Source of the DNA: Pseudooceanicola marinus
Lineage (GTDB): Bacteria > Pseudomonadota > Alphaproteobacteria > Rhodobacterales > Rhodobacteraceae
Direction: 5' to 3'
Assembly (NCBI RefSeq): GCF_002786295.1
Contig: NZ_PGTC01000009.1
Coordinates: 496,001 to 560,000, forward strand
Length of the DNA: 64,000 nucleotides
In this document: positions 1 through 64,000 of the stretch, in pieces
Position numbering within the stretch: position 1 is the stretch's first letter
Layout: the number at the start of each line of letters is the position of its first letter
Translations under genes and position numbers: made by a program
The notes under the pieces: model-generated
The model's database searches: none
What the model saw: only the letters and a program-made list of their open reading frames with translations
Told to the model about the DNA's origin: nothing

Positions 1-1
1 G

Positions 2-133
2 CAGATTGCCCATGTTCTGGGGCGGTCCGAAAGCATGGTGGTGAAGCACCTTCAGGCGGCAGCGGTCAAGCTGGGGGCGCGCAACCGCTCTCACGCGGTG
101 GCGCTGGCCACCCGTCAGGGCTGGATCGCCTGA
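2..133 (+). CDS. LuxR-family transcriptional regulator, C-terminal fragment
   Basis: Only the last 43 codons are in the window; the 5' part lies to the left. The fragment reads QIAHVLGRSESMVVKHLQAA and ends in a helix with RNRSHAVALATRQGW, which is the helix-turn-helix and closing helix of the LuxR (GerE-type) DNA-binding domain. The pattern is closest to quorum-sensing-type LuxR proteins, but the ligand-binding domain cannot be seen. Its stop codon lies 19 bases inside the 3' end of the convergent aldolase gene. A lux-box-like palindrome at 938-953 and a proline-iminopeptidase-family gene follow, an arrangement known for LuxR 'solo' regulators of plant-associated bacteria. Confidence 0.8.
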   Translation, partial: QIAHVLGRSESMVVKHLQAAAVKLGARNRSHAVALATRQGWIA

Positions 134-885
134 ACCGCGCGATTGGCCGCCTCGCGCAGCAGGCCGACGTCGGAGGTGGCAGAGACCAGGGCATGGCCCC
201 GCGCAAAGAGGTCCTGCGCCGTCTCGCCGGGCAGGCAGGCGCCCCCCAGCATCTTGCCGCTGGAACGGATCGCTGCCTCCGCCCGACGCAGAGCGTCGGC
301 CAGTTCGGGCGAGGTGAGGTCGCCGAAGGTGCCGTAATCCGTCGTCAGGTCCAGCGGGCCGAGGAACAGCAGGTCGATGCCGGGCACGGCGGCGATCTCG
401 GGGATCGCCTCCAGTCCCGCACGGCTTTCGATCATCACCGCCACCAGCAGCGCGTCATTTGCCCGCGCCGCGTGGTCCTCCTCGGCCCCGTAGTCCGCGG
501 CGCGCGACACGGTGAACTGCGCCCCGCGCCGACCCAATGGCGCATAGCGCGCCGCCTCGGCGATGGCGCGGGCCTGCGCCGCGCTGCGCACGTCGGCCAC
601 CATCACCCCGTCGAAGCCCGCATCCAGCAGCGGCTTGATCGCTCCGGGCGATCCGTCGCGGGCGCGGGCCATGACGAAGGCGTCTGAGACAGAGCGGATG
701 GCGCGCAACTCATGCAGGGCGCCGGACAGGTCAGCCGCCGCATGTTCGCGGTCGACGATCAGCAGGGGCAGCCCGGCACTGGCCATCACCTCTGCCACGT
801 CCGGGGCGCCGAGGAAGAGAAACGCGCCTGCCAGGGGCGTGCCGCCCAGCAGGGTCAGGCGCAGGGATCTGTCGGAAGAGGACAT
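115..885 (-). CDS. HpcH/HpaI-family aldolase
   Basis: A class II, metal-dependent pyruvate aldolase of the HpcH/HpaI (2-keto-3-deoxy acid aldolase) family, 256 residues, the usual length. The family cleaves 2-keto-4-hydroxy acids to pyruvate plus an aldehyde. The expected active-site elements are visible: DREH at 45-48, the metal ligands E153 (in MIES) and D179 (in GPLDL), and the glycine-rich strands of a TIM barrel. The start has GGAG about 8 bases upstream. It is divergent from the hydrolase operon at 1011 and shares with it a 125-base intergenic region holding a lux-box-like palindrome. The exact substrate cannot be told from sequence. Confidence 0.85.
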   Translation of the reverse strand: MSSSDRSLRLTLLGGTPLAGAFLFLGAPDVAEVMASAGLPLLIVDREHAAADLSGALHELRAIRSVSDAFVMARARDGSPGAIKPLLDAGFDGVMVADVRSAAQARAIAEAARYAPLGRRGAQFTVSRAADYGAEEDHAARANDALLVAVMIESRAGLEAIPEIAAVPGIDLLFLGPLDLTTDYGTFGDLTSPELADALRRAEAAIRSSGKMLGGACLPGETAQDLFARGHALVSATSDVGLLREAANRAVQAIQP

Positions 886-937
886 CGCATCGCTCCGTTT
901 TGGCGCAAGGCTAGCGGTGGCAGTGGGGCATGGCAGC

Positions 938-953
938 CTGCAAGATCTTGCAG
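938..953. promoter_or_regulatory. lux-box-like 16-bp perfect palindrome
   Basis: CTGCAAGATCTTGCAG is its own reverse complement and fits the CTG-N10-CAG signature of LuxR-family operators. It differs from the Pseudomonas-type box CTGCCAGATCTGGCAG by one symmetric base pair change. It lies between the divergent aldolase (start 885) and hydrolase operon (start 1011), next to a LuxR-type gene, so it could serve either promoter. Confidence 0.65.
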
Positions 954-1010
954 CTTACGTGGTCGGGGCGGGTTCGCGCAGGATCGGTGGACGGAATGAA
1001 GGAGGGCAGC

Positions 1011-1916
1011 ATGCCGCAGGAGATGATCAGCGAAGAGGGCCATTGCCCCTTCCGGGGGCACCGGACCTGGTACCGCGTGACGGGCGACCTGCGCGCCGGG
1101 CCGCCGCCGCTGATCGTTGCCCATGGCGGGCCGGGCTGCACCCATGATTACCTCGACGCCTACCGCGCCATTGCCGAAACGGGCCGCGCCGTGGTGCATT
1201 ACGACCAGCTGGGCAATGGCCGCTCCACCCACCTGCCCGAAGCGGGGGCAGAGTTCTGGACGGTGGAGCTGTTCCTTGAGGAACTCGATACGCTGCTGGA
1301 TCATCTCGGTCTGCGCGACCGCTATTGTCTTCTGGGGCAAAGCTGGGGCGGGATGCTGGCAGCGGAACACGCCGTCCTTCGCCCCGCCGGGCTGAAGGGA
1401 TTGATGATCGCCAATTCCCCAAGCTCCTTCCCGATCTGGGTGGAGGAGGCACTGCGCCTGCGCCGGGATCTGCCGGGCGGGGTGCATGAGGCGCTTCTGG
1501 CCCATGAGGCGACCGACGATTTCAGCCATCCCGACTACCTCGCCGCGACCGAGGTTTTCTACCGCGCCCATGTCTGTCGCATCGACCCCTGGCCGGCCGA
1601 GGTGGTGGCCACCTTCGACGCGATCGACGCCGATCCGACTGTCTATCACACCATGAACGGCCCGACCGAGTTTCACGTCATCGGCACGCTGAAGGACTGG
1701 ACCATCGAGGACCGCCTGCACCGGGTCACCGCGCCGACGCTGGTGCTGACCGGACGCTATGACGAGGCGACGCCGCGCGCTGCCGAGGCCTACGCCGAGA
1801 AGATCCCCGGCGCGCAGTGGGTGATCCTCGGGCGGTCCAGCCATATGCCCCACGTCGAAGAACCCGCGCTTTGCATGCGCAGCGTTGCCAGCTTCCTGGA
1901 CGAGGTGGCCGCATGA
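1011..1916 (+). CDS. Proline iminopeptidase-family alpha/beta hydrolase
   Basis: A 301-residue alpha/beta hydrolase of the S33 proline-iminopeptidase family, which removes N-terminal residues from small peptides or cleaves related amides. It shows the oxyanion motif HGGPG (38-42), the nucleophile elbow GQSWGG with Ser111, an acid in TGRYDEATP and a late His in SSHMPHVEE. The start at 1011 is chosen because AAGGAGG ends 5 bases before it; in-frame ATG 996 lacks such a site. It overlaps the next gene in an ATGA junction, so the two are probably translationally coupled. Proline iminopeptidases next to LuxR regulators are the known targets of OryR/XccR/PipR-type solos, which suggests but does not prove that role here. 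Confidence 0.85.
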   Translation: MPQEMISEEGHCPFRGHRTWYRVTGDLRAGPPPLIVAHGGPGCTHDYLDAYRAIAETGRAVVHYDQLGNGRSTHLPEAGAEFWTVELFLEELDTLLDHLGLRDRYCLLGQSWGGMLAAEHAVLRPAGLKGLMIANSPSSFPIWVEEALRLRRDLPGGVHEALLAHEATDDFSHPDYLAATEVFYRAHVCRIDPWPAEVVATFDAIDADPTVYHTMNGPTEFHVIGTLKDWTIEDRLHRVTAPTLVLTGRYDEATPRAAEAYAEKIPGAQWVILGRSSHMPHVEEPALCMRSVASFLDEVAA

Positions 1917-2743
1917 CCTGCTTCGCTGCAATCCAGATGTGCTCGACGGCCGATGTCGCGGCCAACAATGCAGAGATCGACAGACTGGTCCGGCAGGCCG
2001 CCGGACAGGGCGCGCAGGTTGTCAGCCTGCCGGAAGCCGCCAACCTGCTGCTGCGCGACCAGTTTGACTACCTCGAAACTTGCCGCACCGAGGCCGAGGA
2101 CCGCACGCTGGCCCTGTGCCGCGCGCTGGCGGCCGAGCTGGGGATCTGGCTGCACACCGGCTCTCTTCTCCTGCGGCAGGAGCACGGGGAGCGGATCCAT
2201 AACCGGGCCCACATGATTGCTCCGGACGGGCGGATCACCGCACGCTACGACAAGCTGCATACCTTCGACGTGGCCTTGGGCGGGGCAGGGGATTTCATCG
2301 AAAGCCGCGTGGTCGCGCCCGGCGAGCGGGGCGCCATCACCTGTGACGCGGCGGGGCAGACGCTGGGGTTGGCCATCTGCTATGATCTGCGGTTTCCCTA
2401 TCTTTTCCGGGCGCTGGCCAGCGCCGGGGCGGGGGTGCTGATGATCCCTGCGTCCTTCTCGCCGATCACGGGACCGCTGCATTGGGAGCCGTTGCTGAAG
2501 GCGCGCGCCATCGAAACCGGCTCTTACGTCGTGGCGGCGGCGCAATGCGGCACCCGTGACGGGGTGACGACCTTCGGCCAGTCGCGGATCATTTCCCCCC
2601 TGGGCGAGGTGCTGGCGGCCGCCGAAGATGATCCAGCGGTGATCTTGGCCGAGATCGACCCGACGCAGGTCGCGGAAACCCGTCGACGCCTGCCGGTGCT
2701 GCGCCAGACCCGCCTGCTGGAGGGTGTGAGGCATGAAACCTGA
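1913..2743 (+). CDS. Carbon-nitrogen hydrolase (nitrilase superfamily)
   Basis: A 276-residue cytoplasmic amidase of the nitrilase superfamily. The Glu-Lys-Cys triad is present: E41 (LPEAAN), K114 (YDKLH) and C156 (ICYDLRFP). The layout resembles the Nit/omega-amidase branch, which hydrolyses small omega-amides or deaminated glutathione, rather than true nitrilases. Start 1913 overlaps the stop of the preceding hydrolase by four bases. Together with the upstream peptidase-like gene and the downstream importer it points to scavenging of an amide- or peptide-like compound. Substrate is inference. Confidence 0.85.
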   Translation: MTCFAAIQMCSTADVAANNAEIDRLVRQAAGQGAQVVSLPEAANLLLRDQFDYLETCRTEAEDRTLALCRALAAELGIWLHTGSLLLRQEHGERIHNRAHMIAPDGRITARYDKLHTFDVALGGAGDFIESRVVAPGERGAITCDAAGQTLGLAICYDLRFPYLFRALASAGAGVLMIPASFSPITGPLHWEPLLKARAIETGSYVVAAAQCGTRDGVTTFGQSRIISPLGEVLAAAEDDPAVILAEIDPTQVAETRRRLPVLRQTRLLEGVRHET

Positions 2744-2780
2744 CACCCCTGGTGCGGCGAGCCTTGCAATTGTTCCAAAA

Positions 2781-2809
2781 TTGACAAGCCTCGAATTGGC
2801 GCCAATATC
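2781..2809 (+). promoter_or_regulatory. Candidate sigma-70 promoter inside the operon
   Basis: TTGACA at 2781-2786 and AATATC at 2804-2809 are 17 bases apart, in an AT-richer patch of the 126-base gap before the gene at 2870. It would let the alpha/beta hydrolase and ABC importer be expressed apart from the two upstream genes. Confidence 0.45.
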
Positions 2810-2869
2810 GGCGGCAAAGCGTCAGCCCCGACGCGCCTCGCCCGAAAATACCTGTCTGAAAGCTTCCGA

Positions 2870-3724
2870 ATGACACCTGCCACCGCTTCCGATCCCTTGA
2901 CGACCCTTGATGCACGACTGGACGGCTTGCCCGTTCGCGGGCTGCCCCCGGGCGGTTGGCGGTACGTCTTGCGGCCGGCGCACCGACCCGGCGCGCCCTT
3001 GTTGATCGCGGCCCATGGTAGCGACCGCGACCTGCGTGGTCTGTTGCATGGGTTGGACCTCGGGGGCGAGGTCAACCTGCTGCTGCCCTATTTCCCGGAA
3101 AGGGTGGAAGGGGAGGATGTGGCGGATGATTACAAGTTCCTGCGCGGCGGCAGCGCTGACTACCTGGCGCTTATGGACGCGATCCTGGAGGACGCGCTTC
3201 GACACCTCGGGCAGGCGCCCCGGGCGCTATGGCTTTTCGGATTTTCCGGTGGGGCGCAGTTCGCGCAGCGCTATGCGCTCGTCCGGGCCAGCCGCCTTGA
3301 CGGGCTGATCCTGGCGGCGCCGGGCGGCGTGACATTGCTGCGCGAGGACGTGGCCTGGTGGCCCGGCCTGAAGGGGGCAGAGGCCGCCTTGGGCGAAGCG
3401 CCGGACCTTGCAGGGCTGGCGCGGCTGCCCACGTCGATCCTGATCGGCGCCGAGGATCGCGCGGCGGGGCTGGTGTCCCGCGCACCGGGCACCCGCTTCG
3501 GCTCTGCCGATGCCGACCTTGCGGGGCTGTCGCGCCAGGACAAGGCACGCAGCCTGAGGGACGACCTGGCGGCCCATGGCACCCCGGTCACCTACACCGA
3601 AATTGCCGGCGTGGGGCACAAGCTTGCCCCCTGCGCCGGGGCCGCTGCGCAGATCCTGCGCGGCTGGCTGGACGAAACCCAAGACGCAAGCCAACCTCAG
3701 ACCACCAACAGGAGTGAAACATGA
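2870..3724 (+). CDS. Alpha/beta hydrolase
   Basis: A 284-residue single-domain alpha/beta hydrolase. The nucleophile elbow is GFSGG (124-128, Ser126); AAHGS near 47-51 marks the oxyanion strand; an acidic residue follows strand 7 in LIGAEDRA and the His is in GVGHKLAP. No signal peptide is visible, so it is probably cytoplasmic. It could be an esterase, a peptidase or a depolymerase-like enzyme. Its last codons overlap the start of the ABC receptor gene by four bases, which places it in the transporter operon and suggests it acts on the imported compound. Confidence 0.75.
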   Translation: MTPATASDPLTTLDARLDGLPVRGLPPGGWRYVLRPAHRPGAPLLIAAHGSDRDLRGLLHGLDLGGEVNLLLPYFPERVEGEDVADDYKFLRGGSADYLALMDAILEDALRHLGQAPRALWLFGFSGGAQFAQRYALVRASRLDGLILAAPGGVTLLREDVAWWPGLKGAEAALGEAPDLAGLARLPTSILIGAEDRAAGLVSRAPGTRFGSADADLAGLSRQDKARSLRDDLAAHGTPVTYTEIAGVGHKLAPCAGAAAQILRGWLDETQDASQPQTTNRSET

Positions 3725-4812
3725 CCCGTTACTGGATCGCCGGGGCCGCGGCCCTGCTGACCGCCGGCGCCGTTCAGGCGCAGGACGTCCCCGCTGGCTA
3801 CCCCGCCGACTACGCAGAACTGATCGCCCAGGCCAGGACCGAAGGGGCGCTGCTGATCTACACCAACCTGTCCAACACCAACCTCGGCCCGGTGGTGGAG
3901 GCCTTCAACGAGGCCTATCCGGACATCGAGGTGCAGTCGGTGGAGATGGGCCCCTCGGAGGCCTTCTCCCGCTACGAGGCGGAGATCGGCACCGGTGTCG
4001 ACAGTGCGGACCTGGTCATTGCCAACTCGATCCCCGACTGGATCCGCGCGGTCGAGGCCGGCACCCTGGCCGACTACGTCTCGCCCGAGCAGGCAAACCT
4101 GCCGGCCTGGTCCTACCCTGAGCCCGGCCTCTACACCTTCTCGGCCGACCCGATGGTGACGATCTACAACAAGATCACCGTCCCGGAGGAACTGCAGGTC
4201 AGCTCCATGCAGCAGTACTTCGAGAACATCGTGGCCCACCCGGAGATTTTCGAGGGCAAGGTTGGCACCTATGACGGGCGCTACGCCTTCGGCGGCTCCA
4301 TCGGTTACGCCTTCGCCAAGTTCCACGGCGATGCGGCTTGGGATTGGTTCGCCTCCGCTGGTCCGTTGACCCGTCCGGGCGGCGGCGCAGGCGGGATGAT
4401 CGAACGCACGCTGACGGGTGAGCTGTCGTCCTCCTTCTTCGTGTCCGGCCCGGTGGTCTTCGGCAAGCTTGATGACGGTATCGGCCAGGTGCTGGGCTGG
4501 ACCTTCCCCTCGGACGGGACGCCGGTCTTCCTGCGCGGTATGGGCATCACCGCCGAGGCCCCGCATGGTGCAGCGGCGCGGGTCTTCCTGGACTTCGTTC
4601 TGTCGGAGGCCGGCCAGTACGGCGTGGCGGCAGGTAAGCTGACCGCCTATCGCCCCGGCGTCACGCCCGAGGGCGAAACCGCCTTCTCGCTGGATGACGT
4701 GCTTGCGGCCATCGGCGGCGAGGAGAACCTGATCCTGGTCGACTATGATCCCGAGATGGTCGCGAACTTCGAGGCCTTCAACGCCCGTTGGGGCGACGCC
4801 TTCAAGATGTGA
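3721..4812 (+). CDS. ABC transporter substrate-binding protein, Fe(III)/extracellular family 1 type
   Basis: A 363-residue periplasmic binding protein with a clear Sec signal peptide (hydrophobic stretch, then AVQA before QDVPAGYP). The body has the family pattern LLIYTNLSNTN...VVEAFNEAYPDIEVQSVEMG found in FbpA/AfuA-like receptors. That receptor class binds ferric iron but also phosphonates, amines and other small organic anions, so iron cannot be assumed. No Tyr-rich iron site is obvious from reading. It is followed by a two-domain permease and an ATPase, completing a FbpABC-type importer, and is joined upstream to hydrolase genes, which favours an organic substrate. Confidence 0.85.
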   Translation: MTRYWIAGAAALLTAGAVQAQDVPAGYPADYAELIAQARTEGALLIYTNLSNTNLGPVVEAFNEAYPDIEVQSVEMGPSEAFSRYEAEIGTGVDSADLVIANSIPDWIRAVEAGTLADYVSPEQANLPAWSYPEPGLYTFSADPMVTIYNKITVPEELQVSSMQQYFENIVAHPEIFEGKVGTYDGRYAFGGSIGYAFAKFHGDAAWDWFASAGPLTRPGGGAGGMIERTLTGELSSSFFVSGPVVFGKLDDGIGQVLGWTFPSDGTPVFLRGMGITAEAPHGAAARVFLDFVLSEAGQYGVAAGKLTAYRPGVTPEGETAFSLDDVLAAIGGEENLILVDYDPEMVANFEAFNARWGDAFKM

Positions 4813-4869
4813 CCTGAAGGGACCGGCGCACCGCTCCCCGCGCCGGTCCCGACCTGAAAGGAAGTTTCC

Positions 4870-6606
4870 ATGGCCCACCTGTCCCTGACCGGGTCCGACC
4901 CGGCCCCGGGCGCCGCGCCGCCCTACGATCGCGCCCGACTGGCGCAATGGCTGATCTTCGCGATCACGGCCGCGCTGATGTTGGCGCCCGCGCTGCCGAT
5001 CCTGCTGCAGGTCTTCGTCGACCGACCGCTCTATTCCGATGGCTGGCAGTTCACGCTGGACAACATCGGCCAGCTGGTCCGCGATGAGCGGATCGGCCGC
5101 ATCGCCCTGACCACCGGCCTTTTCGCGCTGTTCAGCGTGGTGATCGCCGAAGTGCTGGGCATTGCCGCGGCCCTGCTGATCGGGCGCACCGACATGCCGG
5201 GGCGCAAGATCATGGGCGATGTGCTGATGTGGCCGCTCTACCTGTCGCACCTCATCTTCGCCCTAGGCTGGGTAGTGATGTACGGCCCCTCTGGCTTCAT
5301 CACGCAGTCGATCACCCAGCAGGTGGGCGGCGGCACGCCGTGGAACCTCTATTCCATCGCCGGCATGGCCGTCGTGGCCGGCGTCAGCCAGGCGCCGCTG
5401 GCCTATCTCTACTGCCTCTACGGCGCGGTGCGTTCGGTCGACTCGACGCTGGAAAGCGCGGCCCGCACCGTTGGGGCAGGACCCCTGCAGGTGTTGCGCA
5501 AGGTCACGCTGCCACTGATGATCCCGTCGATCATCACCTCCACGGCGCTGAACCTGGTCATCGCGGTGGAAACCCTGTCGATCCCTCTGTTCCTGGCCCG
5601 GCCGGCCCGCATCGACACCCTCTCGACCTTTCTCTACGGCGAGGGCATTGCGGCCTCGAACCCGAACCACGGACTGGTGGCAGCCTCTTCCCTGCTGCTG
5701 ATGGCTCTGGTCGGATCGACCCTGATCGTGCAGCGCATCCTGCTGCGCCAAGGCCACCGCTATGAAACGGTGAAGGGCAAGGGCACGCGCCCGATGACGC
5801 TCAGCCTTGGCCGGTTGCGCTGGCCGCTGGCGGCGGTCTTTGCCACGCTGCTGCTGGCCACGGTCGTCGTGCCGGTGGCGGGGATCATCCTGCGCGCCTT
5901 CACCTCCTTCCTGTCGCCGCTGGTGCCGGTCACCCAGGTGCTGACGCTCAACAACTTCGCCAAGCTCTTCGCGGATGAGGCGAATGTGCGGGCGATCTGG
6001 AACACGGTTGAAATCTCGCTTCTGTCGGCCAGCCTCGGGACCGTGCTGGCGGTGGCCGTCGCCCTGGTGATCCAACGCTCGGACTTCCGCTGGTCCGGCT
6101 CGCTGGAGGCGCTGGCCTATTCGCCGCGTATCATTCCGGGCATGATCACCGGCCTCGGCGTCTTCTACGCCGCGGTGATCCTGCCGCCGATGGGCTGGTT
6201 GCGGGGCAACATCGGGATCATCGTCGTGGCCTATGTGATGGCGACACTGCCGCTGGCCCTGGGCGTCATCCAGCCCGCCATCGTGCAGATCGGTCGTGAC
6301 CTGGACAAGGCCGCCCGCACTGTCGGTGCCGACTGGCTTGGTGCCATGCGGATCGTGCTGCTGCCGCTCCTGAAACCCGCTCTGCTGGGCAGCTTCATCC
6401 TGCTCTTCGTGTTCCACCTGAAGTCCTACATCATCGCCATCTTCCTGATGGCCCCGGGGCTGGAGGTCATGGGCGTGTCGATGCTGTCCCTCTGGACCAA
6501 CGGGGACGTGGGGCCGCTGGCTGCCTTCGCCTCCTTCCAGATCGTGCTGATCGCTGTGCTGCTGATCCTCGCCCGCGTCCTCTTCAAGGTTAAGATCTAT
6601 GACTGA
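4870..6606 (+). CDS. ABC transporter permease, fused FbpB-type
   Basis: A 578-residue inner-membrane permease with about twelve hydrophobic segments in two homologous halves. Each half carries the EAA-type coupling loop: ESAARTVGAGPLQVLRKVTLP in the first and DKAARTVGADWLGAMRIVLLP in the second. This tandem architecture is usual for FbpB/AfuB-like permeases. AAAGGAAG stands just ahead of the start. Its end overlaps the ATPase gene by 8 bases. Confidence 0.9.
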   Translation: MAHLSLTGSDPAPGAAPPYDRARLAQWLIFAITAALMLAPALPILLQVFVDRPLYSDGWQFTLDNIGQLVRDERIGRIALTTGLFALFSVVIAEVLGIAAALLIGRTDMPGRKIMGDVLMWPLYLSHLIFALGWVVMYGPSGFITQSITQQVGGGTPWNLYSIAGMAVVAGVSQAPLAYLYCLYGAVRSVDSTLESAARTVGAGPLQVLRKVTLPLMIPSIITSTALNLVIAVETLSIPLFLARPARIDTLSTFLYGEGIAASNPNHGLVAASSLLLMALVGSTLIVQRILLRQGHRYETVKGKGTRPMTLSLGRLRWPLAAVFATLLLATVVVPVAGIILRAFTSFLSPLVPVTQVLTLNNFAKLFADEANVRAIWNTVEISLLSASLGTVLAVAVALVIQRSDFRWSGSLEALAYSPRIIPGMITGLGVFYAAVILPPMGWLRGNIGIIVVAYVMATLPLALGVIQPAIVQIGRDLDKAARTVGADWLGAMRIVLLPLLKPALLGSFILLFVFHLKSYIIAIFLMAPGLEVMGVSMLSLWTNGDVGPLAAFASFQIVLIAVLLILARVLFKVKIYD

Positions 6607-7672
6607 ACTCGTTCTCACCGACCTGTCGCGCCGCTATGGTCCGGCGCTGGCCATCGACGGCATCAACCTGACCGTGCAGGAGGGGGAGTTCCTGACCCTC
6701 CTCGGGCCCTCGGGCTGCGGCAAGTCCACGACGCTGGCCTCCATCGCAGGGCTCGATCAGCCCACGGGCGGGCGTATCACCTTTGGCAGCCGCGTGTTGG
6801 CAGATGCGGAAACCGGCGCCTACCTGCCGCCAGAGGCGCGCGGCTTCGGCGTGGTGTTCCAAAGCTACGCACTCTGGCCGCACCTGTCGGTGGAAGACAA
6901 CGTCGGCATGGCGCTGAAGCTGCGCAAGGTTCCTGGGGCCGAACGGGCGAATCGCGTCGCCGATGCGTTGGAGCTGGTGGAACTGGGCGCCTTGGCCAAG
7001 CGCTATCCAGGTGAGCTGTCAGGCGGGCAGCAGCAACGTGTGGCCCTGGCCCGCGCCATCGTCTTCCGCCCGCCGCTGCTGCTGCTGGACGAGCCGCTGT
7101 CGAACCTCGACGCGCAGCTGCGCCAGCAGGCGCGGGTCTGGCTGAAGGACATCCAGCGGGAACTGGGCCTGACCACGATCTATGTCACCCACGATCAGGA
7201 CGAGGCCCTGGCCATGTCCGACCGCATCGTCGTCATGCGCGGTGGCAAGGTGGTGCAACTGGGCACCCCGCAGGAGATCTGGCGCGCGCCGCGCCACCCC
7301 TTCGCGGCCAGTTTCATCGGCAACGCCAACCTGCTCCAGGTCTCCGGCCCGGCAGTCCCCGAGGCTGGCCCTTGCGAGGTCACGCTGAGCGACGGCCAGC
7401 TGATCCGCGCCCATACGCCGGAAGCCCAGCTGGCGCCCGGTGCGCAGCTTCTGGCAGTGCGTCCGCATCTGGTCAGTTGCGAACCGCTTGAAAATGCGTC
7501 TGAACTCAAAGTGGAGTTCGGGGCCGAGAGCTACCTGGGAGATCATTTCGAGCAGGAGGCCCATGTGGCCGGCACGTCGATCCGGCTGAGCGTCGAGACG
7601 CCGCAGCCGCGCGGCGCCGGGCGTATCTGGATCCGGGAACAGGATGCGGTGGTCTTCGCCGCCGATAAGTAG
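6599..7672 (+). CDS. ABC transporter ATP-binding protein, FbpC/PotA type
   Basis: A 357-residue ATPase that powers the preceding permease. Walker A is GPSGCGKST (36-44), followed by a Q-loop (VVFQSYALWPH), the signature LSGGQQQR, Walker B LLLLDEPLSNLD and the switch His in YVTHDQDEA. The C-terminal 120 residues form a TOBE-like regulatory domain typical of the CUT1/FbpC/PotA subgroup. It overlaps the permease gene by 8 bases and is followed after 11 bases by a GntR regulator. Confidence 0.93.
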   Translation: MTELVLTDLSRRYGPALAIDGINLTVQEGEFLTLLGPSGCGKSTTLASIAGLDQPTGGRITFGSRVLADAETGAYLPPEARGFGVVFQSYALWPHLSVEDNVGMALKLRKVPGAERANRVADALELVELGALAKRYPGELSGGQQQRVALARAIVFRPPLLLLDEPLSNLDAQLRQQARVWLKDIQRELGLTTIYVTHDQDEALAMSDRIVVMRGGKVVQLGTPQEIWRAPRHPFAASFIGNANLLQVSGPAVPEAGPCEVTLSDGQLIRAHTPEAQLAPGAQLLAVRPHLVSCEPLENASELKVEFGAESYLGDHFEQEAHVAGTSIRLSVETPQPRGAGRIWIREQDAVVFAADK

Positions 7673-7683
7673 AGGGCAGGGGC

Positions 7684-8313
7684 GTGAGCAAGTCAGACAC
7701 CATCGTCTCCGCGGACGTGACGGAGCGACTGCGCAACGACATCCTGCTGGGCGCGCTGCGCCCGGGGGAATGGCTGCGCCAGATCGATCTTCAGGACCGC
7801 TACAAGTGCACACGCGCCTCGGCGCGGTCGGCCCTGGCGACGCTGGCGGCAGGGCAGATGGTGGAGCACGTCCCCAACCGTGGTTTCCGCGTGGTGCAGC
7901 CCTCTGCCGAGGTGCGCGCAGAGATTACCGAGGTGCGGCTGTTGCTGGAACTTCCGGCGGCGGAAGCGATCATCGCCACTGCCACCGCGCAGGACGTGGC
8001 CCGCATTCAGGAGGCTGCAGAAGCCTTCGACGCGGGGGTGGATCAGGTGACCTACCCGGAGATGCGGGCCCTCAACCACGCCTTCCATCGCGCCCTGGTC
8101 GCGCCGCTGGCCAACGGCCTGCTGGCCGATACGATCAACGATCTGCGCGAACGGGATCTTCCGGGTGACTGGTCCAGCTGGTCCGTTGGCGCCAACGTCC
8201 GCCGGTCGAGCCAGGATCACCTTGATATGGCGAGAGCGGTTGCATCTCGTGATGTGGAGGCGCTCCGGCAGTTGATACGACAGCATCTGACCCGGTGGCA
8301 GGATCCTTCATAA
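7684..8313 (+). CDS. GntR-family transcriptional regulator (FCD type)
   Basis: A 209-residue regulator starting with GTG. The N-terminal winged helix has the GntR pattern VTERLRNDILLGALRPGEWLRQIDLQDRYKCTRASARSAL broken here only for display; the C-terminal part (EVRLLLELPAAEAI, then NHAFHRALV) is the all-helical FCD effector domain seen in FadR-like regulators of organic-acid catabolism. It closes the hydrolase/ABC operon, with 11 bases between genes, and is the likely local regulator besides the LuxR-type protein. Confidence 0.85.
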   Translation: MSKSDTIVSADVTERLRNDILLGALRPGEWLRQIDLQDRYKCTRASARSALATLAAGQMVEHVPNRGFRVVQPSAEVRAEITEVRLLLELPAAEAIIATATAQDVARIQEAAEAFDAGVDQVTYPEMRALNHAFHRALVAPLANGLLADTINDLRERDLPGDWSSWSVGANVRRSSQDHLDMARAVASRDVEALRQLIRQHLTRWQDPS

Positions 8314-8549
8314 GGGCGTGTCTTGCAGAGGCTTGGTGCACAGGAACAACGTGGACATGCACCTGATCGTGCCGCAGCCAATATGGACGAAAGCTCTCGG
8401 CCAGATCCGGTCACTGGCGCCCAGTGGATCGAGTGGCCGTAGCCAGTCCGTAGCGGCCATCGGTGCCGGGTGTGGCAAAGGTGGCAAAGGTCCACAAGGA
8501 GCCCAAAGGGGCCCTTCACGATGGGGTGGAGCAGCGATATAGCGATCCC

Positions 8550-9356
8550 ATGCAGCGCAATCGCTATCACCATCTGGGCTGGTTTCACGGCATCGAACTA
8601 TTCGAAGCCTCATTCAGCAATCAGACTTTCGCCCGCCACGCGCATGAAGGCTTTGCCATCGGTGCGATCGGAGAGGGCGCGGGTGGATACCAATGCCGGG
8701 GGGAAAGCATGGTGCTGCCTGCCGGCTCGCTTTCACTCATGAACCCCGATGAGCCCCATACCGGCCGCGCAGCGGCAGATCGTGTGCGATACAATATGCT
8801 CTATGCCCCGGAGGCCGCGGTGCGCGCAGTGCTGGGGCTGCGTGACTTGCGGGGCTTTGCAGAGATCGCTCCGCAGGATCGAGGGTTGCGGGTGACGAGG
8901 GCACTGGCGCGGTTGTCGCGGTCCCTCAACAGCCCGACAGAAATTGCTGGCCGACTGGAGGCCGAAGAGGCCGTGCATGCGGTGCTGGCACAGGCTTTCG
9001 CGCATTACGGCGGGGCCGAATTGCGGCAGTCGGGCCGTGAACCCGCTGCCATTCGCACCCTGCTGGAGCGGATCGAGGCCGGTGTCGCGGATGGCGAGAG
9101 CCTGAGCCTGTCCGTTCTGGCCGAGCAGGTGGGTTTAAACCCGTCCTACCTGATCCGCAGCACGACCCGCGCCACCGGCCTGACACCACATGGCCACGTG
9201 CTGCGGGCGCGCGTCGACCTGGCACGCCGCTTGCTGCTGGACGGTACACCTGCCGCCGAGGCAGCCATTGCTGCCGGGTTCTGCGATCAGGCGCATCTGA
9301 TCCGGCAGTTCCGCCGCCACTACGGTGTGACGCCGGGCGCTCTGATCCGGCACTGA
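8550..9356 (+). CDS. AraC-family transcriptional regulator
   Basis: A 268-residue AraC/XylS regulator. The N-terminal half is a cupin-like sensing domain (FARHAHEGFAIGAIGEG, MVLPAGSLSLMNPDEPH). The C-terminal half has the two helix-turn-helix motifs (LSVLAEQVGLNPSYLIRSTTR and AAIAAGFCDQAHLIRQFRRHYGVTPG). Start 8550 gives the usual family length; the reading frame is open further upstream to 8463. It precedes a DUF2000 gene and a LysE-type exporter gene in the same direction, a recurrent trio in which the regulator is thought to control the exporter. Confidence 0.88.
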   Translation: MQRNRYHHLGWFHGIELFEASFSNQTFARHAHEGFAIGAIGEGAGGYQCRGESMVLPAGSLSLMNPDEPHTGRAAADRVRYNMLYAPEAAVRAVLGLRDLRGFAEIAPQDRGLRVTRALARLSRSLNSPTEIAGRLEAEEAVHAVLAQAFAHYGGAELRQSGREPAAIRTLLERIEAGVADGESLSLSVLAEQVGLNPSYLIRSTTRATGLTPHGHVLRARVDLARRLLLDGTPAAEAAIAAGFCDQAHLIRQFRRHYGVTPGALIRH

Positions 9357-9424
9357 AGGTCAATTTCGTCCAATCCCGCATGGCAACCGGTGTGACATGG
9401 CAGGTCCCAAAAAAGGATCCAGCT

Positions 9425-9826
9425 ATGTCCCAGAAACCTGTTCTCATTTTGGATGAGGCCCTGCCCACCGGGCTGAAGGCCAATTTCGCCGCCGTCCTGG
9501 GCATGAGCCTGGGGCAACTGCGCCCCGATCTGGTCGGTGCCGCCACGACCACACAGGACGGTCAGGTGCTGGGCGGGATCACGACGGTTGCGCTTCCGGT
9601 CCTCGGGGCCTCAGCGGCCGACCTGCCGACGCTCTTTGCCGCTGCGGCTGGCCTTCCGCTGCGGCTGGCCTATATGCGCGCGGCCTTCGAGGCCCGCGAC
9701 TATGCGGACTATTCCGCCCGTATCGCCGCAGCGCCACTGGCGGGTCACGCGCCGCAGGCGATCCTGCTGGCCGGACCTCGAAAGGCTGTGGACCGGATCT
9801 GCGGCAGCCTGCCGTTGGTGCGCTGA
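9425..9826 (+). CDS. DUF2000 family protein
   Basis: A 133-residue soluble protein recognised as DUF2000, a family of unknown function related to peptidyl-tRNA hydrolase-like folds. Typical features are the N-terminal KPVLILDEALPTGLKANFAAVLGMSLG and the later LPVLGASAADLPTL region. AAGGA lies 8 bases before the start. Its stop overlaps by one base the start of the LysE-type exporter, so the pair is probably co-translated. A role tied to amino acid export is suggested only by neighbourhood. Confidence 0.8.
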   Translation: MSQKPVLILDEALPTGLKANFAAVLGMSLGQLRPDLVGAATTTQDGQVLGGITTVALPVLGASAADLPTLFAAAAGLPLRLAYMRAAFEARDYADYSARIAAAPLAGHAPQAILLAGPRKAVDRICGSLPLVR

Positions 9827-10422
9827 TGCCGCCGCTGGAGACGCTTCTGGCCATGTGTGGCTTTGCGCTGGCGTCCTCTGCGACGCCGGGGCCGGTCAAC
9901 ATCATCGGCGCAATGACGGGCGCGAGGCATGGAGCGTTCCGGGCGCTGCGCTTTGTCGGCGGTGCGACTGCCAGCTTCCTCGCGCTGCTTGTGATTGTCG
10001 GAAGCGGGATGATGATCGGAACCGAGTGGGTTCTGGCACTGGCACGGCCGATGACCCTTGCTGGCTCCGCCTATCTCTTGTGGATGGCATGGGGGCTGCT
10101 TCGGGGCGGTGGTGGACACCCTGCGGACAGCGCCCCCGGGATTCCCGGCTTCTGGTCCGGAGTCGTGGTTCAGGGTCTTAACCCGAAAGCCTGGCTTGCG
10201 GTGTTCTCATCCCTCTCGACCTTCGTGCTGCCACTGGAGGATCGCACCACCGGAATGGCCGTTTTCACCATCCTGTTCGGCGCGATCTGCTGGTTGTCCC
10301 TGGCCGCTTGGGCATGGGGCGGAGCTCGGATCGGGCAAAGCCAGATGCGTCTGTTCAACCGCGTCATGGCACTGATCCTCGCTGTGTCGGTCGCGTGGAT
10401 GCTGGTGCAAACCGTACCCTAA
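9826..10422 (+). CDS. LysE/RhtB-family amino acid exporter
   Basis: A 198-residue inner-membrane protein with six predicted hydrophobic segments. It has the family signature near the N terminus (ATPGPVNIIGAMTGARHG, residues 20-37) and the central NPKAWLAVFSSLSTF motif. LysE/RhtB proteins export amino acids or related small molecules. It overlaps the DUF2000 gene by one base and is probably induced by the AraC regulator at 8550. Confidence 0.9.
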   Translation: MPPLETLLAMCGFALASSATPGPVNIIGAMTGARHGAFRALRFVGGATASFLALLVIVGSGMMIGTEWVLALARPMTLAGSAYLLWMAWGLLRGGGGHPADSAPGIPGFWSGVVVQGLNPKAWLAVFSSLSTFVLPLEDRTTGMAVFTILFGAICWLSLAAWAWGGARIGQSQMRLFNRVMALILAVSVAWMLVQTVP

Positions 10423-10629
10423 CTGTCCGCTGTCCGCTCAGCAGTCCGTGGTGCCAGGCGCAGCATGCCGCCAAGCACCGACACGAAGGGTGGAAAGCTG
10501 CCGCTTGCTGCGTTGCGCCCGGGCGTCTGCCGTGCGGACGAAGCTGCGATCCAAATTTCGGAACAGTGCAAGCCAAGCAAAACTGTGCTTTACGATCGTT
10601 CCGTCATCATCCTGTCGTGAGCCCCATTT

Positions 10630-11040
10630 ATGCCCGTCCGCATCTCCCATTTTTCATTGCTGGTCCCGGATTACGACACAGCTCTCAATTTCTTCCGCAG
10701 CATTGGTTTTGAGTGCCGGGAGGATACCGATCTTGGAAACGGGAAACGATGGGTGCGGATCGCCCCCCCAGGCGCAGAAACCGAGATTTTGCTCGCCCGT
10801 GCTGCCGAAGATCGACAGTCCAGGTCTATCGGAGAGCAGGGCGGTGGACGTGTCTGGCTTTTCCTGGAAACCGAAGATTTCGCAGGTGACTACGAGCGTC
10901 TTAAAGCAGCAAACGTAGAGTTCGAAACGCTGCCGCGCGATGAACCTTACGGGCGTGTCGTCGTCTGGAAGGACCCGTGGGGGAATCGTTGGGATCTGAT
11001 CGAGTATGCTCGTCCTGACCGGCGCGGAACAGGCAACTGA
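10630..11040 (+). CDS. VOC family protein (glyoxalase/bleomycin resistance fold)
   Basis: A 136-residue vicinal-oxygen-chelate protein. One VOC module is visible: ISHFSLLVPDYDTALNFF with the first metal-ligand His at the start, a central R-I-A-P strand and the C-terminal GRVVVWKDPWGNRWDLIEYAR with an acidic ligand (E). Such proteins act as dioxygenases, isomerases, lyases or antibiotic-binding proteins; which applies here cannot be told. It stands alone, with 207 bases upstream that hold no supported gene. Confidence 0.85.
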   Translation: MPVRISHFSLLVPDYDTALNFFRSIGFECREDTDLGNGKRWVRIAPPGAETEILLARAAEDRQSRSIGEQGGGRVWLFLETEDFAGDYERLKAANVEFETLPRDEPYGRVVVWKDPWGNRWDLIEYARPDRRGTGN

Positions 11041-11218
11041 GGGCTCGGAGCAGACTTGCGGCATCGCGGCGTGATACGATTTCACGCCGGCATCGGATGG
11101 GCGATGAGGTGGTATGAGGCGGATCGCAGGACACGTCATGCCTGCTGCCGACCTTCCCGTCCTCCGTGCCCGTCGTCCAGCTTGGAACAGGGGCCGTACC
11201 AACGGCCGGAAACGTCGC

Positions 11219-11443
11219 GGCTGCGATCTCATCAGGCTGAAGGTTGCGGACGTCTACGCTGCCGGCCAAGCCTAGGAGCGGAATTCGATCACGCAGAGCA
11301 AGACCAGTCGGCGCGCTCGCTTCGAGATCGCTGCCGGGACCCGGAACTCCTTGGCCACCTGGCTCGAAGATCCACTGATGGTCGGATCTGAGCACCTTTG
11401 GCCGGGACGCTTTCATGACAGCCAGTCTTTCGCCACACGGCAA
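11219..11443 (+). pseudogene. Decayed tyrosine-recombinase (integrase) fragment
   Basis: Read in one frame this stretch gives GCDLIRLKVADVYAAGQA, a TAG stop at 11273-11275, then ERNSITQSKTSRRARFEI followed by TWLEDPLMVGSEHLWPGRFH and TRQ at the end. I recognise the middle of a common alphaproteobacterial tyrosine-recombinase family (normally RGCDLVKMKV..., QSKT..PVRFEI, LWPGRFH, STRQYARIV). Start, N-terminal third and catalytic C-terminal part are missing, and an in-frame stop interrupts it. It ends exactly where the sulfatase-operon terminator begins. The rest of 11041-11509 shows no supported gene. Confidence 0.65.
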
Positions 11444-11481
11444 ACCGAAAAGGCCGGCGCCCCGACGGGGGCACCGGCCTT
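11444..11481 (-). terminator. Rho-independent terminator of the TRAP/sulfatase operon
   Basis: On the minus strand a 14-pair stem (AAGGCCGGTGCCCC with its near-complement, loop CGTC) is followed by TTTTC. It stands 28 bases beyond the sulfatase stop codon. Confidence 0.85.
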
Positions 11482-11509
11482 GCGGGTCACTGGCCTTGCG
11501 GGCGGGGCG

Positions 11510-13201
11510 TCAGTCGCCTGGCGTGGCTGCGCCCCGGCGGCGGTCGGGCACCTTGCGGTCGCGGTATTTCACCGTCAGTTCCAGCGGCACGTCGTTCTCA
11601 TCATAGATGCCGATCATCACCCCGCGCCGGCCTGACTTCGAACGCATCGCCTCCAGCTGTTCGGCGCTGCGGGTGGTGCGCTGCGCGGTGCGCCGCGCCC
11701 AGCGGAAGAGCTTCTCGTACATGGCATCGACGACCTCGGCATGGGCCGGATCTTCGCCCAGATCGACCAGCTCGTCCGGGTCGGTTTCCATGTCGAAGAG
11801 GATCGGGCGGAAGCCGCCCTCGAAATGCACCAGCTTCCAGCGTTTGTCGGCCACCATGAACATCACCGCGTCGCGCACCGACAGGTCGAAGCGGGCGGCG
11901 ATGGGAGAGGCGGAGTAGTCGTATTCGCAGATCACGAAATCCCGCCTGGTGTCCGTCGCGGTGCCATGCAGCAGTGGCAGCAGGCTTTCCCCTTCGAGGA
12001 TGTGATCGGCGACCTTTCCGCCCGCCACCTCGACAAAGGTCGGCGCCAGGTCGATGCATTCCACCAGTGCGTCCGACACGGTGCCGCGGGTCGCATCGGC
12101 GGCCGGCGAGGGGTCATAGACGATCATCGGCACCTTCACCGAGGCGTTCTGGAAGAACATCTTCTCTCCCATCCAGTGATCGCCCAGGAAATCCCCGTGG
12201 TCGGAGGTGACGACGATCATCGTGTCCTCCATCCGACCCGTCCGTTCGAGATAGGCGAACAGCTCCCCCATCTGGTCGTCGCATTGCTTGATCAGGCCCA
12301 TATAGGCCTGCACCACCGGGTTGCGCACCTCATCGCGGGAGAAGGCGCGGCCCACGGGGGCGTCCATGAAGGCCTTCATCACCTCATGCGCCTCGCGGTA
12401 TTCCGCGTCGGACCGGATCGCGGGGATCACGTCCTGGGGGCCGAACATGTCGTGATAGGGGGCGGGCACCACGTAGGGCCAGTGCGGCTTGATGTAGCTG
12501 AGGTGACAGCACCAGGGCCCGGCACCGCTGGCCTGCGCCTGGTCGATCCATTCGATCGCGCGGCGGGTCAGGTAGGGGGTCTCGCTGTCCTCCTCGGCGA
12601 TGTTCGCCTCCTGGTCGGAGTTCTTCAGGAACCAGCCGGACAGCACGTTGCCCTCTGCATCGCGGCCCGAGTTGGCGAAGTCGTGCCAGGGGTTGTCGCT
12701 GTCGTAGCCCTTGGCGCGCAGGTAGTCGTTGTAGCGCGCGGCACCGCCTTCGTCGTAAAGACCGTCGGGGCCTTCGGGGCGCATGCCGTCGTCGCGTTCC
12801 ACCACGTCGAAGCCGCATTCGGCGACGCGCACGCCGATCAGGCTGTCGGGCTCGATCCCCAGCCGGGCCATGCCCTCGGCATCGGCGCGCATATGGGTCT
12901 TGCCGATCAGGTGGCACGACATGCCGGCGGCGCGCAGGTGATCGCCCATGGTCAGCTCGCCCACCTTCAGCGGGATGCCGTTCCAGCTGGCGCCGTGGGA
13001 ATGCACGTAGCGACCGGTGTAGGTCGACATGCGGGACGAGCCGCAGATCGGCGACTGGATATAGGCCCGGTCGAAGCGCACGCCCTTCGCCGCAAGCCGG
13101 TCGAGGTGCGGGGTCTTAAGATGCGGATGGCCGTAGCAGCTGAGGTAATCCCACCGCAGCTGGTCGAACATGATGAAGAGGATATTGCGGGTCTCGGGCA
13201 C
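11510..13201 (-). CDS. Sulfatase / phosphonate monoester hydrolase-like enzyme (alkaline phosphatase superfamily)
   Basis: A 563-residue hydrolase of the sulfatase family, which removes sulfate (or phosphonate monoesters) from organic esters. N-terminal ILFIMFDQLRWDYLSCYGH supplies metal-binding Asp residues; the formylglycine region is SPICGSSRMSTYTGR with Cys53; VVTSDHGDFLGDH is the second metal site. The Cys motif is C-G-S-S-R, not the usual C-x-P/A-x-R. The GTG start at 13201 has GAAGGA 7 bases upstream. There is no signal peptide, so it is probably cytoplasmic and acts on an imported substrate. It lies 56 bases after the TRAP receptor gene on the same strand, suggesting the transporter delivers a sulfated or phosphonylated compound. 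Confidence 0.85.
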   Translation of the reverse strand: MPETRNILFIMFDQLRWDYLSCYGHPHLKTPHLDRLAAKGVRFDRAYIQSPICGSSRMSTYTGRYVHSHGASWNGIPLKVGELTMGDHLRAAGMSCHLIGKTHMRADAEGMARLGIEPDSLIGVRVAECGFDVVERDDGMRPEGPDGLYDEGGAARYNDYLRAKGYDSDNPWHDFANSGRDAEGNVLSGWFLKNSDQEANIAEEDSETPYLTRRAIEWIDQAQASGAGPWCCHLSYIKPHWPYVVPAPYHDMFGPQDVIPAIRSDAEYREAHEVMKAFMDAPVGRAFSRDEVRNPVVQAYMGLIKQCDDQMGELFAYLERTGRMEDTMIVVTSDHGDFLGDHWMGEKMFFQNASVKVPMIVYDPSPAADATRGTVSDALVECIDLAPTFVEVAGGKVADHILEGESLLPLLHGTATDTRRDFVICEYDYSASPIAARFDLSVRDAVMFMVADKRWKLVHFEGGFRPILFDMETDPDELVDLGEDPAHAEVVDAMYEKLFRWARRTAQRTTRSAEQLEAMRSKSGRRGVMIGIYDENDVPLELTVKYRDRKVPDRRRGAATPGD

Positions 13202-13223
13202 GTCATCGTCCTTCGTCTGGGGC

Positions 13224-13249
13224 GCCCGGCCCCCGCGCGGGGACCGGGC
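13224..13249 (-). other. Intercistronic hairpin between TRAP receptor and sulfatase genes
   Basis: An 11-pair stem (GCCCGG-C-CCCC against GGGG-A-CCGGGC, one mismatch, loop GCGC) lies in the 56-base gap. No T-run follows, so it more likely stabilises the upstream receptor mRNA or reduces readthrough than terminates. Confidence 0.6.
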
Positions 13250-13257
13250 CGTCGGTG

Positions 13258-14271
13258 TCACTCTGCAGGGCGCAGCGCGTCGGGGATCGTCATCCCGATC
13301 TCTTCGTAATAGCGCAGGGCGCCGGGGTGCAGCGGCAGGTTCAGGTCCTGCAGGGCGATCTCCAGCTGGATGTTGCGCAGCCAGGGGGCGTTTTCCTGCA
13401 TCTCGGCCACGCCGTCCCAGAAGGCCTTGGTGATCTCGTAGACCGCATCGGCCGGCACGTGCTGCCCGGCGCCGATGCCGACGGTGGAGCCAAGGGTCTG
13501 CACCGCCGCCTCGTTCACCTGGTTGTCGCCGTAGGTGCCGGCCTCGATGGTGCCGAGCGTGCCGCCGGGACGGTTCAGGATCGCCTGCACGGGGGGCTTC
13601 GCCATCTGCTCCTCGGTCAGGCCGAGGAAGCGGATCTTGCGCCCCAGGGCGAACTGCTGGATGACGGGCGAGGGCGCGTTGGTGGAGTTTACGTAGACAT
13701 CCAGCCGGCCATCCTGGAAGGCCTGCGCAGCGGCGTCCCAGCCCAGGCGGGCCTGTTCGAAGTCCTCGCCCGGCACAAGCCCCGTGGCCCCTTCGACCAC
13801 GCGCTGCATGATCGTCGTGGCGCCGCCGCCCGGCGGGCCGAGGAAGACGGTCTTGCCCGCCAGATCGTCCAGCGAGGTGATGCCGGAATCCGCGTAGGTG
13901 GTGATGTGGTAAAGGCCCAGGGGGAAAGCGAATACGGCGCGCAGGTTCCCGCTCAGCTCCGGCGCCTGGGGCACCTTGGCGTACATCGCCGCGCCCTCCT
14001 GCATGAAGGCATGGACGCTGGCCGACCACATGAAGAAATCGAGCTGGCCGGCGCCCGCTTCCAGCGCGTGCTGGGTGGCAGAGCCGGTGGCGTTGACCTG
14101 GATCTCCACGTCATCCAGCCGGTCGCCCACGATCTGGGCTGCCGTGCTCATCACCAGGTAGGGTGACGAGCCGGGGCCGAGCGTGGCCATGGTGTAGAAC
14201 TCCTTGGCCTGGGCCACGGGGGCCGTGGCCAGGGCGAGGGTCAGCCCGAGGGCCGCTTTCAGTGTGCTCAT
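13258..14271 (-). CDS. TRAP transporter solute receptor, TAXI family
   Basis: A 337-residue periplasmic receptor with a Sec signal peptide (LGLTLALATAPVAQA before KEFYTMATLGPG). The opening TMATLGPGSSPYLVMSTAAQIV and the central KTVFLGPPGGGATTIMQRVVEG are typical of TAXI (TRAP-associated extracytoplasmic immunogenic) proteins, which bind carboxylates and related solutes. GGGAGGAT lies 5 bases before the start. It follows the fused TRAP permease gene by 42 bases on the same strand and precedes the sulfatase gene. Confidence 0.9.
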   Translation of the reverse strand: MSTLKAALGLTLALATAPVAQAKEFYTMATLGPGSSPYLVMSTAAQIVGDRLDDVEIQVNATGSATQHALEAGAGQLDFFMWSASVHAFMQEGAAMYAKVPQAPELSGNLRAVFAFPLGLYHITTYADSGITSLDDLAGKTVFLGPPGGGATTIMQRVVEGATGLVPGEDFEQARLGWDAAAQAFQDGRLDVYVNSTNAPSPVIQQFALGRKIRFLGLTEEQMAKPPVQAILNRPGGTLGTIEAGTYGDNQVNEAAVQTLGSTVGIGAGQHVPADAVYEITKAFWDGVAEMQENAPWLRNIQLEIALQDLNLPLHPGALRYYEEIGMTIPDALRPAE

Positions 14272-14313
14272 GTCTTATCCTCCCTGATCGACGTGAGGTG
14301 GTGAGGCAGGGCG

Positions 14314-16251
14314 CTAGGGCGCCTCTGCGGGGATGGTATCGGCCCGCTCCGGGGCGGGGGCGTCGTCGCTGTCGCGCAGGCGGCCCTGCCAGTCGCGCCA
14401 GACCAGCGCCAGCGCCACGAGGGTGCAGGCCGCCTCGACCCAGATCATCGGCACCAGCACGCCCAGGCCCAGGGCAAAGCGCAGTGCGCGCTCCGGAGCG
14501 CCCAGCCGGGCCGAGGCATAGCCGGAGAAGCCGGTGGAGAAGAGCCAGATGGTCAGCGTCAGTCGCAGGCAGACCCAGGCCAGGCCCGCCCAGGTGAAAC
14601 CGGTGACGAGGCTGAGCGAGGGGTTGTAGACCAGCACGAAGGGAATGATGAACCCGATCAGCGCGATGCGGCAGGCGTCCACACCGATGGCCACCGGGTT
14701 GGCCTTCGCGATCGGCGCGGCGGCGAAGGCCGCGATGGCCACCGGGGGCGTGATGGAGCTCAGCACGCCGAAGTAGACGACGAAGAGATGCGCGATGACC
14801 ACCGGCACGCCCATCATCTGGATGGCCGGCCCCATGACCAGGATCACGATCAGGTAGGCCGGCACCGTTGGCATGCCCATGCCCAGCACCAGCGAGCCCA
14901 GCATCATCATGACCAGCGACAGGAACAGCGAGTCGCCCGAGATGTCCTGGATGATCCCGGCAAAGCGCAGGCCGAGCCCGGTCATGTTCATCACCCCGAT
15001 GACGATGCCGATGGCCGCCACGGCGATCAGGATCTGCGCGGCGGCCAGTCCGCCCTGTCGCAGCCCCTCCAGGATGACCTGCGGGCTGCGGCGTACCTCG
15101 GGGTTCAGCACGAAGCCCAGCCCGATGGCCGAGATCACCGCCCAGAAACCCGCCATGGCCGGCGAGCGGCCCGAGATCATGATCGCCAGCATCAGCGCCA
15201 GCGGCAGCAGGAAGCACAGCGACATACGCCAGTCGTGCCCCGTCAGTACCGGCAGCTCGCGCCGGGGGATGGGGCGGATGTCGCGCGACACCGCCTCCAG
15301 GTGGACGGCGACGAAAAGCGAGGCGTAGTAGAACAGCGCCGGCAGCAGGGCCGCGAGGCAGATGGTCAGGTAGGGGATGCCGGTCACGTCCGACATGATG
15401 AAGGCCACCGCGCCCATGATCGGCGGCATGAACTGCCCGCCGGAGGAGGCCGCGGCCTCCACGCCCCCGGCATAGCGCGCCGGGAAGCCGCGCTTGACGA
15501 TCATCGGGATGGTCATGACCCCGGTGCCCACCACGTTGCCGGAGACGGAGCCCGACATGGTGCCGAAGACCCCGCTGGCGGCGATGGCCGCATGGGCCGG
15601 CCCGCCCCGCATCCGCCCCGTGGCGGCGAAGGCGAAACGCAGCAGCACGGGGCCCGCGCCGACGGCTTCCAGGATGGCGCCGAAGACGATGAAGACCAGG
15701 ATCAGCGTGGTAACCACCGACAGGGGCCGCCCGAAGACGCCGTCGAAGGAATACCAGATCACCTGCATCACCTGCTGCAGGGAATAGCCGCCATGTTCGA
15801 AGATCCAGGGCAGGTAGCGCCCGTACAGCGCATAGGCCACCGCCAGCAGGCAGACGACCACCAGCGGCAGGCCGAAGGCGCGGCGGGTCAGCTCCATCAG
15901 CACGACGACCCCGGCGACGCCGATGGCGATATCGGACGGCTGGAAGAAGTAGAGGCCGATCTCCAGCGCCTCGCCGATGGCCGCGTAGCGCTGCATCGCC
16001 ACGCCGAGCGCCGCCAGCAGCACGAGGTCCAGCGCGATCATCCACGGCTTGTCCTGCTCCAGCCGTAGCTGGATTCGCGACACCAGCAGGACGCCGGCCG
16101 CCAGGGTGAAACTGCCAATGCGCAGCAGGGTCTCGCTGGTGCCGCCGAAGCCCGCGATCCAGACCCCGGCCAGCGCCAGCGCGACCGCGCCGATCCAGGC
16201 CAAAGACGCCACTGCCCGCCCCAGGGGGCGCGGTTTGGGGGTGCTTTCCAT
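14314..16251 (-). CDS. TRAP transporter fused permease (DctQM type)
   Basis: A 645-residue inner-membrane permease with many hydrophobic segments, in which the small DctQ-like and large DctM-like subunits are fused, as is usual with TAXI receptors. Recognisable blocks include GGQFMPPIMGAVAFIMSDVTG, GMGMPTVPAYLIVILVMGPA and FVVYFGVLSSITPPVA of the DctM core. Start 16251 is chosen over 16287 because GGGAGG is spaced 5 bases before it. It is the first gene of a three-gene minus-strand operon (permease, receptor, sulfatase) and is divergent from an IclR regulator. Confidence 0.92.
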   Translation of the reverse strand: MESTPKPRPLGRAVASLAWIGAVALALAGVWIAGFGGTSETLLRIGSFTLAAGVLLVSRIQLRLEQDKPWMIALDLVLLAALGVAMQRYAAIGEALEIGLYFFQPSDIAIGVAGVVVLMELTRRAFGLPLVVVCLLAVAYALYGRYLPWIFEHGGYSLQQVMQVIWYSFDGVFGRPLSVVTTLILVFIVFGAILEAVGAGPVLLRFAFAATGRMRGGPAHAAIAASGVFGTMSGSVSGNVVGTGVMTIPMIVKRGFPARYAGGVEAAASSGGQFMPPIMGAVAFIMSDVTGIPYLTICLAALLPALFYYASLFVAVHLEAVSRDIRPIPRRELPVLTGHDWRMSLCFLLPLALMLAIMISGRSPAMAGFWAVISAIGLGFVLNPEVRRSPQVILEGLRQGGLAAAQILIAVAAIGIVIGVMNMTGLGLRFAGIIQDISGDSLFLSLVMMMLGSLVLGMGMPTVPAYLIVILVMGPAIQMMGVPVVIAHLFVVYFGVLSSITPPVAIAAFAAAPIAKANPVAIGVDACRIALIGFIIPFVLVYNPSLSLVTGFTWAGLAWVCLRLTLTIWLFSTGFSGYASARLGAPERALRFALGLGVLVPMIWVEAACTLVALALVWRDWQGRLRDSDDAPAPERADTIPAEAP

Positions 16252-16338
16252 GATATCCTCCCTTGGCATGTCCTCCCCGACATGCACTGTCCGGAGGTTC
16301 CCCCAAGTCAGTTCGCCTTGAAAGGGAAATGCGGACGT

Positions 16339-16355
16339 GTTTCACTTGGTGAAAC
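16339..16355. promoter_or_regulatory. Inverted repeat, likely IclR operator
   Basis: GTTTCAC-TTG-GTGAAAC has perfect 7-base arms around a 3-base centre. It lies between the divergent TRAP permease (start 16251) and IclR gene (start 16403), the usual place and size for an IclR-family operator. Confidence 0.6.
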
Positions 16356-16402
16356 GTCGGCAGGGCGCCGGCGTGCCCCTGACCGGGGCGGGGAGGAGCC
16401 GC

Positions 16403-17185
16403 TTGAAACGTATTGAGAGCCTGCGGCGCGGCCTGAGCGTGATGGACCTGCTGCAGGGCAGCGGGCCGCTGAGCCTGGCCGAGTTGGCGCGGCAGAGCGG
16501 GTTGGCCAAGGCCACGCTGCTGCGCATCCTGCTGACGCTGGAGGAGGCGGGGCATGCGCGGCGCGGACTGGCCGACGGGTTGTGGCATCCGGGCGCACAA
16601 GGCGTCCACGGACCGGCGCCGGAACGGCGTCTGGCGCAGATTTCCGGCCCGCCGCTGGACCGGCTGTGCCAGAAGGTGCTCTGGCCCTCGGACGTCGGCG
16701 TCTACGACACGCGCACGATCCGCGTGCTGGAAACCTCGCGCCGCATGTCGCCCTTCCTGGTCAACCGGGTGGTCAACTACGGCATACATGTCCTGCCCTC
16801 GGCCATGGGCCGCGCTATCCTCGCCTGGAGCCCGGAGGCGGAGCGGGAGGCGATCCTGGACGACCTGCGGAAAAGCGACGAACCGCACGACCGCCTGGCG
16901 GCCCATCCCGACAAGGTGGCCCAGCTGATCGAGGAGACCCGCGCCCGCGGCTATGCCACGCGCCACCCGGGCTATTTCGTCAACGTCCGGCGGGAGGCGC
17001 TGGTGTCCGCCATCGCCGTGCCGGTGCTTTCGCAGGGCCGGGTGATCGCGGCGGTAAACCTGTCCTGGGTCCTCAGTGCCCAGTCCGAAGCCGAGTTCGC
17101 TACCGCCCATCTGGAGGCTCTGCGGGATGTGGCGCAGGAGATCGCCTCGGCCTGGGAAGAGGGGCAGGGGGCGCCTGCCGGCTGA
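16403..17185 (+). CDS. IclR-family transcriptional regulator
   Basis: A 260-residue regulator. The N-terminal winged helix reads LRRGLSVMDLLQGSGPLSLAEL then ARQSGLAKATLLRILLTLEEAGHARR, and the C-terminal ligand-binding part has the IclR pattern LPSAMGRAILAW, TRARGYATRHPGY and ISAIAVPVLSQGRVIAAVNLSW-like strands. The TTG at 16403 is preferred because GGAGG is spaced 6 bases ahead; the frame stays open to a GTG at 16337, but that GTG lies just before the inverted repeat and would place the operator in coding sequence. Divergent from the TRAP/sulfatase operon, which it probably controls. Confidence 0.85.
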   Translation: MKRIESLRRGLSVMDLLQGSGPLSLAELARQSGLAKATLLRILLTLEEAGHARRGLADGLWHPGAQGVHGPAPERRLAQISGPPLDRLCQKVLWPSDVGVYDTRTIRVLETSRRMSPFLVNRVVNYGIHVLPSAMGRAILAWSPEAEREAILDDLRKSDEPHDRLAAHPDKVAQLIEETRARGYATRHPGYFVNVRREALVSAIAVPVLSQGRVIAAVNLSWVLSAQSEAEFATAHLEALRDVAQEIASAWEEGQGAPAG

Positions 17186-17269
17186 GCGGCGGAGGGGGTG
17201 ATTGCACCTACCGGTGCGGGCGATAGACTGCGCCCGGGTCCGGACGGCGGGCCGCGCAGGGAGTGCACC

Positions 17270-17983
17270 ATGCTGATACATGCCGGAGCCGATCGCAGCG
17301 TCTCGGTCGATCTGCGCCTGGCGGTCTGGCTGGCCCTGGCTGCGGGCGCCGTGAATGCCGCGGGGTTCCGCGCCCTGGGCTATTTCTCCGCCAACATGAC
17401 GGGCAACGTGTCGACGCTGTCGGACATGCTGGCCCTGGGTCGGATCGGCACCGCGCTCTGGTTCTTCCTGCTGGTGCTGGCCTTCGTCCTGGGGGCCTTC
17501 GTTTCTGGCCTGCTGATCGAGGCGGGGCATCGGCGGCGCATCCGGGGCATCTATGCCTTCAGCATCCTGCTGGAGGCGGCGCTGCTGGTGGTGCTGGCGC
17601 TGATGGATCTCTACTGGTCCGTGGCCTTTGCCGGGCACGTGATGCTGATCGGTCTCAGCGCGCTGATGGGGTTGCAGAACGCGGCCACCACGCGGATTTC
17701 CGACGGGCGGGTGCGCACCAGCCATGTCTCGGGTATCGCCACAGACATCGGGCTGGAACTGGCCGCCCTGGCCAGCCCCGGCGCGGCCCCCCATGACACC
17801 CGCCGCCTGGTCGCGGCCCGGCTGGGGTTGCACCTGGCGACCCTGTTGGCCTTCTTCGGCGGTGGTCTGGCGGGCGTCTGGGGTTATGAGCTGACGGGCC
17901 CCGTGGTCTTCCTCGCCGTGGCGCTGCTGCTGTTCGCGCTGGCGGTGCCGCAACTGCGGCGCAGCTTCGCGCCCGAGGGCTGA
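17270..17983 (+). CDS. DUF1275 (YoaK-like) membrane protein
   Basis: A 237-residue inner-membrane protein with about six hydrophobic segments, recognised as DUF1275 by AAGAVNAAGFRALGYFSANMTGNV near the N terminus and LMGLQNAATTRISDG.RVRTSHVSG in the middle. The function of the family is unknown. Start 17270 has GGGAG 6 bases upstream; the frame is open upstream to 17198. It stands alone between the IclR gene and an amidase on the same strand. Confidence 0.85.
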   Translation: MLIHAGADRSVSVDLRLAVWLALAAGAVNAAGFRALGYFSANMTGNVSTLSDMLALGRIGTALWFFLLVLAFVLGAFVSGLLIEAGHRRRIRGIYAFSILLEAALLVVLALMDLYWSVAFAGHVMLIGLSALMGLQNAATTRISDGRVRTSHVSGIATDIGLELAALASPGAAPHDTRRLVAARLGLHLATLLAFFGGGLAGVWGYELTGPVVFLAVALLLFALAVPQLRRSFAPEG

Positions 17984-18041
17984 GGCGTCCCGAACTGCCG
18001 CGTCGGGTTTTCCTTTTCCTTCCGGGCCCGTTTCCGGCAGC

Positions 18042-19502
18042 ATGGTTGCCATATTTCCCAATGACCGGAGCCGCCCCGTGCCGACACCTGCCTCTTCCCC
18101 GATCTCCGATGCGCCCGAGCTCTGCCGCCTGTCCGCCGCCGAGCTGACCGAGGCCTATGCGGCCCGCCGTCTGTCTCCGGTCGAGGTGACGCGCGCCGCA
18201 TTGGCCCGTGCGGAAGAGGTGCAGGGAAGGTTCAACGCCTTCACCCGGCTGGAGGCCGAAAGCGCCCTGGCTTCCGCTGTCGAGGCCGAGCGGCGCTGGC
18301 AGGCGGGCACGCCCCTGTCGCCCATCGACGGGGTGCCCGGGACGCTGAAGAACCTGGTGGCGACGCAAGGATGGCCGCTGACCCATGGCAGCACCTTGCT
18401 GGACGACACGCCGGCGACCGAGGATGCCCCCTGCGTCGCCCGGCTGCGCGCCGCCGGCATGGTCTTCATCGGCCAGACGACGATGCCCGAGTTCGGCTGG
18501 AAGGCGGTGACGGACAGCGCCCGCGACGGGGTGACCCTGAACCCCTGGGACCCGGCGCTGACGCCGGGCGGGTCGTCGGGCGGGGCGGCGGTGGCCGCCG
18601 CCACGGGCGCAGGCGTGCTGCATCTCGGCACGGATGGGGGCGGCTCAATCCGCATTCCGGCGGCCTTCACCGGCACATCCGGGATCAAACCCACCTTTGG
18701 CCGCGTGCCCGCCGCGCCTCCGTCGCCCTATGGTACCATGGCCCATATCGGCCCCATGGCTCGCCGGGTGGAGGACGTGGAGGCGATGCTGGCCGCCCTG
18801 TCGGGACGTGACCGCCGGGACTGGTATCAGGGCGCAGGGGTCCTGCCGCCGCTCGACCCGGTGACGGCGCGCCCGGAAACCCTGCGCATCGGGGTCTGGT
18901 CCGCCCCGCCGCGCGGGGCCGTGGATCCCGAGGTCGCCGCCTCCCTCAGTACCGCGAGCGCCCGCCTTGCGGCGGCCGGCGCCGTCGTGGAGGAGGTGAC
19001 CCTGCCCATGGCGGATGAGCTTTACGACATCGCCACCTGCCTGTGGTTCAGCGGAGCCCGCGTCAGGCTGGAAAGCTTCGGCCCGCTGGGGGACCTGCCG
19101 CGCGACCGGCTCGACCCGGGCCTTCTGGCGGTGGCCGAGCAGGCGGGCGGCTGGAGCACCTCCGACTACATCCGGGCCATGGGGCGCCGGGCGGCCTTCG
19201 GCGCGCAGATGGATCGGCTGATGGAAGACTATGACCTGCTCATCGCCCCGGGCTGCGCCGTGCTGCCCTTCGCCGCCGGGCAGGAGGTGCCGCCGGACAG
19301 CGGGTTGACGCGCTGGTACGACTGGGCGGGCTTCAGCTATCCCATCAACCTGTCGCAACAGCCCGCCGCCGTGGTGCCCGCCGGGCCGAGCGAGGCGGGG
19401 CTGCCCCTGTCGCTGCAGATCATCGGCGCGCGTGGCGCGGATGCGGACGTGCTGGCCCTGGCGCGCTGGTGGCAGGATCTCGATCCGGCGCATTGCCCGT
19501 GA
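18042..19502 (+). CDS. Amidase (amidase signature family)
   Basis: A 486-residue enzyme of the amidase signature family (amides to acid plus ammonia). The Ser-cisSer-Lys triad is present: K103 in GVPGTLKNL, S178 in TPGGSSGGAA and nucleophile S202 in GTDGGGSIRIPA. Length is normal. An alternative GTG start at 18078 would drop 12 residues. It could be an indoleacetamide-type, allophanate-type or general amidase; GatA is unlikely because gatB and gatC are not next to it. It ends before a hairpin-rich intergenic region. Confidence 0.88.
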   Translation: MVAIFPNDRSRPVPTPASSPISDAPELCRLSAAELTEAYAARRLSPVEVTRAALARAEEVQGRFNAFTRLEAESALASAVEAERRWQAGTPLSPIDGVPGTLKNLVATQGWPLTHGSTLLDDTPATEDAPCVARLRAAGMVFIGQTTMPEFGWKAVTDSARDGVTLNPWDPALTPGGSSGGAAVAAATGAGVLHLGTDGGGSIRIPAAFTGTSGIKPTFGRVPAAPPSPYGTMAHIGPMARRVEDVEAMLAALSGRDRRDWYQGAGVLPPLDPVTARPETLRIGVWSAPPRGAVDPEVAASLSTASARLAAAGAVVEEVTLPMADELYDIATCLWFSGARVRLESFGPLGDLPRDRLDPGLLAVAEQAGGWSTSDYIRAMGRRAAFGAQMDRLMEDYDLLIAPGCAVLPFAAGQEVPPDSGLTRWYDWAGFSYPINLSQQPAAVVPAGPSEAGLPLSLQIIGARGADADVLALARWWQDLDPAHCP

Positions 19503-19821
19503 GCTTGGGCGGGGAGGGGGCGCTGCCCCCTTTGAGCCCTCGCGGGCTCAATTCCCCCCGGTATATTTCCGGCCAACAAATGGACAGGGGCGAGGCGCCC
19601 CGGCTGCAAGGGGCGCGCTTCGGGGCGCTGATCCGTGACGTCAGGGCGTTGCAAGGGGGCCGTGGGAGGTGCAGTCTGGAGTGAACCGGGCGGGGCGCGC
19701 TGCCGCCGCCTTGCGATGCGGCGTGAGGTGGCGAAAAACGGCGATCTGATGCCGCTTGCCATTGGTTTTACCGCTAACATTGGCTATGCAGCCAGCGACG
19801 ACAGCTTTCGGCGAGGGAACG
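19503..19821. other. Intergenic region with two hairpins and a roseobacter-type repeat tail
   Basis: No gene is supported in these 319 bases. Just after the amidase are GGGGGC-GCT-GCCCCC (19516-19530) and GAGCCC-TCGC-GGGCTC (19534-19549), then a C-run and TATATTTCCGGCC. Similar G/C hairpins followed by GAGTATTT occur at 44278-44310. They probably act as transcription-end or mRNA-stabilising elements. No convincing promoter for glk was found. Confidence 0.55.
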
Positions 19822-20715
19822 ATGAAACTGGTTGCTGATGTGGGCGGAACCAACGTGCGCTTCGCGCTGGCCGAGGGGGCGCGGATCCTGCCGCAGACCA
19901 TCCGGGCCTTCCGCAACGATGATTTCGCCACCTTCTATGCCGCGGCCGATCACTACCTGGCCGAGGCCGCGCCCGGAGCGCTGGACCGGGTGTGTGTGGC
20001 CGTGGCCGGCCCGGTGACAGGGGATCATGCCCGGCTGACCAACCGCGACTGGTCCTTCCAGATCGAGCGGCTGATCGAGAACTACGCGCCGGAGGCGCGC
20101 CTGATCAACGATCTTGAGGCTCTGGGCTACTCCGTGCCGTCCCTGTCGGCCGATGGCGTGCGGATGGTGACCGAGGGTACGCCGGCCTGGGGCAACCAGG
20201 CGCTGGTCGCGGGGATCGGCACCGGGTTCAACGTCAGTCCCGTGGTGATCCGTGACGACGGCCCCGTGGTCCCCAAGGCCGAGATGGGCCATGTGCAGCT
20301 GGCCGCCCGTATCCACGAGGCGGTGTCGGCGCGGGCCAAGGGAGCCGCGCATGGATTCGAGACGGTCGAACACCTGTTCTCGGGGCGCGGGTTCGAACGG
20401 CTGTGGCACCTGTCCACCGGTCGTAGCGAGACGCCCGCCAAGCTGATGGGATCGGACGACGCCGAGATGGTGGATCACGTGATCTTCTACGCCGGGCTGA
20501 TGGCCATGCTGGCGCAGGACCTGACCCTGGCCTTCCTGCCGGGGCAGGGGATCCATTTCGCCGGCGGCGTCGCGCGCGCCGTGCTGCAAAACGGCGGCGG
20601 CCCGGCCTTTGCCGAGGCCTATGGCCGACCGCTGGCGCTGGACACCGCCTGGCACGTGCCGGTGAAGCTGATCCTAGATGACACCGCCGCCCTGGCGGGC
20701 TGCGCCGCGGCCTGA
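19822..20715 (+). CDS. glk: Glucokinase
   Basis: A 297-residue cytoplasmic glucokinase (ATP plus glucose to glucose 6-phosphate) of the bacterial Glk group. It shows the phosphate-binding DVGGTNVRFAL at the start, VAVAGPV, the catalytic-Asp loop LINDLEALGYS, the glycine loop GIGTGFNV and the C-terminal HFAGGVAR. GGGA precedes the start at 19822; the frame is open to 19756 but without such a site. It is a single gene, ending 145 bases before the convergent tRNA array. Confidence 0.9.
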   Translation: MKLVADVGGTNVRFALAEGARILPQTIRAFRNDDFATFYAAADHYLAEAAPGALDRVCVAVAGPVTGDHARLTNRDWSFQIERLIENYAPEARLINDLEALGYSVPSLSADGVRMVTEGTPAWGNQALVAGIGTGFNVSPVVIRDDGPVVPKAEMGHVQLAARIHEAVSARAKGAAHGFETVEHLFSGRGFERLWHLSTGRSETPAKLMGSDDAEMVDHVIFYAGLMAMLAQDLTLAFLPGQGIHFAGGVARAVLQNGGGPAFAEAYGRPLALDTAWHVPVKLILDDTAALAGCAAA

Positions 20716-20860
20716 GATTCCTTTGCGGGCGTCCGGGAGGGCGCCCGACGTCCTTCGTACGCTGGCATCCTCCGAGCGCGCTGCCGGACCTCCGCAGAGG
20801 CAAGCAAACCGTAGAGCGATGGTCTGTACGGTGGCGACAGTCTAAGCCTTTGAGAAAAAG

Positions 20861-20935
20861 TGGTAGCCCGTAGGGGAATCGAACCCCTCTTTCCAGGTTG
20901 AAAACCTGGCGTCCTAACCGATAGACGAACGGGCC
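20861..20935 (-). tRNA. tRNA-Glu (UUC), copy 3 of the array
   Basis: 75 bases including an encoded CCA. Seven-pair acceptor stem, D stem GTCT/GGAC, anticodon stem CCAGG/CCTGG with loop TTTTCAA (anticodon TTC) and T arm AGGGG-TTCGATT-CCCCT. Last transcribed of three identical copies; a TTTTTCTC stretch follows its 3' end. Confidence 0.96.
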
Positions 20936-21039
20936 ACGGGACGGTTCAGGGCGCGGGACGCTACGAACCTATGTCGCACAAGTCGCTGCTGTGCCACCTT
21001 ATTCCGACGTGACCTCTTTCTGCGAAGAGGGGCGGAGGG

Positions 21040-21114
21040 TGGTAGCCCGTAGGGGAATCGAACCCCTCTTTCCAGGTTGAAAACCTGGCGTCCTAACCGA
21101 TAGACGAACGGGCC
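21040..21114 (-). tRNA. tRNA-Glu (UUC), copy 2 of the array
   Basis: Identical to the flanking copies over all 75 bases, with anticodon TTC and encoded CCA. It lies one 179-base repeat period from each neighbour. Confidence 0.96.
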
Positions 21115-21218
21115 ACGGGACGGTTCAGGGCGCGGGACGCTACGAACCTATGTCGCACAAGTCGCTGCTGTGCCACCTTATTCCGACGTGACCTCTTTCT
21201 GCGAAGAGGGGCGGAGGG

Positions 21219-21293
21219 TGGTAGCCCGTAGGGGAATCGAACCCCTCTTTCCAGGTTGAAAACCTGGCGTCCTAACCGATAGACGAACGGGCC
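21219..21293 (-). tRNA. tRNA-Glu (UUC), copy 1 of the array
   Basis: Identical 75-base gene with anticodon TTC and encoded CCA. It is the first transcribed copy; a good promoter lies 20-47 bases upstream of it. Confidence 0.96.
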
Positions 21294-21312
21294 GCGCTTG
21301 GCGTGAGGCGGT

Positions 21313-21340
21313 TTCTATGAAATGGCGTGTCCCACTGCAA
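21313..21340 (-). promoter_or_regulatory. Promoter of the tRNA-Glu array
   Basis: On the minus strand TTGCAG (21340-21335) and ATAGAA (21318-21313) are separated by 16 bases, placing the transcription start just upstream of the first tRNA-Glu. Confidence 0.55.
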
Positions 21341-21420
21341 GGGGTTTTTTCACCTGCAAGTGACTTTTTTGGACCGCCCGCCGCCACCGCGCGATCTGCG
21401 CCGCAAGTCCCTGTCTTGAT

Positions 21421-23166
21421 TTATTTTTCCGAGGCGGGCGCGGCGTCTTCCAGGCGCAGCTGCACGCTGCGGCGGCCACCCCAGTCGTTGATCTCCAGCC
21501 GGCCGGCCAGGTGGAAGCTCTGGCCGCCGTGGGACTCCAGCGCCGGACCCAGCGGGCCGTCAAAGGCGCCGAAGCTGATCGCCTCGATCCGGCCGCCCAT
21601 GCCGTCGGAAAAGGCGATCTTCAGGTGGTTTTCCCCGACCCGCTTGGCGAAGGAGATCCGTTGCGCGGGGAAGGCAAAGCGGGGGGCAGGGGCGGCGGCG
21701 CCGTAGGGGCCGGCGGCCTCCAACTGGGCCACCAGTTCCGGGGTCGCGGCGCCGGGCATCAGCAGGCCGTCGACCTTCAGGTCCGCCGGGCCGGCAGTGC
21801 CCGCGCCCTGCTTCTCCAAAAGCTCGGTCAGCCGCGCCATGGCCGGTTCCAGCTGCTCGCGCGTCACGGTCAGGCCCGCCGCCATCTTGTGCCCGCCGCC
21901 CTTCACCAGCAGCCCTTCGGCGGCCAGTTTCTGGATCGAGGCCCCCAGATCGACGCCGGAGACCGAGCGGCCCGAGCCCTTGCCCTCGTCCCCGTCGAAG
22001 CCGATGACGACGGCGGGGCGGTTGGTGGCCTCCTTCAGGCGCGAGGCGACGATGCCGACGACGCCGGGGTGCCAGCCCTCTCCCGCGGCCCAGACCAGCG
22101 GGGCGTCCAGCCCGCGCGCCTCGGCCTGGGCCATGGCGTAGGCGCGCACCTCGGCCTCGATTTCGCGCCGTTCGGCGTTCAGCGCGTCGAGACGTTCGGC
22201 CATGGCCTTGGCCTCCAGCGGGTTGTCGGTGGCCAGGAGGCGCGCGCCCAGGTCTGCGGCCCCGATGCGGCCGCCGGCGTTGACCCGGGGACCTAGCAGG
22301 AAGCCCAGGTGATAGGCCGCCGGCGCCGTGGTCAGGCGCGCCACGTCGGACAGGGCGACCAGCCCGGGCCTTTCGCGCCGCGCCATGATCTTCAGCCCCT
22401 GGCGCACCAGCGCGCGGTTCACCCCCAGCAGGGGGGCCACGTCGGCCACGGTGGCCAGGGCCACAAGGTCCAGCATCCCCATCAGGTCCGGCCCCGCCGT
22501 TCCGTCCGCGCGCATCTGGCGGTTGGCCTCCACCAGCATCAGGAAGACCACGGCGGCGGCACAGAGATGCGCCAGCGCCCCGTCCTCATCCTGTCGGTTG
22601 GGGTTCACCACGGCCACGCAGTCGGGCAGGGTTTCACCGCCCAGGTGGTGGTCGAGGATCACCACGTCACATCCCGCGGCTGCGACAGGGTCGTGGCTGA
22701 GCGTGCCGCAGTCGACGCAGAGGATCAGGTCGTGATTGCGTCCCAGCTCCTGCATGGCAGGCACGTTGGGGCCATAGCCCTCGTCGATGCGATCGGGAAT
22801 GTAGAGGGTCGCCTGTCGGCCCATGGCGCGCAGCCAGTCGATCAGCAGGGCGGCGGAAGAGCCGCCGTCGACGTCGTAGTCGGCGAAGATGGCGATGCGT
22901 TCGCCGCCCTTCACCGCGCGCAGGAAGCGGGCGGCGGCGGTTTCCATGTCCTGCAGGCTGCGCGGATCGGGCAGCAGCGCGCCCAGTTTCGGGTCGAGGA
23001 AGGCCTCGGTCTGGCCGGGTTCGACGCCGCGGCGCGCCAGCACGCGGGCCAGCGGATCGGGCAGGTGATCGGTCTGCACGATGGCTTCGGACAGGCGTTC
23101 GATCTCCGGCCCCGGGCCGACCCAGCGGCGGCCGGTGAGGGAGCGTGAGACGTCGAGAAAATCCAT
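21421..23166 (-). CDS. recJ: Single-stranded-DNA-specific exonuclease RecJ
   Basis: A 581-residue 5'-3' single-strand exonuclease of recombination and mismatch repair. DHH-superfamily motifs are clear: IFADYDVDG (D96, D98, D100), CVDCGT, the DHH motif VVILDHHLGG, then the DHHA1 part GWHPGVVGIVASRLKE and GGGHKMAAG. Length is normal for RecJ. It follows hom on the same strand with a 95-base gap. In other rhodobacters I recall glpX lying between hom and recJ; it is absent here. Confidence 0.95.
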   Translation of the reverse strand: MDFLDVSRSLTGRRWVGPGPEIERLSEAIVQTDHLPDPLARVLARRGVEPGQTEAFLDPKLGALLPDPRSLQDMETAAARFLRAVKGGERIAIFADYDVDGGSSAALLIDWLRAMGRQATLYIPDRIDEGYGPNVPAMQELGRNHDLILCVDCGTLSHDPVAAAGCDVVILDHHLGGETLPDCVAVVNPNRQDEDGALAHLCAAAVVFLMLVEANRQMRADGTAGPDLMGMLDLVALATVADVAPLLGVNRALVRQGLKIMARRERPGLVALSDVARLTTAPAAYHLGFLLGPRVNAGGRIGAADLGARLLATDNPLEAKAMAERLDALNAERREIEAEVRAYAMAQAEARGLDAPLVWAAGEGWHPGVVGIVASRLKEATNRPAVVIGFDGDEGKGSGRSVSGVDLGASIQKLAAEGLLVKGGGHKMAAGLTVTREQLEPAMARLTELLEKQGAGTAGPADLKVDGLLMPGAATPELVAQLEAAGPYGAAAPAPRFAFPAQRISFAKRVGENHLKIAFSDGMGGRIEAISFGAFDGPLGPALESHGGQSFHLAGRLEINDWGGRRSVQLRLEDAAPASEK

Positions 23167-23261
23167 GTCCTGGCCTTCCGCAGCGGAGGTGGCGCCCTGC
23201 GCCTGGTCACCGGGGCGGGCAGTGCCCCGCGCCCCGGTGTCGGTCCCGGCGCAGGGGCGGG

Positions 23262-24563
23262 TCAGACGGTTTCGATACGCAGGGCGACCGGTTCGCCCTC
23301 GACCACGCCGGTGCCGGCCATTCCGGTGATCGCCAGGTCCAATGCCGCGCGCTGGGTCTTGTGGGTGACGATCAGCACCGGCGCGCCGGCACCTTCGTGA
23401 TCGTACTGGCGCATGCGATGGATCGAGACGCCGGATTCGCCCAGGACCGAGGCCACCTTGGCCAGCGCGCCCGGTTTGTCCTGCAGCGTCAGGCGCAGGT
23501 AGTAGGGGGCGGGCGTGTTGGACTGGGCGCCGTCGACTTCGCGCAGGGTCCCGGCCGGCTGGCCGAAGACAGGCAGGCGGAAGCCGCGCGCCACGTCGCA
23601 GATGTCTGATAGCACGGCCGAGGCGGTCGGGCCTTCGCCCGCGCCCGCGCCGCGCAGCACGATCTGGCCCACGGCGTCGCCTTCCAGCACGACCATGTTG
23701 GTGCCGCCGTCCAGCTGGCCCAGGGGGCTGCTGGCGGGCACCAGGCAGGGCGCCATGCGCTGTTCCAGCCCGCGGCCGGTCATCTGGCTGACCCCCAGAA
23801 GCTTGATCTTGAAGCCCATGTCGGCGGCGGCGCGGATGTCGTCCAGGGTGATGCGCTGGATACCCTCCAGCTCCATCTTGTCGAAGGCGACGCGGGTGCC
23901 GAAGGCCACCGAGGCCAGCAGCGCCAGCTTGTGGCCCGCGTCGATGCCGCCCACGTCGAGGTTCGGATCGGCCTCCAGGTAGCCCAGCTTGTTGGCCTCC
24001 TCGAAGAGGGTGTTGTAGCCCGAGCCGGTCGCCTCCATCCGCGTCAGGATGTAGTTGCAGGTGCCGTTCATCACGCCCATGACGCGGGTGATGTTGTTGC
24101 CTGCCAGGCCTTCGGTCAGGGCCTTGACCACCGGGATGCCGCCCGCAACGGCGGCTTCGAAGCGGATCACGCGGCCCGCGGCCTCGGCCGTCTCGGCCAG
24201 TTCCTGGCCGTGGATCGCCAGCATCGCCTTGTTGGCGGTCACCACGTCCTTGCCGGCGGCCAGCGCCGCTTCGGTCGCGGCCTTGGCGGGCCCGTCGGAG
24301 CCGCCCATCAGTTCCACGAAGATGTCCACGTCATCGCGCTGTGCCAGGGCGACGGGATCGTCTTCCCAGGCGTAGTCGTCCAGCGACACGCCGCGGTCCT
24401 TGCTGCGGTTGCGGGCGGAAACGGCGGTAACGGTGATCTCGCGCCCGGTGCGGGCGGTCAGCATCGCGGCCTCCTTGCGCAGGATCTTCAACACGCCGAT
24501 GCCGACGGTGCCGAGGCCGGCAATCCCCAGTCGCAGGGGTTGAGGGCGCAAGCTGTCGCTCAT
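23262..24563 (-). CDS. hom: Homoserine dehydrogenase
   Basis: A 433-residue enzyme that reduces aspartate semialdehyde to homoserine in the threonine/methionine branch. It has the Rossmann start LGIAGLGTVGIGVLKIL, the catalytic region with ANKAMLAIHG and MNGTCNYILTRME, the LxxADPNLDVGGIDAGHKLALLA block and a C-terminal ACT domain (YYLRLTLQDKPGALAKVASVL) for threonine feedback. Start 24563 has GGAGAG ahead; the upstream ATG at 24587 does not. The leader carries two hairpins (24597-24662). Confidence 0.95.
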   Translation of the reverse strand: MSDSLRPQPLRLGIAGLGTVGIGVLKILRKEAAMLTARTGREITVTAVSARNRSKDRGVSLDDYAWEDDPVALAQRDDVDIFVELMGGSDGPAKAATEAALAAGKDVVTANKAMLAIHGQELAETAEAAGRVIRFEAAVAGGIPVVKALTEGLAGNNITRVMGVMNGTCNYILTRMEATGSGYNTLFEEANKLGYLEADPNLDVGGIDAGHKLALLASVAFGTRVAFDKMELEGIQRITLDDIRAAADMGFKIKLLGVSQMTGRGLEQRMAPCLVPASSPLGQLDGGTNMVVLEGDAVGQIVLRGAGAGEGPTASAVLSDICDVARGFRLPVFGQPAGTLREVDGAQSNTPAPYYLRLTLQDKPGALAKVASVLGESGVSIHRMRQYDHEGAGAPVLIVTHKTQRAALDLAITGMAGTGVVEGEPVALRIETV

Positions 24564-24596
24564 GTGGTCTCTCCAGAATTCGTGCAAGGCTATTGC

Positions 24597-24662
24597 TGCA
24601 AGGGCCTACCGCCTTCGCGGTGACCTTGCAACGCGACTCTGCGCCTGTCGGCCCAGACAGGC
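24597..24662 (-). other. Structured leader upstream of hom
   Basis: Two stem-loops lie between the small secreted-protein gene and hom: TGCAAGG/CCTTGCA (24597-24603 with 24624-24630) enclosing CCGC-CTTC-GCGG, and GCCTGTC-N6-GACAGGC (24643-24662). There is no T-run. They may end the upstream transcript or modulate hom. Confidence 0.45.
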
Positions 24663-24696
24663 CCTGTCGGGGTCCACACGGACGGCGGAGGCGATG

Positions 24697-24978
24697 TCAG
24701 GTGTCGAATTCCCGAGCGCGCAGGGCGTCGGCGCGGCGGCGCAGCAGGGCGGCGCGGGCGGCCAGCGCCGCCTCGGGGTTGCTCTGGGGTTCCGCGGCCT
24801 CGGGCGCCTGGGCCAGCAGTTCTGCCGTGGCCATCAGGTCGGGGTAGGGCTGATCCGCGACCGCCGCCTCCTGGCGGGCAACATCCGGGGTGCGGGTGCA
24901 GGCCGTGGCGGAGACGAGCAGGACCGCCGCGGTGGCGGTCAGCAGGCAGCGGGGGAGGGCAGCGGGACGACGGGTCAT
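24697..24978 (-). CDS. Small putative lipoprotein
   Basis: A 93-residue protein with a basic N terminus, a hydrophobic stretch and VSATAC with Cys27 as a possible lipobox, although the -3 residue is Ala rather than Leu. The mature part is Ala/Glu/Arg-rich and ends in a helix (NPEAALAARAALLRRRADAL). No family was recognised. It is divergent from the TetR gene at 25118 and lies upstream of hom on the same strand. Confidence 0.6.
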   Translation of the reverse strand: MTRRPAALPRCLLTATAAVLLVSATACTRTPDVARQEAAVADQPYPDLMATAELLAQAPEAAEPQSNPEAALAARAALLRRRADALRAREFDT

Positions 24979-25117
24979 GGCCAAGAAGTGCCCCAGGGCG
25001 CCTGTCTTGGCAAGTCTCGGCTGCGGGCGCGGGCGGCTTTGCCGTCGCGCCGGGCGCCCGGAGCCTCCGTGGCCCGGTTTTTCCTTGCCGGGTCCGCACG
25101 GCGGGGTAGAAGGGGGC

Positions 25118-25705
25118 ATGACCCGAACCGTCGGATCCACTGCCGCCGACACTGGCGCCCGGCTGCGCCAGGCGGCGCTGCAACTTTTTGCGCGCCATGG
25201 CTATGCTGCCGTCTCCATGCGCCAGATCGCCGCCGAGATCGGCGTGCAGGTCGGCGGGCTCTACAATCACATCCCCGACAAGCAGACCCTGCTGTTCCGC
25301 CTTCTGTCGGAACACATGGCCGAGCTGCTGGAGGCGGTGGAGGCGGCCGAGATCCCGGCGGAGCCGCTGCCGGCGCTGGAAGCCTTCACCCGCTTTCACA
25401 TCCGCCACCACGCGGCCCGGCCCGAGCAGGTCTTCATCTCCTACATGGAGCTGCGCAACCTCAGCCCCGAAAACTTTGCCCTGCTGGAGGCGCAGCGCCA
25501 AGACTACGAGGCCCGGCTGAGTGCCATCCTGGAGCGCGGCGCGGCTGCGGGCGTCATGCAGGTGGAGGATGCGCGCATGGCGACCATGGCGATCATCGCC
25601 ATGCTGACGGGGGTGAACACCTGGTTCCGGGAAACGGGCCGGCTGAGCCTGGGGCAGGTCGAGGAAGTCTACTGGGGCATGGTCCGCCGCATGGTGGCGG
25701 CCTGA
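25118..25705 (+). CDS. TetR-family transcriptional regulator
   Basis: A 195-residue regulator. Residues 12-60 form the TetR DNA-binding domain (LRQAALQLFARHGYAAVSMRQIA and GVQVGGLYNHIPDKQTLLF). The C-terminal all-helical part contains HIRHHAARPEQVFISYMELRNLSPENF, similar to TetR proteins near fatty-acid or CoA metabolism genes, but no such genes are adjacent. Start 25118 follows a purine-rich AGAAGGGGG. It is divergent from the small lipoprotein gene. Confidence 0.85.
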   Translation: MTRTVGSTAADTGARLRQAALQLFARHGYAAVSMRQIAAEIGVQVGGLYNHIPDKQTLLFRLLSEHMAELLEAVEAAEIPAEPLPALEAFTRFHIRHHAARPEQVFISYMELRNLSPENFALLEAQRQDYEARLSAILERGAAAGVMQVEDARMATMAIIAMLTGVNTWFRETGRLSLGQVEEVYWGMVRRMVAA

Positions 25706-25800
25706 GCCGGGCGGGGCTGGAAAACGAGCCGGAAACCGGGTCGTCAACGGGCTGTAAGCCGCGTAGAAGCGGTGAAACAGCTGCAAAGAGGAAAACCCAC

Positions 25801-26298
25801 GTGGAGCCATCCCAGCAAAGCCCGGTCCTGGCCAGCCTCGCCGTCGGCGCGGGGCGCAAGTATGTCGGTCTTCTGGTCACCGGCGCCCTGGCGGTGGCCC
25901 TGGCCTGGCTGGCCCTGTCGCCGCAGCCCGCACCCTTCGGGATGCGCCTGCTGCTGCTGGCCCTGGCGGCTGCGGAAAGCTTCGTGACCTGGCGCCTCTA
26001 CCGCGCGACGCAGCTGCGGCTGGAGTTGACCGAAGCGGGCCTGCGCGACAGCTCGGGCGAGATGCTGGCGGCGATGGAGGATATCGCGGCGGTGGATCGC
26101 GGCCTTTTCGCCTTCAAGCCGTCGAACGGTTTCCTGCTGCGGCTGAAGACGCCGGGGCGGCGCCGCTTCCGTCCCGGGCTCTACTGGCAGTTCGGGCGCC
26201 GTCTGGGCGTCGGAGGGCTGGTGCATGGCGCCGAGGCCAAGCAGATGGCGGATACCCTGGCGCTGATCCTGGCGCAGCGGGACGGCGAGGCGGACTAG
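25801..26298 (+). CDS. Hypothetical membrane protein, two N-terminal TM segments
   Basis: A 165-residue protein beginning with GTG, with AGAGGA 8 bases upstream. Residues 22-42 and 47-62 are hydrophobic and probably span the membrane as a hairpin; the rest is a soluble domain with LELTEAGLRDSSGEMLAAMEDIAAVDRG and a basic RRRFRPGLYW patch, resembling small PH-like membrane-anchored domains in roseobacters. Function unknown. It ends 55 bases from the convergent Tad-type gene. Confidence 0.7.
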   Translation: MEPSQQSPVLASLAVGAGRKYVGLLVTGALAVALAWLALSPQPAPFGMRLLLLALAAAESFVTWRLYRATQLRLELTEAGLRDSSGEMLAAMEDIAAVDRGLFAFKPSNGFLLRLKTPGRRRFRPGLYWQFGRRLGVGGLVHGAEAKQMADTLALILAQRDGEAD

Positions 26299-26353
26299 CG
26301 CCGGCCAACCGGGCGACGGCTGAGGGCGTGCTTTGCCGCCGGATGCGGACCCT

Positions 26354-26914
26354 TCACGAGTTGGTGTCGGCGTACCTCAGCACGGGCGCGAACCGCGGGC
26401 GCGTGTAGACGAAGCTATGCAGGTTGATGTCGTTCAATTCGAGGATCGAGAAGCTCATCTTGTACGTATACCAGGTCTCGACCAGGATCAGCTCATCCAT
26501 GTCGGCAACCATCGGCAGGCGGTCGTCCCAGTCGGATACATCCGTGGTCGTCAGGCTCTGCTTGTCGCCCCGGGCCCGAGACCAGACCACTTCGTAGCGT
26601 TCCCGATCCGCGTTGTACTTGATCGAACTGACGCGCACGGCATTGTCGCGTTCGACCGCCATGAGGTAATCGAACAGCTTCTTGGTGTTGTCGATATAGG
26701 TCGGCGTGATGTTCTCGGTCTCGCGCGCGAGCATGTCCGAGATCACGTAGGCGGCCTTCTGGTGCTGGGTGTTCACGCGGTACATGTCGAAGAAGACGAA
26801 CATCGCCACATAGGTCCAGACGACCAGCGGGAACATGATCAGGAACTCGACGGTGACGACCCCGTCCTCGTCGCGCCGGAAACGGCGAAGATATGCGCGC
26901 AGCCCCGGCTTCAT
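26354..26914 (-). CDS. TadE/TadF-like pilus-associated protein
   Basis: A 186-residue protein with a basic start (RRFRRDEDG), then GVVTVEFLIMFPLVVWTYVAMFVFF, a pseudopilin-like N-terminal transmembrane helix with the conserved Glu. That is the TadE-like signature of proteins linked to Flp/Tad pili and surface adhesion. It starts inside the stop codon of the preceding TadE-like gene (ATGA overlap), so it is the last gene of a three-gene operon. No Cys was seen in the mature part. Confidence 0.8.
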   Translation of the reverse strand: MKPGLRAYLRRFRRDEDGVVTVEFLIMFPLVVWTYVAMFVFFDMYRVNTQHQKAAYVISDMLARETENITPTYIDNTKKLFDYLMAVERDNAVRVSSIKYNADRERYEVVWSRARGDKQSLTTTDVSDWDDRLPMVADMDELILVETWYTYKMSFSILELNDINLHSFVYTRPRFAPVLRYADTNS

Positions 26915-27465
26915 GGTTCGTTCACATAGGCGGAAATGGCGTACATCACAGCGTCCCCGTTGGCATCCTTGCCGAAGTTGCGGCCCAGGCCGGCATTGGG
27001 GAAGATCGGCGTGAACTTCAGGCAGGCGCGCAGCAGCATCAGCTCGTTGGCCTGACCATTGGTGAAGGTGCGCACCGGGTTTACCTCCTCGGCGCGGTCG
27101 ACGCAGTCCAGGCCTTCGGGCAGCGTCGAATAGGACCGCAGGTCGATCGGCATCATCTCCAGCTTCAGCGCATTGTCGCAATCGGGCAGGTAGCCGCCCG
27201 AGTAGTCGCAGATCAGCTCCTTGATCGTGTCGTGGTCCACGTCTTCGGTCAGGCCGATCTGCAGGTCGCGCACCACCAGGTTGAGCCCCTGTTCCAGCAG
27301 TGTTTGCCGCACGGTCAGCATGCCCAGTTCGACCGTCGACATGAACATGGTCACGAAGATCGGGAACAGGATGACGAACTCGACCGTCACGTTGCCGTCC
27401 TCGCGCCGGCGGAAGCGGCGGAGGTTCAGGCGCAGGCGCCGCAGGATATGGGAGGGGCGGGCCAT
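26911..27465 (-). CDS. TadE-like pilus-associated protein
   Basis: A 184-residue protein with the same plan as its neighbour: basic RRFRRREDG, then NVTVEFVILFPIFVTMFMSTVELGML, a TadE-type pseudopilin helix with conserved Glu. The mature part contains several Cys that could form disulphides outside the membrane. It starts 2 bases after the TadG-like gene and overlaps the next TadE/F-like gene by 4 bases. Confidence 0.83.
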   Translation of the reverse strand: MARPSHILRRLRLNLRRFRRREDGNVTVEFVILFPIFVTMFMSTVELGMLTVRQTLLEQGLNLVVRDLQIGLTEDVDHDTIKELICDYSGGYLPDCDNALKLEMMPIDLRSYSTLPEGLDCVDRAEEVNPVRTFTNGQANELMLLRACLKFTPIFPNAGLGRNFGKDANGDAVMYAISAYVNEP

Positions 27466-27467
27466 TC

Positions 27468-28889
27468 TCAGTTCGTCAGGTGCAGCGCGTTGAGCTGGCG
27501 GGCGATGGAGGCGAAGGCCTCCTGGATCTCCAGACCTTCGACTCGGTAGAAGTGCGCGGGCGAAGAGGCGCATTCCTCCATCTCGTTGGCGCCGTTGTTC
27601 GAGACCTCGAAGCCGATGGTCCAGATGATGACGCCCTTTTCCTTGGCCGCGTCACAGACGCGTTGCAGGTAGGTGTTGCCCTGATTGTAGGTGTAGGCGT
27701 CTTCGTAGAAGTAATCGTCGAGCCTGTAGTCCATGTCGTTGGTCACGTTGAACAGCGGGTTGCGGGCCCAGAAGGCCCGCATGTCAGGCGTCTCGTAGAC
27801 CTCCGGCTTCAGGCGGCGGGTCCGCACGTTCACGCCGTCGGTCATCAGCACGATGGTCTTCAGGGCGCCCGCGCCCCAATTCTGGGGGCGCCCGTCGAAG
27901 TCCTGATCAACCAGCCCGTCGTCAACCATGTCGGCGATCACCGGCTGGAAGGCCGGGTCGAGCAGGCCGGCGGCCCATTTCATGCCCAGGTGGATCGAGG
28001 TGTTCTGGCGCGGGCGCATGTCGCTGATCTGGTCCTTCAGCGCCGTGGCGTTCTGGCTGAAGGGCGTGATCCGCTCATAGCTCTCCTGCGGGCAGCCGGG
28101 GTCACTGATCAGACCGCTGCTGCTGTACGAGCCGACGGAGAAATGCGGGAACTGGATATGGAAGCTGGTCGGGGAGATCTCCGTCGTGTCGAAGTCGGCC
28201 GAGTTGAATTCCATGCAATGGGAATAGCCCTGCAACTGCAGCACGTTGAGACGGCTGAGGATCTCGGGACCGGCGTTCACCTGGCTGGTGTAGGGCACGA
28301 TCGAAAGCGACACGGTACCAAGGGTGTCCTCGGAAATCACGGTGTCGACGAATTCCTTGGCCGCGTCACGCATCCGCGAGATCCGCTGGTTCGACCGCAT
28401 GGAGCCGGAGATGTCGAGCACCAGGGACACCTCGGCATCACCGATGGATTCCTCGGCCGTGCCGCCGACGTTCACGTCGATGGTGGGCTGGCCCACGGCG
28501 GCCAGGAAGCGGGTCTGCATCGGGTTCTTGGCGACGGCCGAAACGGTGCGGTAGCCGTGACCGGCGTCGACGGTCACCGATTGCAGGTAGTCGCTCATGC
28601 CGGCCTTGGCGAAATAGTCGCGCACCACCTCTTCGGGGTCGAGATCGTTCTTGGTGTTGGCCGCGGCCAGCACGGCCCGGTCCAGGGTCGACTGGAGCTT
28701 GGCACGTTCGTACTCGTGGCGCATGAAATCGACGCCCATGCCGCCCAGAAGAAGCGTGACCAGCAGGAAGAACACGACAAGCGGGATCATTGCACCCGAT
28801 TCGGAGCGCCCGAAGGAACGCAGCCTTCGGCGCAGTCGTGCCGCGACGCGGCTGTCGCAAAGCGATGTCGCAAGGTCGATCATGGTCAA
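27468..28889 (-). CDS. TadG-like protein with von Willebrand A domain
   Basis: A 473-residue membrane-anchored surface protein. After a basic N terminus, SGAMIPLVVFFLLVTLLLGGMGVDFMRHEYER forms the TadE/TadG-type helix. From about residue 150 a von Willebrand A domain follows with the MIDAS motif LVLDISGSM and the later TIVLMTDGVN. TadG-type proteins assist assembly or adhesion of Flp pili. It is the first gene of the three-gene Tad operon; no tadA, tadB, tadC or flp gene is in the window. Confidence 0.85.
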   Translation of the reverse strand: MTMIDLATSLCDSRVAARLRRRLRSFGRSESGAMIPLVVFFLLVTLLLGGMGVDFMRHEYERAKLQSTLDRAVLAAANTKNDLDPEEVVRDYFAKAGMSDYLQSVTVDAGHGYRTVSAVAKNPMQTRFLAAVGQPTIDVNVGGTAEESIGDAEVSLVLDISGSMRSNQRISRMRDAAKEFVDTVISEDTLGTVSLSIVPYTSQVNAGPEILSRLNVLQLQGYSHCMEFNSADFDTTEISPTSFHIQFPHFSVGSYSSSGLISDPGCPQESYERITPFSQNATALKDQISDMRPRQNTSIHLGMKWAAGLLDPAFQPVIADMVDDGLVDQDFDGRPQNWGAGALKTIVLMTDGVNVRTRRLKPEVYETPDMRAFWARNPLFNVTNDMDYRLDDYFYEDAYTYNQGNTYLQRVCDAAKEKGVIIWTIGFEVSNNGANEMEECASSPAHFYRVEGLEIQEAFASIARQLNALHLTN

Positions 28890-29221
28890 TTTCCCTACCC
28901 GCGCCTTATGGGGTGGCGCTTTGAGTCCTTATTCTCCTAGGCGTGGAAAACGGCGGAAATTGGGCGGTATTGGGGATCCTGCAGGCCATTCGGGCCCTTT
29001 GGTGTGCAAGGGAGCCGAAGGGGAGCGGGGCGGGCGCATCGCCTTCAGAACGCGCCTCGGCCCGGAAAGGCACTGGGCCATGCCGTTGGGGTGCCGGATC
29101 CGCGCGGCAGAAAACTGGTAGCGCGGAGGCACGTTATTAATTGACGGATCATCGTTGGGCGTCAGATTGGTGCCTACCGGGGGCCTTGGCTCCCGGGCAC
29201 GGCAATCATGGGAGGAGCGTC
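28890..29221. other. Divergent intergenic region, Tad operon / dehydrogenase
   Basis: These 332 bases separate two divergent genes and hold no supported gene. A weak plus-strand promoter candidate is TTGACG at 29139-29144 with no good -10 box. The dehydrogenase ribosome-binding site GGAGG is at its right end. Confidence 0.4.
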
Positions 29222-30652
29222 ATGCAACCGATCAAGGAGCCGGGTTTCCGCCGCAGCGTGGACCTGATGTTCAACCGCGCCGTCGCGCTGATGGATCTGC
29301 CCCCGGGGCTGGAGGAGAAGATCCGGGTTTGCAACGCGACCTACACCGTGCGCTTCGGCGTGCGCCTGCGCGGCCAGCTTCAGACCTTCACCGGGTATCG
29401 CTCGGTGCATTCCGAACACATGGAGCCGGTGAAGGGCGGCATCCGCTATGCGCCCAATGTCGATCAGGACGAGGTGGAGGCGCTGGCGGCGCTGATGACC
29501 TTCAAGTGCGCGCTGGTCGAGGCGCCCTTCGGCGGCTCCAAGGGCGGGCTCTGCATCGATCCGCGCGAGTACGACGAACATGAGCTGGAGCTGATCACCC
29601 GCCGCTTCGCCTATGAGCTGATCAAGCGGGACATGATCAACCCCGCTCAGAACGTGCCCGCCCCCGACATGGGCACGGGCGAGCGTGAGATGGCCTGGAT
29701 GGCCGATCAATACGCCCGGATGAACACCACCGACATCAACTCCAAGGCCTGCGTCACCGGCAAGCCGCTGAACGCGGGCGGTATCGCGGGCCGGGTAGAG
29801 GCGACGGGGCGGGGCGTGCAATATGCCCTGCGCGAGTTCTTCCGCGAACCGCTGGACGTGCAGCGCGCGGGCCTCGCCGGGTCGCTGGACGGCAAGCGGG
29901 TGATCGTCCAGGGGCTGGGCAACGTGGGCTTCCACGCGGCGCATTTCCTGCAGGACGAGGATGGCGCGAAGATCATCGCGGTGATCGAGCGCGACGGCGC
30001 GCTCTATTCCGAGGACGGACTGGACGTGCGCGCGGTGCACGATTGGATCGGCACCCACGGCGGTGTCGCCGGGTTCCCCCACGCGCAGTACGTCGAGGAG
30101 GGCGCCAGCCTGCTGGAGGAGGATTGCGACATCCTGATCCCTGCCGCGCTGGAAGGGGTCATCAACCTGTCCAACGCCGAACGGATCCGCGCCAAGATGA
30201 TCATCGAGGCGGCCAACGGCCCCATCACCTTCGGCGCCGACGAGGTGCTTCGGCAGAAGGGCACCGTGATCATCCCCGATCTCTATGCCAATGCCGGCGG
30301 TGTCACCGTCTCCTACTTCGAATGGGTGAAGAACCTCAGCCATATCCGCTTCGGCCGGATGCAGCGGCGCCAGGAAGAGGCGCGGCACCAGCTGATCGTG
30401 GACGAACTGGAGCGGCTGTCGGCCGACACCGGCATCGGCTGGCAGCTGTCGCCCGGCTTCAAGGAGAAATACCTGAAGGGCGCGGGGGAGCTGGAGCTGG
30501 TGCGCTCGGGCCTCGACGACACGATGCGCGGGGCGTTCCAGTCCATGCGGGAGCTGTGGCACGAGCGGTCGGACGTGGAGGACCTGCGCACGGCGGGCTT
30601 CCTGGTGTCGATCAACCGCGTGGCCGCTGCCTATCGCGCCAAGGGGCTGTGA
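29222..30652 (+). CDS. Glutamate dehydrogenase-family enzyme (Glu/Leu/Phe/Val dehydrogenase)
   Basis: A 476-residue NAD(P)-dependent amino acid dehydrogenase. The substrate domain has PVKGGIRYAPNV and the catalytic-Lys loop APFGGSKGG; NVPAPDMGTGEREMAWM is the family block with the catalytic Asp; the Rossmann domain has VIVQGLGNVGFHAAHF. These residues fit glutamate dehydrogenase best. Start 29222 has GGAGG 6 bases upstream and agrees with the family N terminus. Monocistronic by spacing. Confidence 0.88.
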   Translation: MQPIKEPGFRRSVDLMFNRAVALMDLPPGLEEKIRVCNATYTVRFGVRLRGQLQTFTGYRSVHSEHMEPVKGGIRYAPNVDQDEVEALAALMTFKCALVEAPFGGSKGGLCIDPREYDEHELELITRRFAYELIKRDMINPAQNVPAPDMGTGEREMAWMADQYARMNTTDINSKACVTGKPLNAGGIAGRVEATGRGVQYALREFFREPLDVQRAGLAGSLDGKRVIVQGLGNVGFHAAHFLQDEDGAKIIAVIERDGALYSEDGLDVRAVHDWIGTHGGVAGFPHAQYVEEGASLLEEDCDILIPAALEGVINLSNAERIRAKMIIEAANGPITFGADEVLRQKGTVIIPDLYANAGGVTVSYFEWVKNLSHIRFGRMQRRQEEARHQLIVDELERLSADTGIGWQLSPGFKEKYLKGAGELELVRSGLDDTMRGAFQSMRELWHERSDVEDLRTAGFLVSINRVAAAYRAKGL

Positions 30653-30698
30653 GCCGCGCGGACGGCGGTCAGGCTGCCAGGGATCAGGCGGCCAGTGA

Positions 30699-31190
30699 TC
30701 AGGCAGACTGGCGGTAGCGGACCACGCATTGGTCCAGGAAATGCTCCACCGGGCCTTTCCAGGTGCCGCTGGTCAGCTCCGGCCGTCCCAGATGCAGGAC
30801 GGCGACGGGCTTGCGCCCGGTCAGGGCGGTCAGATCCTCGACCGCCTCGGCCGGGTATTGGCTGCCGTTGGAGGTCAGTACGAAGGCCACGCGCTCGGGC
30901 AGATCCGGGCGGGTCTCAAGCCATTGCCGCAGGGGGCGTGCCCCGCGTCCCTGCCAGACCGGTGCGCCGAGGATCAGCAGGTCGCTGCGGTCCCAGGGCT
31001 GGTCGGGCACGTCGACGGTCAGGGCCCCGGAGAAAAGGGCGAAAAGCCCGGATTTCATTCGAGACCAGACGCCGTCCTCGCCGGCGCTCGCCTCGATCTC
31101 ATGCAACTGCGCGCCCAGAGCCCAGGCCAGTTCCTCCCCGATCTTCAGGGTGGCCCCATCGTCGCAGTAAACCAGAATACGGCACGTCAT
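30699..31190 (-). CDS. Flavodoxin-like protein
   Basis: A 163-residue protein with a flavodoxin fold: RILVYCDDGATLKIGEELAWAL at the FMN phosphate loop, LLILGAPVWQGRGARPLRQWLE as the 50s-loop-like strand, and VAFVLTSNGSQYP before the third loop. It resembles flavodoxin-domain proteins (HemG/menaquinone-type protoporphyrinogen oxidase relatives), but a specific role cannot be assigned. It is divergent from the sarcosine oxidase operon. Confidence 0.75.
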   Translation of the reverse strand: MTCRILVYCDDGATLKIGEELAWALGAQLHEIEASAGEDGVWSRMKSGLFALFSGALTVDVPDQPWDRSDLLILGAPVWQGRGARPLRQWLETRPDLPERVAFVLTSNGSQYPAEAVEDLTALTGRKPVAVLHLGRPELTSGTWKGPVEHFLDQCVVRYRQSA

Positions 31191-31210
31191 CCGAACATCC
31201 CCCAGCCCGT

Positions 31211-31223
31211 CACACGAAGTGTG
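31211..31223. promoter_or_regulatory. Short inverted repeat between flavodoxin gene and sox operon
   Basis: CACAC-GAA-GTGTG lies 21 bases upstream of the flavodoxin-like start and about 170 bases upstream of soxB. Possible regulator site; function unproven. Confidence 0.35.
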
Positions 31224-31391
31224 TCAACGGCGTGACGGCTTGTCATCTCTGCGCTTTCCGCAGTGCAGAAAGGAGATGCGATTAGGCGGCGGACCGGCGG
31301 AGTTTGACGAAAAATTCAGCAATTTCGCGCGGCGGATTGCACCAGCGCCCCGAAGCGGCTTAGCTCGGCCCGACGTAAGAAGGAGCGAGAG

Positions 31392-32645
31392 ATGCGGTTT
31401 TCCGGGCTGCGTGTCCTGAAGGAGGGACTCACCGGCAATCGGGGGTGGGGGCCGCACTGGCGCGACCCGGCGCCGAAACCGGCCTATGACATCGTCATCA
31501 TTGGCGGAGGCGGCCACGGTCTGGCGACGGCCTTCTATCTCGCCAAGGAACACGGGCTGCGCAACGTCGCGGTTCTGGAGAAAGGCTATCTCGGCGGCGG
31601 CAACGTCGGGCGCAACACCACCATCGTGCGCGCCAACTACTTCCTGCCCGGCAATTCCGAGTTCTATTCCCATTCCCTGAAACTCTGGGAAGGGCTGGAG
31701 CAGGAGCTGAACTACAACGTGATGCATTCGCAGCGCGGCCTCATCAACCTGTTCCATTCCGACGGGCAACGCGATGCGGCGGCGCGGCGTGGCAATGCGA
31801 TGATCAACCAGGGCGACGATGCGGAACTGCTGGACCGCGAGGGCGTGCGCCGCCTGCTTCCTTACCTCGATTACGACCAGGGGCGGTTCCCGATCTACGG
31901 CGGCCTCTACCACCGGCGCGGCGGCACGGCGCGGCACGATGCGGTGGCCTGGGGCTTTGCCCGTGGCGCCTCTGATCGCGGTGTCGACCTGATCCAGAAC
32001 TGCGAGGTGACGGGGATCGACGTCGAAGGCGGGCAGGTGACCGGCGTGCAGACCTCACGCGGGGCGATCCGGGCGCGCAAGGTGGCCATCGTCACCGCCG
32101 GGCGCTCGGGCCAGGTGGCGGCCATGGCCGGGATGCGCCTGCCGATCGAAAGCCACATCCTGCAGGCCTTCGTGACCGAGGGGCTGAAGCCCGTTCTCGA
32201 CAACGTGGTGACCTTCGGCATGGGGCATTTCTACATCAGCCAGTCGGACAAGGGCGGGCTGGTCTTCGGCGGCGACCTGGACATGTACCCGTCCTATGCG
32301 CAGCGCGGCAACCTGCCCACGGCGGAGCATGTGATGGAGGCCGGAATGGCCCTGATGCCGATGATTGGCAAGGCACGGGTGCTGCGCAGCTGGGGGGGCA
32401 TCATGGACATGACCCCCGACGGATCCCCCATCATCGACCGGACCGACATCGGCGGTCTCTACCTCGATTGCGGCTGGTGCTACGGCGGGTTCAAGGCGGT
32501 GCCGGGCTCCGGCTACGCCTTGGCGCATCTGCTGGCCACCGACCGGCCGCATGACAGCGCCACGGGCTTCCGGCTGGACCGGTTCCGCGACGGCGTGGGC
32601 CTGATGGACGAAGAGGGCACCGGTGCGCAACACAACCTACACTGA
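31392..32645 (+). CDS. soxB: Sarcosine oxidase, beta subunit
   Basis: A 417-residue FAD subunit of heterotetrameric sarcosine oxidase, which oxidatively demethylates sarcosine to glycine and passes the one-carbon unit to tetrahydrofolate. The Rossmann motif DIVIIGGGGHGLATAFYLAKEHG is at about 33-55, and RNTTIVRANYF and LYHRRGGTARHDAVAWGFARGA are characteristic of SoxB. AAGGAG is spaced 6 bases before the start. First gene of soxB-soxD-soxA-soxG. Confidence 0.96.
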   Translation: MRFSGLRVLKEGLTGNRGWGPHWRDPAPKPAYDIVIIGGGGHGLATAFYLAKEHGLRNVAVLEKGYLGGGNVGRNTTIVRANYFLPGNSEFYSHSLKLWEGLEQELNYNVMHSQRGLINLFHSDGQRDAAARRGNAMINQGDDAELLDREGVRRLLPYLDYDQGRFPIYGGLYHRRGGTARHDAVAWGFARGASDRGVDLIQNCEVTGIDVEGGQVTGVQTSRGAIRARKVAIVTAGRSGQVAAMAGMRLPIESHILQAFVTEGLKPVLDNVVTFGMGHFYISQSDKGGLVFGGDLDMYPSYAQRGNLPTAEHVMEAGMALMPMIGKARVLRSWGGIMDMTPDGSPIIDRTDIGGLYLDCGWCYGGFKAVPGSGYALAHLLATDRPHDSATGFRLDRFRDGVGLMDEEGTGAQHNLH

Positions 32646-32684
32646 CGGCCCGGCACCGATCCGCCCGGGAAAGAGGAGCGCGGC

Positions 32685-32942
32685 ATGAGACTGACCTGTC
32701 CCCTGTGCGGCGAACGCGACCTGCGGGAATTCACCTATCGCGGCGCGGCCCTGGCCCGCCCCGAGGGGGAGGCCTGGGGCGACGACTGGCACGACTACAT
32801 CCACCTGCGCGACAACCCGGCGGGCGAAAGCCGCGAATACTGGGCCCATTCGACGGGCTGCGCGGCGGTCTTGCTGGTGACACGCGACACCCGCACCCAT
32901 GAGGTGCTGGGCAGCGCACTGGCCAAGGGGGGCGGGGCATGA
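32685..32942 (+). CDS. soxD: Sarcosine oxidase, delta subunit
   Basis: An 85-residue subunit carrying the zinc-binding start LTCPLCGERDLREFTYRG and the conserved WHDYIHLRDNPAGESREYWAHSTGC block with the distal Cys. Length is normal. AGGAG precedes the start; it ends in an ATGA overlap with soxA. Confidence 0.95.
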   Translation: MRLTCPLCGERDLREFTYRGAALARPEGEAWGDDWHDYIHLRDNPAGESREYWAHSTGCAAVLLVTRDTRTHEVLGSALAKGGGA

Positions 32943-35872
32943 GGCTTTCCACCGGCGGGCAGATCGACCGCTCGCGCCCGCTCGACTTCCGCTTCGACGG
33001 CGTGGCCTACTCCGGCTACCACGGCGATACCCTGGCCTCGGCCCTGATGGCGAACGGGCTGAAGGTCGTGGGGCGCAGTTTCAAGTACCACCGCCCGCGC
33101 GGCATCTTCAGCGCCGGCAGCGAGGAACCGAACGCCCTGGTGATCCTGGGCGCAGGGGCGCGGGCTGAACCCAACGTGCGCGCCACCATGCAGGAGCTGT
33201 TTGCCGGCCTTGAGGCGCGCAGCCAGAACCGCTGGCCCTCGCTGGACTGGGACGTGATGGAGGTGAACGACCTTGTCGCCGACTTCCTCGGCGCGGGGTT
33301 TTACTACAAGACCTTCATGTGGCCGAAGGCCTTCTGGGAAAAGCTGTATGAGCCGGTGATCCGTCGCGCCGCCGGACTGGGCGCCCTGTCGGGGCAGGCC
33401 GACCCGGATGCCAACGAAAAGGCCTTCGCTCATTGCGACCTGCTGGTGATCGGCGCGGGGCCCGCCGGTCTGATGGCCGCTTTGCAGGCAGGCGAGGCCG
33501 GGGTCGACGTGATCCTGTGTGACGAGGACCGAACCCCGGGCGGCAGCCTTCTGTCCTCCACCGAGGACGTGGACGGCATGGCCGCGCCCGACTGGGCCGC
33601 CGAGGCCGTGGCGCGGCTGGAGGCGATGCCCAACGTGCGGATCATGACCCGGACCACCGTCACCGGCGTCTATGACGGCGGCACCTATGGCGCGCTGGAA
33701 CGGGTGGGTCGGCACCTGCAACACCGTCCCGGACCACTGCCTGTAGATTGCTTCTGGCGGATCGTGGCGAAACGCGCCGTGCTGGCCGCCGGGGCGCTGG
33801 AGCGTCCGGTGGCCTTCCAGGACAACGACCGGCCCGGCGTCATGCTGTCCAGCGCCTTGCGGGCCTACGTGAACCGCTATGCCGTGGCGCCGGGCAGTTC
33901 GGTCACCGTCTTCGGCAACAACGACGACGCGCATCGCACCGCCCGCGACCTGCTGGCCGCAGGCGTTCATGTGGCCGGCCTGATCGACGCGCGGCACGAG
34001 GCGACGACGGACCTCGACCTGCCGTTCTACCCCGGTGCCGTGGTCAGCCGCGTGACCGGGCGCATGGGGCTGGAAACGGTGTCGCTGCGCACCCACAAGG
34101 GCGAGGTGAAGCTGCAAAGCGACTGCCTGGCGGTCTCCGGCGGCTGGAACCCCTCGCTGCACCTGACCTGTCACCTGAACGGGCGACCGGTTTGGGACGA
34201 GGGCATCGCCTCCTTCCTGCCCGCGCCCGAAGGCATGCCGGGGCTGATCCCGGCGGGCGGCGCGGCTGGGCACTTCCCGACCTGGGAGGCGCTGGAGTCG
34301 GGCCGCGCAGCGGCCGCCCGCGCGCTGGAGGAAATGGGCCATGCAGTGCCCCACCAGAAGGTGCCGGAGGCCGAGGGCGCGCCCTACAGCGTGAAGGCCC
34401 TGTGGCATGTCCCCGGCAAGGGTCGCGCCTGGCTGGACCTGGCCAATGACGTGACGGTCAAGGATGTGCGCACGGCGGCCTCCGAGAACTTCCGCTCGGT
34501 CGAGCATATGAAGCGTTACACCACGCAGGGGATGGCGCCGGACCAGGGCAAGACCTCGAACCTGTCGGCCATGGCGGTGCTGGGCGACGCGACGGGCCGC
34601 GACGTGGCCCAGACCGGCATTACCACCTATCGCCCGCCTTACGTGCCGGTGCCAATCGCCGCCATGGGCGCGGGGGGCAAGGGCAGGGGATTTGCCCCGG
34701 AACGGCTGACCACCAGCCATGGCCGCAGTCTGGCGATGAACGCGCCGATGATCGAGGCGGGCCTGTGGTATCGTCCCAGCTATTTCCCCCGCGCGGGCGA
34801 AAAGACCTGGCGCCAGAGCTGCGACCGCGAGGTGAGCATGGTGCGCCAGTCGGTGGGCATCGCCGATGTGTCGACCCTGGGCAAGATCGACATCCAGGGG
34901 CGCGACGCGGGTGCCTTCCTCGACTTCGTCTATGCCAACACCTTCTCCACGCTGAAGGAGGGGCGGGTGCGCTATGGCCTGATGCTGCGCGAGGATGGGC
35001 ATGTGATGGACGATGGCACCACCGCGCGCCTCGGCCCGCAGCATTACCTGATGACCACCACCACCGCGGCGGCGGGCGAGGTGATGGGCCACCTGGAATT
35101 CGCCGCCCAGGTGCTGCGCCCCGACTGGGACGTGCGCCTGATCTCGGTGACCGAACAATGGGCGCAGTTCGCCGTTGCCGGGCCGCAGTCCCGCGCCTTG
35201 CTGGAGGAGGTGCTGGGCCGCGATCTGGGGTCCGACGTGCTGCCCTTCATGGGCTGGATGCCGGTCACCATCGGCGATGTCGGGGGACGGCTCTTCCGCA
35301 TCTCCTTCTCCGGTGAACTGGCCTATGAGCTTGCGTTGCCTGCGCGCTACGGCGAAAGCCTGTTCACCCAGCTGGTCAAACGGGCCGAGGCGCGGGGTGG
35401 CGGCGCCTACGGGATGGAGGCGCTGAACGTGCTGCGGATCGAGAAGGGGCTGCTGACCCATGCCGAGCTGCACGGGCGCACCACGGCCTTCGACCTGGGG
35501 CTGGATCGGATGATGTCGCGCAAGAAGGCCTTCATCGGCCAGGCGGGGGCGTCGCGTCCCGGGCTGTTGGCCGAGGACCGCGAACGGCTGGTCGGCCTGC
35601 GCCCTGTCGGCGCGGTGCAGATGATCCCGGCCGGCGCTTTCCTCTTCAACGAAGGCGACGAGGCGGTGCGCGAGAGCGCCCAGGGCTATGTCACCTCCAC
35701 CGCCTTTTCGCCGACCCTGGGGCATACCGTGGCGCTCGGCTTCCTGAAATCCGGCCCCGACCGGATCGGAGAGCGGATCCGCATGGTGGATCACCTGCGC
35801 GGCGTCGTGACGCTCTGCGAGGTTTGTGAGCCCTGTTTCCTGGACCCGGAAGGGGAGAGACCCCGTGCCTGA
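32939..35872 (+). CDS. soxA: Sarcosine oxidase, alpha subunit
   Basis: A 977-residue subunit with an N-terminal ferredoxin-like domain lacking Fe-S cysteines (DGVAYSGYHGDTLASALMANG), an NAD-binding domain (DLLVIGAGPAGLMAALQAGEAG) and a C-terminal aminomethyltransferase-like folate domain (GIADVSTLGKIDIQGRDA onward). This matches heterotetrameric SoxA in order and length. The 5,10-methylene-THF it produces feeds one-carbon metabolism. Confidence 0.96.
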   Translation: MRLSTGGQIDRSRPLDFRFDGVAYSGYHGDTLASALMANGLKVVGRSFKYHRPRGIFSAGSEEPNALVILGAGARAEPNVRATMQELFAGLEARSQNRWPSLDWDVMEVNDLVADFLGAGFYYKTFMWPKAFWEKLYEPVIRRAAGLGALSGQADPDANEKAFAHCDLLVIGAGPAGLMAALQAGEAGVDVILCDEDRTPGGSLLSSTEDVDGMAAPDWAAEAVARLEAMPNVRIMTRTTVTGVYDGGTYGALERVGRHLQHRPGPLPVDCFWRIVAKRAVLAAGALERPVAFQDNDRPGVMLSSALRAYVNRYAVAPGSSVTVFGNNDDAHRTARDLLAAGVHVAGLIDARHEATTDLDLPFYPGAVVSRVTGRMGLETVSLRTHKGEVKLQSDCLAVSGGWNPSLHLTCHLNGRPVWDEGIASFLPAPEGMPGLIPAGGAAGHFPTWEALESGRAAAARALEEMGHAVPHQKVPEAEGAPYSVKALWHVPGKGRAWLDLANDVTVKDVRTAASENFRSVEHMKRYTTQGMAPDQGKTSNLSAMAVLGDATGRDVAQTGITTYRPPYVPVPIAAMGAGGKGRGFAPERLTTSHGRSLAMNAPMIEAGLWYRPSYFPRAGEKTWRQSCDREVSMVRQSVGIADVSTLGKIDIQGRDAGAFLDFVYANTFSTLKEGRVRYGLMLREDGHVMDDGTTARLGPQHYLMTTTTAAAGEVMGHLEFAAQVLRPDWDVRLISVTEQWAQFAVAGPQSRALLEEVLGRDLGSDVLPFMGWMPVTIGDVGGRLFRISFSGELAYELALPARYGESLFTQLVKRAEARGGGAYGMEALNVLRIEKGLLTHAELHGRTTAFDLGLDRMMSRKKAFIGQAGASRPGLLAEDRERLVGLRPVGAVQMIPAGAFLFNEGDEAVRESAQGYVTSTAFSPTLGHTVALGFLKSGPDRIGERIRMVDHLRGVVTLCEVCEPCFLDPEGERPRA

Positions 35873-36419
35873 GCTGACCCTGATCGCCCAGAACGCCCTG
35901 CCGCAGGGCGTCGTGACCACCCTGGCCGGCACCCGGATCGAGGTTCTGCCGATGCGCCGCCTGACGGCGCTGATGCCCGGCCCCGATGCGGGGCCCCTGG
36001 CCGAGGCGCTGATGGCGCAGCATGGGCTGGGCCTGCCCGCGCCCGGCGCGGTCGAACATGCGGAGCAGGCCGAATGCCTGTGGTTCGGCATGGGGCAGTA
36101 CCTGCTGGTCGGCCCGGCCCCCGCGCCCGGCCTGGCGGAGGCCGCCACCCTGACGGATCAGTCTGACGCCTGGGCCACGGTCCTGCTGGAGGGGCCGGCG
36201 GCGCGCGACGTGCTGGCGCGGCTCTGCCCGCTGGACCTGCGCGCGCGGGCCTTCGCGCCAGGAGCCACCGCCCGGACAGAGCTGGCCCACATGGCCGCCT
36301 CGGTCACCCGCACCGGCCCGGATGGCTTCCGTGTGATGGTCTTCCGCTCCATGGCGGAAACGCTGCTGCATGAGCTGCGCGCGGCGCTGGAGGCGGTCGC
36401 GGCACGCGGCATGGTCTGA
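35865..36419 (+). CDS. soxG: Sarcosine oxidase, gamma subunit
   Basis: A 184-residue subunit that completes the enzyme. It has the late block DQSDAWATVLLEGPAARDVLARLCPLDLRARAF typical of SoxG, followed by RTELAHMAASVTRTGPDGFRVMVFRS. The GTG start at 35865 overlaps the soxA end by 8 bases and has AGGGGAGAG before it. Codon 1 is GTG; the frame is open upstream to 35826. Confidence 0.92.
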   Translation: MPELTLIAQNALPQGVVTTLAGTRIEVLPMRRLTALMPGPDAGPLAEALMAQHGLGLPAPGAVEHAEQAECLWFGMGQYLLVGPAPAPGLAEAATLTDQSDAWATVLLEGPAARDVLARLCPLDLRARAFAPGATARTELAHMAASVTRTGPDGFRVMVFRSMAETLLHELRAALEAVAARGMV

Positions 36420-36493
36420 ACAACGGGCGCGTGGCGTGGTGCTGTCCCTCGGGGCATCTGGACTCCGCCGCGCGCAGAGACGATATTCCGGCC

Positions 36494-38485
36494 ATGAAGC
36501 TGGACCCTTCTTTCCTCGACGAACTTCGCAACCGCATCTCCCTGACCCAGGTGGTCGGGCGCAAGGTGCTGTGGGACAATCGGAAATCCATTCCGTCCAA
36601 GGGGGATATGTGGGCGCCGTGCCCCTTCCACCACGAGAAGACCGCCTCCTTCCACGTCGATGACCGCAAGGGATTCTACTACTGCTTCGGCTGCCACGAA
36701 AAAGGCGACGCCATCTCCTTCGTGCGCAAGACCGAGAACGTGGAGTTCATGGAGGCGATCGAGATCCTCGCCCGCGAGGCCGGCATGCCGCTGCCCGAAC
36801 GCGATCCGCAGGCGGCGAAGAAGGCCGAGAAGCGCGCCTCGCTGACCGACGTGATGGAAGAGGCGGTGAAGTTCTTCGCGATGTCGCTGCGCGGCGGGGG
36901 CGGGCGGGATGCCTCTGCCTACCTGCCGAAACGGGGCCTGGACGAGGCCGCGCGGGGGCGCTGGAACCTCGGATTCGCGCCGGATGCCTGGCAGGGCCTG
37001 TGGGATCACCTGATTGGTAAAGGTGTGAAGCCTGACGATATCCTGGCCTGTGGCCTGGCCAAGCCGTCGAACAAGGGCGGCAAGCCCTATGACACCTTCC
37101 GCAACCGCATCATGTTCCCGATCCGCGACACCCGTGGCCGCTGCATCGCCTTCGGCGGCCGGGCCATGGATCCGAATGACAACGCGAAATACCTGAACTC
37201 GCCGGAAACTGTGCTCTTCGACAAGGGGCGCACCCTTTACAACCATGGGCCTGCGCGCGAGGCCGTGGGTAAGGGCCAGCCGCTGATCGTGGCCGAAGGC
37301 TACATGGACGTGATCGCCCTGTCGGAGGCCGGGTTCGGCGGCGCGGTGGCGCCCCTGGGCACGGCGGTGACCGAGCATCAGCTGGACATGCTGTGGCGCA
37401 TCGCGCCCGAGCCGCTGATCGCGCTGGACGGCGACACGGCGGGCCTGCGGGCGGCGCGCAAGGTGATGGACCTGGCCCTGCCGAAGCTGAACGTCGGCCA
37501 TTCCGTGCGCTTCGCCCTGATGCCCGAGGGGCAGGACCCCGACGAGGTGCTGAAGGCCAAGGGGCGCGAAGGGATGCAGGCGTTGCTGGACAGCGCTCTG
37601 CCGCTGGTGGATCTGCTGTGGAGCCGCGAGACCGAGGGTAAGACCTTCGACAGTCCCGACCGTCGCGCGGCACTGGACCGCGCGCTGCGCAATGCCACCG
37701 CCCAGATCCCGGACGAAGGGTTGCGCTATCACTATGACCAGGCGCTGCGCGAGAAGACGCGGGAGCTGTTCCGCCCGGCCCGCTTCTCCGGCAAGGGCAG
37801 CGGTGGCGGTGGGTTCAGCCCGGCCCGCGGCAAGGGTGGTTTCGGCCGCAACGCGCGGTTCCAGCCGGCGGTGCCCATGCCCAGCACCAAGGCCAGCCTG
37901 TTGGCCGGACAGGACATCGACGCGACGGAATACCTGCGCGAGGCGGTGATCCTGGCCTCTCTCTGCGTCACCCCCGGGGTGGCGGATGAGTTCGAGGGGC
38001 AGCTTCTGAGAATGGATTGCCGGGATGAGACTCATGCCCGGCTCCGCGACCTGATTCTGGCCCATGCCGGTGAAGGGGCGGAAAATCTTTCCGAAAAACT
38101 GACCGAGGCGCTCGGTGCGCCGGCCCTTGACGAATTGCTCGGGCGGACCCATGTGGCCCTCTGTCCGCCGGTCCGTCACCCCGGCGACGAGGAGCAGGCC
38201 CGGATGACACTGGGCGAGGAATTCGCCAAGCTCCAGGCCGTGCGGGCGCTCAGGGACGAGGTTGAAGAGGCCACGCAGGATATTGAAACGATGGAGGACG
38301 AAGCGGTGACCTGGCGCCTGGGCGATGCTGCCCGCACCAGCCACTCGGCGCTTCGCGGCCTGCAGGAGGACACGGCCGAATACGACGTTGGAGACAATGG
38401 GGCCCCGATCAACCGGGATGAACGCAGCGCCTTGGATGCGCTGATGCAGACGATTCGCTTCGACAAGCCCCGCCGCAACGGCTGA
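36494..38485 (+). CDS. dnaG: DNA primase
   Basis: A 663-residue primase that lays RNA primers for replication. The N-terminal CHC2 zinc finger has C43, H46, C64 and C67 (APCPFHHEK, YYCFGC); the TOPRIM core has PLIVAEGYMDVIAL and LIALDGDTAGLRAA. The C-terminal helicase-binding region is divergent, as in other alphaproteobacteria. Start 36494 (MKLDPSFLDELR) matches the usual start. It precedes rpoD by 144 bases, a common bacterial pairing. Confidence 0.96.
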   Translation: MKLDPSFLDELRNRISLTQVVGRKVLWDNRKSIPSKGDMWAPCPFHHEKTASFHVDDRKGFYYCFGCHEKGDAISFVRKTENVEFMEAIEILAREAGMPLPERDPQAAKKAEKRASLTDVMEEAVKFFAMSLRGGGGRDASAYLPKRGLDEAARGRWNLGFAPDAWQGLWDHLIGKGVKPDDILACGLAKPSNKGGKPYDTFRNRIMFPIRDTRGRCIAFGGRAMDPNDNAKYLNSPETVLFDKGRTLYNHGPAREAVGKGQPLIVAEGYMDVIALSEAGFGGAVAPLGTAVTEHQLDMLWRIAPEPLIALDGDTAGLRAARKVMDLALPKLNVGHSVRFALMPEGQDPDEVLKAKGREGMQALLDSALPLVDLLWSRETEGKTFDSPDRRAALDRALRNATAQIPDEGLRYHYDQALREKTRELFRPARFSGKGSGGGGFSPARGKGGFGRNARFQPAVPMPSTKASLLAGQDIDATEYLREAVILASLCVTPGVADEFEGQLLRMDCRDETHARLRDLILAHAGEGAENLSEKLTEALGAPALDELLGRTHVALCPPVRHPGDEEQARMTLGEEFAKLQAVRALRDEVEEATQDIETMEDEAVTWRLGDAARTSHSALRGLQEDTAEYDVGDNGAPINRDERSALDALMQTIRFDKPRRNG

Positions 38486-38568
38486 ACCAGGGGCGAATCA
38501 GGTGAAATGACAGGGACCCTCAAGAAAAACAGGGTAAACGGGTGTGCGAATCGGTGAAAGCAGGTATT

Positions 38569-38587
38569 GATTCGGTTCAATCGAATC
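38569..38587. promoter_or_regulatory. Inverted repeat upstream of rpoD
   Basis: GATTCG-N7-CGAATC lies 43 bases before the rpoD start, in the only AT-richer part of the dnaG-rpoD gap. Its role is unknown; it may be part of the rpoD promoter region. Confidence 0.35.
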
Positions 38588-38629
38588 ACAGCAGCTGCAC
38601 CGCCGCATCCAGTGCGCAGGAGTACCGCC

Positions 38630-40624
<1,995 letters not shown>

Positions 40625-40650
40625 GCGCCGCACCGTGTTGCCATTCTCAG

Positions 40651-40677
40651 CCCCGCGCCGTCAGGCGCGGGGTTTTT
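40651..40677 (+). terminator. rpoD terminator
   Basis: CCCCGCGCC-GTCA-GGCGCGGGG, a perfect 9-pair stem, is followed by TTTTT, 27 bases after the rpoD stop. Confidence 0.95.
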
Positions 40678-40823
40678 CATGTCGAAACCAAGGACAGATG
40701 ATTGGGGGTGGGCGGAGTTTGGCGCGTCCATGCCAATGTGATGGAAGAACTCTGCTCATTGGTTGAGCATTTTGTTTTTGTAGGGCAGACCTGCGCTGAC
40801 AAAACACCAAGAAGGAATTTGGA

Positions 40824-41396
40824 ATGAGAAAGATTTCTTTTGCTCTGTTGGGTATTGCCCTTCTGCCCACGCTTGCGGCAACGCCTGTTGTCGCAAAATC
40901 GACCGGCGGCACCATTGCCCAGGCCCTGAGCGCCGCGTCGCGCGCGCTGGACGACGACGGGTCGTCTGAACCGGTCGACGTGCCCGAAGGGATGGTGTCT
41001 GCCGTTGATCCCGACGGTGTCGCCGCCGCGCTTCAGGCCTTGGGCTACAAGGCCGAAATGGATGTGGACGGCATCGGCGACCCGCTGATCCGCTCGGCGG
41101 CCGAGGGTGCGAACTATCGCATCTACTTCTTCGGCTGCAGCGACAACACCAATTGCGATTCCCTGATGTTTTCCGCCGGGTTCGATCTGACCGACGGTAT
41201 GGGCGTTACTGCGATCAACGACTGGAACTCCGATGCGGTCATCACCCGGGGCTACCTCGACGACGAGGATGATCCCTACCTGGAGATGTACCTGCTGACC
41301 GGGCGCGGTGATGGCATTTCCACCGAGGTTTTCGAAGCGGCCGTCGGGGAATGGAACCAGTCCCTGGCTCGCTTCCAGGACGCCATCGACTGGTAA
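40824..41396 (+). CDS. Secreted YbjN-domain-like protein
   Basis: A 190-residue protein with a Sec signal peptide (KISFALLGIALLPTLAATPVVA before KSTGG). The mature part resembles YbjN-type proteins: VDPDGVAAALQALGYKAEMDVDGIGDPLI, then YRIYFFGCSDNTNCDSLMFSAGFD, with a pair of Cys likely disulphide-bonded. YbjN proteins are involved in stress or motility phenotypes, but the role in this group is unknown. AAGAAGGAA precedes the start. It is monocistronic, between two terminators. Confidence 0.75.
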   Translation: MRKISFALLGIALLPTLAATPVVAKSTGGTIAQALSAASRALDDDGSSEPVDVPEGMVSAVDPDGVAAALQALGYKAEMDVDGIGDPLIRSAAEGANYRIYFFGCSDNTNCDSLMFSAGFDLTDGMGVTAINDWNSDAVITRGYLDDEDDPYLEMYLLTGRGDGISTEVFEAAVGEWNQSLARFQDAIDW

Positions 41397-41424
41397 TTGC
41401 GGCCCCGCGAATGATCTGAGGAGA

Positions 41425-41455
41425 GGGCGTGCCGGCAATGTCGGTGCGCCCTTTT
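41425..41455 (+). terminator. Terminator after the YbjN-like gene
   Basis: GGGCGTGCCG pairs with CGGTGCGCCC (10 pairs, two of them G-T) and TTTT follows. It stands 28 bases after the stop codon. Confidence 0.85.
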
Positions 41456-41587
41456 CCTTGGCCGCTTGTCAGGCCGGGGCAGGGGAGGTCGGCGCTGACC
41501 GGAAATCGCACGTCTACCTACAAGAAACCGTCATATCCTGCTGTTAGGCCGCGACCAAACTCGCGATCCTGCATTCCGGAGACAGAC

Positions 41588-42565
41588 ATGAAACGCGCCC
41601 TTTCGCTCGCTGCTGCCCTGACCCTGACCGCCACAGTCGCCCTGGCCGATGTCGGCGGCAAGCTGGTCCTCTACACCAGCCAGCCCAATGCCGATGCCCA
41701 GCAGACGGTCGATGCCTTCATGGCCGAATACCCCGACGTCGAGGTAGAGTGGTTCCGCGACGGTACGACCAAGGTCATGGCGAAGCTGCGGGCGGAGTTC
41801 GAGGCGGGGCAGCCGCAGCCCGACGTCCTGCTGATCGCCGACAGCGTGACCATGGAAGGCCTGAAGGCCGAGGATCGCCTGATGGCCTACCCCGAGGCCG
41901 ACACCGCCGCCTACGAGGCCGGCGTGATGGACCCGGAAGGCTACTGGTTCGCCACCAAGCTGATCACGACCGGCATCATGTACAACACCAACGCGCCGAT
42001 GGTGCCGACGTCCTACACCGACCTGCTGTCGGAGGAGGCCAAGGGCAAGCTGGCGATGCCCTCGCCGCTGACCTCGGGCGCCGCCACCATCCACATGGCC
42101 GCGCTGACCGCCAACCCCGACCTGGGCTGGGACTTCTACGAAGGTCTGGCCGATCAGGGCGCCAACCCGCAGGGCGGCAACGGCGGCACCTACAAGGCGA
42201 TCGCCGGCGGGGAGAAGCTCTATGGTTTCGTCGTTGATTTCCTGCCGATCCGTGAAGCCGTCAAGGGCGCGCCCGTGGCCTTCGTCTTCCCCGAGGAAGG
42301 TGTGTCGGCGGTCAGCGAACCGGCGGCGATCCTGTCCACCGCGCAGAACCCCGACGCGGCGAAGGCCTTCATCGACTTCGTGATCTCCGAACAGGGGCAA
42401 CTGCTGGCCGCGGACATGGGCTATCTGCCCGCGCACCCGACCGTGCCCGCGCCCGAAGGCTTCCCGGCGCGCGACCAGATCAAGCTGATGGACTTCGACC
42501 CGGCCCGCGCCCTGGCCGAGGACGATGAGAACAAGATGCGCTTCATGGATATCTTCGGCGGTTGA
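41588..42565 (+). CDS. ABC transporter substrate-binding protein, Fe(III)-type
   Basis: A 325-residue periplasmic receptor with a Sec signal (RALSLAAALTLTATVALA before DVGGK). The body VLYTSQPNADAQQTVDAFMAEYPDVEVEWFRDGTTK and the late NPDAAKAFIDFVISEQGQLLAADMGYLP are typical of FbpA/AfuA-like receptors, and it is a paralogue in type of the one at 3721. GGAGA lies ahead of the start. It pairs with the permease at 42570, but no ATPase follows. Confidence 0.87.
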   Translation: MKRALSLAAALTLTATVALADVGGKLVLYTSQPNADAQQTVDAFMAEYPDVEVEWFRDGTTKVMAKLRAEFEAGQPQPDVLLIADSVTMEGLKAEDRLMAYPEADTAAYEAGVMDPEGYWFATKLITTGIMYNTNAPMVPTSYTDLLSEEAKGKLAMPSPLTSGAATIHMAALTANPDLGWDFYEGLADQGANPQGGNGGTYKAIAGGEKLYGFVVDFLPIREAVKGAPVAFVFPEEGVSAVSEPAAILSTAQNPDAAKAFIDFVISEQGQLLAADMGYLPAHPTVPAPEGFPARDQIKLMDFDPARALAEDDENKMRFMDIFGG

Positions 42566-42569
42566 TGTC

Positions 42570-44261
42570 TTGCTGAAACGACTATCGCGCGGCGAGCCCC
42601 TGGTGCTCGCCGCGCTTTGCCTTTTCGCCCTGGGGCTGCTGGTCATGCCCCTGGGCCTGTTGTTCCGGGTGGGCCTGGCCGAGGGGGCGGGTGCGCTGCT
42701 CGACGCCCTGGGCGGGCGGTCCGTGCGCGCGGCGCTGTGGCATTCGCTGGAAAGTGCCGCGGTGTCGGGGACAGGGGCGCTGGTGATCGGCACGGTGATG
42801 GCGCTGGTCATCGGCCTGAGCGATCTGCGCGCCAAGGGGGGCTTCGTCTTCGTCCTGTTGCTGCCGATGATGATCCCGCCCCATGTGACCGCCATCGCCT
42901 GGGTGCAGGCGCTAGGGCCCGCCTCGCCGGTCCTGCAGGCGCTGCACCTGGCGCCCGAGATGGGGGCGACCCATCCGCTCTATTCCCCCGGCGGCGTCTG
43001 GCTGCTGCTGACGCTGCAACATGCGCCGCTGGTCTTCCTGGTGGTGCTGGCCGCCCTGCGCGCCCTGCCGCGCGAGATGTCGGAGGCCGCACGCATTTCC
43101 GGTGCCCGCCCCGCGCGCCTCCTCCGTCGCGTCCTGCTGCCGCTGCTGGCGCCCTCGCTGCTGGCGGCATTCGCGCTGGCCTTCGTCTCGGCGCTCGGCA
43201 ACTTCGGCATCCCGGCCCTGCTTGGGATCCCGGCGCGCTACGTCACCCTGCCGGTGCTGATCTGGCGACGCCTGTCCAGCTTCGGCCCCTCGGTGCTGCG
43301 CGACGTGGCGGTGATTTCCCTGATGCTGGCGGCGGTGGCGGTGGTGGCAATCTGGCTGCAAAGCATGCTGCAACGGCGGGCGCGGTCGCAGGTGATCGGC
43401 CCGGCCCAGGCGCCACTGCGCATCGCGCTTGGTCGCTGGCGCGCCCCGGTGACGGCCGCGATGGCGCTCTACGCTCTGGCCACATTGGTCCTGCCGCTGG
43501 CCTCGCTGCTGGCGACGGCGCTGGTGCCGACCTATGGGGTGCGCCTCAACCTCGACACCCTGACCTGGGCCAATTTCGCGGAGGTGCTGTTCCGCCAGAG
43601 CGTGACCCTGCGCGCCTTCCTCAACTCCACCCTGGCCGCCGGGCTGGCGGCGCTGGTCCTGGCGGCGCTGTCCTGCCTGCTGGCCTTCTTCCTGAACGCC
43701 CGCGCCCGCCCCCCACGCCGGATCGCAGGCGGCATCGCCACCCTGGCCGAGATCAGCTATGCGATTCCGGGGCTGGTCATCTCCATCGCCTTCATCCTGG
43801 CCTTCCTGCGGCCGCTGCCGCTGACGCAGCTATCCCTTTACAACACCCTGTGGATCATCGTGCTGGCCTATCTGACGGCCTTCTTCTCCGTCGCGCTGAA
43901 GCCGGTGGCGGCGGCCTACGGGCAGCTGGACCCGTCGCTGGACGACGCGGCACGGGTGTCGGGGGCGGGGTTCGGGCGCCGGATGGGGCGGATCTACCTG
44001 CCGCTGGTGGCCCCGGCGGCGGCCTCCGGCGCGATCCTGGTCTTCCTGACCGCCTACAATGAGGTGACGGTCTCGGCCCTGCTGTGGTCGACGGGCCATG
44101 AGACGATCGGCACCACGATCTTCAACTACGAGGATGGCGGCTATTCCGTGCTGGCCGCCGCCATGGCCAGCGTGACCGTGGCGGCGACGCTGGGCCTGAT
44201 GCTGATGCTGGATCTGGCCGGGCGCCGCCTGCCGCCGGGCGTGGTGCCCTGGCGGATGTAG
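42570..44261 (+). CDS. ABC transporter permease, fused FbpB-type
   Basis: A roughly 563-residue inner-membrane permease with two homologous halves and two EAA-type loops (SEAARISGARPARLLRRVLLP; DDAARVSGAGFGRRMGRIYLP). The start is uncertain: TTG 42570 lies 4 bases after the receptor stop, while an in-frame ATG at 42525 would overlap the receptor gene by 41 bases. The downstream neighbour is a convergent hydantoinase gene, so the cognate ATPase must be elsewhere or shared. Confidence 0.87.
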   Translation: MLKRLSRGEPLVLAALCLFALGLLVMPLGLLFRVGLAEGAGALLDALGGRSVRAALWHSLESAAVSGTGALVIGTVMALVIGLSDLRAKGGFVFVLLLPMMIPPHVTAIAWVQALGPASPVLQALHLAPEMGATHPLYSPGGVWLLLTLQHAPLVFLVVLAALRALPREMSEAARISGARPARLLRRVLLPLLAPSLLAAFALAFVSALGNFGIPALLGIPARYVTLPVLIWRRLSSFGPSVLRDVAVISLMLAAVAVVAIWLQSMLQRRARSQVIGPAQAPLRIALGRWRAPVTAAMALYALATLVLPLASLLATALVPTYGVRLNLDTLTWANFAEVLFRQSVTLRAFLNSTLAAGLAALVLAALSCLLAFFLNARARPPRRIAGGIATLAEISYAIPGLVISIAFILAFLRPLPLTQLSLYNTLWIIVLAYLTAFFSVALKPVAAAYGQLDPSLDDAARVSGAGFGRRMGRIYLPLVAPAAASGAILVFLTAYNEVTVSALLWSTGHETIGTTIFNYEDGGYSVLAAAMASVTVAATLGLMLMLDLAGRRLPPGVVPWRM

Positions 44262-44277
44262 GGGCGGCGGGGACGGG

Positions 44278-44310
44278 CCGGGGGCCAGCCCCCGGACCCC
44301 CGGAGTATTT
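44278..44310. repeat. GC hairpin with GAGTATTT tail
   Basis: CCGGGGGC-CA-GCCCCCGG is followed by ACCCCCGGAGTATTT. It lies between the convergent permease and hyuB genes and resembles the element after the amidase (19516-19570) and the GAGTATTTTTGG at 51407-51418. Probably a dispersed intergenic repeat acting at transcript ends. Confidence 0.55.
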
Positions 44311-44358
44311 CCCGCTGTCGGATAAGGGCGGGGCGGGCCCTATGGTTGGCCCGGTGCC

Positions 44359-46101
44359 TTAGCCCGCGGTGGCGCTGCGCAGGGCTTCGGTCGCGGCCAT
44401 GTCGGCGCTGTGGCCCGTCAGGACCACCCCGAACATCTCGCGCGCCTGCACCGCGGTGTAGCGGCCCAGTCGCACGTCTTCGGCCACCGCTTCTGCGGGC
44501 CGGGTCATCGGGTCGCCGTAACCGCCGCCACCGGGGGTGCGCACGTGCACCACGTCGCCCGGGGCCAGGGGGATGTCCTGCTCCTTCGACAGATGCGAGG
44601 GGATATGGACCTCGCCGTCGCGGATCACCCGCACCTTGTTCACCGCCCCGTCGACGCCGCCAAGCGCGCCCTGCGGCCCGGTGCGGCCATGGTCCATGAC
44701 GAAGCTGGCGGTGGCCAGCCCCCGCCGCAGCTCCACCGCGTAGTCGAGGCCGAAGCCGCCCCGGTGGAAACCCGCGCCGCCGGACCCCTCGTGCAGGGCA
44801 TAGTGGTGGTAGAGGACGGGGAACTGCGCCTCCATGATCTCCACCGGGGGCGCCTTGGAAATGCCGATGGTGGAACAGCCGTTCGACAGCCCGTCGTGGT
44901 CGGCATTGCCGCCGTAGCCGCCGCCGGAGATCTGGTACATGACGAAGTCGCGCCCCTTCTCGGGGTCGTGCCCACCCAGGGCAAAGTTGCCCGAAGACCC
45001 GGCGGGCGAGGCCGTCACGCGATCGGGCAGCGCAGGGGCGAGGGCGGCAAAGACCGCCTCGGCGATGCGTTGGCTGACCTCTGCCGCGCAGCCCGAGACC
45101 GGGCGCGGGTAATGGGCGTCGAGGAAGGTGCCCTCGTAGCCCGTGACGTGCAGCGGCTCGAAGGCTCCGGCGGAGATCGGCACCTCGGGGAAGATATGGC
45201 GCATGGCCAGGTAGACCGAGCTGAGGGTCGTCGCCAGGACCGAGTTCATCGGTCCCGTACAGGGCGCCGAGGAGCCGGTGAAGTCGAAGCTCAGTCGGTC
45301 GCCCTCGCGGGTCACCGCCAGGCGGATCTCCAGCGGTTCGTCCACCACGCCGTCGCTGTCGATCCAGGCGGAGGCGCTGTGGGTGCCCTCGGGGATCTCC
45401 TCGACATAGCGGGTCATCTGGGCGCTGGCGCGGGCACGCAGCTCGGTGATGGCCTGGGCCACCACGTCGTCGCCGTAGCGGTCCAGAAGCTCGTTCAGGC
45501 GTTCCTCGCCCACCTTCAACGCGGCGGCCTGGGCCTGAACGTCGCCGATGCGCTGGTCGGCCACGCGGATGTTGGAACAGATGATCTGGTAGATCTCGCG
45601 GTCCAGCACCCCTTCCTTGAACAGGCGCACCGGCGGCAGGCGCAGGCCTTCCTGTTCCACCGAGGTCGCCGAGGCCGAGAAGCCGCCGGGCACGGCGCCC
45701 CCGGTGTCGGGCCAGTGGCCGGTGTTGGAAAGCCAGCAGAAGATCTTGCCGTTGCGGTAGTAGGGCCGGGCAAAGCGCACGTCCATCAGGTGGGTGCCGC
45801 CCAGGTAGGGGTCGTTGACGATGTAGATATCGTCGGGTTTCGGGTCCGCCACCAACCCTGCGGCGATGCCCTCGATCAGGACGCGGGTGGAATATTGCAT
45901 CGTGCCGACGAAGACCGGCAGCCCCATGTTCCCCTGGGCGATCAACGAGCCGTCCTCGGCCGAGTAGATCCCGTCGGAGCGGTCGTTCGCCTCGGCGATC
46001 ACCGGTGAAAAGGCGGCACGGGAGAAGGACAGGTCCATCTCGTCGCAGACCTGTTGCAGGCCCGCCTGGATGACGGAGAGGGTGATCGGGTCGATGGTCA
46101 T
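44359..46101 (-). CDS. hyuB: Hydantoinase B / oxoprolinase family protein
   Basis: A 580-residue subunit of an ATP-dependent hydantoinase/5-oxoprolinase-type enzyme, which opens cyclic amides. It carries the family blocks FSRAAFSPVIAEANDRSDGIYS, GNMGLPVFVGTM, NDPYLGGTHLMD and the C-terminal GGGYGDPMTRPAEAVAEDVRLGRYT. GAGGTGA lies ahead of the start. It follows hyuA after a 148-base gap holding a large palindrome. Confidence 0.9.
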   Translation of the reverse strand: MTIDPITLSVIQAGLQQVCDEMDLSFSRAAFSPVIAEANDRSDGIYSAEDGSLIAQGNMGLPVFVGTMQYSTRVLIEGIAAGLVADPKPDDIYIVNDPYLGGTHLMDVRFARPYYRNGKIFCWLSNTGHWPDTGGAVPGGFSASATSVEQEGLRLPPVRLFKEGVLDREIYQIICSNIRVADQRIGDVQAQAAALKVGEERLNELLDRYGDDVVAQAITELRARASAQMTRYVEEIPEGTHSASAWIDSDGVVDEPLEIRLAVTREGDRLSFDFTGSSAPCTGPMNSVLATTLSSVYLAMRHIFPEVPISAGAFEPLHVTGYEGTFLDAHYPRPVSGCAAEVSQRIAEAVFAALAPALPDRVTASPAGSSGNFALGGHDPEKGRDFVMYQISGGGYGGNADHDGLSNGCSTIGISKAPPVEIMEAQFPVLYHHYALHEGSGGAGFHRGGFGLDYAVELRRGLATASFVMDHGRTGPQGALGGVDGAVNKVRVIRDGEVHIPSHLSKEQDIPLAPGDVVHVRTPGGGGYGDPMTRPAEAVAEDVRLGRYTAVQAREMFGVVLTGHSADMAATEALRSATAG

Positions 46102-46183
46102 CGGGTCACCTCGGATGCGATGGAAGGAACGGAATTGTCAGCGCGGTATGCCGAGGCCTGTGCCCGGTCGCGGGTGGGCGGAT

Positions 46184-46217
46184 GTCCTGCATAGGACAGC
46201 CCTGCGCAGGGCTGTCC
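46184..46217. other. Overlapping hairpins between hyuA and hyuB
   Basis: GGACAGCCCTGC (46194-46205) and its exact complement (46206-46217) form a 24-base perfect palindrome. A second hairpin, GTCCT-GCAT-AGGAC (46184-46197), shares the GGAC and so excludes the first. No T-run follows. A hairpin switch or processing site is possible. Confidence 0.6.
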
Positions 46218-46249
46218 CGGGCGCCGGAGGGGGCGGGACGCGCAATGGG

Positions 46250-48301
46250 TCATTTGGCGCCCCGGATCTCGATCAGGATGTTGCCGATAGCATCTGTCGT
46301 CACGCGGTCGCCCGGGGGCACGAGGATGGTCGTGTCCATCTGTTCCAGGATCGCCGGGCCGTCGAAGGCGGCATCGGCGGGCAGCAGGTCGCGGCGGTAG
46401 AGGGGCGTTTCATGCGTCTCGCCGTCGAAGATCACCGGACGGGTGGCGCGCAGGGCCTCGGCCAGCGTGGCCTTGCGGTGTTCGGCCGGGATCAGCCGGG
46501 CCGGGTCCAGCGAATTGCGCGTGCCGATGACCGAGGTGTTGGCATTGACCACCGCCGCGCGGATCGTGTCGAGCCGCACGTGGAAGCGTTTCCAGTAGAC
46601 CTCCTCGAAGGCGGCCTGCAGAGCCTCGCGGCTGATAACCGGACCCTCCAGTTCCACCCGCAGAAGATGGGTCTGGCCGATGAACTGCATGTCCAGCGAA
46701 TGCAGCACCCGGGTTTCGGTAATCTCGACCTTTTCGCGGGCGATCAGGGCGCGCCCCTCCGCCGCCTGGGCGGTCAGCGTGTCGGCGAGGGCGTCCATGT
46801 CCAGCGTGTCCAGTGGCTGGGCCACGGTATTGGTGAAGTCATGACGCAGGTCGGCGACCAGGCAGCCAAGCGCGTTGGTGATGCCGGGGCGTGCGGGGGT
46901 CAGCACGCGGGGGACCCCCAACTCGCGCGCCAGCGAGGCGGCGTGCAGCGGACCGGCGCCGCCGAAGGCAAAGAGGGCGAAGTCACGCGGATCGGCGCCG
47001 AGAGAGACGGAAACCATGCGGATGGCGCCCGCCATCTTCACGTTCGCCAGCTGGATCACGGCCTCGGCGGCCTGTTCGGGCGTCAGGCCCAGCGGGTCGC
47101 CCAGCTTTTTTGCAAAGATGTCGCGGACGGTTTGCAAAGTTACCCCGCCCTCGACCGACTTCAGCCGCGCAGGGTCGAGCCGTCCGAGCAGCAGGTTGGC
47201 ATCCGAGATCGTGGGTTCCGTGCCGCCGCGACCATAGCAGATCGGGCCGGGGGTGGCGCCGGCCGATTCCGGCCCGACCTCCAAGAGGCCCGCCGCATTG
47301 ACCCGCGCGATGGAGCCACCGCCGGCGCCCACGGTGCGCACGTCGACCATCGGCACGTGGATCGGCATGGCATATTCCACCTCGATCTCGTTCGAGACAG
47401 CGGGTTGCGCATTGCGGATCAGCGCCACGTCGGTGGATGTGCCGCCCATGTCGTAGGTCAGCAGGTCGGGGATGCCGGCGGCGCGCCCGGTGAACGCCGC
47501 GGCCATGACGCCGGAGGCCGGGCCAGACATGACGGTGCGCGCGGCCTCTTCCGCCACACGGCGGGCCGACACCATGCCGCCGTTGCCGTTCATGACCAGC
47601 AGTTCCCCGGCGTAACCGCCGCTTTCCAGCGAGCCGGCCAGGTTCTGCACGTAGCGGTCGAGGATCGGCTGCACCGAAGCATTGACCGCCGCGGTCACGC
47701 CGCGCTCGTATTCGCGACTTTCCGACAGCAGGGCATGGCCGAGGGTGACATAGGGATTGGGCCAGATCTCCTTGAGGATCTCGCCCGCGCGCAGCTCATG
47801 CGCCGGATTTCGGTAGGCATGCAGGAAATGGACGACGACGGCGGTGCAGCCCAGATCCAGCAGGGCCTGGGCGGCGGCGCGCAGGGCGTTTTCGTCCAGG
47901 GGGGTCACGACGCGGCCTTCGGCATCCATCCGTTCGGGCACCTCCAGGCGCAGGTCGCGGGGGATCAGCGGCTTGAAATCACCTTTCATCCCGTAGGCCT
48001 GCGGGCGGGTGCGGCGGCCCAGCTCCAGCACGTCGCGGAAGCCCTGGGTCGTGATGATGCCGGTGCGGGCCAGCTTGCGTTCCAGCACGGCATTGGTCGT
48101 TGTGGTGGTGCCATGGACGATCAGCGCGGTGCCAGGCAGGGAGGCCTCGGCCTCTGCGACCGCGTTCATCACGCCGCGCGACTGGTCATCCAGCGTCGAG
48201 GGCACCTTGGCGATGCGCACCTCGCCCGTGGCCGGGTCCATCAGCACCAGATCGGTGAAGGTGCCGCCCACGTCACAGCCGATGACCTGTCCGCTTTCCA
48301 T
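46250..48301 (-). CDS. hyuA: Hydantoinase A / oxoprolinase family protein
   Basis: A 683-residue ATP-binding subunit of a hydantoinase/oxoprolinase-type cyclic amidase. The acetate-kinase-like phosphate motif VIGCDVGGTFTDLVLMD starts the protein; LTYDMGGTSTDVALI and VGAGGGSIARVNAAG are the further nucleotide and family motifs. Start 48301 agrees with the family; ATG 48352 upstream lies inside the operator-like repeat. The substrate could be hydantoin, N-methylhydantoin, 5-oxoproline or another lactam. Confidence 0.92.
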   Translation of the reverse strand: MESGQVIGCDVGGTFTDLVLMDPATGEVRIAKVPSTLDDQSRGVMNAVAEAEASLPGTALIVHGTTTTTNAVLERKLARTGIITTQGFRDVLELGRRTRPQAYGMKGDFKPLIPRDLRLEVPERMDAEGRVVTPLDENALRAAAQALLDLGCTAVVVHFLHAYRNPAHELRAGEILKEIWPNPYVTLGHALLSESREYERGVTAAVNASVQPILDRYVQNLAGSLESGGYAGELLVMNGNGGMVSARRVAEEAARTVMSGPASGVMAAAFTGRAAGIPDLLTYDMGGTSTDVALIRNAQPAVSNEIEVEYAMPIHVPMVDVRTVGAGGGSIARVNAAGLLEVGPESAGATPGPICYGRGGTEPTISDANLLLGRLDPARLKSVEGGVTLQTVRDIFAKKLGDPLGLTPEQAAEAVIQLANVKMAGAIRMVSVSLGADPRDFALFAFGGAGPLHAASLARELGVPRVLTPARPGITNALGCLVADLRHDFTNTVAQPLDTLDMDALADTLTAQAAEGRALIAREKVEITETRVLHSLDMQFIGQTHLLRVELEGPVISREALQAAFEEVYWKRFHVRLDTIRAAVVNANTSVIGTRNSLDPARLIPAEHRKATLAEALRATRPVIFDGETHETPLYRRDLLPADAAFDGPAILEQMDTTILVPPGDRVTTDAIGNILIEIRGAK

Positions 48302-48349
48302 GTCCTGTCTCCATCGTTGGCCCGCGCCGTCGGATCGGGCCGGTAGATA

Positions 48350-48365
48350 CATTTGTGTGCAAATG
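48350..48365. promoter_or_regulatory. Operator-like inverted repeat (site A) at the hyuA promoter
   Basis: CATTTG-TGTG-CAAATG has perfect 6-base arms. On the minus strand a TTGACA (48392-48387) stands 17 bases before AATTCA (48369-48364), so the repeat overlaps the -10 box and start of hyuA transcription, as a repressor site would. Related to sites at 49961 and 55642. Confidence 0.6.
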
Positions 48366-48450
48366 AATTTCCGATGCGCCGCACGATGTCAATTCCTCTT
48401 TGCATCTGCGGCGGGGGAAGTTCTGACTTGCATGAGGAGGTGCCCGGAGC

Positions 48451-49857
48451 ATGATCACGACACGGACAACCTGCGGGTCGGGGGAGCCATTGCAAAGACA
48501 GCTCGGACAGATCGCGGCGCTGGCGGCGGCGCTGCTGGTGCCGGGGCAGGCGCTGGCACATGCCTCGGAAGGGGGCTTCGTGCTGCTCTTGCCGACGGAT
48601 GCCTATATCGCGGGCGGCGTGGCCTCGGTGCTGGCCACCGTCGTGCTGATCGCGCTGATCCCTGAGGGGGCCGCGCGGCGGCTGTTCCGGACGCGGGACC
48701 TTGGCCGGGCCGGACCGCCGCGCGGGGTCGCGGTGACCACGGCGCTGTCGGCGCTACTGCTGCTCTGGGCGATCAGCCAGGGGTTCGCGGGGTCGCAGGA
48801 TCCGGTGAAGAACCCCCTCCCGTTGCTGGTCTGGACGGGCCTCTGGCTGTTCCTCGTGGCGGGCTGCGGGGTCTTCGGCGACCTCTGGCGCTGGCTCAGC
48901 CCGTTTCGCGCGACCCTCGGCGTGATGCGCCTTTTCGGGCTGCGTCCCTTGCTGCGCTATCCCGCCCGTTGGGGGTATTGGCCGGCAGGCCTGAGCTATC
49001 TGGCCTTTGCCGGCGTGCTGATGGTCCATATCGCGCCCACCGATCCCGACCGGCTGGCCTGGATGGTGCTGGCCTACTGGGGTGTCACGGCCCTTGGCTC
49101 TGCGCTGTTCGGGGCGCGCTGGCTGCTGCGCGGCGAGGGGCTGGGCGTGCTGATGCATCTTTATGCACAGCTGGCTCCGCTGCGGCGGCGGGGCGGGCGC
49201 TGGCGCCTGGGCCTGCCCGGATGGGACCTGGATCAGAGTCGCGCGCCGTCGGTCAGCCTGGCGATCTTCATGCTGATGTCGCTGGCGCTTGGCTCCTTCG
49301 ACGGTCTGAACGAGACCTTCCGCTGGTTCGGCTGGATCGGGATGAACCCGCTCGAATTCACTGGGCGCAGCGCCGTGGTCGGACCCAACCTGACCGGGCT
49401 GATCCTGTGCGGTCCGCTGTTGGTCCTGCTCTACGCCGCCTCGGTCAAGGCGGGGCTGATCCTGGTGGAGGCCGGCGGTTTCGGCGCCAGTTTCCGCGTG
49501 CTGGCCCCGGCGATTCTGCCGATCGCCTTCGGCTACCACGCGGCACACTACCTGCCTGCGGCCCTGGTGGAGGGGCAGTACCTTTGGAACATGGTCGCGC
49601 ATCATCTGGGCCTGCGCGAGATCACTGTCAGCACGGGATTTTTCAATCGTCAGGCCTCCGTCCGGGTGATCTGGCTTAGCCAGGCGGCGGCGGTGGTGCT
49701 GGGCCATGTCCTGGCGATCGTGATGAGCCACGTGGCCGCCCTGCGTCTGCACGGCAGCCATGGCCGCGCGGCGCTGAGCCAGGCGCCATTGGCGCTGTTC
49801 ATGATATTCTATACGCTGTTCGGGCTATGGCTTCTGGCCTCGCCCCGGGGGGCGTGA
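48451..49857 (+). CDS. Polytopic membrane protein of unknown function
   Basis: A 468-residue protein with an N-terminal signal-like stretch (ALAAALLVPGQALAHASEGGFVLLLPTDAYIAGG) and ten or more hydrophobic segments. It resembles membrane proteins sometimes annotated as fenitrothion hydrolase; that is recalled, not checked, and no catalytic motif is evident. The conserved-looking FGYHAAHYLP with two His could bind metal. It is divergent from hyuA and upstream of the ABC receptor gene, with site A between it and hyuA, so it may belong to the same pathway. Confidence 0.7.
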   Translation: MITTRTTCGSGEPLQRQLGQIAALAAALLVPGQALAHASEGGFVLLLPTDAYIAGGVASVLATVVLIALIPEGAARRLFRTRDLGRAGPPRGVAVTTALSALLLLWAISQGFAGSQDPVKNPLPLLVWTGLWLFLVAGCGVFGDLWRWLSPFRATLGVMRLFGLRPLLRYPARWGYWPAGLSYLAFAGVLMVHIAPTDPDRLAWMVLAYWGVTALGSALFGARWLLRGEGLGVLMHLYAQLAPLRRRGGRWRLGLPGWDLDQSRAPSVSLAIFMLMSLALGSFDGLNETFRWFGWIGMNPLEFTGRSAVVGPNLTGLILCGPLLVLLYAASVKAGLILVEAGGFGASFRVLAPAILPIAFGYHAAHYLPAALVEGQYLWNMVAHHLGLREITVSTGFFNRQASVRVIWLSQAAAVVLGHVLAIVMSHVAALRLHGSHGRAALSQAPLALFMIFYTLFGLWLLASPRGA

Positions 49858-49960
49858 GGATGCGGCGGGCCGGATCACGCCGCGCTGCCCTTTCCTTGGG
49901 CATTGCGCCGAAACTGGCGCGACAGCGGCCGAGGGAAAAGACTCAAAAGGCTGGACAGAT

Positions 49961-49976
49961 CGTTTGTGTGCCTACA
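49961..49976. promoter_or_regulatory. Operator-like sequence (site B) upstream of the ABC receptor
   Basis: CGTTTGTGTGCCTACA shares the nine bases TTTGTGTGC with site A, without a good right arm. It lies 63 bases before the receptor start and just after TGGACA (49952-49957), a possible -35 box. Confidence 0.45.
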
Positions 49977-50038
49977 GACTTTCTCCCAGGGTCAGCCGAA
50001 TAAGATCCGGTAAGAACGTTGCCAACAGGGAAAATGAG

Positions 50039-51349
50039 ATGACCGAGACAACCAGCAAGACCAAGACCAGCGGGCTGATCCAGCCCACGCGCCGCGGGGC
50101 GCTGAAAACGCTGGCCATGGGCGCGGGCGCGGCTGCCACCATGCCGCTCTGGGCCCGCTACACCAGCGCGCAGAGCGCCGAGCCGATCCGCATCGGCTTT
50201 GGCAAGCACGCCACCGGCATCGGCGCCGCCTATGGCCGCTGGTACGAACGCACCTCCGTCGCCGCGATCGAGAAGATCAACGGCGAAGGCGGGATCAACG
50301 GTCGTCCCGTGGAACTGGTGACCGAGGATGACGGCACCGATCCCCGCCGCGCCGCCGAGGTGCTGGAGAAGTTTGCCAACCAGTCCAACTGCGACGTGGC
50401 CTTCGGCACGCTCTTCTCCCACGTGGTCGTGGGCGCCGCGCCCCGCGCGGGCGAGCTGAAGCTGCCCTATTTCGTCTGCTCCGAAGGGCACCACGTGGCC
50501 TCGGGCATGCTGAACCGGTGGACCATGCAGCCGGGCATCACCGACGTGAAGAGCCAGATTTCGGCCATGGCGCCCTTCATCACCGACGTGCTGGGCAAGA
50601 AGGTCACGATGATCTACCCCGACTATGCCTTCGGCTACGATCACCGCGACAACCTGGCCCCGGCCATCGAGGCCGCAGGTGGCGAAATCGTCGGCTCCAT
50701 CGCGATCCCGCCGACCGAGACCTCCTTCACCAAGTACTTCCCGCAGATCCCGCGCGATACCGAGGTCATCTATCACGTGATGATCGGTCCCGCCGTGCTG
50801 ACCTTCGTCAAGGAAATGGGCGAATTCTTCGGCCCCTCCCGCCCCGAGATCTTCGGCTTCATCGACAGCCTGGAGGCCACCGACCTGACCTCGCCTGGCC
50901 TTGAGTTCCTTGATGGGACCTACTTCTGGGAAGGCATGCCGCGGTACCTGCAGGACGATGCGCCCGATTATGTCACCGCCTACCGCGATGCCGTGGGGCT
51001 GGATGCCAACGGGGCCTCGGTCAGCGATCCCTCGGACGTTTCGACCTCGGCGCATATGTTCTCCTGCTGGGAGACGCTGCATGTCATCAAGGCGGGCATG
51101 GAGGCCGCGGGCTATCAGTCCACCGAGGACCGCCAGGCCCTAATCGAGGCGGTCGAGGCGATGACGCTGATGGAGGCCGGTCCGGCCCACCCGGGCGGCA
51201 CCAAGATGTTCAACGGCAAGACCCACCAGGTCTTCGGCCCGCAGTACATCTCGAAGGTCGAGGGCGGCAAGCTGGTGGTGCAGAAGACCGTCGACTACGA
51301 AGAGACGATGTATCCCGACGAGGTCGACTACACCTCGATGAGCTTCTGA
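50039..51349 (+). CDS. ABC transporter substrate-binding protein, amide/branched-chain type
   Basis: A 436-residue periplasmic receptor of the type I fold used by LivJ, UrtA and AmiC relatives. The N terminus has a twin-arginine-type signal (TRRGALKTLAMGAGAAATMPLW, R18-R19), suggesting Tat export. The body has IRIGFGKHATGIGAAYG, GGINGRPVELVTEDDGTDPRRAAEV and the later YPDYAFGYDH. It opens an operon with two permease and two ATPase genes. The 248-base gap that follows holds hairpins. The substrate is unknown; amides, urea-like compounds or heterocycles are plausible. Confidence 0.88.
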   Translation: MTETTSKTKTSGLIQPTRRGALKTLAMGAGAAATMPLWARYTSAQSAEPIRIGFGKHATGIGAAYGRWYERTSVAAIEKINGEGGINGRPVELVTEDDGTDPRRAAEVLEKFANQSNCDVAFGTLFSHVVVGAAPRAGELKLPYFVCSEGHHVASGMLNRWTMQPGITDVKSQISAMAPFITDVLGKKVTMIYPDYAFGYDHRDNLAPAIEAAGGEIVGSIAIPPTETSFTKYFPQIPRDTEVIYHVMIGPAVLTFVKEMGEFFGPSRPEIFGFIDSLEATDLTSPGLEFLDGTYFWEGMPRYLQDDAPDYVTAYRDAVGLDANGASVSDPSDVSTSAHMFSCWETLHVIKAGMEAAGYQSTEDRQALIEAVEAMTLMEAGPAHPGGTKMFNGKTHQVFGPQYISKVEGGKLVVQKTVDYEETMYPDEVDYTSMSF

Positions 51350-51362
51350 CGTCAGACTGCCA

Positions 51363-51504
51363 GCGCCCGGGGGACAGCCGTCATCCGGGCGCAGACCTTT
51401 CAACATGAGTATTTTTGGCTATCGGATTGGGGCAGGGCGCGCGCACCGTGTCGCCCGTCCGCTGCGGGCCTTCGCGCGGGCGGAATGTCTGTTCATCCGA
51501 TAGC
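51363..51504. other. Hairpin region between receptor and permease genes
   Basis: GCGCCCGG-N14-CCGGGCGC (51363-51392) follows the receptor stop by 13 bases. Beyond it, GCTATCGGAT (51418-51427) and ATCCGATAGC (51495-51504) form a perfect 10-base inverted repeat 67 bases apart. Together they would let the receptor be made in excess of the permease. The rest of 51350-51597 shows no gene. Confidence 0.6.
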
Positions 51505-51597
51505 TGGAAATGCTGCGGGCATGCAGGGCCTGGCCCCCGCGTTGCCCGACAGGCCGCGCCGTTCGCTGGTTCGGCACCGGAAATCAAGAGAGAGAAG

Positions 51598-52533
51598 ATG
51601 GAATTCGGACCCTATCTGATGCTGGCCATGCTGGAGGGCGCCGTTCTGGCCGCCGTTCTGGCATTGATGGCCAGCGGTTTGAGCCTCGTCTTCGGGGTGA
51701 TGCGCGTGGTGAACGTCGCCCATGGCGAGTTCTACATGCTGGGCGCGGTGATGGCCTGGGTGGTGACCCAGTTCATGATGGGCCTCGGCGGCGGCCCGGC
51801 CGTCAACTTCATCGCCGCCGCTGTCCTGGCGCCGCTGATCGTGGGATCCATCGCGGCCGCGGCCGACGTGGTGATCCTGAAACGGCTGAACTATGACCCC
51901 GAACGGGTGATCGTGGCGACCATCGGACTTCTCTACATCATCCAGCAGGCCGCCCTCATGGGCTATGGCCCGGATGCGAAGCCGGTGGTGGCCCCCTTCA
52001 ATGAACGCATCGCGCTGCCCTGGGTCGCCTGGGGCGAAAACGGGCTGGAGATGTATTATCCCTGGGGCCTGTCCACGACCTCCTACAAGCTGTTCGTCAT
52101 CGTTGCCGCCGTGGTGATCCTGGCGGGGCTGCGTCTGTTCATGACGCGCTCTCGTGCCGGGTTGGTCATGCGCGCCACGCAGCTGGACGGCGAAATGGCC
52201 ACGGCCTTCGGCATTCCGGTCGAACGAGTCTACGCCATCGTCTTCGGCGCCGGTGCCGCCCTGGCGGCGCTGGCCGGTGTGCTGATCGTGCCGATCCAGC
52301 AGGCGCATTACCTGATGGGCGGTGACGCGTTGCTGCTGTCGTTCATCGTCGTCATCATCGGCGGGCTGGGCAGCCTGGCGGGCACTGTCGTGGCCGCGGT
52401 GCTGATCGGCATGTCCGACGGCATCATCTCCGTCTTCTTCACGCCGACGCTGGCCAAGATCATCGCGACGCTGGCCGTGGCGCTGGTGCTGGTCTTCCGT
52501 CCGCAGGGCCTTTTCGGGGTGAAGAACCGATGA
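51598..52533 (+). CDS. ABC transporter permease, LivH type
   Basis: A 311-residue inner-membrane permease with about eight hydrophobic segments. The LivH/UrtB pattern GLSLVFGVMRVVNVAHGEFYMLGA is near residue 25 and RATQLDGEMATAFGIPVERVY is the coupling loop. AGAGAGAAG precedes the start. It overlaps the LivM-type gene by four bases. Confidence 0.92.
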   Translation: MEFGPYLMLAMLEGAVLAAVLALMASGLSLVFGVMRVVNVAHGEFYMLGAVMAWVVTQFMMGLGGGPAVNFIAAAVLAPLIVGSIAAAADVVILKRLNYDPERVIVATIGLLYIIQQAALMGYGPDAKPVVAPFNERIALPWVAWGENGLEMYYPWGLSTTSYKLFVIVAAVVILAGLRLFMTRSRAGLVMRATQLDGEMATAFGIPVERVYAIVFGAGAALAALAGVLIVPIQQAHYLMGGDALLLSFIVVIIGGLGSLAGTVVAAVLIGMSDGIISVFFTPTLAKIIATLAVALVLVFRPQGLFGVKNR

Positions 52534-53468
52534 CCAGACGTGACCTGACATTGCACCTTGGCCTGATCGCGGGCCTCTTCGCGCTGCATTTCCTCCTGCC
52601 GGCCTATCACCATGGGGTCTTCGCCCGGGTGATGGTGCTGGCGGTCTATGCCATCGGCTACAACATCGCCTTCGGCTATACCGGCCTGCTGTCGCTGGGC
52701 CATGCCATGTTCTTCGGCGCGGGCATGTATGGCGTCGGGCTGGCCAGCTATCACTTCGCCATTCCGGCGCTGCCGGCCTGGATCATCGGGCTGGGCTGTG
52801 GCGCCCTGCTGGCGCTGGTGGTGGGCCTGCTGGCGCTGCGGACCGAGGGCGTCAGCTTCATGATCGTGACGCTGATGTTCGCCCAGGCGGCCTATCTCGT
52901 GATCCTCTACTACAGCGAATACACCCGCGGCGACGACGGGCTGGTGATCCCCGGCGACATGCGCGCGATCGGATCCTGGGACCTCAGCGACGAGGGCACG
53001 CGCTACCTGCTGGCCTGGGCGCTGTTCTCCATCGCGCTGATGCTGTCGCTGTGGCTGGTGCGCCATCCCTTCGGCCGCGTCCTGGTGGCCCTGCGCGAGA
53101 ACGAGGAACGCGCCCGCCTTCTGGGCTATGACACCGGCGGCCGCAAGCTGGCTGCGCTGGTGATCTCCGGCACGATCTCGGCTGCGGCGGGCGGCGCCTA
53201 TGCGACCATGTTCGGCTATGTCGGCGCCAGCTTTGCCGGCGTGCAGTATTCGATCTTCGCGCTGCTCTGGGTCCTGCTGGGCGGGGCGGGCACCGTGCTG
53301 GGGCCCTTCGTGGGCGTGCTCTTCATGACCTACCTCAATGATGTGGCCTCCGGCGTGACCGAAGCCTACATGCTGATCGCGGGCGTTGTGCTGGTCCTGC
53401 TGACCCTCTTCGCGCCCCAGGGCATCGTGGGCGAGATCCGCCGCCGCTTCTGGAAGGATCTGCCATGA
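52530..53468 (+). CDS. ABC transporter permease, LivM type
   Basis: A 312-residue permease, second of the pair. It has YNIAFGYTGLLSLGHAMFFGAGMY near residue 45 and the loop VALRENEERARLLGYDTGGRKL. It overlaps both the LivH-type gene before it and the LivG-type gene after it by four bases, so the transporter genes are co-translated. Confidence 0.93.
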   Translation: MTRRDLTLHLGLIAGLFALHFLLPAYHHGVFARVMVLAVYAIGYNIAFGYTGLLSLGHAMFFGAGMYGVGLASYHFAIPALPAWIIGLGCGALLALVVGLLALRTEGVSFMIVTLMFAQAAYLVILYYSEYTRGDDGLVIPGDMRAIGSWDLSDEGTRYLLAWALFSIALMLSLWLVRHPFGRVLVALRENEERARLLGYDTGGRKLAALVISGTISAAAGGAYATMFGYVGASFAGVQYSIFALLWVLLGGAGTVLGPFVGVLFMTYLNDVASGVTEAYMLIAGVVLVLLTLFAPQGIVGEIRRRFWKDLP

Positions 53469-54198
53469 AACACGAAACCGACGTGATCCTGTCGACCGAG
53501 GGGCTGGGCAAGTCCTTTGACGGGCTGCGGGCCAATCACGACATCGACTTCACCCTGCGCAAGACCCAGGTGCATGCGCTGATCGGGCCGAACGGGGCGG
53601 GCAAGACCACCTTCGTTTCGATGCTGATCGGTCGGTTGGAACCCACCGACGGCGCGATCTGGTTCGACGGCCGCAACGTGACGCAGATGCCGGCGCATAA
53701 ACGCGTCGCGGCGGGCATGGGCTATACCTTCCAGATCACCTCCGTCTTCGCGCGGCTCAGTTGCCACGAAAACGTGGCCCTGGCGGCCCGGCGCAAGCAG
53801 GGCGGCGATGCTGCGAAGGTGGAGCAGGTGGTCGCCGACGCCCTGTCCCGCGTGGGTCTGGCAGATCGCACCGCTGACGTGGCGGGGGATCTGTCCTACG
53901 GCCACCAGCGCCTGCTGGAGATCGCCATGGGCCTGGCCTCCGCGCCGCGCTTGCTGATCCTGGACGAGCCGACCCAGGGGCTGGCGGAAAGCGAGATCAC
54001 CGCCTTCAAGGCGCTGATCCGCGAGCTGTCGGCGGAGACCACCATCCTGCTGATCGAGCACAACATGTCCGTGGTCATGGAACTGGCTGACGAGATCACC
54101 GTGCTGAACTTCGGCGAGGTCCTGGCCCGCGGCACCGCAGCGGAGATCCACGCCAACCCGGCGGTGCAGGCCGCCTACCTGGGAACGGAGGCGAGCTG

Positions 54199-54199
<1 letters not shown>
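53465..54199 (+). CDS. ABC transporter ATP-binding protein, LivG type
   Basis: A 244-residue ATPase. Walker A GPNGAGKTT, Q-loop YTFQITSVFARLSC, signature LSYGHQRLLEIAMGL and Walker B LLILDEPTQGL are visible; the C-terminal AEIHANPAVQAAYLG extension is typical of LivG. The signature motif is LSYGHQR instead of LSGGQQ, which is common in this group. Confidence 0.94.
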
Positions 54200-54906
<707 letters not shown>

Positions 54907-54928
54907 CCGCCGCGAAGGGAACGAGACG

Positions 54929-54953
54929 GGGGCCCCCACGCGGGCCCCTTTTT
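54929..54953 (+). terminator. Terminator of the liv-type ABC operon
   Basis: GGGGCCC-CCACGC-GGGCCCC followed by TTTTT, 22 bases after the LivF-type stop codon. Confidence 0.93.
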
Positions 54954-54978
54954 CGTTTCAGGGGCCCTGAATCAGATC

Positions 54979-55040
54979 CGCCCGGAGCTTTCGCTCCGGG
55001 CGGGCTCCGTCACTCCCCGTTACCTGAGTGGAAAACGGGG
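54979..55040. other. Two further hairpins before the convergent MarR gene
   Basis: CGCCCGGAGC-TTTC-GCTCCGGGCG (54979-55002) has a perfect 10-base stem, and CCCCGTT-N12-AACGGGG (55015-55040) follows. The first may terminate the convergent MarR transcript, although its T-run is poor on both strands. Confidence 0.6.
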
Positions 55041-55114
55041 CGACACACCTCTTTGCCGCGGGTCTTCGTGAGTGGTGGCACGGGATCGGCGCATGGGGGC
55101 AGGGCCCTGGCGGA

Positions 55115-55552
55115 TCAGCCCATCTTGGCAAGCAGGGAGAGGAGGGTTTCGCGTTCCTTGTCGCTGAGCGGCGCAAGGGTTTCGGTGCTGATCTTCAGCG
55201 CGGCCCCCGCCAGTTCGGCATAAAGCGCGCGACCGGCCTCGGTGGGGATCAGGTAGTGGCGGCGGCGGTCCACCGGGTCGGGTTCCGCCGTCACCAGGTC
55301 ACGGGCGCGCAGCCGGTCGGCCACCCCCTTGATCGTGGCGGCATCCATCGCCGTGGCACGGCCCAGGGCGTTCTGCGACGTCGGGCCCAGCTCACAGAGT
55401 TTGGCCAGGGCCGCGAACTGTGTCGCGGTCAGGGCGGAGAGGTTCTGGGAGAAGATCGACAGGTGACGCTGGCTGGCCTTGCGCAGCAGGAAACCGACCT
55501 GTTCGTCGAGGCGGTAACGGGCCGCGTCGTCATCTGAAAAGTCGTAATGCAT
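55115..55552 (-). CDS. MarR-family transcriptional regulator
   Basis: A 145-residue regulator. After RLDEQVGFLLRKASQRH the winged helix reads LTATQFAALAKLCELGPTSQNALGRATAMDAATIKGVADRLRARDLV and the beta wing is DPVDRRRHYLIPTEAGRAL. Start 55552 is preferred because ATGs at 55612 and 55618 lie in the promoter region of the divergent operon. It is divergent from the reductase-like operon and probably represses it through site C. Confidence 0.85.
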   Translation of the reverse strand: MHYDFSDDDAARYRLDEQVGFLLRKASQRHLSIFSQNLSALTATQFAALAKLCELGPTSQNALGRATAMDAATIKGVADRLRARDLVTAEPDPVDRRRHYLIPTEAGRALYAELAGAALKISTETLAPLSDKERETLLSLLAKMG

Positions 55553-55609
55553 GGAAAATGGTCTCTCGATCAAAGCGGGGAGGATCAGACTGTCGGGGAT
55601 CTGGAAAGG

Positions 55610-55640
55610 CATTGACACCTGCGGGTCATCTGAGTCAATA
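55610..55640. promoter_or_regulatory. Overlapping face-to-face promoters, reductase operon and MarR gene
   Basis: Plus strand: TTGACA (55612-55617), 17 bases, TCAATA (55635-55640). Minus strand: TTGACT (55638-55633), 17 bases, TCAATG (55615-55610). Each -35 box overlaps the other promoter's -10 box, so the two should exclude each other. Confidence 0.5.
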
Positions 55641-55641
55641 C

Positions 55642-55661
55642 CATTTGTATACCAACGAATG
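55642..55661. promoter_or_regulatory. Operator-like sequence (site C) at the reductase operon promoter
   Basis: CATTTGTATACCAACGAATG contains TTGTATACCAA, close to the TnGTATACnA sites of GntR-FCD or similar sites of MarR regulators, within imperfect CATTtG/CgAATG arms. It begins right after the plus-strand -10 box. Confidence 0.6.
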
Positions 55662-55754
55662 TGACGCGGCGTGAAAACCCCTGCTTCACGTTACGAGGCC
55701 CCTGTTCCTCGCGAACGCGCAGGCCTGCGAGCCACTCTTGAAAGGATGTCCGCC

Positions 55755-57248
55755 ATGGCGCCCGTGGACAAGATCAGATGCGATGCCTGCCCTGTCATGT
55801 GCTACGTGGCCGAGGGACGCACCGGCGCCTGCGACCGCTATGCCAATGAAAACGGCAAGATCGTGCGCTGCGACCCGGTGACGGTGCTGGATCGCACCCT
55901 GGCCGCGGGCCAGGAGGTGCGCCCCTTCCTGCCCGCCGAGGGCGACTGGGATGGCACGATGATCGCGGGGCGCGACCTCTTCGTCTCCGGCCTGGGTGCC
56001 GGCACCACCTATCCCGATTTCAAACCCGCCCCCTTCATCGTCAGCCGCGAGGTCGAAGGCGTCGATACCGTCACCGTGGTGACCGAGGCGATCTATTCCT
56101 ATTGCGGCGTGAAGGTGAAGATCGACACCGACCGCCACCTCGGCGACGAGGCCGCGGCCGTGCGCGCCGAGGGCGAGGTGATCGGCCATGTGACCACCGG
56201 CGAATATGGATCGCAGATGTTGTCGCTGGGCGGCGTGGACCACCTGACCGGCGGGTCGAAGGCCGAGGGCCGCGCCACCTGCAACAACCTGATGGCGCTG
56301 TGCAACGGCGAGGCGGTGGAGTTGTCGATCGACGGCGGCTCGACCGTCATCGTGCAGGCGGGGCAGGCGCCGATCGTGGACGGCCAGGCCGAAACCCGGA
56401 TGCGCGTCGGCTGCGGCTCGGCCACCATCGGCATGTTCGCGACCCAATGGCAGGGCCACGTGGACGAGGTGGTGGTGGTCGACGACCACATCACCGGCGT
56501 CGTCTCTGAACACCAGGCGGGCAAGGTCATCGGCTGGGAAGATACGGGCATCCGCATCAAGGGCCGCCGGTCCACCCCGGGGCGCTACTTCCAGGTGGCC
56601 GAACCGGGCCTGGGCTGGGGCGGCACCGATATCTCGGATCCGCTGACCATCCTCGACAAGTGGCTGGAAAAGAAGGGCGCGCGGCCCGGGCTGACCCTGC
56701 TGATGGTTTCGACCACCGGCGAACACGCGGCCTACTACGTGCTGGACGAGAACCTTGAGCCGCAGCCCGCGCCCATGCCCGAGGCGCTGGTGCGCTCCGT
56801 CGCGCTGATCGAGGAGAACTGCGAACCCGCGCTTTGCACCGTGATGTTCTGTGCCGGCGCCGGCGGGTCCCTTCGCTCTGGCGTGACGCAGAACCCGGTG
56901 CGGTTGACCCGTGCCGTGCAGGCGGGCGAGGCGAAGGTGACCCTGGGCGGGGCCGATGTCTTCCTCTGGCCCGGCGGTGGCATCACCGTGATGGCCAATG
57001 TGCTGGACATGCCGAAGAACTCCTTCGGGTATGTGCCCACACCCGCGCTGGTGGCGCCGCTGGAATTCACCATGCCGCGCGACCTCTACGTGGGTCTTGG
57101 CGGGCATGACGGGGCGATCCGCCCGATCCGCGACGTGCTGGAACGGGGGGGCGAGTACCACAACGTCTTCCGCGCCCTTGGCCGAGAGGTTGGGGCCGAC
57201 GACGAGACGGTCAAGCCCTTCCCGGGTGACAGCAAGAAGGCCGGCTGA
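55755..57248 (+). CDS. 6-hydroxynicotinate reductase-like iron-sulfur protein
   Basis: A 497-residue protein that I recognise as the family annotated 6-hydroxynicotinate reductase. The N terminus has a ferredoxin-like cluster motif, C9-x2-C12-x3-C16-x9-C26, with C39 further on (IRCDACPVMC, TGACDRYANENG). Conserved blocks include TYPDFKPAPFIVSREVEGVDTVTVVTEA, GGVDHLTGGSKAEGRATCNN and WGGTDISDP. In Eubacterium barkeri the founding enzyme reduces 6-hydroxynicotinate and carries covalent flavin plus Fe-S clusters. Start 55755 is chosen because AAAGGA is spaced 8 bases ahead; the frame is open to a GTG at 55671. It overlaps the UPF0280 gene by one base. Substrate here is unknown. Confidence 0.75.
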   Translation: MAPVDKIRCDACPVMCYVAEGRTGACDRYANENGKIVRCDPVTVLDRTLAAGQEVRPFLPAEGDWDGTMIAGRDLFVSGLGAGTTYPDFKPAPFIVSREVEGVDTVTVVTEAIYSYCGVKVKIDTDRHLGDEAAAVRAEGEVIGHVTTGEYGSQMLSLGGVDHLTGGSKAEGRATCNNLMALCNGEAVELSIDGGSTVIVQAGQAPIVDGQAETRMRVGCGSATIGMFATQWQGHVDEVVVVDDHITGVVSEHQAGKVIGWEDTGIRIKGRRSTPGRYFQVAEPGLGWGGTDISDPLTILDKWLEKKGARPGLTLLMVSTTGEHAAYYVLDENLEPQPAPMPEALVRSVALIEENCEPALCTVMFCAGAGGSLRSGVTQNPVRLTRAVQAGEAKVTLGGADVFLWPGGGITVMANVLDMPKNSFGYVPTPALVAPLEFTMPRDLYVGLGGHDGAIRPIRDVLERGGEYHNVFRALGREVGADDETVKPFPGDSKKAG

Positions 57249-58051
57249 TGCAGGCGGGGCTGTTGCCCGACGGGGTGCGGCTGCACCTGAACGCCGGGCC
57301 GATCGACCTGGTGATCTTCGCCGAAGCGGCGCTGCGGCAAGCGGCCTATGACGCCGCCTGCGCCCGATTTGACGGCCTGCTGGAAGAGCTGGTGGCGGAA
57401 CTGCCGGAGCTGCGTCGCGCAGGCGGACAGGGGCAGGGCCCGGTGGCGGCGCGGATGGTTACCGCCGTCGCACCCTTCGCCCCCGATTTCATCACCCCCA
57501 TGGCCGCCGTCGCCGGCAGCGTCGCCGAGGAGATCCTGGCGGCGATGATCGCGGTGGCTCCCGAAGCGAAGCTCTGGGTCAACAATGGTGGCGACATCGC
57601 CTGGGCCCCCGGCCGCGAAGGCATGCGGCTGGCGCTGCCCGGAGGCCGCGTGGACCTGCCGCCCGAGGCGCCCTTTCGCGGCTGCGCGACGTCGGGCCGG
57701 GGCGGGCGCAGCCATTCCCTTGGTATCGCAGACGCGGTGACGGTACTGGCGCGCGGCGCAGCCGCGGCGGATGCGGCGGCCACGATGATCGCCAACCGCG
57801 TGGATCTGCCGGACCACCCGGCGGTGACGCGACAACCCGCGGAGGAGCTGAGCCCCGACAGCGACCTGGGCGCGCGACCCGTTACGGTTGACCTGGGGCC
57901 GCTGACCTCGGAAGAGGTGGCAAGGGCGCTGGACGCGGGCCTGACCTATGCCGAGGATCTGCGCGCGCGGAACCTGATCGGCGCGGCGCATCTGGCGCTG
58001 GCGGGCGAGGTCCGGACGACGGGCGCGATGAAAGACATGCTGCGCGGCTGA
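57248..58051 (+). CDS. UPF0280 family protein (ApbE-like)
   Basis: A 267-residue protein of the UPF0280 family, related to the flavin transferase ApbE. The characteristic motif is AKLWVNNGGDIAW (NNGGD at 112-116), matching the N-x-GGD of ApbE that binds FAD and metal; FRGCATSGRGGRSHSLGIADAVTVLA is the second family block with the SxG and AD residues. It overlaps the reductase-like gene by one base. I infer that it may attach flavin to that reductase, since the characterised homologue holds covalent flavin; this is untested. Confidence 0.75.
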   Translation: MQAGLLPDGVRLHLNAGPIDLVIFAEAALRQAAYDAACARFDGLLEELVAELPELRRAGGQGQGPVAARMVTAVAPFAPDFITPMAAVAGSVAEEILAAMIAVAPEAKLWVNNGGDIAWAPGREGMRLALPGGRVDLPPEAPFRGCATSGRGGRSHSLGIADAVTVLARGAAAADAAATMIANRVDLPDHPAVTRQPAEELSPDSDLGARPVTVDLGPLTSEEVARALDAGLTYAEDLRARNLIGAAHLALAGEVRTTGAMKDMLRG

Positions 58052-58109
58052 CCGGCCGGGCGGACAGAACCGGACGCGCCGGGCGCGTCCCCGACAGATG
58101 GAGGGCCCG

Positions 58110-58688
58110 ATGGCCGAATTCACCCTGCGCAAGACGCAAGTCATCCTCGAAGAGATCCACCATGACGGCGGTCCCGTCAGCGGTCCGCGTGTCCGCGGCG
58201 CGGTGCTGGCCCTGGTGAAGAACCCCTATGCGGGCACCTACCAGGAGGATCTGACCCAGGCGATGGAAGACCTGAAACCCCTGGGCCTGGCCATGGCGCG
58301 CAAGCTGGTCGAGGCCATGGGCGGGGTCGAGGGGATCGACGCCTACGGCAAGGGCGCCATCGCCGGGGAGCAGGGCGAGCTGGAACATGCCGCGCTGTGG
58401 CACGTCGCGGGCGGCTATTCCATGCGCGAAGTGCTGGGCGAATCTCTGGCCATCGTGCCTTCGTCGAAGAAGCAGGGCGGGCCGGGCACCCGGTTGGACG
58501 TGCCCCTGGGGCACACCAATGCCGCCTACGTGCGCTCGCATTTCGACGCGATGGAAGTGGGCCTGCCCGAAGGTCCGCGCGCGGATGAGATCCTCTATGT
58601 GCTGACCATGTCCAAGGGGCCGCGCATCCATGCCCGCCTCGGCGGTCTGGCAGCGGACGAGATCAGCAAGTTCGATGGGTTGCGCTGA
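58110..58688 (+). CDS. 'Amino acid synthesis' family protein (AA_synth domain)
   Basis: A 192-residue protein assigned from memory to the AA_synth (PF06684) family, whose biochemical function is not established despite its name. Diagnostic stretches are RKTQVILEEIHHDGGP, NPYAGTYQEDLTQAMEDLKPLG, GKGAIAGEQGELEHAALWHVAGGYSMREVLG and VPLGHTNAAYVRSHFD. Start 58110 has GGAGG spaced 5 bases ahead. It closes the operon with the reductase-like and UPF0280 genes, a trio that I recall recurring in rhodobacters and rhizobia. Confidence 0.75.
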   Translation: MAEFTLRKTQVILEEIHHDGGPVSGPRVRGAVLALVKNPYAGTYQEDLTQAMEDLKPLGLAMARKLVEAMGGVEGIDAYGKGAIAGEQGELEHAALWHVAGGYSMREVLGESLAIVPSSKKQGGPGTRLDVPLGHTNAAYVRSHFDAMEVGLPEGPRADEILYVLTMSKGPRIHARLGGLAADEISKFDGLR

Positions 58689-58759
58689 GGCGCGACCTTA
58701 TTTGCAATGGGCCGGTTTGCAGTTTGCAACCGGCCCCGCCGCACCCGTGACCTCGCGGA

Positions 58760-59782
58760 TCAGCTCTCCGCGCGGTCGATGGAGCGCAGCAGGGCGGTGA
58801 CCATCTCCAGCTTCGGCGTGGCGATGCCGTGGCTGCGGCCCACGGCCAGGGCGGCGCCGAAGATCGGTTCGATCTCCATCGGGCGGCCGCGCTCCAGATC
58901 CTGCAGGGTCGAGGGCTTGAAGGCAGCGCCCTCGCGGGCGCGGATCAGCCGCTTTTCCGGATCTTCCAGCAGTTCGGCGCCCTCGGCATCGGCCACGGCG
59001 GCCACCTCCATCACGATGTCGCGGGTCAGCTCGAACAGGACCGGATCGGCCAGCATGCTGTTCATCGGCGCCCGCGCCAGGGTGCAGACGGAATTGAAGC
59101 CGCAGTTCGAGTAGAGCTTTGAAAAGATGGCGTTCTGGAAGGGCTGCGTCTGTTTCGTCACCAGCCCAGCCGCGTCGAAGATCGTGGCCAGCCGCTCCAC
59201 GTCGGTACGGTCCTGACCGGGCAGGCGGCCCAGGTCGAAATGCCCATCGATGTTGACCTCAACGTGGCCCGGCTCTGGCAGGGTGGCGCCGATGACGGCA
59301 ATGGCGCCGATGGCGCGCTCAGGCCCGATCTCGCGCCACAACACGCCGCCCGGATCGACCTCTTCGGCACCCTTCTGCCCGCCCGATCCGTCGGCGATCG
59401 GGTACCACCAAGGCACCCCGTTCACCACCGGCAAGATGCGCCCGTGCGGGGCCAGCAGGCGGCCCAGCTTCTCGGCCATGGGCGGGACCTGATGGCCCTT
59501 CAGCGCGGTGATCACGATGTCCTGCGGCGGCAGGGTGTCGGGGTCGTCGGTGGCCGTCACCTGCACCACCTGGTTGCCCTCGGGTGTGGTCAGGCGCAGT
59601 CCCTGGGACTGGATCGCGGCCAGATGCGCGCCCCGCGCCACGACCGACACGTCCGCCAGACAGGCCGCCTCAGCGGCCAGGGCCAGCTTCGCGGCGATGG
59701 TGCCGCCGATGGCCCCGGCGCCGACGACACAGACAGACAGCGGGCGATCGGGCAGGGGCGGCAGCGGGGCGGATGCGGGCAT
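58760..59782 (-). CDS. 2-dehydropantoate 2-reductase-family protein
   Basis: A 340-residue NAD(P)-dependent reductase of the PanE/ApbA family. The Rossmann start is VCVVGAGAIGGTIAAKLA; VVARGAHLAAIQSQGLRL and ITALKGHQV follow, then KLYSNCGFNSVCTLARAPMN in the position of the catalytic Lys-Asn region and the C-terminal RPMEIEPIFGAALAVGRSHGIATPKLEMV. GAGGAGA precedes the start. Because many PanE-like paralogues act on other 2-keto acids, ketopantoate as substrate is not certain. Next to the heterocycle-type operon but on the opposite strand. Confidence 0.82.
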   Translation of the reverse strand: MPASAPLPPLPDRPLSVCVVGAGAIGGTIAAKLALAAEAACLADVSVVARGAHLAAIQSQGLRLTTPEGNQVVQVTATDDPDTLPPQDIVITALKGHQVPPMAEKLGRLLAPHGRILPVVNGVPWWYPIADGSGGQKGAEEVDPGGVLWREIGPERAIGAIAVIGATLPEPGHVEVNIDGHFDLGRLPGQDRTDVERLATIFDAAGLVTKQTQPFQNAIFSKLYSNCGFNSVCTLARAPMNSMLADPVLFELTRDIVMEVAAVADAEGAELLEDPEKRLIRAREGAAFKPSTLQDLERGRPMEIEPIFGAALAVGRSHGIATPKLEMVTALLRSIDRAES

Positions 59783-59851
59783 GGGGCGTCTCCTCGGAAC
59801 GTTTGCTGCTTCCGGAGTCGCACGCCGGCGGCGCGGCGGCAAGCGCGAGGC

Positions 59852-59880
59852 TTGACATGCGCGGTCCCGCGGCGGACATA
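59852..59880 (+). promoter_or_regulatory. Promoter of the trpL-trpE(G) transcript
   Basis: TTGACA (59852-59857) and GACATA (59875-59880) are 17 bases apart, about 100 bases upstream of the leader peptide. Confidence 0.6.
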
Positions 59881-59978
59881 CGAGGGGTTCCTTGCCCCGA
59901 CTGTCGGCTCCGCGCCGTGACGGAGCGGCAAGGACGGCATTTTCGGCCCCACGCGGGCCCTGGAGAGGACGAAGGGCA

Positions 59979-60026
59979 ATGCTCGGGAAGCGATGGCAAT
60001 TCTGGCCGCTTTCCTGGCGATGGTGA
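59979..60026 (+). CDS. trpL: trp leader peptide
   Basis: A 15-codon reading frame, MLGKRWQFWPLSWRW, with four Trp codons, starts 10 bases after GGACGA and has AAGGG nearby. Its position between the promoter and trpE(G) and its Trp content identify a transcription-attenuation leader peptide, as known for trpE(G) of Sinorhizobium meliloti. An 8-pair hairpin at 60016-60036 overlaps its last two Trp codons. Confidence 0.88.
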   Translation: MLGKRWQFWPLSWRW

Positions 60027-60036
60027 CACCATCGCC
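60016..60036 (+). promoter_or_regulatory. Hairpin of the trp attenuator
   Basis: GGCGATGG-TGACA-CCATCGCC forms at the end of the leader peptide, with ACCCTTTTCC a few bases later. It may be the ribosome-sensitive hairpin; a separate terminator could not be fixed by eye. GGCGGC (60060-60065) and GCCGCC (60100-60105) can also pair. Confidence 0.6.
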
Positions 60037-60124
60037 CCGCTGACCCTTTTCCAAATTCCGGCGGCCCCGGCCCGATTGCCCCGCGCTGACACGCTGCGTG
60101 CCGCCCCTGCCAAGAGAAGCTGAC

Positions 60125-62281
60125 ATGACTGACCTGACCTTCCGAACCAAGGGGGGCGTGAACGTCACCCGCAAGGAACTGCCGGGGGTGTATCCCCGCG
60201 ACACCGAGGCGCTGGCCCGACGGCTGGATTCGCACCGGGGCGTTCTGCTCTCCTCCAACTACGAATACCCGGGCCGCTACACCCGCTGGGATTTCGGTTT
60301 CGCCGAGCCGCCGCTGGTGGTCGAGGCGCGGGGCCGCGCGATGCGCATCGCCGCCCTGAACGGCCGGGGCCGCGTCCTGCTGCAGATCATCGCGCCGGTT
60401 CTGGAAGGGCTGGACGCGATCGAGACCGCCGAGGCGAGCGAGGATGAGATCGCCCTGACGATCCGCAAGCCGACGCGGGTGATCAGCGAGGAAGAACGCT
60501 CCCGCGCGCCCTCCGTCTTCTCGGTCCTGCGCCAGATCGTCGATCTGTTCTTTACCGAGGAAGACGGGCACCTGGGGCTTTACGGCGCCTTCGGCTACGA
60601 CCTGGCCTTCCAGTTCGAGCCGATTGATTTCGCCCGGGAGCGCCCGGAGGATCAGCGCGACCTGGTGCTGTTCCTGGCGGACGACATCATCGTCAGTGAC
60701 CACTATTCCACCACGACCACCCGCTATCGTTACGAGTTCAGCGCCGGCGACCTGAGCACCGAGGGTCTGGCGGGCGGGATTGCCGCCGAACCCTTCCAGC
60801 AGGGCCCGGAGGATGTGCCGCGCGGCGACCACGTGCCTGGCGAATATGCCAAGCTGGTGGTGTCCGCGAAGGAGAGCTTCCGCCGCGGTGACCTGTTCGA
60901 GGTGGTGCCGGGCCAGGTTTTCTACGAGCCTTGCCACGACAGCCCCTCGGCCATTTACGAGCGGCTGAAGAAGATCAATCCGGCCCCCTTCGGTTTCATC
61001 ATGAACCTGGGCGAACAGGAATACCTCGTGGGCGCCAGCCCCGAGATGTTCGTGCGCGTGACCGGGCGCCGGGTGGAAACCTGCCCGATCTCCGGCACCA
61101 TCAAGCGCGGCCGGGACGCCATCGAAGACAGCGAGCAGATCCTGACGCTTCTGCAGTCGAAGAAGGACGAGAGCGAGCTGACCATGTGTTCCGACGTGGA
61201 TCGCAACGACAAGAGCCGCGTCTGCGAACCGGGGTCGGTGCGGGTCATCGGGCGGCGCCAGATCGAGATGTACTCGCGCCTGATCCATACCGTCGACCAT
61301 ATCGAGGGCCGTCTGCGCGAGGGCATGGACAGCATGGATGCCTTTCTCAGCCACACCTGGGCGGTGACGGTGACTGGTGCGCCTAAACTTTGGGCGATGC
61401 GGTTCATCGAGAAACACGAAAAGAGCACGCGCAAATGGTATGGTGGTGCCGTGGGGGCGGTGCAATTCAATGGCGACATGAATACCGGCCTGACCCTGCG
61501 CACCATTCGCATCAAGAACGGTGTGGCGGAGGTCCGCGCGGGCGCAACCCTGCTGAATGACAGTGACCCGGACGCCGAGGAGGCCGAGACCGAGCTGAAG
61601 GCCTCTGCCATGCGCGCCGCCATTCGCGGGGATCGCGGCAGCAATGACGGGGCCGGCGACGGAACGCGCCTGCCGCGCGGCAAGGGGCGACGCATTCTTC
61701 TGGTCGATCACGAGGATTCCTTCGTCCATACGCTTGCGAATTATTTCCGCCAGACCGGCGCAGAGGTAATGACGACGCGCACTCCGGTTATTGAACAAGT
61801 GTTCGACGATTTCGCCCCGGATCTTGTTGTCCTTTCTCCCGGGCCGGGCAGCCCATCCGATTTCGGGACTGCGGAAACGATCCGGAAATGCCTGGATCGT
61901 AATCTGGCGCTATTTGGCGTCTGTTTGGGGCTGCAATCCATTTGCGAACATGCTGGCGCTGAATTGCGTCAGTTGGAGGAACCGATGCATGGCAAACCCT
62001 CCCGCATTCGGATTTCGGAACCGGGACTCGTATTCGATGGCCTGGGCGAGGAGGTTACCGTCGGGCGCTATCATTCGATTCACGTGGTCGAAGCGACCCT
62101 GCCGCCGGAGTTGCGCGTCACCGCCCGCACAGATGACGGGATCGTGATGGGCGTGGAGCATCGCGATTTGCCCGTCGCAGCCGTGCAATTCCACCCCGAG
62201 TCCATCATGTCATTGGGGCAGGATGCCGGAATGCGCATGATCGAAAACGTCGTCGAGCGTTTGGGTATTTTAAACAAGTAG
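60125..62281 (+). CDS. trpE(G): Anthranilate synthase, fused TrpE-TrpG
   Basis: A 718-residue fusion of the chorismate-using synthase and the glutamine amidotransferase, the first step of tryptophan synthesis. The TrpE part has [20 protein letters not shown], the feedback-type core, and the catalytic [17 protein letters not shown] and [16 protein letters not shown] blocks. From about residue 525 the TrpG part starts ([18 protein letters not shown]) with the Cys nucleophile in [15 protein letters not shown] and His-Glu in [10 protein letters not shown]. This fused form is characteristic of rhizobia and relatives. The gene is controlled by trpL. Confidence 0.95.
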
Positions 62282-62332
62282 GTAAAGGGTGTCGCTTTTT
62301 AGCGTCTGCATTTGCACGAAACTTCGGCAAAG

Positions 62333-62366
62333 ATGGCCGGGCGAAGCAGTTCGCCCGGCCATTTTT
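62333..62366 (+). terminator. trpE(G) terminator
   Basis: ATGGCCGGGCGAA-GCAG-TTCGCCCGGCCAT, a perfect 13-pair stem, followed by TTTTT, 51 bases after the stop codon. Confidence 0.95.
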
Positions 62367-62546
62367 CGCCGAGAACGTCCCGCATGTGAATGGCGGGAAA
62401 GTTGCTTTTGACAGTTTCCGCGATGTGACGCTGGTTTGTTAATAGAAATTAGATACATTTTGGTTGCTCATTGCAAAATCACTGGTGTAAGAGGCGGAAT
62501 GGGTGACGGGAAGTCTCCTTTCCCCAAGCGTAAAGGATGTGTGATT

Positions 62547-62867
62547 ATGCTGGATATTGATTTGGATACCCTGTCCCTGGGTGATCTGAAGAAGCTGCAG
62601 GCCCGTGTTTCGACGGCGATCAAGACCTACGAAGAACGTCAACGCAAAGCGGCTCTGGTCGAACTTGAAGCCAAGGCCGCCGAGATGGGCTTCAGCCTTT
62701 CCGAATTGACCGGGCAGACCGGGCGGAAGGCGAAAGTGAACCCGCCGAAATACCGCAATCCGGAAGATGGCACGCAAACCTGGAGCGGCCGCGGTCGCCA
62801 GCCGGCCTGGATCAAGGATGCCCTGGCGCGTGGTGAATCCCTGGATGCGTTCCTGATCGTGAAGTGA
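62547..62867 (+). CDS. H-NS-family nucleoid protein (HvrA-like)
   Basis: A 106-residue protein of the H-NS family. Residues 10-47 form a coiled-coil oligomerisation part (LSLGDLKKLQARVSTAIKTYEERQRKAALVELEAKAAEMG), and residues 68-92 are the DNA-binding part KYRNPEDGTQTWSGRGRQPAWIK with the AT-hook-like TWSGRGRQP at 78-86. HvrA of Rhodobacter regulates photosynthesis and nitrogen genes; here it more likely silences AT-rich DNA in general. AAGGA lies 9 bases before the start. It is monocistronic with a terminator at 62937. Confidence 0.9.
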   Translation: MLDIDLDTLSLGDLKKLQARVSTAIKTYEERQRKAALVELEAKAAEMGFSLSELTGQTGRKAKVNPPKYRNPEDGTQTWSGRGRQPAWIKDALARGESLDAFLIVK

Positions 62868-62936
62868 TCTAAGACGTTCTGAGGGCGATCGATATGACTG
62901 GTCGCCTGAGATCGTCAGGCACCGCCAGCGGTGCAG

Positions 62937-62960
62937 AAGGGCCCCTCGTGGGCCCTTTTT
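62937..62960 (+). terminator. Terminator of the H-NS-like gene
   Basis: AAGGGCCC-CTCGT-GGGCCCTT followed by TTT, 70 bases after the stop codon. Confidence 0.9.
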
Positions 62961-63072
62961 CCTGTCTCCGCTTCCGGTCGCCAGAGTGATCTGCCGTCAT
63001 CCTGTCGGAAATCCCCCGGGCGACAGGGCCCGAAGGCTTGCCATGAGCGCGGCGCCGGGGCAGGGGAGTGGC

Positions 63073-63453
63073 ATGAGCGATCTGACGATACTGGACGGGG
63101 TCCTGAGCGACCGGGGCTCCAAATACGCGGTGGCGGGCGGGCCGGCGACCAGCCGGGCCGAGGCCGAGGCGCTGGTGAAGGCGCTGAAGCGGAAGAAGAA
63201 GTTTGCCAAGGCCACCCATAACACCTGGGCCCTGCTGCTGCCGGGCGAACCGGTGAAGGCCGATGACGGCGAGGCTGGCGCGGGCATGGTGATTTTGCGG
63301 ATGTTGGAGCGCGCGGGGCTGGAAGGCCACGTTATCGTGGTCACCCGCTGGTTCGGCGGCACCCACCTGGGCGGCGACCGCTTCCGCCACGTGCAAAGCT
63401 GCGTACGCGCCTACATGGAAGAGATCGGCGTGGACCCCGGCGGGGCAGACTAG
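63073..63453 (+). CDS. IMPACT/YigZ-family protein
   Basis: A 126-residue protein with the IMPACT (UPF0029) N-terminal fold only: KKFAKATHNTWALLL, then DDGEAGAGMVILRMLERAGLEGHVIVVTRWFGGTHLGGDRFRHVQ. Full YigZ is about 200 residues; this short form lacks the C-terminal domain. Start 63073 is chosen for GGGGAG ahead of it; ATG 63043 in frame is an alternative. It overlaps the convergent TetR gene by 4 bases (CTAG). Function unknown, possibly linked to translation. Confidence 0.8.
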   Translation: MSDLTILDGVLSDRGSKYAVAGGPATSRAEAEALVKALKRKKKFAKATHNTWALLLPGEPVKADDGEAGAGMVILRMLERAGLEGHVIVVTRWFGGTHLGGDRFRHVQSCVRAYMEEIGVDPGGAD

Positions 63454-64000
63454 ATCGTCAGCACCCGGGTGAAGAGCGTGGTCAGGTAGGCTTCCGCATC
63501 CGGGAAGGGGTCGGGCTTCTCCGGGCCCAGCACCGCTTTCACCTGCACGTCGAAATCCGCGTAGTGCTGGGTCAGCGACCAGATGGAGAAGATCAGGTGC
63601 CAGGGATCGGCGGGGGCCAGGTGCCCGTCCGCCATCCAGCCCTGGATGACCCGGGCCTTTTCATCGACCAGCTCCTTCAGCTCCGTCTCCAGCATCTCAT
63701 GGATGCGCGGAGCGCCCTGCACGATCTCATTGGCGAACAACCGGCTTTCGCGCGGATGATCCCGGCTCATCTGCAGCTTGCGGCGCATGTAGGTCAGGAT
63801 CTCGTCCAGCGGCTCGCCGTTCTCATCCAGCTCGCGCAGCGGATCCAGCCAGGTTTCCAACAGCGACGACATCAGGTACTGGTGGATCGCCTCCTTGGAG
63901 GGGAAGTAGTAGAGCAGGTTGGGTTTCGACAGGTTCGCCTCCTTGGCGATCTGATCGACGGTGGAGCCGCGAAACCCCCAGGTGGAAAAGACCGACAGGG
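63450..64000 (-). CDS. TetR-family regulator, RutR-like (5' end outside window)
   Basis: The visible 183 codons run to the right edge and the N terminus is cut off. The DNA-binding end reads FRGSTVDQIAKEANLSKPNLLYYFPSKE, and the ligand domain has SRDHPRESRLFANEIVQGAPRI, DEKARVIQGW, GHLAPADPWHLIFSIWSLTQHYADFDVQVKAVLG. These match RutR, the uracil-responsive regulator of pyrimidine use, very closely in pattern. Whether it senses uracil, and whether rut genes lie to the right, cannot be seen. Confidence 0.85.
   Translation of the reverse strand, partial: LSVFSTWGFRGSTVDQIAKEANLSKPNLLYYFPSKEAIHQYLMSSLLETWLDPLRELDENGEPLDEILTYMRRKLQMSRDHPRESRLFANEIVQGAPRIHEMLETELKELVDEKARVIQGWMADGHLAPADPWHLIFSIWSLTQHYADFDVQVKAVLGPEKPDPFPDAEAYLTTLFTRVLTI

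What the first reader, a model, noticed from the sequence alone, without database searches (positions are those of the whole stretch)
44359..58688. Candidate new pathway: uptake, reduction and ATP-driven ring opening of an N-heterocycle
hyuAB (cyclic amide opening), an amide-type ABC importer and a 6-hydroxynicotinate-reductase-like protein with two partners lie within 14 kb, and their three promoter regions share a TTTGTnTnC element. In the known clostridial route, reduction of 6-hydroxynicotinate gives a cyclic enamide that is then hydrolysed. Here HyuAB could replace the enamidase. Such a reductive route would be unexpected in an aerobic marine-type bacterium.
Basis: inference. Interest (0 to 1): 0.78.

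Follow-up and report, generated by a model that had tools for sequence, protein, structure and literature searches.

The report
Nicotinate breakdown with ATP-driven ring opening
This marine bacterium carries genes that look like a route for breaking down vitamin B3 (nicotinate) by reducing its ring, and it appears to open the ring with an ATP-driven lactam hydrolase where many relatives use an unrelated metal enzyme, enamidase.

Summary
The genes are as described: hyuAB, a Liv-type ABC importer, a MarR regulator and a 6-hydroxynicotinate reductase (HNR)-UPF0280-DUF1185 operon. The TTTGTnTnC element is half of a MarR-type palindrome, RTTTGYRYRCAAAY; across 156 related loci 37 of 38 such sites lie in promoters of these genes.

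Relatives point to nicotinate as substrate: their HNR loci add a molybdenum hydroxylase, sometimes nicotinamidase or a ferredoxin-NADP reductase, and the MarR resembles BpsR, a 6-hydroxynicotinate sensor.

Of 121 genomes with HNR, 63 have only HyuA, 56 only enamidase, one both, one neither (its HNR has stop codons). Phylogeny reduces this to about four switches; in three recent ones HyuAB lies apart from HNR.

The window's lineage also seems to have swapped the hydroxylase for a NicAB-like one. UPF0280 has the fold of ApbE flavin transferases and may flavinylate HNR.

The reductive route itself is already described in aerobic alphaproteobacteria, so this is a variant, not a new pathway. No enzyme activity or expression could be tested.

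The parts
44359..46101 (-). hyuB, hydantoinase B/oxoprolinase subunit; proposed THON lactamase, subunit B
   Evidence: Pfam PF02538 515 bits; PDB 6yra_B 268 bits
46250..48301 (-). hyuA, ATP-binding hydantoinase/oxoprolinase subunit; proposed THON lactamase, subunit A (listed ORF starts at 48352; homology starts near residue 18)
   Evidence: Pfam PF01968/PF05378; PDB 7hk5 433 bits, 6yra 380 bits; homologues align from residue 17-20
48350..48365 (.). perfect palindrome CATTTGTGTGCAAATG upstream of hyuA; proposed MarR operator
48451..49857 (+). protein of unknown family, recurrent in HNR loci
   Evidence: no Pfam/NCBIfam match; a homologue in 57 of 137 loci
49961..49971 (+). operator half-site CGTTTGTGTGC upstream of the SBP gene
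50039..51349 (+). periplasmic binding protein of the importer
   Evidence: PF13458 178 bits
51598..52533 (+). LivH-type permease
   Evidence: PF02653
52530..53468 (+). LivM-type permease
   Evidence: ORF and position; homologues in clusters; not scanned on its own
53465..54199 (+). LivG-type ATPase
   Evidence: PF00005, PF12399
54199..54906 (+). LivF-type ATPase
   Evidence: ORF and position; not scanned on its own
55115..55618 (-). MarR-family regulator, BpsR-like
   Evidence: PF01047; PDB 6pcp (BpsR) E 5.7e-25, three of four 6HN-contact residues kept
55643..55656 (.). operator ATTTGTATACCAAC between marR and hnr
   Evidence: one mismatch
55755..57248 (+). hnr, 6-hydroxynicotinate reductase-like Fe-S protein (an upstream GTG at 55671 is possible)
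   Evidence: ten conserved cysteines; named so in plasmid records
57248..58051 (+). UPF0280 protein, ApbE-like fold; proposed flavin transferase for HNR
   Evidence: NCBIfam NF003322 above cut-off; model pLDDT 94.9; ApbE/Ftp/FmnB at Z 13.8-15.5
58098..58688 (+). DUF1185/AA_synth protein, role unknown
   Evidence: PF06684 212 bits; PDB 3byq, 2qtp

Best explanation
A catabolic regulon for nicotinate by the reductive route. The Liv-type importer takes up nicotinate or 6-hydroxynicotinate (6HN). In this genome a NicAB-like molybdenum hydroxylase, encoded about 73 kb upstream of hyuB and outside the window, makes 6HN. HNR, an Fe-S protein that probably carries a flavin attached by UPF0280, reduces 6HN to 1,4,5,6-tetrahydro-6-oxonicotinate (THON), with electrons from NADPH through a ferredoxin-NADP reductase and ferredoxin. 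HyuAB uses ATP to hydrolyse the lactam C-N bond of THON; the product enamine hydrolyses to 2-formylglutarate and ammonium. A BpsR-like MarR represses the set at RTTTGYRYRCAAAY until 6HN binds. Shown from sequence: gene families, synteny, operator conservation, complementary distribution of HyuAB and enamidase, UPF0280 fold. Inferred: every enzymatic step, the electron path, the MarR ligand and the flavinylation.
For: Complementary distribution: 121 HNR+ genomes, HyuA only 63, enamidase only 56, both 1, neither 1; 39 HNR- genomes, neither gene at ortholog-level identity. Three HNR genomes on the enamidase side of the tree lack enamidase and all three have HyuA, unlinked, against 0 of 55 that keep it. 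Sister enamidase matches PDB 2vun, E 2.7e-107. Nicotinamidase (NCBIfam equivalog above cut-off) in 23 of 137 loci. Molybdenum hydroxylase within 4 kb of HNR in 122 of 137 loci. BpsR-like MarR. Conserved operator, also at the unlinked ferredoxin-NADP reductase gene in 10 of 13 HNR+ and 0 of 5 HNR- genomes of the genus. NicAB-like gene in 11 of 11 HNR+ genomes lacking the linked hydroxylase and 0 of 24 having it. UPF0280 within 4 kb of HNR in 136 of 137 loci and ApbE fold.
Against: No activity or expression data. The complementarity amounts to few events: 4-5 changes on the HNR tree, and the independent-pairs test has only 3 supported pairs (2 in the expected direction, 1 not differing) and cannot reach significance. 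G263 has both genes. HyuAB is below NCBIfam cut-offs for every named activity. MarR lacks His23 of BpsR (Phe43). By sequence the linked hydroxylase of relatives is nearer to aldehyde oxidoreductase (359 bits) than to nicotinate dehydrogenase 3hrd (233 bits). The ferredoxin-NADP reductases are below the NCBIfam cut-off, and G012 (HNR+) has no operator at that gene. HNR has no confident fold.
Confidence: 0.75

Rival explanations
1. HyuAB belongs to the nicotinate regulon but acts at another step (a side product or later cyclic amide), and THON is opened by an unidentified hydrolase that co-varies with HyuAB.
For: No direct assay; HyuAB is below cut-off for every named activity.
Against: Near-perfect exchange with enamidase, including three unlinked cases. 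Among the recurrent gene families of the loci I identified no other amide hydrolase that tracks HyuAB, but not every family was annotated.
Confidence: 0.12
2. The substrate is not nicotinate but a related pyridine compound (for example another pyridine carboxylate, or in the marine setting N-methylpicolinate/homarine), with the same hydroxylation-reduction-hydrolysis logic.
For: By sequence the linked molybdenum hydroxylase of relatives is not closest to nicotinate dehydrogenase; MarR lacks one BpsR contact. A homarine pathway paper exists but is not held.
Against: Nicotinamidase in clusters, enamidase homologue of 2vun in sister clusters, NicAB-like substitution, published nicotinate clusters with the same content in Bradyrhizobiaceae.
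Confidence: 0.08
3. hyuAB is an ordinary 5-oxoprolinase or hydantoinase that merely lies beside the HNR operon.
For: Pfam and PDB labels include 5-oxoprolinase and N-methylhydantoinase.
Against: Linkage in several unrelated gene orders, shared operator, and none of 39 HNR- genomes carries this HyuA at 64% identity or more.
Confidence: 0.03

Closest known systems
Nicotinate gene clusters of Azorhizobium caulinodans, Bradyrhizobium and strain SG-6C (PMC3511419), and of Eubacterium barkeri (Alhapel 2006, cited there; not held)
   Same: [quoted passage not shown] route through THON in aerobes
   Different: Ring opening by HyuAB instead of enamidase; in the window's clade no linked XDH-type hydroxylase but a distant NicAB-like one
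Enamidase of E. barkeri (PDB 2vun)
   Same: Proposed same substrate and products; sister HNR genomes carry its homologue
   Different: HyuAB is an unrelated two-subunit ATP-dependent family
Caprolactamase CapAB (NCBIfam NF050156/NF050157) and the hydantoinase/oxoprolinase structures 6yra and 7hk5
   Same: Same family and subunit make-up; best NCBIfam match of both subunits
   Different: 490 and 307 bits against a cut-off of 1000, so not caprolactamase; proposed substrate is an unsaturated pyridone-derived lactam
ApbE / Ftp / FmnB FMN transferases
   Same: Fold (Z 13.8-15.5); conserved NNGGD and ADxxAT motifs
   Different: Separate family (UPF0280), shorter, partner protein and activity unknown
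BpsR of Bordetella (PDB 6pcp)
   Same: Homologous over the whole domain; three of four 6HN-contact residues kept
   Different: His23 replaced by Phe; here it would control a reductive pathway

Membership tests
Reductive (THON) nicotinate catabolism, E. barkeri/Azorhizobium type | 6-hydroxynicotinate reductase | tested here: met
   By homology and naming in plasmid records; activity not testable
Reductive (THON) nicotinate catabolism, E. barkeri/Azorhizobium type | Enamidase for ring opening | tested here: not met
   No enamidase at E 1e-20 in the window's genome; HyuAB present instead. Filed as a variant, not as the enamidase type
Reductive (THON) nicotinate catabolism, E. barkeri/Azorhizobium type | XDH-family nicotinate dehydrogenase in the cluster | tested here: not met
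   Absent in the window and its clade; a NicAB-like gene elsewhere in the genome
Reductive (THON) nicotinate catabolism, E. barkeri/Azorhizobium type | Downstream conversion of 2-formylglutarate | not tested
   Downstream genes were not searched for
Hydantoinase/oxoprolinase (HyuAB) | HyuA and HyuB domains on adjacent genes | tested here: met
Caprolactamase CapAB | NCBIfam equivalog cut-offs | tested here: not met
   490.5 and 307 bits against 1000
ApbE-type FMN transferase superfamily | ApbE fold | tested here: met
ApbE-type FMN transferase superfamily | Transfer of FMN to a protein threonine/serine | not testable with these tools
   No canonical target motif could be assigned in HNR
BpsR 6HN-responsive MarR | All four 6HN-contact residues (Tyr15, His23, Arg26, His32) | tested here: not met
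   Tyr, Arg, His kept; His23 is Phe43; in 124 loci His at this place once. Called BpsR-like only
NicAB-type nicotinate dehydrogenase (gene outside the window) | Small 2Fe-2S subunit plus MoCo subunit with cytochrome c domains | tested here: met
   MoCo and cytochrome c domains by Pfam, small Fer2-like neighbour; the NicAB architecture itself is recalled
NicAB-type nicotinate dehydrogenase (gene outside the window) | Activity on nicotinate | not testable with these tools
   Only co-occurrence with HNR shown

The most novel reading that the evidence does not exclude
HyuAB is an ATP-dependent THON lactamase that takes the place of the metal-dependent enamidase in about half of the HNR-bearing genomes sampled, and UPF0280 is the dedicated flavin transferase that attaches flavin to HNR, giving a function to an uncharacterised family; the first step is exchangeable too (XDH-type for NicAB-type hydroxylase), so the reductase and its maturase are the fixed core.
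Probability: 0.45. Interest if true: 0.72.

Novelty: new variant of a known kind. Interest (0 to 1): 0.62.

Why it matters
It gives a testable substrate to a HyuAB clade otherwise annotated only as hydantoinase/oxoprolinase, proposes a partner for UPF0280, and places reductive vitamin B3 degradation in about a quarter of sampled Rhodobacterales genomes (97 of 390) and on plasmids of marine bacteria, some from diatom cultures. Why some lineages spend ATP where others use a metal hydrolase can be tested by swapping the two genes.

Tried and rejected
Homarine as substrate: considered because the relatives are marine; the pathway paper is not held (seen only as cited in PMC13390433), no sequence link was tested, so it stays within a rival. 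Chance neighbourhood: rejected by synteny and operator. Count of TTTGTNTNC in the window: not significant by itself. One-mismatch operator search of the genome: 7 places against 6 for the reversed control, so chance level; only the exact site and sites at cluster genes are used. The four other places (L203, L205, L206, L207) were looked at and taken as chance. Fold of HNR: model weak, Foldseek best E 0.028, VIA best Z 3.3; inconclusive. Flavin attachment site in HNR: several conserved S/T-G motifs, none canonical; not assigned. Other molybdenum enzymes of the genome: one is XdhB above cut-off; the CODH/glyceraldehyde-dehydrogenase-like and PaoC-like ones are below cut-off. Independent-pairs test: too few pairs. 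Paper search combining nicotinate-degradation terms with hydantoinase: 20 papers held at least 3 of 5 terms, none mentioned hydantoinase; a roseobacter/nicotinate search listed 4 papers, none about this (listing only). Both concern this library alone.

Rows dropped before counts: searches left out L029, L033, L036 and L141 (same stretch as other loci) and L047 (no HNR); one search used the 137 of 156 loci with 4.2 kb on both sides. The tree left out G261 (label not yet known); the tree left out G003 (split HNR), G029 (partial) and G035 (HNR with stops). Gene orders cover 100 fetched loci, of which L047 is not an HNR locus. HyuA searches used E 1e-180 and 1e-150, so weaker paralogues were not seen. 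The share of HyuA paralogues at 42-54% identity was not counted as HyuA.
Full report
WHAT IS THERE. The window is G000:C9:496001-560000 of a 4.5 Mb genome. The nearest named relatives by HNR are a Rhodobacteraceae MAG and Pseudooceanicola sp. HF7. The stretch holds hyuB-hyuA (minus), a protein of no known family (48451-49857), SBP-LivHMGF, MarR (minus) and HNR-UPF0280-DUF1185. HNR matches no Pfam or NCBIfam model, but 26 plasmid records encode homologues at 60-80% identity; many of the annotated ones are called 6-hydroxynicotinate reductase, some 'hypothetical protein' (25 of 26 listed).

RELATIVES. HNR was found in 26 of 60 genomes, own genome included, in 97 of 390 Rhodobacterales genomes, own included, and in 340 stretches of a capped scan of named genomes, of which 80 loci were kept. 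In 137 loci with at least 4.2 kb on both sides of HNR, within 4 kb lie UPF0280 in 136, DUF1185 in 127, and a molybdenum hydroxylase (2Fe-2S and MoCo domains fused, separate FAD subunit) in 122. HyuAB, importer and MarR recur in several orders. Fuscovulum ytuae has marR divergent from FAD subunit-hydroxylase-HNR-UPF0280-DUF1185-unknown-SBP-Liv-HyuA-HyuB on one strand; a Pseudosulfitobacter plasmid has HyuB-HyuA-hydroxylase-FAD subunit facing away from ferredoxin-NADP reductase-HNR-UPF0280-DUF1185-DUF1185-Rieske-ABC.

WHY NICOTINATE. (a) A nicotinamidase (two examples above the NCBIfam equivalog cut-off, PDB 2wt9) lies in 23 of 137 loci. (b) Sister loci carry a protein matching E. barkeri enamidase 2vun at E 2.7e-107, next best PDB match E 2.8e-5; enamidase opens THON (PMC9304392, passages). 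(c) The MarR aligns without gaps over its first helix to BpsR, whose 6HN contacts are Tyr15, His23, Arg26 and His32 (PMC6837509, passages); the window has Tyr35, Phe43, Arg46, His52. Over 124 loci Tyr is kept in 123 (one not covered), Arg in 124, the second His in 116 (Asn in 8), but the first His in one. The best PDB match of the MarR is another, unnamed regulator, 2nnn. [quoted passage not shown] its HNR is 42% identical to that of E. barkeri. This fits the cluster here and removes the claim that the route is unexpected in an aerobe. Against: by sequence the hydroxylase of relatives is closer to aldehyde oxidoreductase than to nicotinate dehydrogenase 3hrd.

HYUAB STANDS IN FOR ENAMIDASE. 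160 genomes were searched with an enamidase (L045) and with the window's HyuA: all 97 HNR+ genomes, 24 more, and 39 without HNR. Among 121 with HNR: HyuA at 64% or more only, 63 (G004 by a partial match); enamidase only, 56 (52 at 71% or more; four at 49-50%, lying about 5 to 17 kb from HNR); both, one (G263); neither, one (G035, whose HNR match holds five stops). Among 39 without HNR: no HyuA at 64% or more (one at 54%), no enamidase at 71% or more (one at 43%). Fisher P is 2e-32 if genomes were independent, which they are not. On an HNR tree of 118 rows the two traits need 5 and 4 changes; the deepest is a split of HNR into a HyuAB side (60 rows) and an enamidase side (58 rows). The independent-pairs test has 3 supported pairs, 2 going the expected way and 1 not differing, and cannot decide. 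The stronger point: three genomes on the enamidase side (G137, G199, G235) lack enamidase, and all three carry HyuA at 68-73%, on another contig or about 60 kb from HNR, against 0 of 55 that kept enamidase (P 3e-5; positions). No locus of 156 holds both genes: HyuA in 48, enamidase in 28.

A SECOND SWAP AT STEP ONE. The window's clade lacks the linked hydroxylase, and the genome's long matches to it are at most 34% identical. It does encode, at C9:463436-467338, about 73 kb upstream of hyuB, a MoCo plus cytochrome c protein with a small Fer2-like protein upstream, the architecture of NicAB (recalled; PMC10331938 passages mention cytochrome c in such enzymes). A full-length homologue (59% or more) occurs in 11 of 11 HNR+ genomes lacking the linked hydroxylase, in 0 of 24 having it (two of these have partial matches at 33-40%), and in 1 of 12 HNR- genomes (G082, HNR+, has none but its locus was not seen). 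In two of the 11 it sits in the HNR cluster behind HyuAB with an operator upstream (L144, L169). These are two lineages, not 11 events. Upstream of the own gene lies a two-mismatch site, shared by 5 of 8 homologous loci, own included.

REGULON. RTTTGYRYRCAAAY occurs 38 times in 156 loci (2.95 Mb), in 33 loci, 37 times in promoters of cluster genes, chiefly of the hydroxylase FAD subunit (20) and HyuA (12); shuffles gave 0.8 and 0.2. The central YRYR was fixed after looser matches had been seen, some of them inside genes. Half-sites also precede enamidase, SBP and ferredoxin-NADP reductase genes. In the own genome a one-mismatch site sits just before an unlinked ferredoxin-NADP reductase-like gene (NCBIfam below cut-off). 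In 18 genus members the best site near this gene has at most 2 mismatches in 10 of 13 HNR+ genomes and 0 of 5 HNR- genomes. With such genes inside other HNR clusters this suggests NADPH, ferredoxin-NADP reductase and ferredoxin as HNR's electron supply; this is inference.

UPF0280 AND HNR. The UPF0280 model (pLDDT 94.9) matches DVU1097 (2o34, Z 20.5) and then ApbE/Ftp/FmnB FMN transferases (Z 13.8-15.5); the next rows are at 7.6 (Foldseek agrees). Its constant presence beside HNR and the covalent flavin reported for E. barkeri HNR (recalled; paper not held) suggest that it flavinylates HNR. HNR has ten conserved cysteines in 31 rows, four in an N-terminal CxxCxxxC...C motif, fitting Fe-S clusters. 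Its own model is too weak for a fold statement.

CHEMISTRY PROPOSED. Enamidase opens the lactam and releases ammonia. HyuAB-family enzymes activate a cyclic amide with ATP (family knowledge, recalled). Opening THON would give 2-(aminomethylene)glutarate, expected to hydrolyse to 2-formylglutarate and ammonium. The best NCBIfam match, caprolactamase, far below cut-off, hints at six- to seven-membered lactams. Downstream steps were not examined. DUF1185 relatives occur in the trigonelline (TgnF) and 7-hydroxycoumarin (HcdD) pathways (PMC7913881, passage); its role here is open.

VERDICT. The pathway class is known; the displaced ring-opening enzyme, the displaced hydroxylase and the proposed UPF0280 role are the new parts.

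Noticed in passing
window 20861-21293: Three tRNA-Glu (ttc) genes in tandem on the minus strand, spaced exactly 179 bases.
   Followed up: no
window 48451-49857: Protein without any Pfam or NCBIfam match that recurs in 57 of 137 HNR loci, usually beside the importer genes.
   Followed up: partly
L047:9469-9482 (own genome, contig C18): Operator-like palindrome just before an unlinked ferredoxin-NADP reductase-like gene; present at the orthologue in 10 of 13 HNR+ and 0 of 5 HNR- genus members.
   Followed up: yes
L045:11666-12867; also L116, L117, L120: Two consecutive DUF1185 genes in part of the lineages; the window has one. Meaning unknown.
   Followed up: no
L025 (G035:C28): HNR match with five in-frame stops in a genome that has neither enamidase nor HyuA by these searches: looks like a decayed pathway.
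   Followed up: partly
L110:7151-11548: One open frame of 1465 aa in Bosea sp. Leaf344 that matches both the molybdenum hydroxylase and HNR: a possible fusion.
   Followed up: no
L041:12587-13771; also L117, L120, L260: A Rieske-type oxygenase gene in some HNR clusters (15 of 137 loci) beside an alternative binding protein and Liv genes.
   Followed up: no
L261 and plasmid hits: HNR clusters on plasmids of Sulfitobacter and Pseudosulfitobacter, some from diatom (Skeletonema) cultures.
   Followed up: partly
G263: The one genome with both HyuA (next to HNR) and enamidase (another contig).
   Followed up: no
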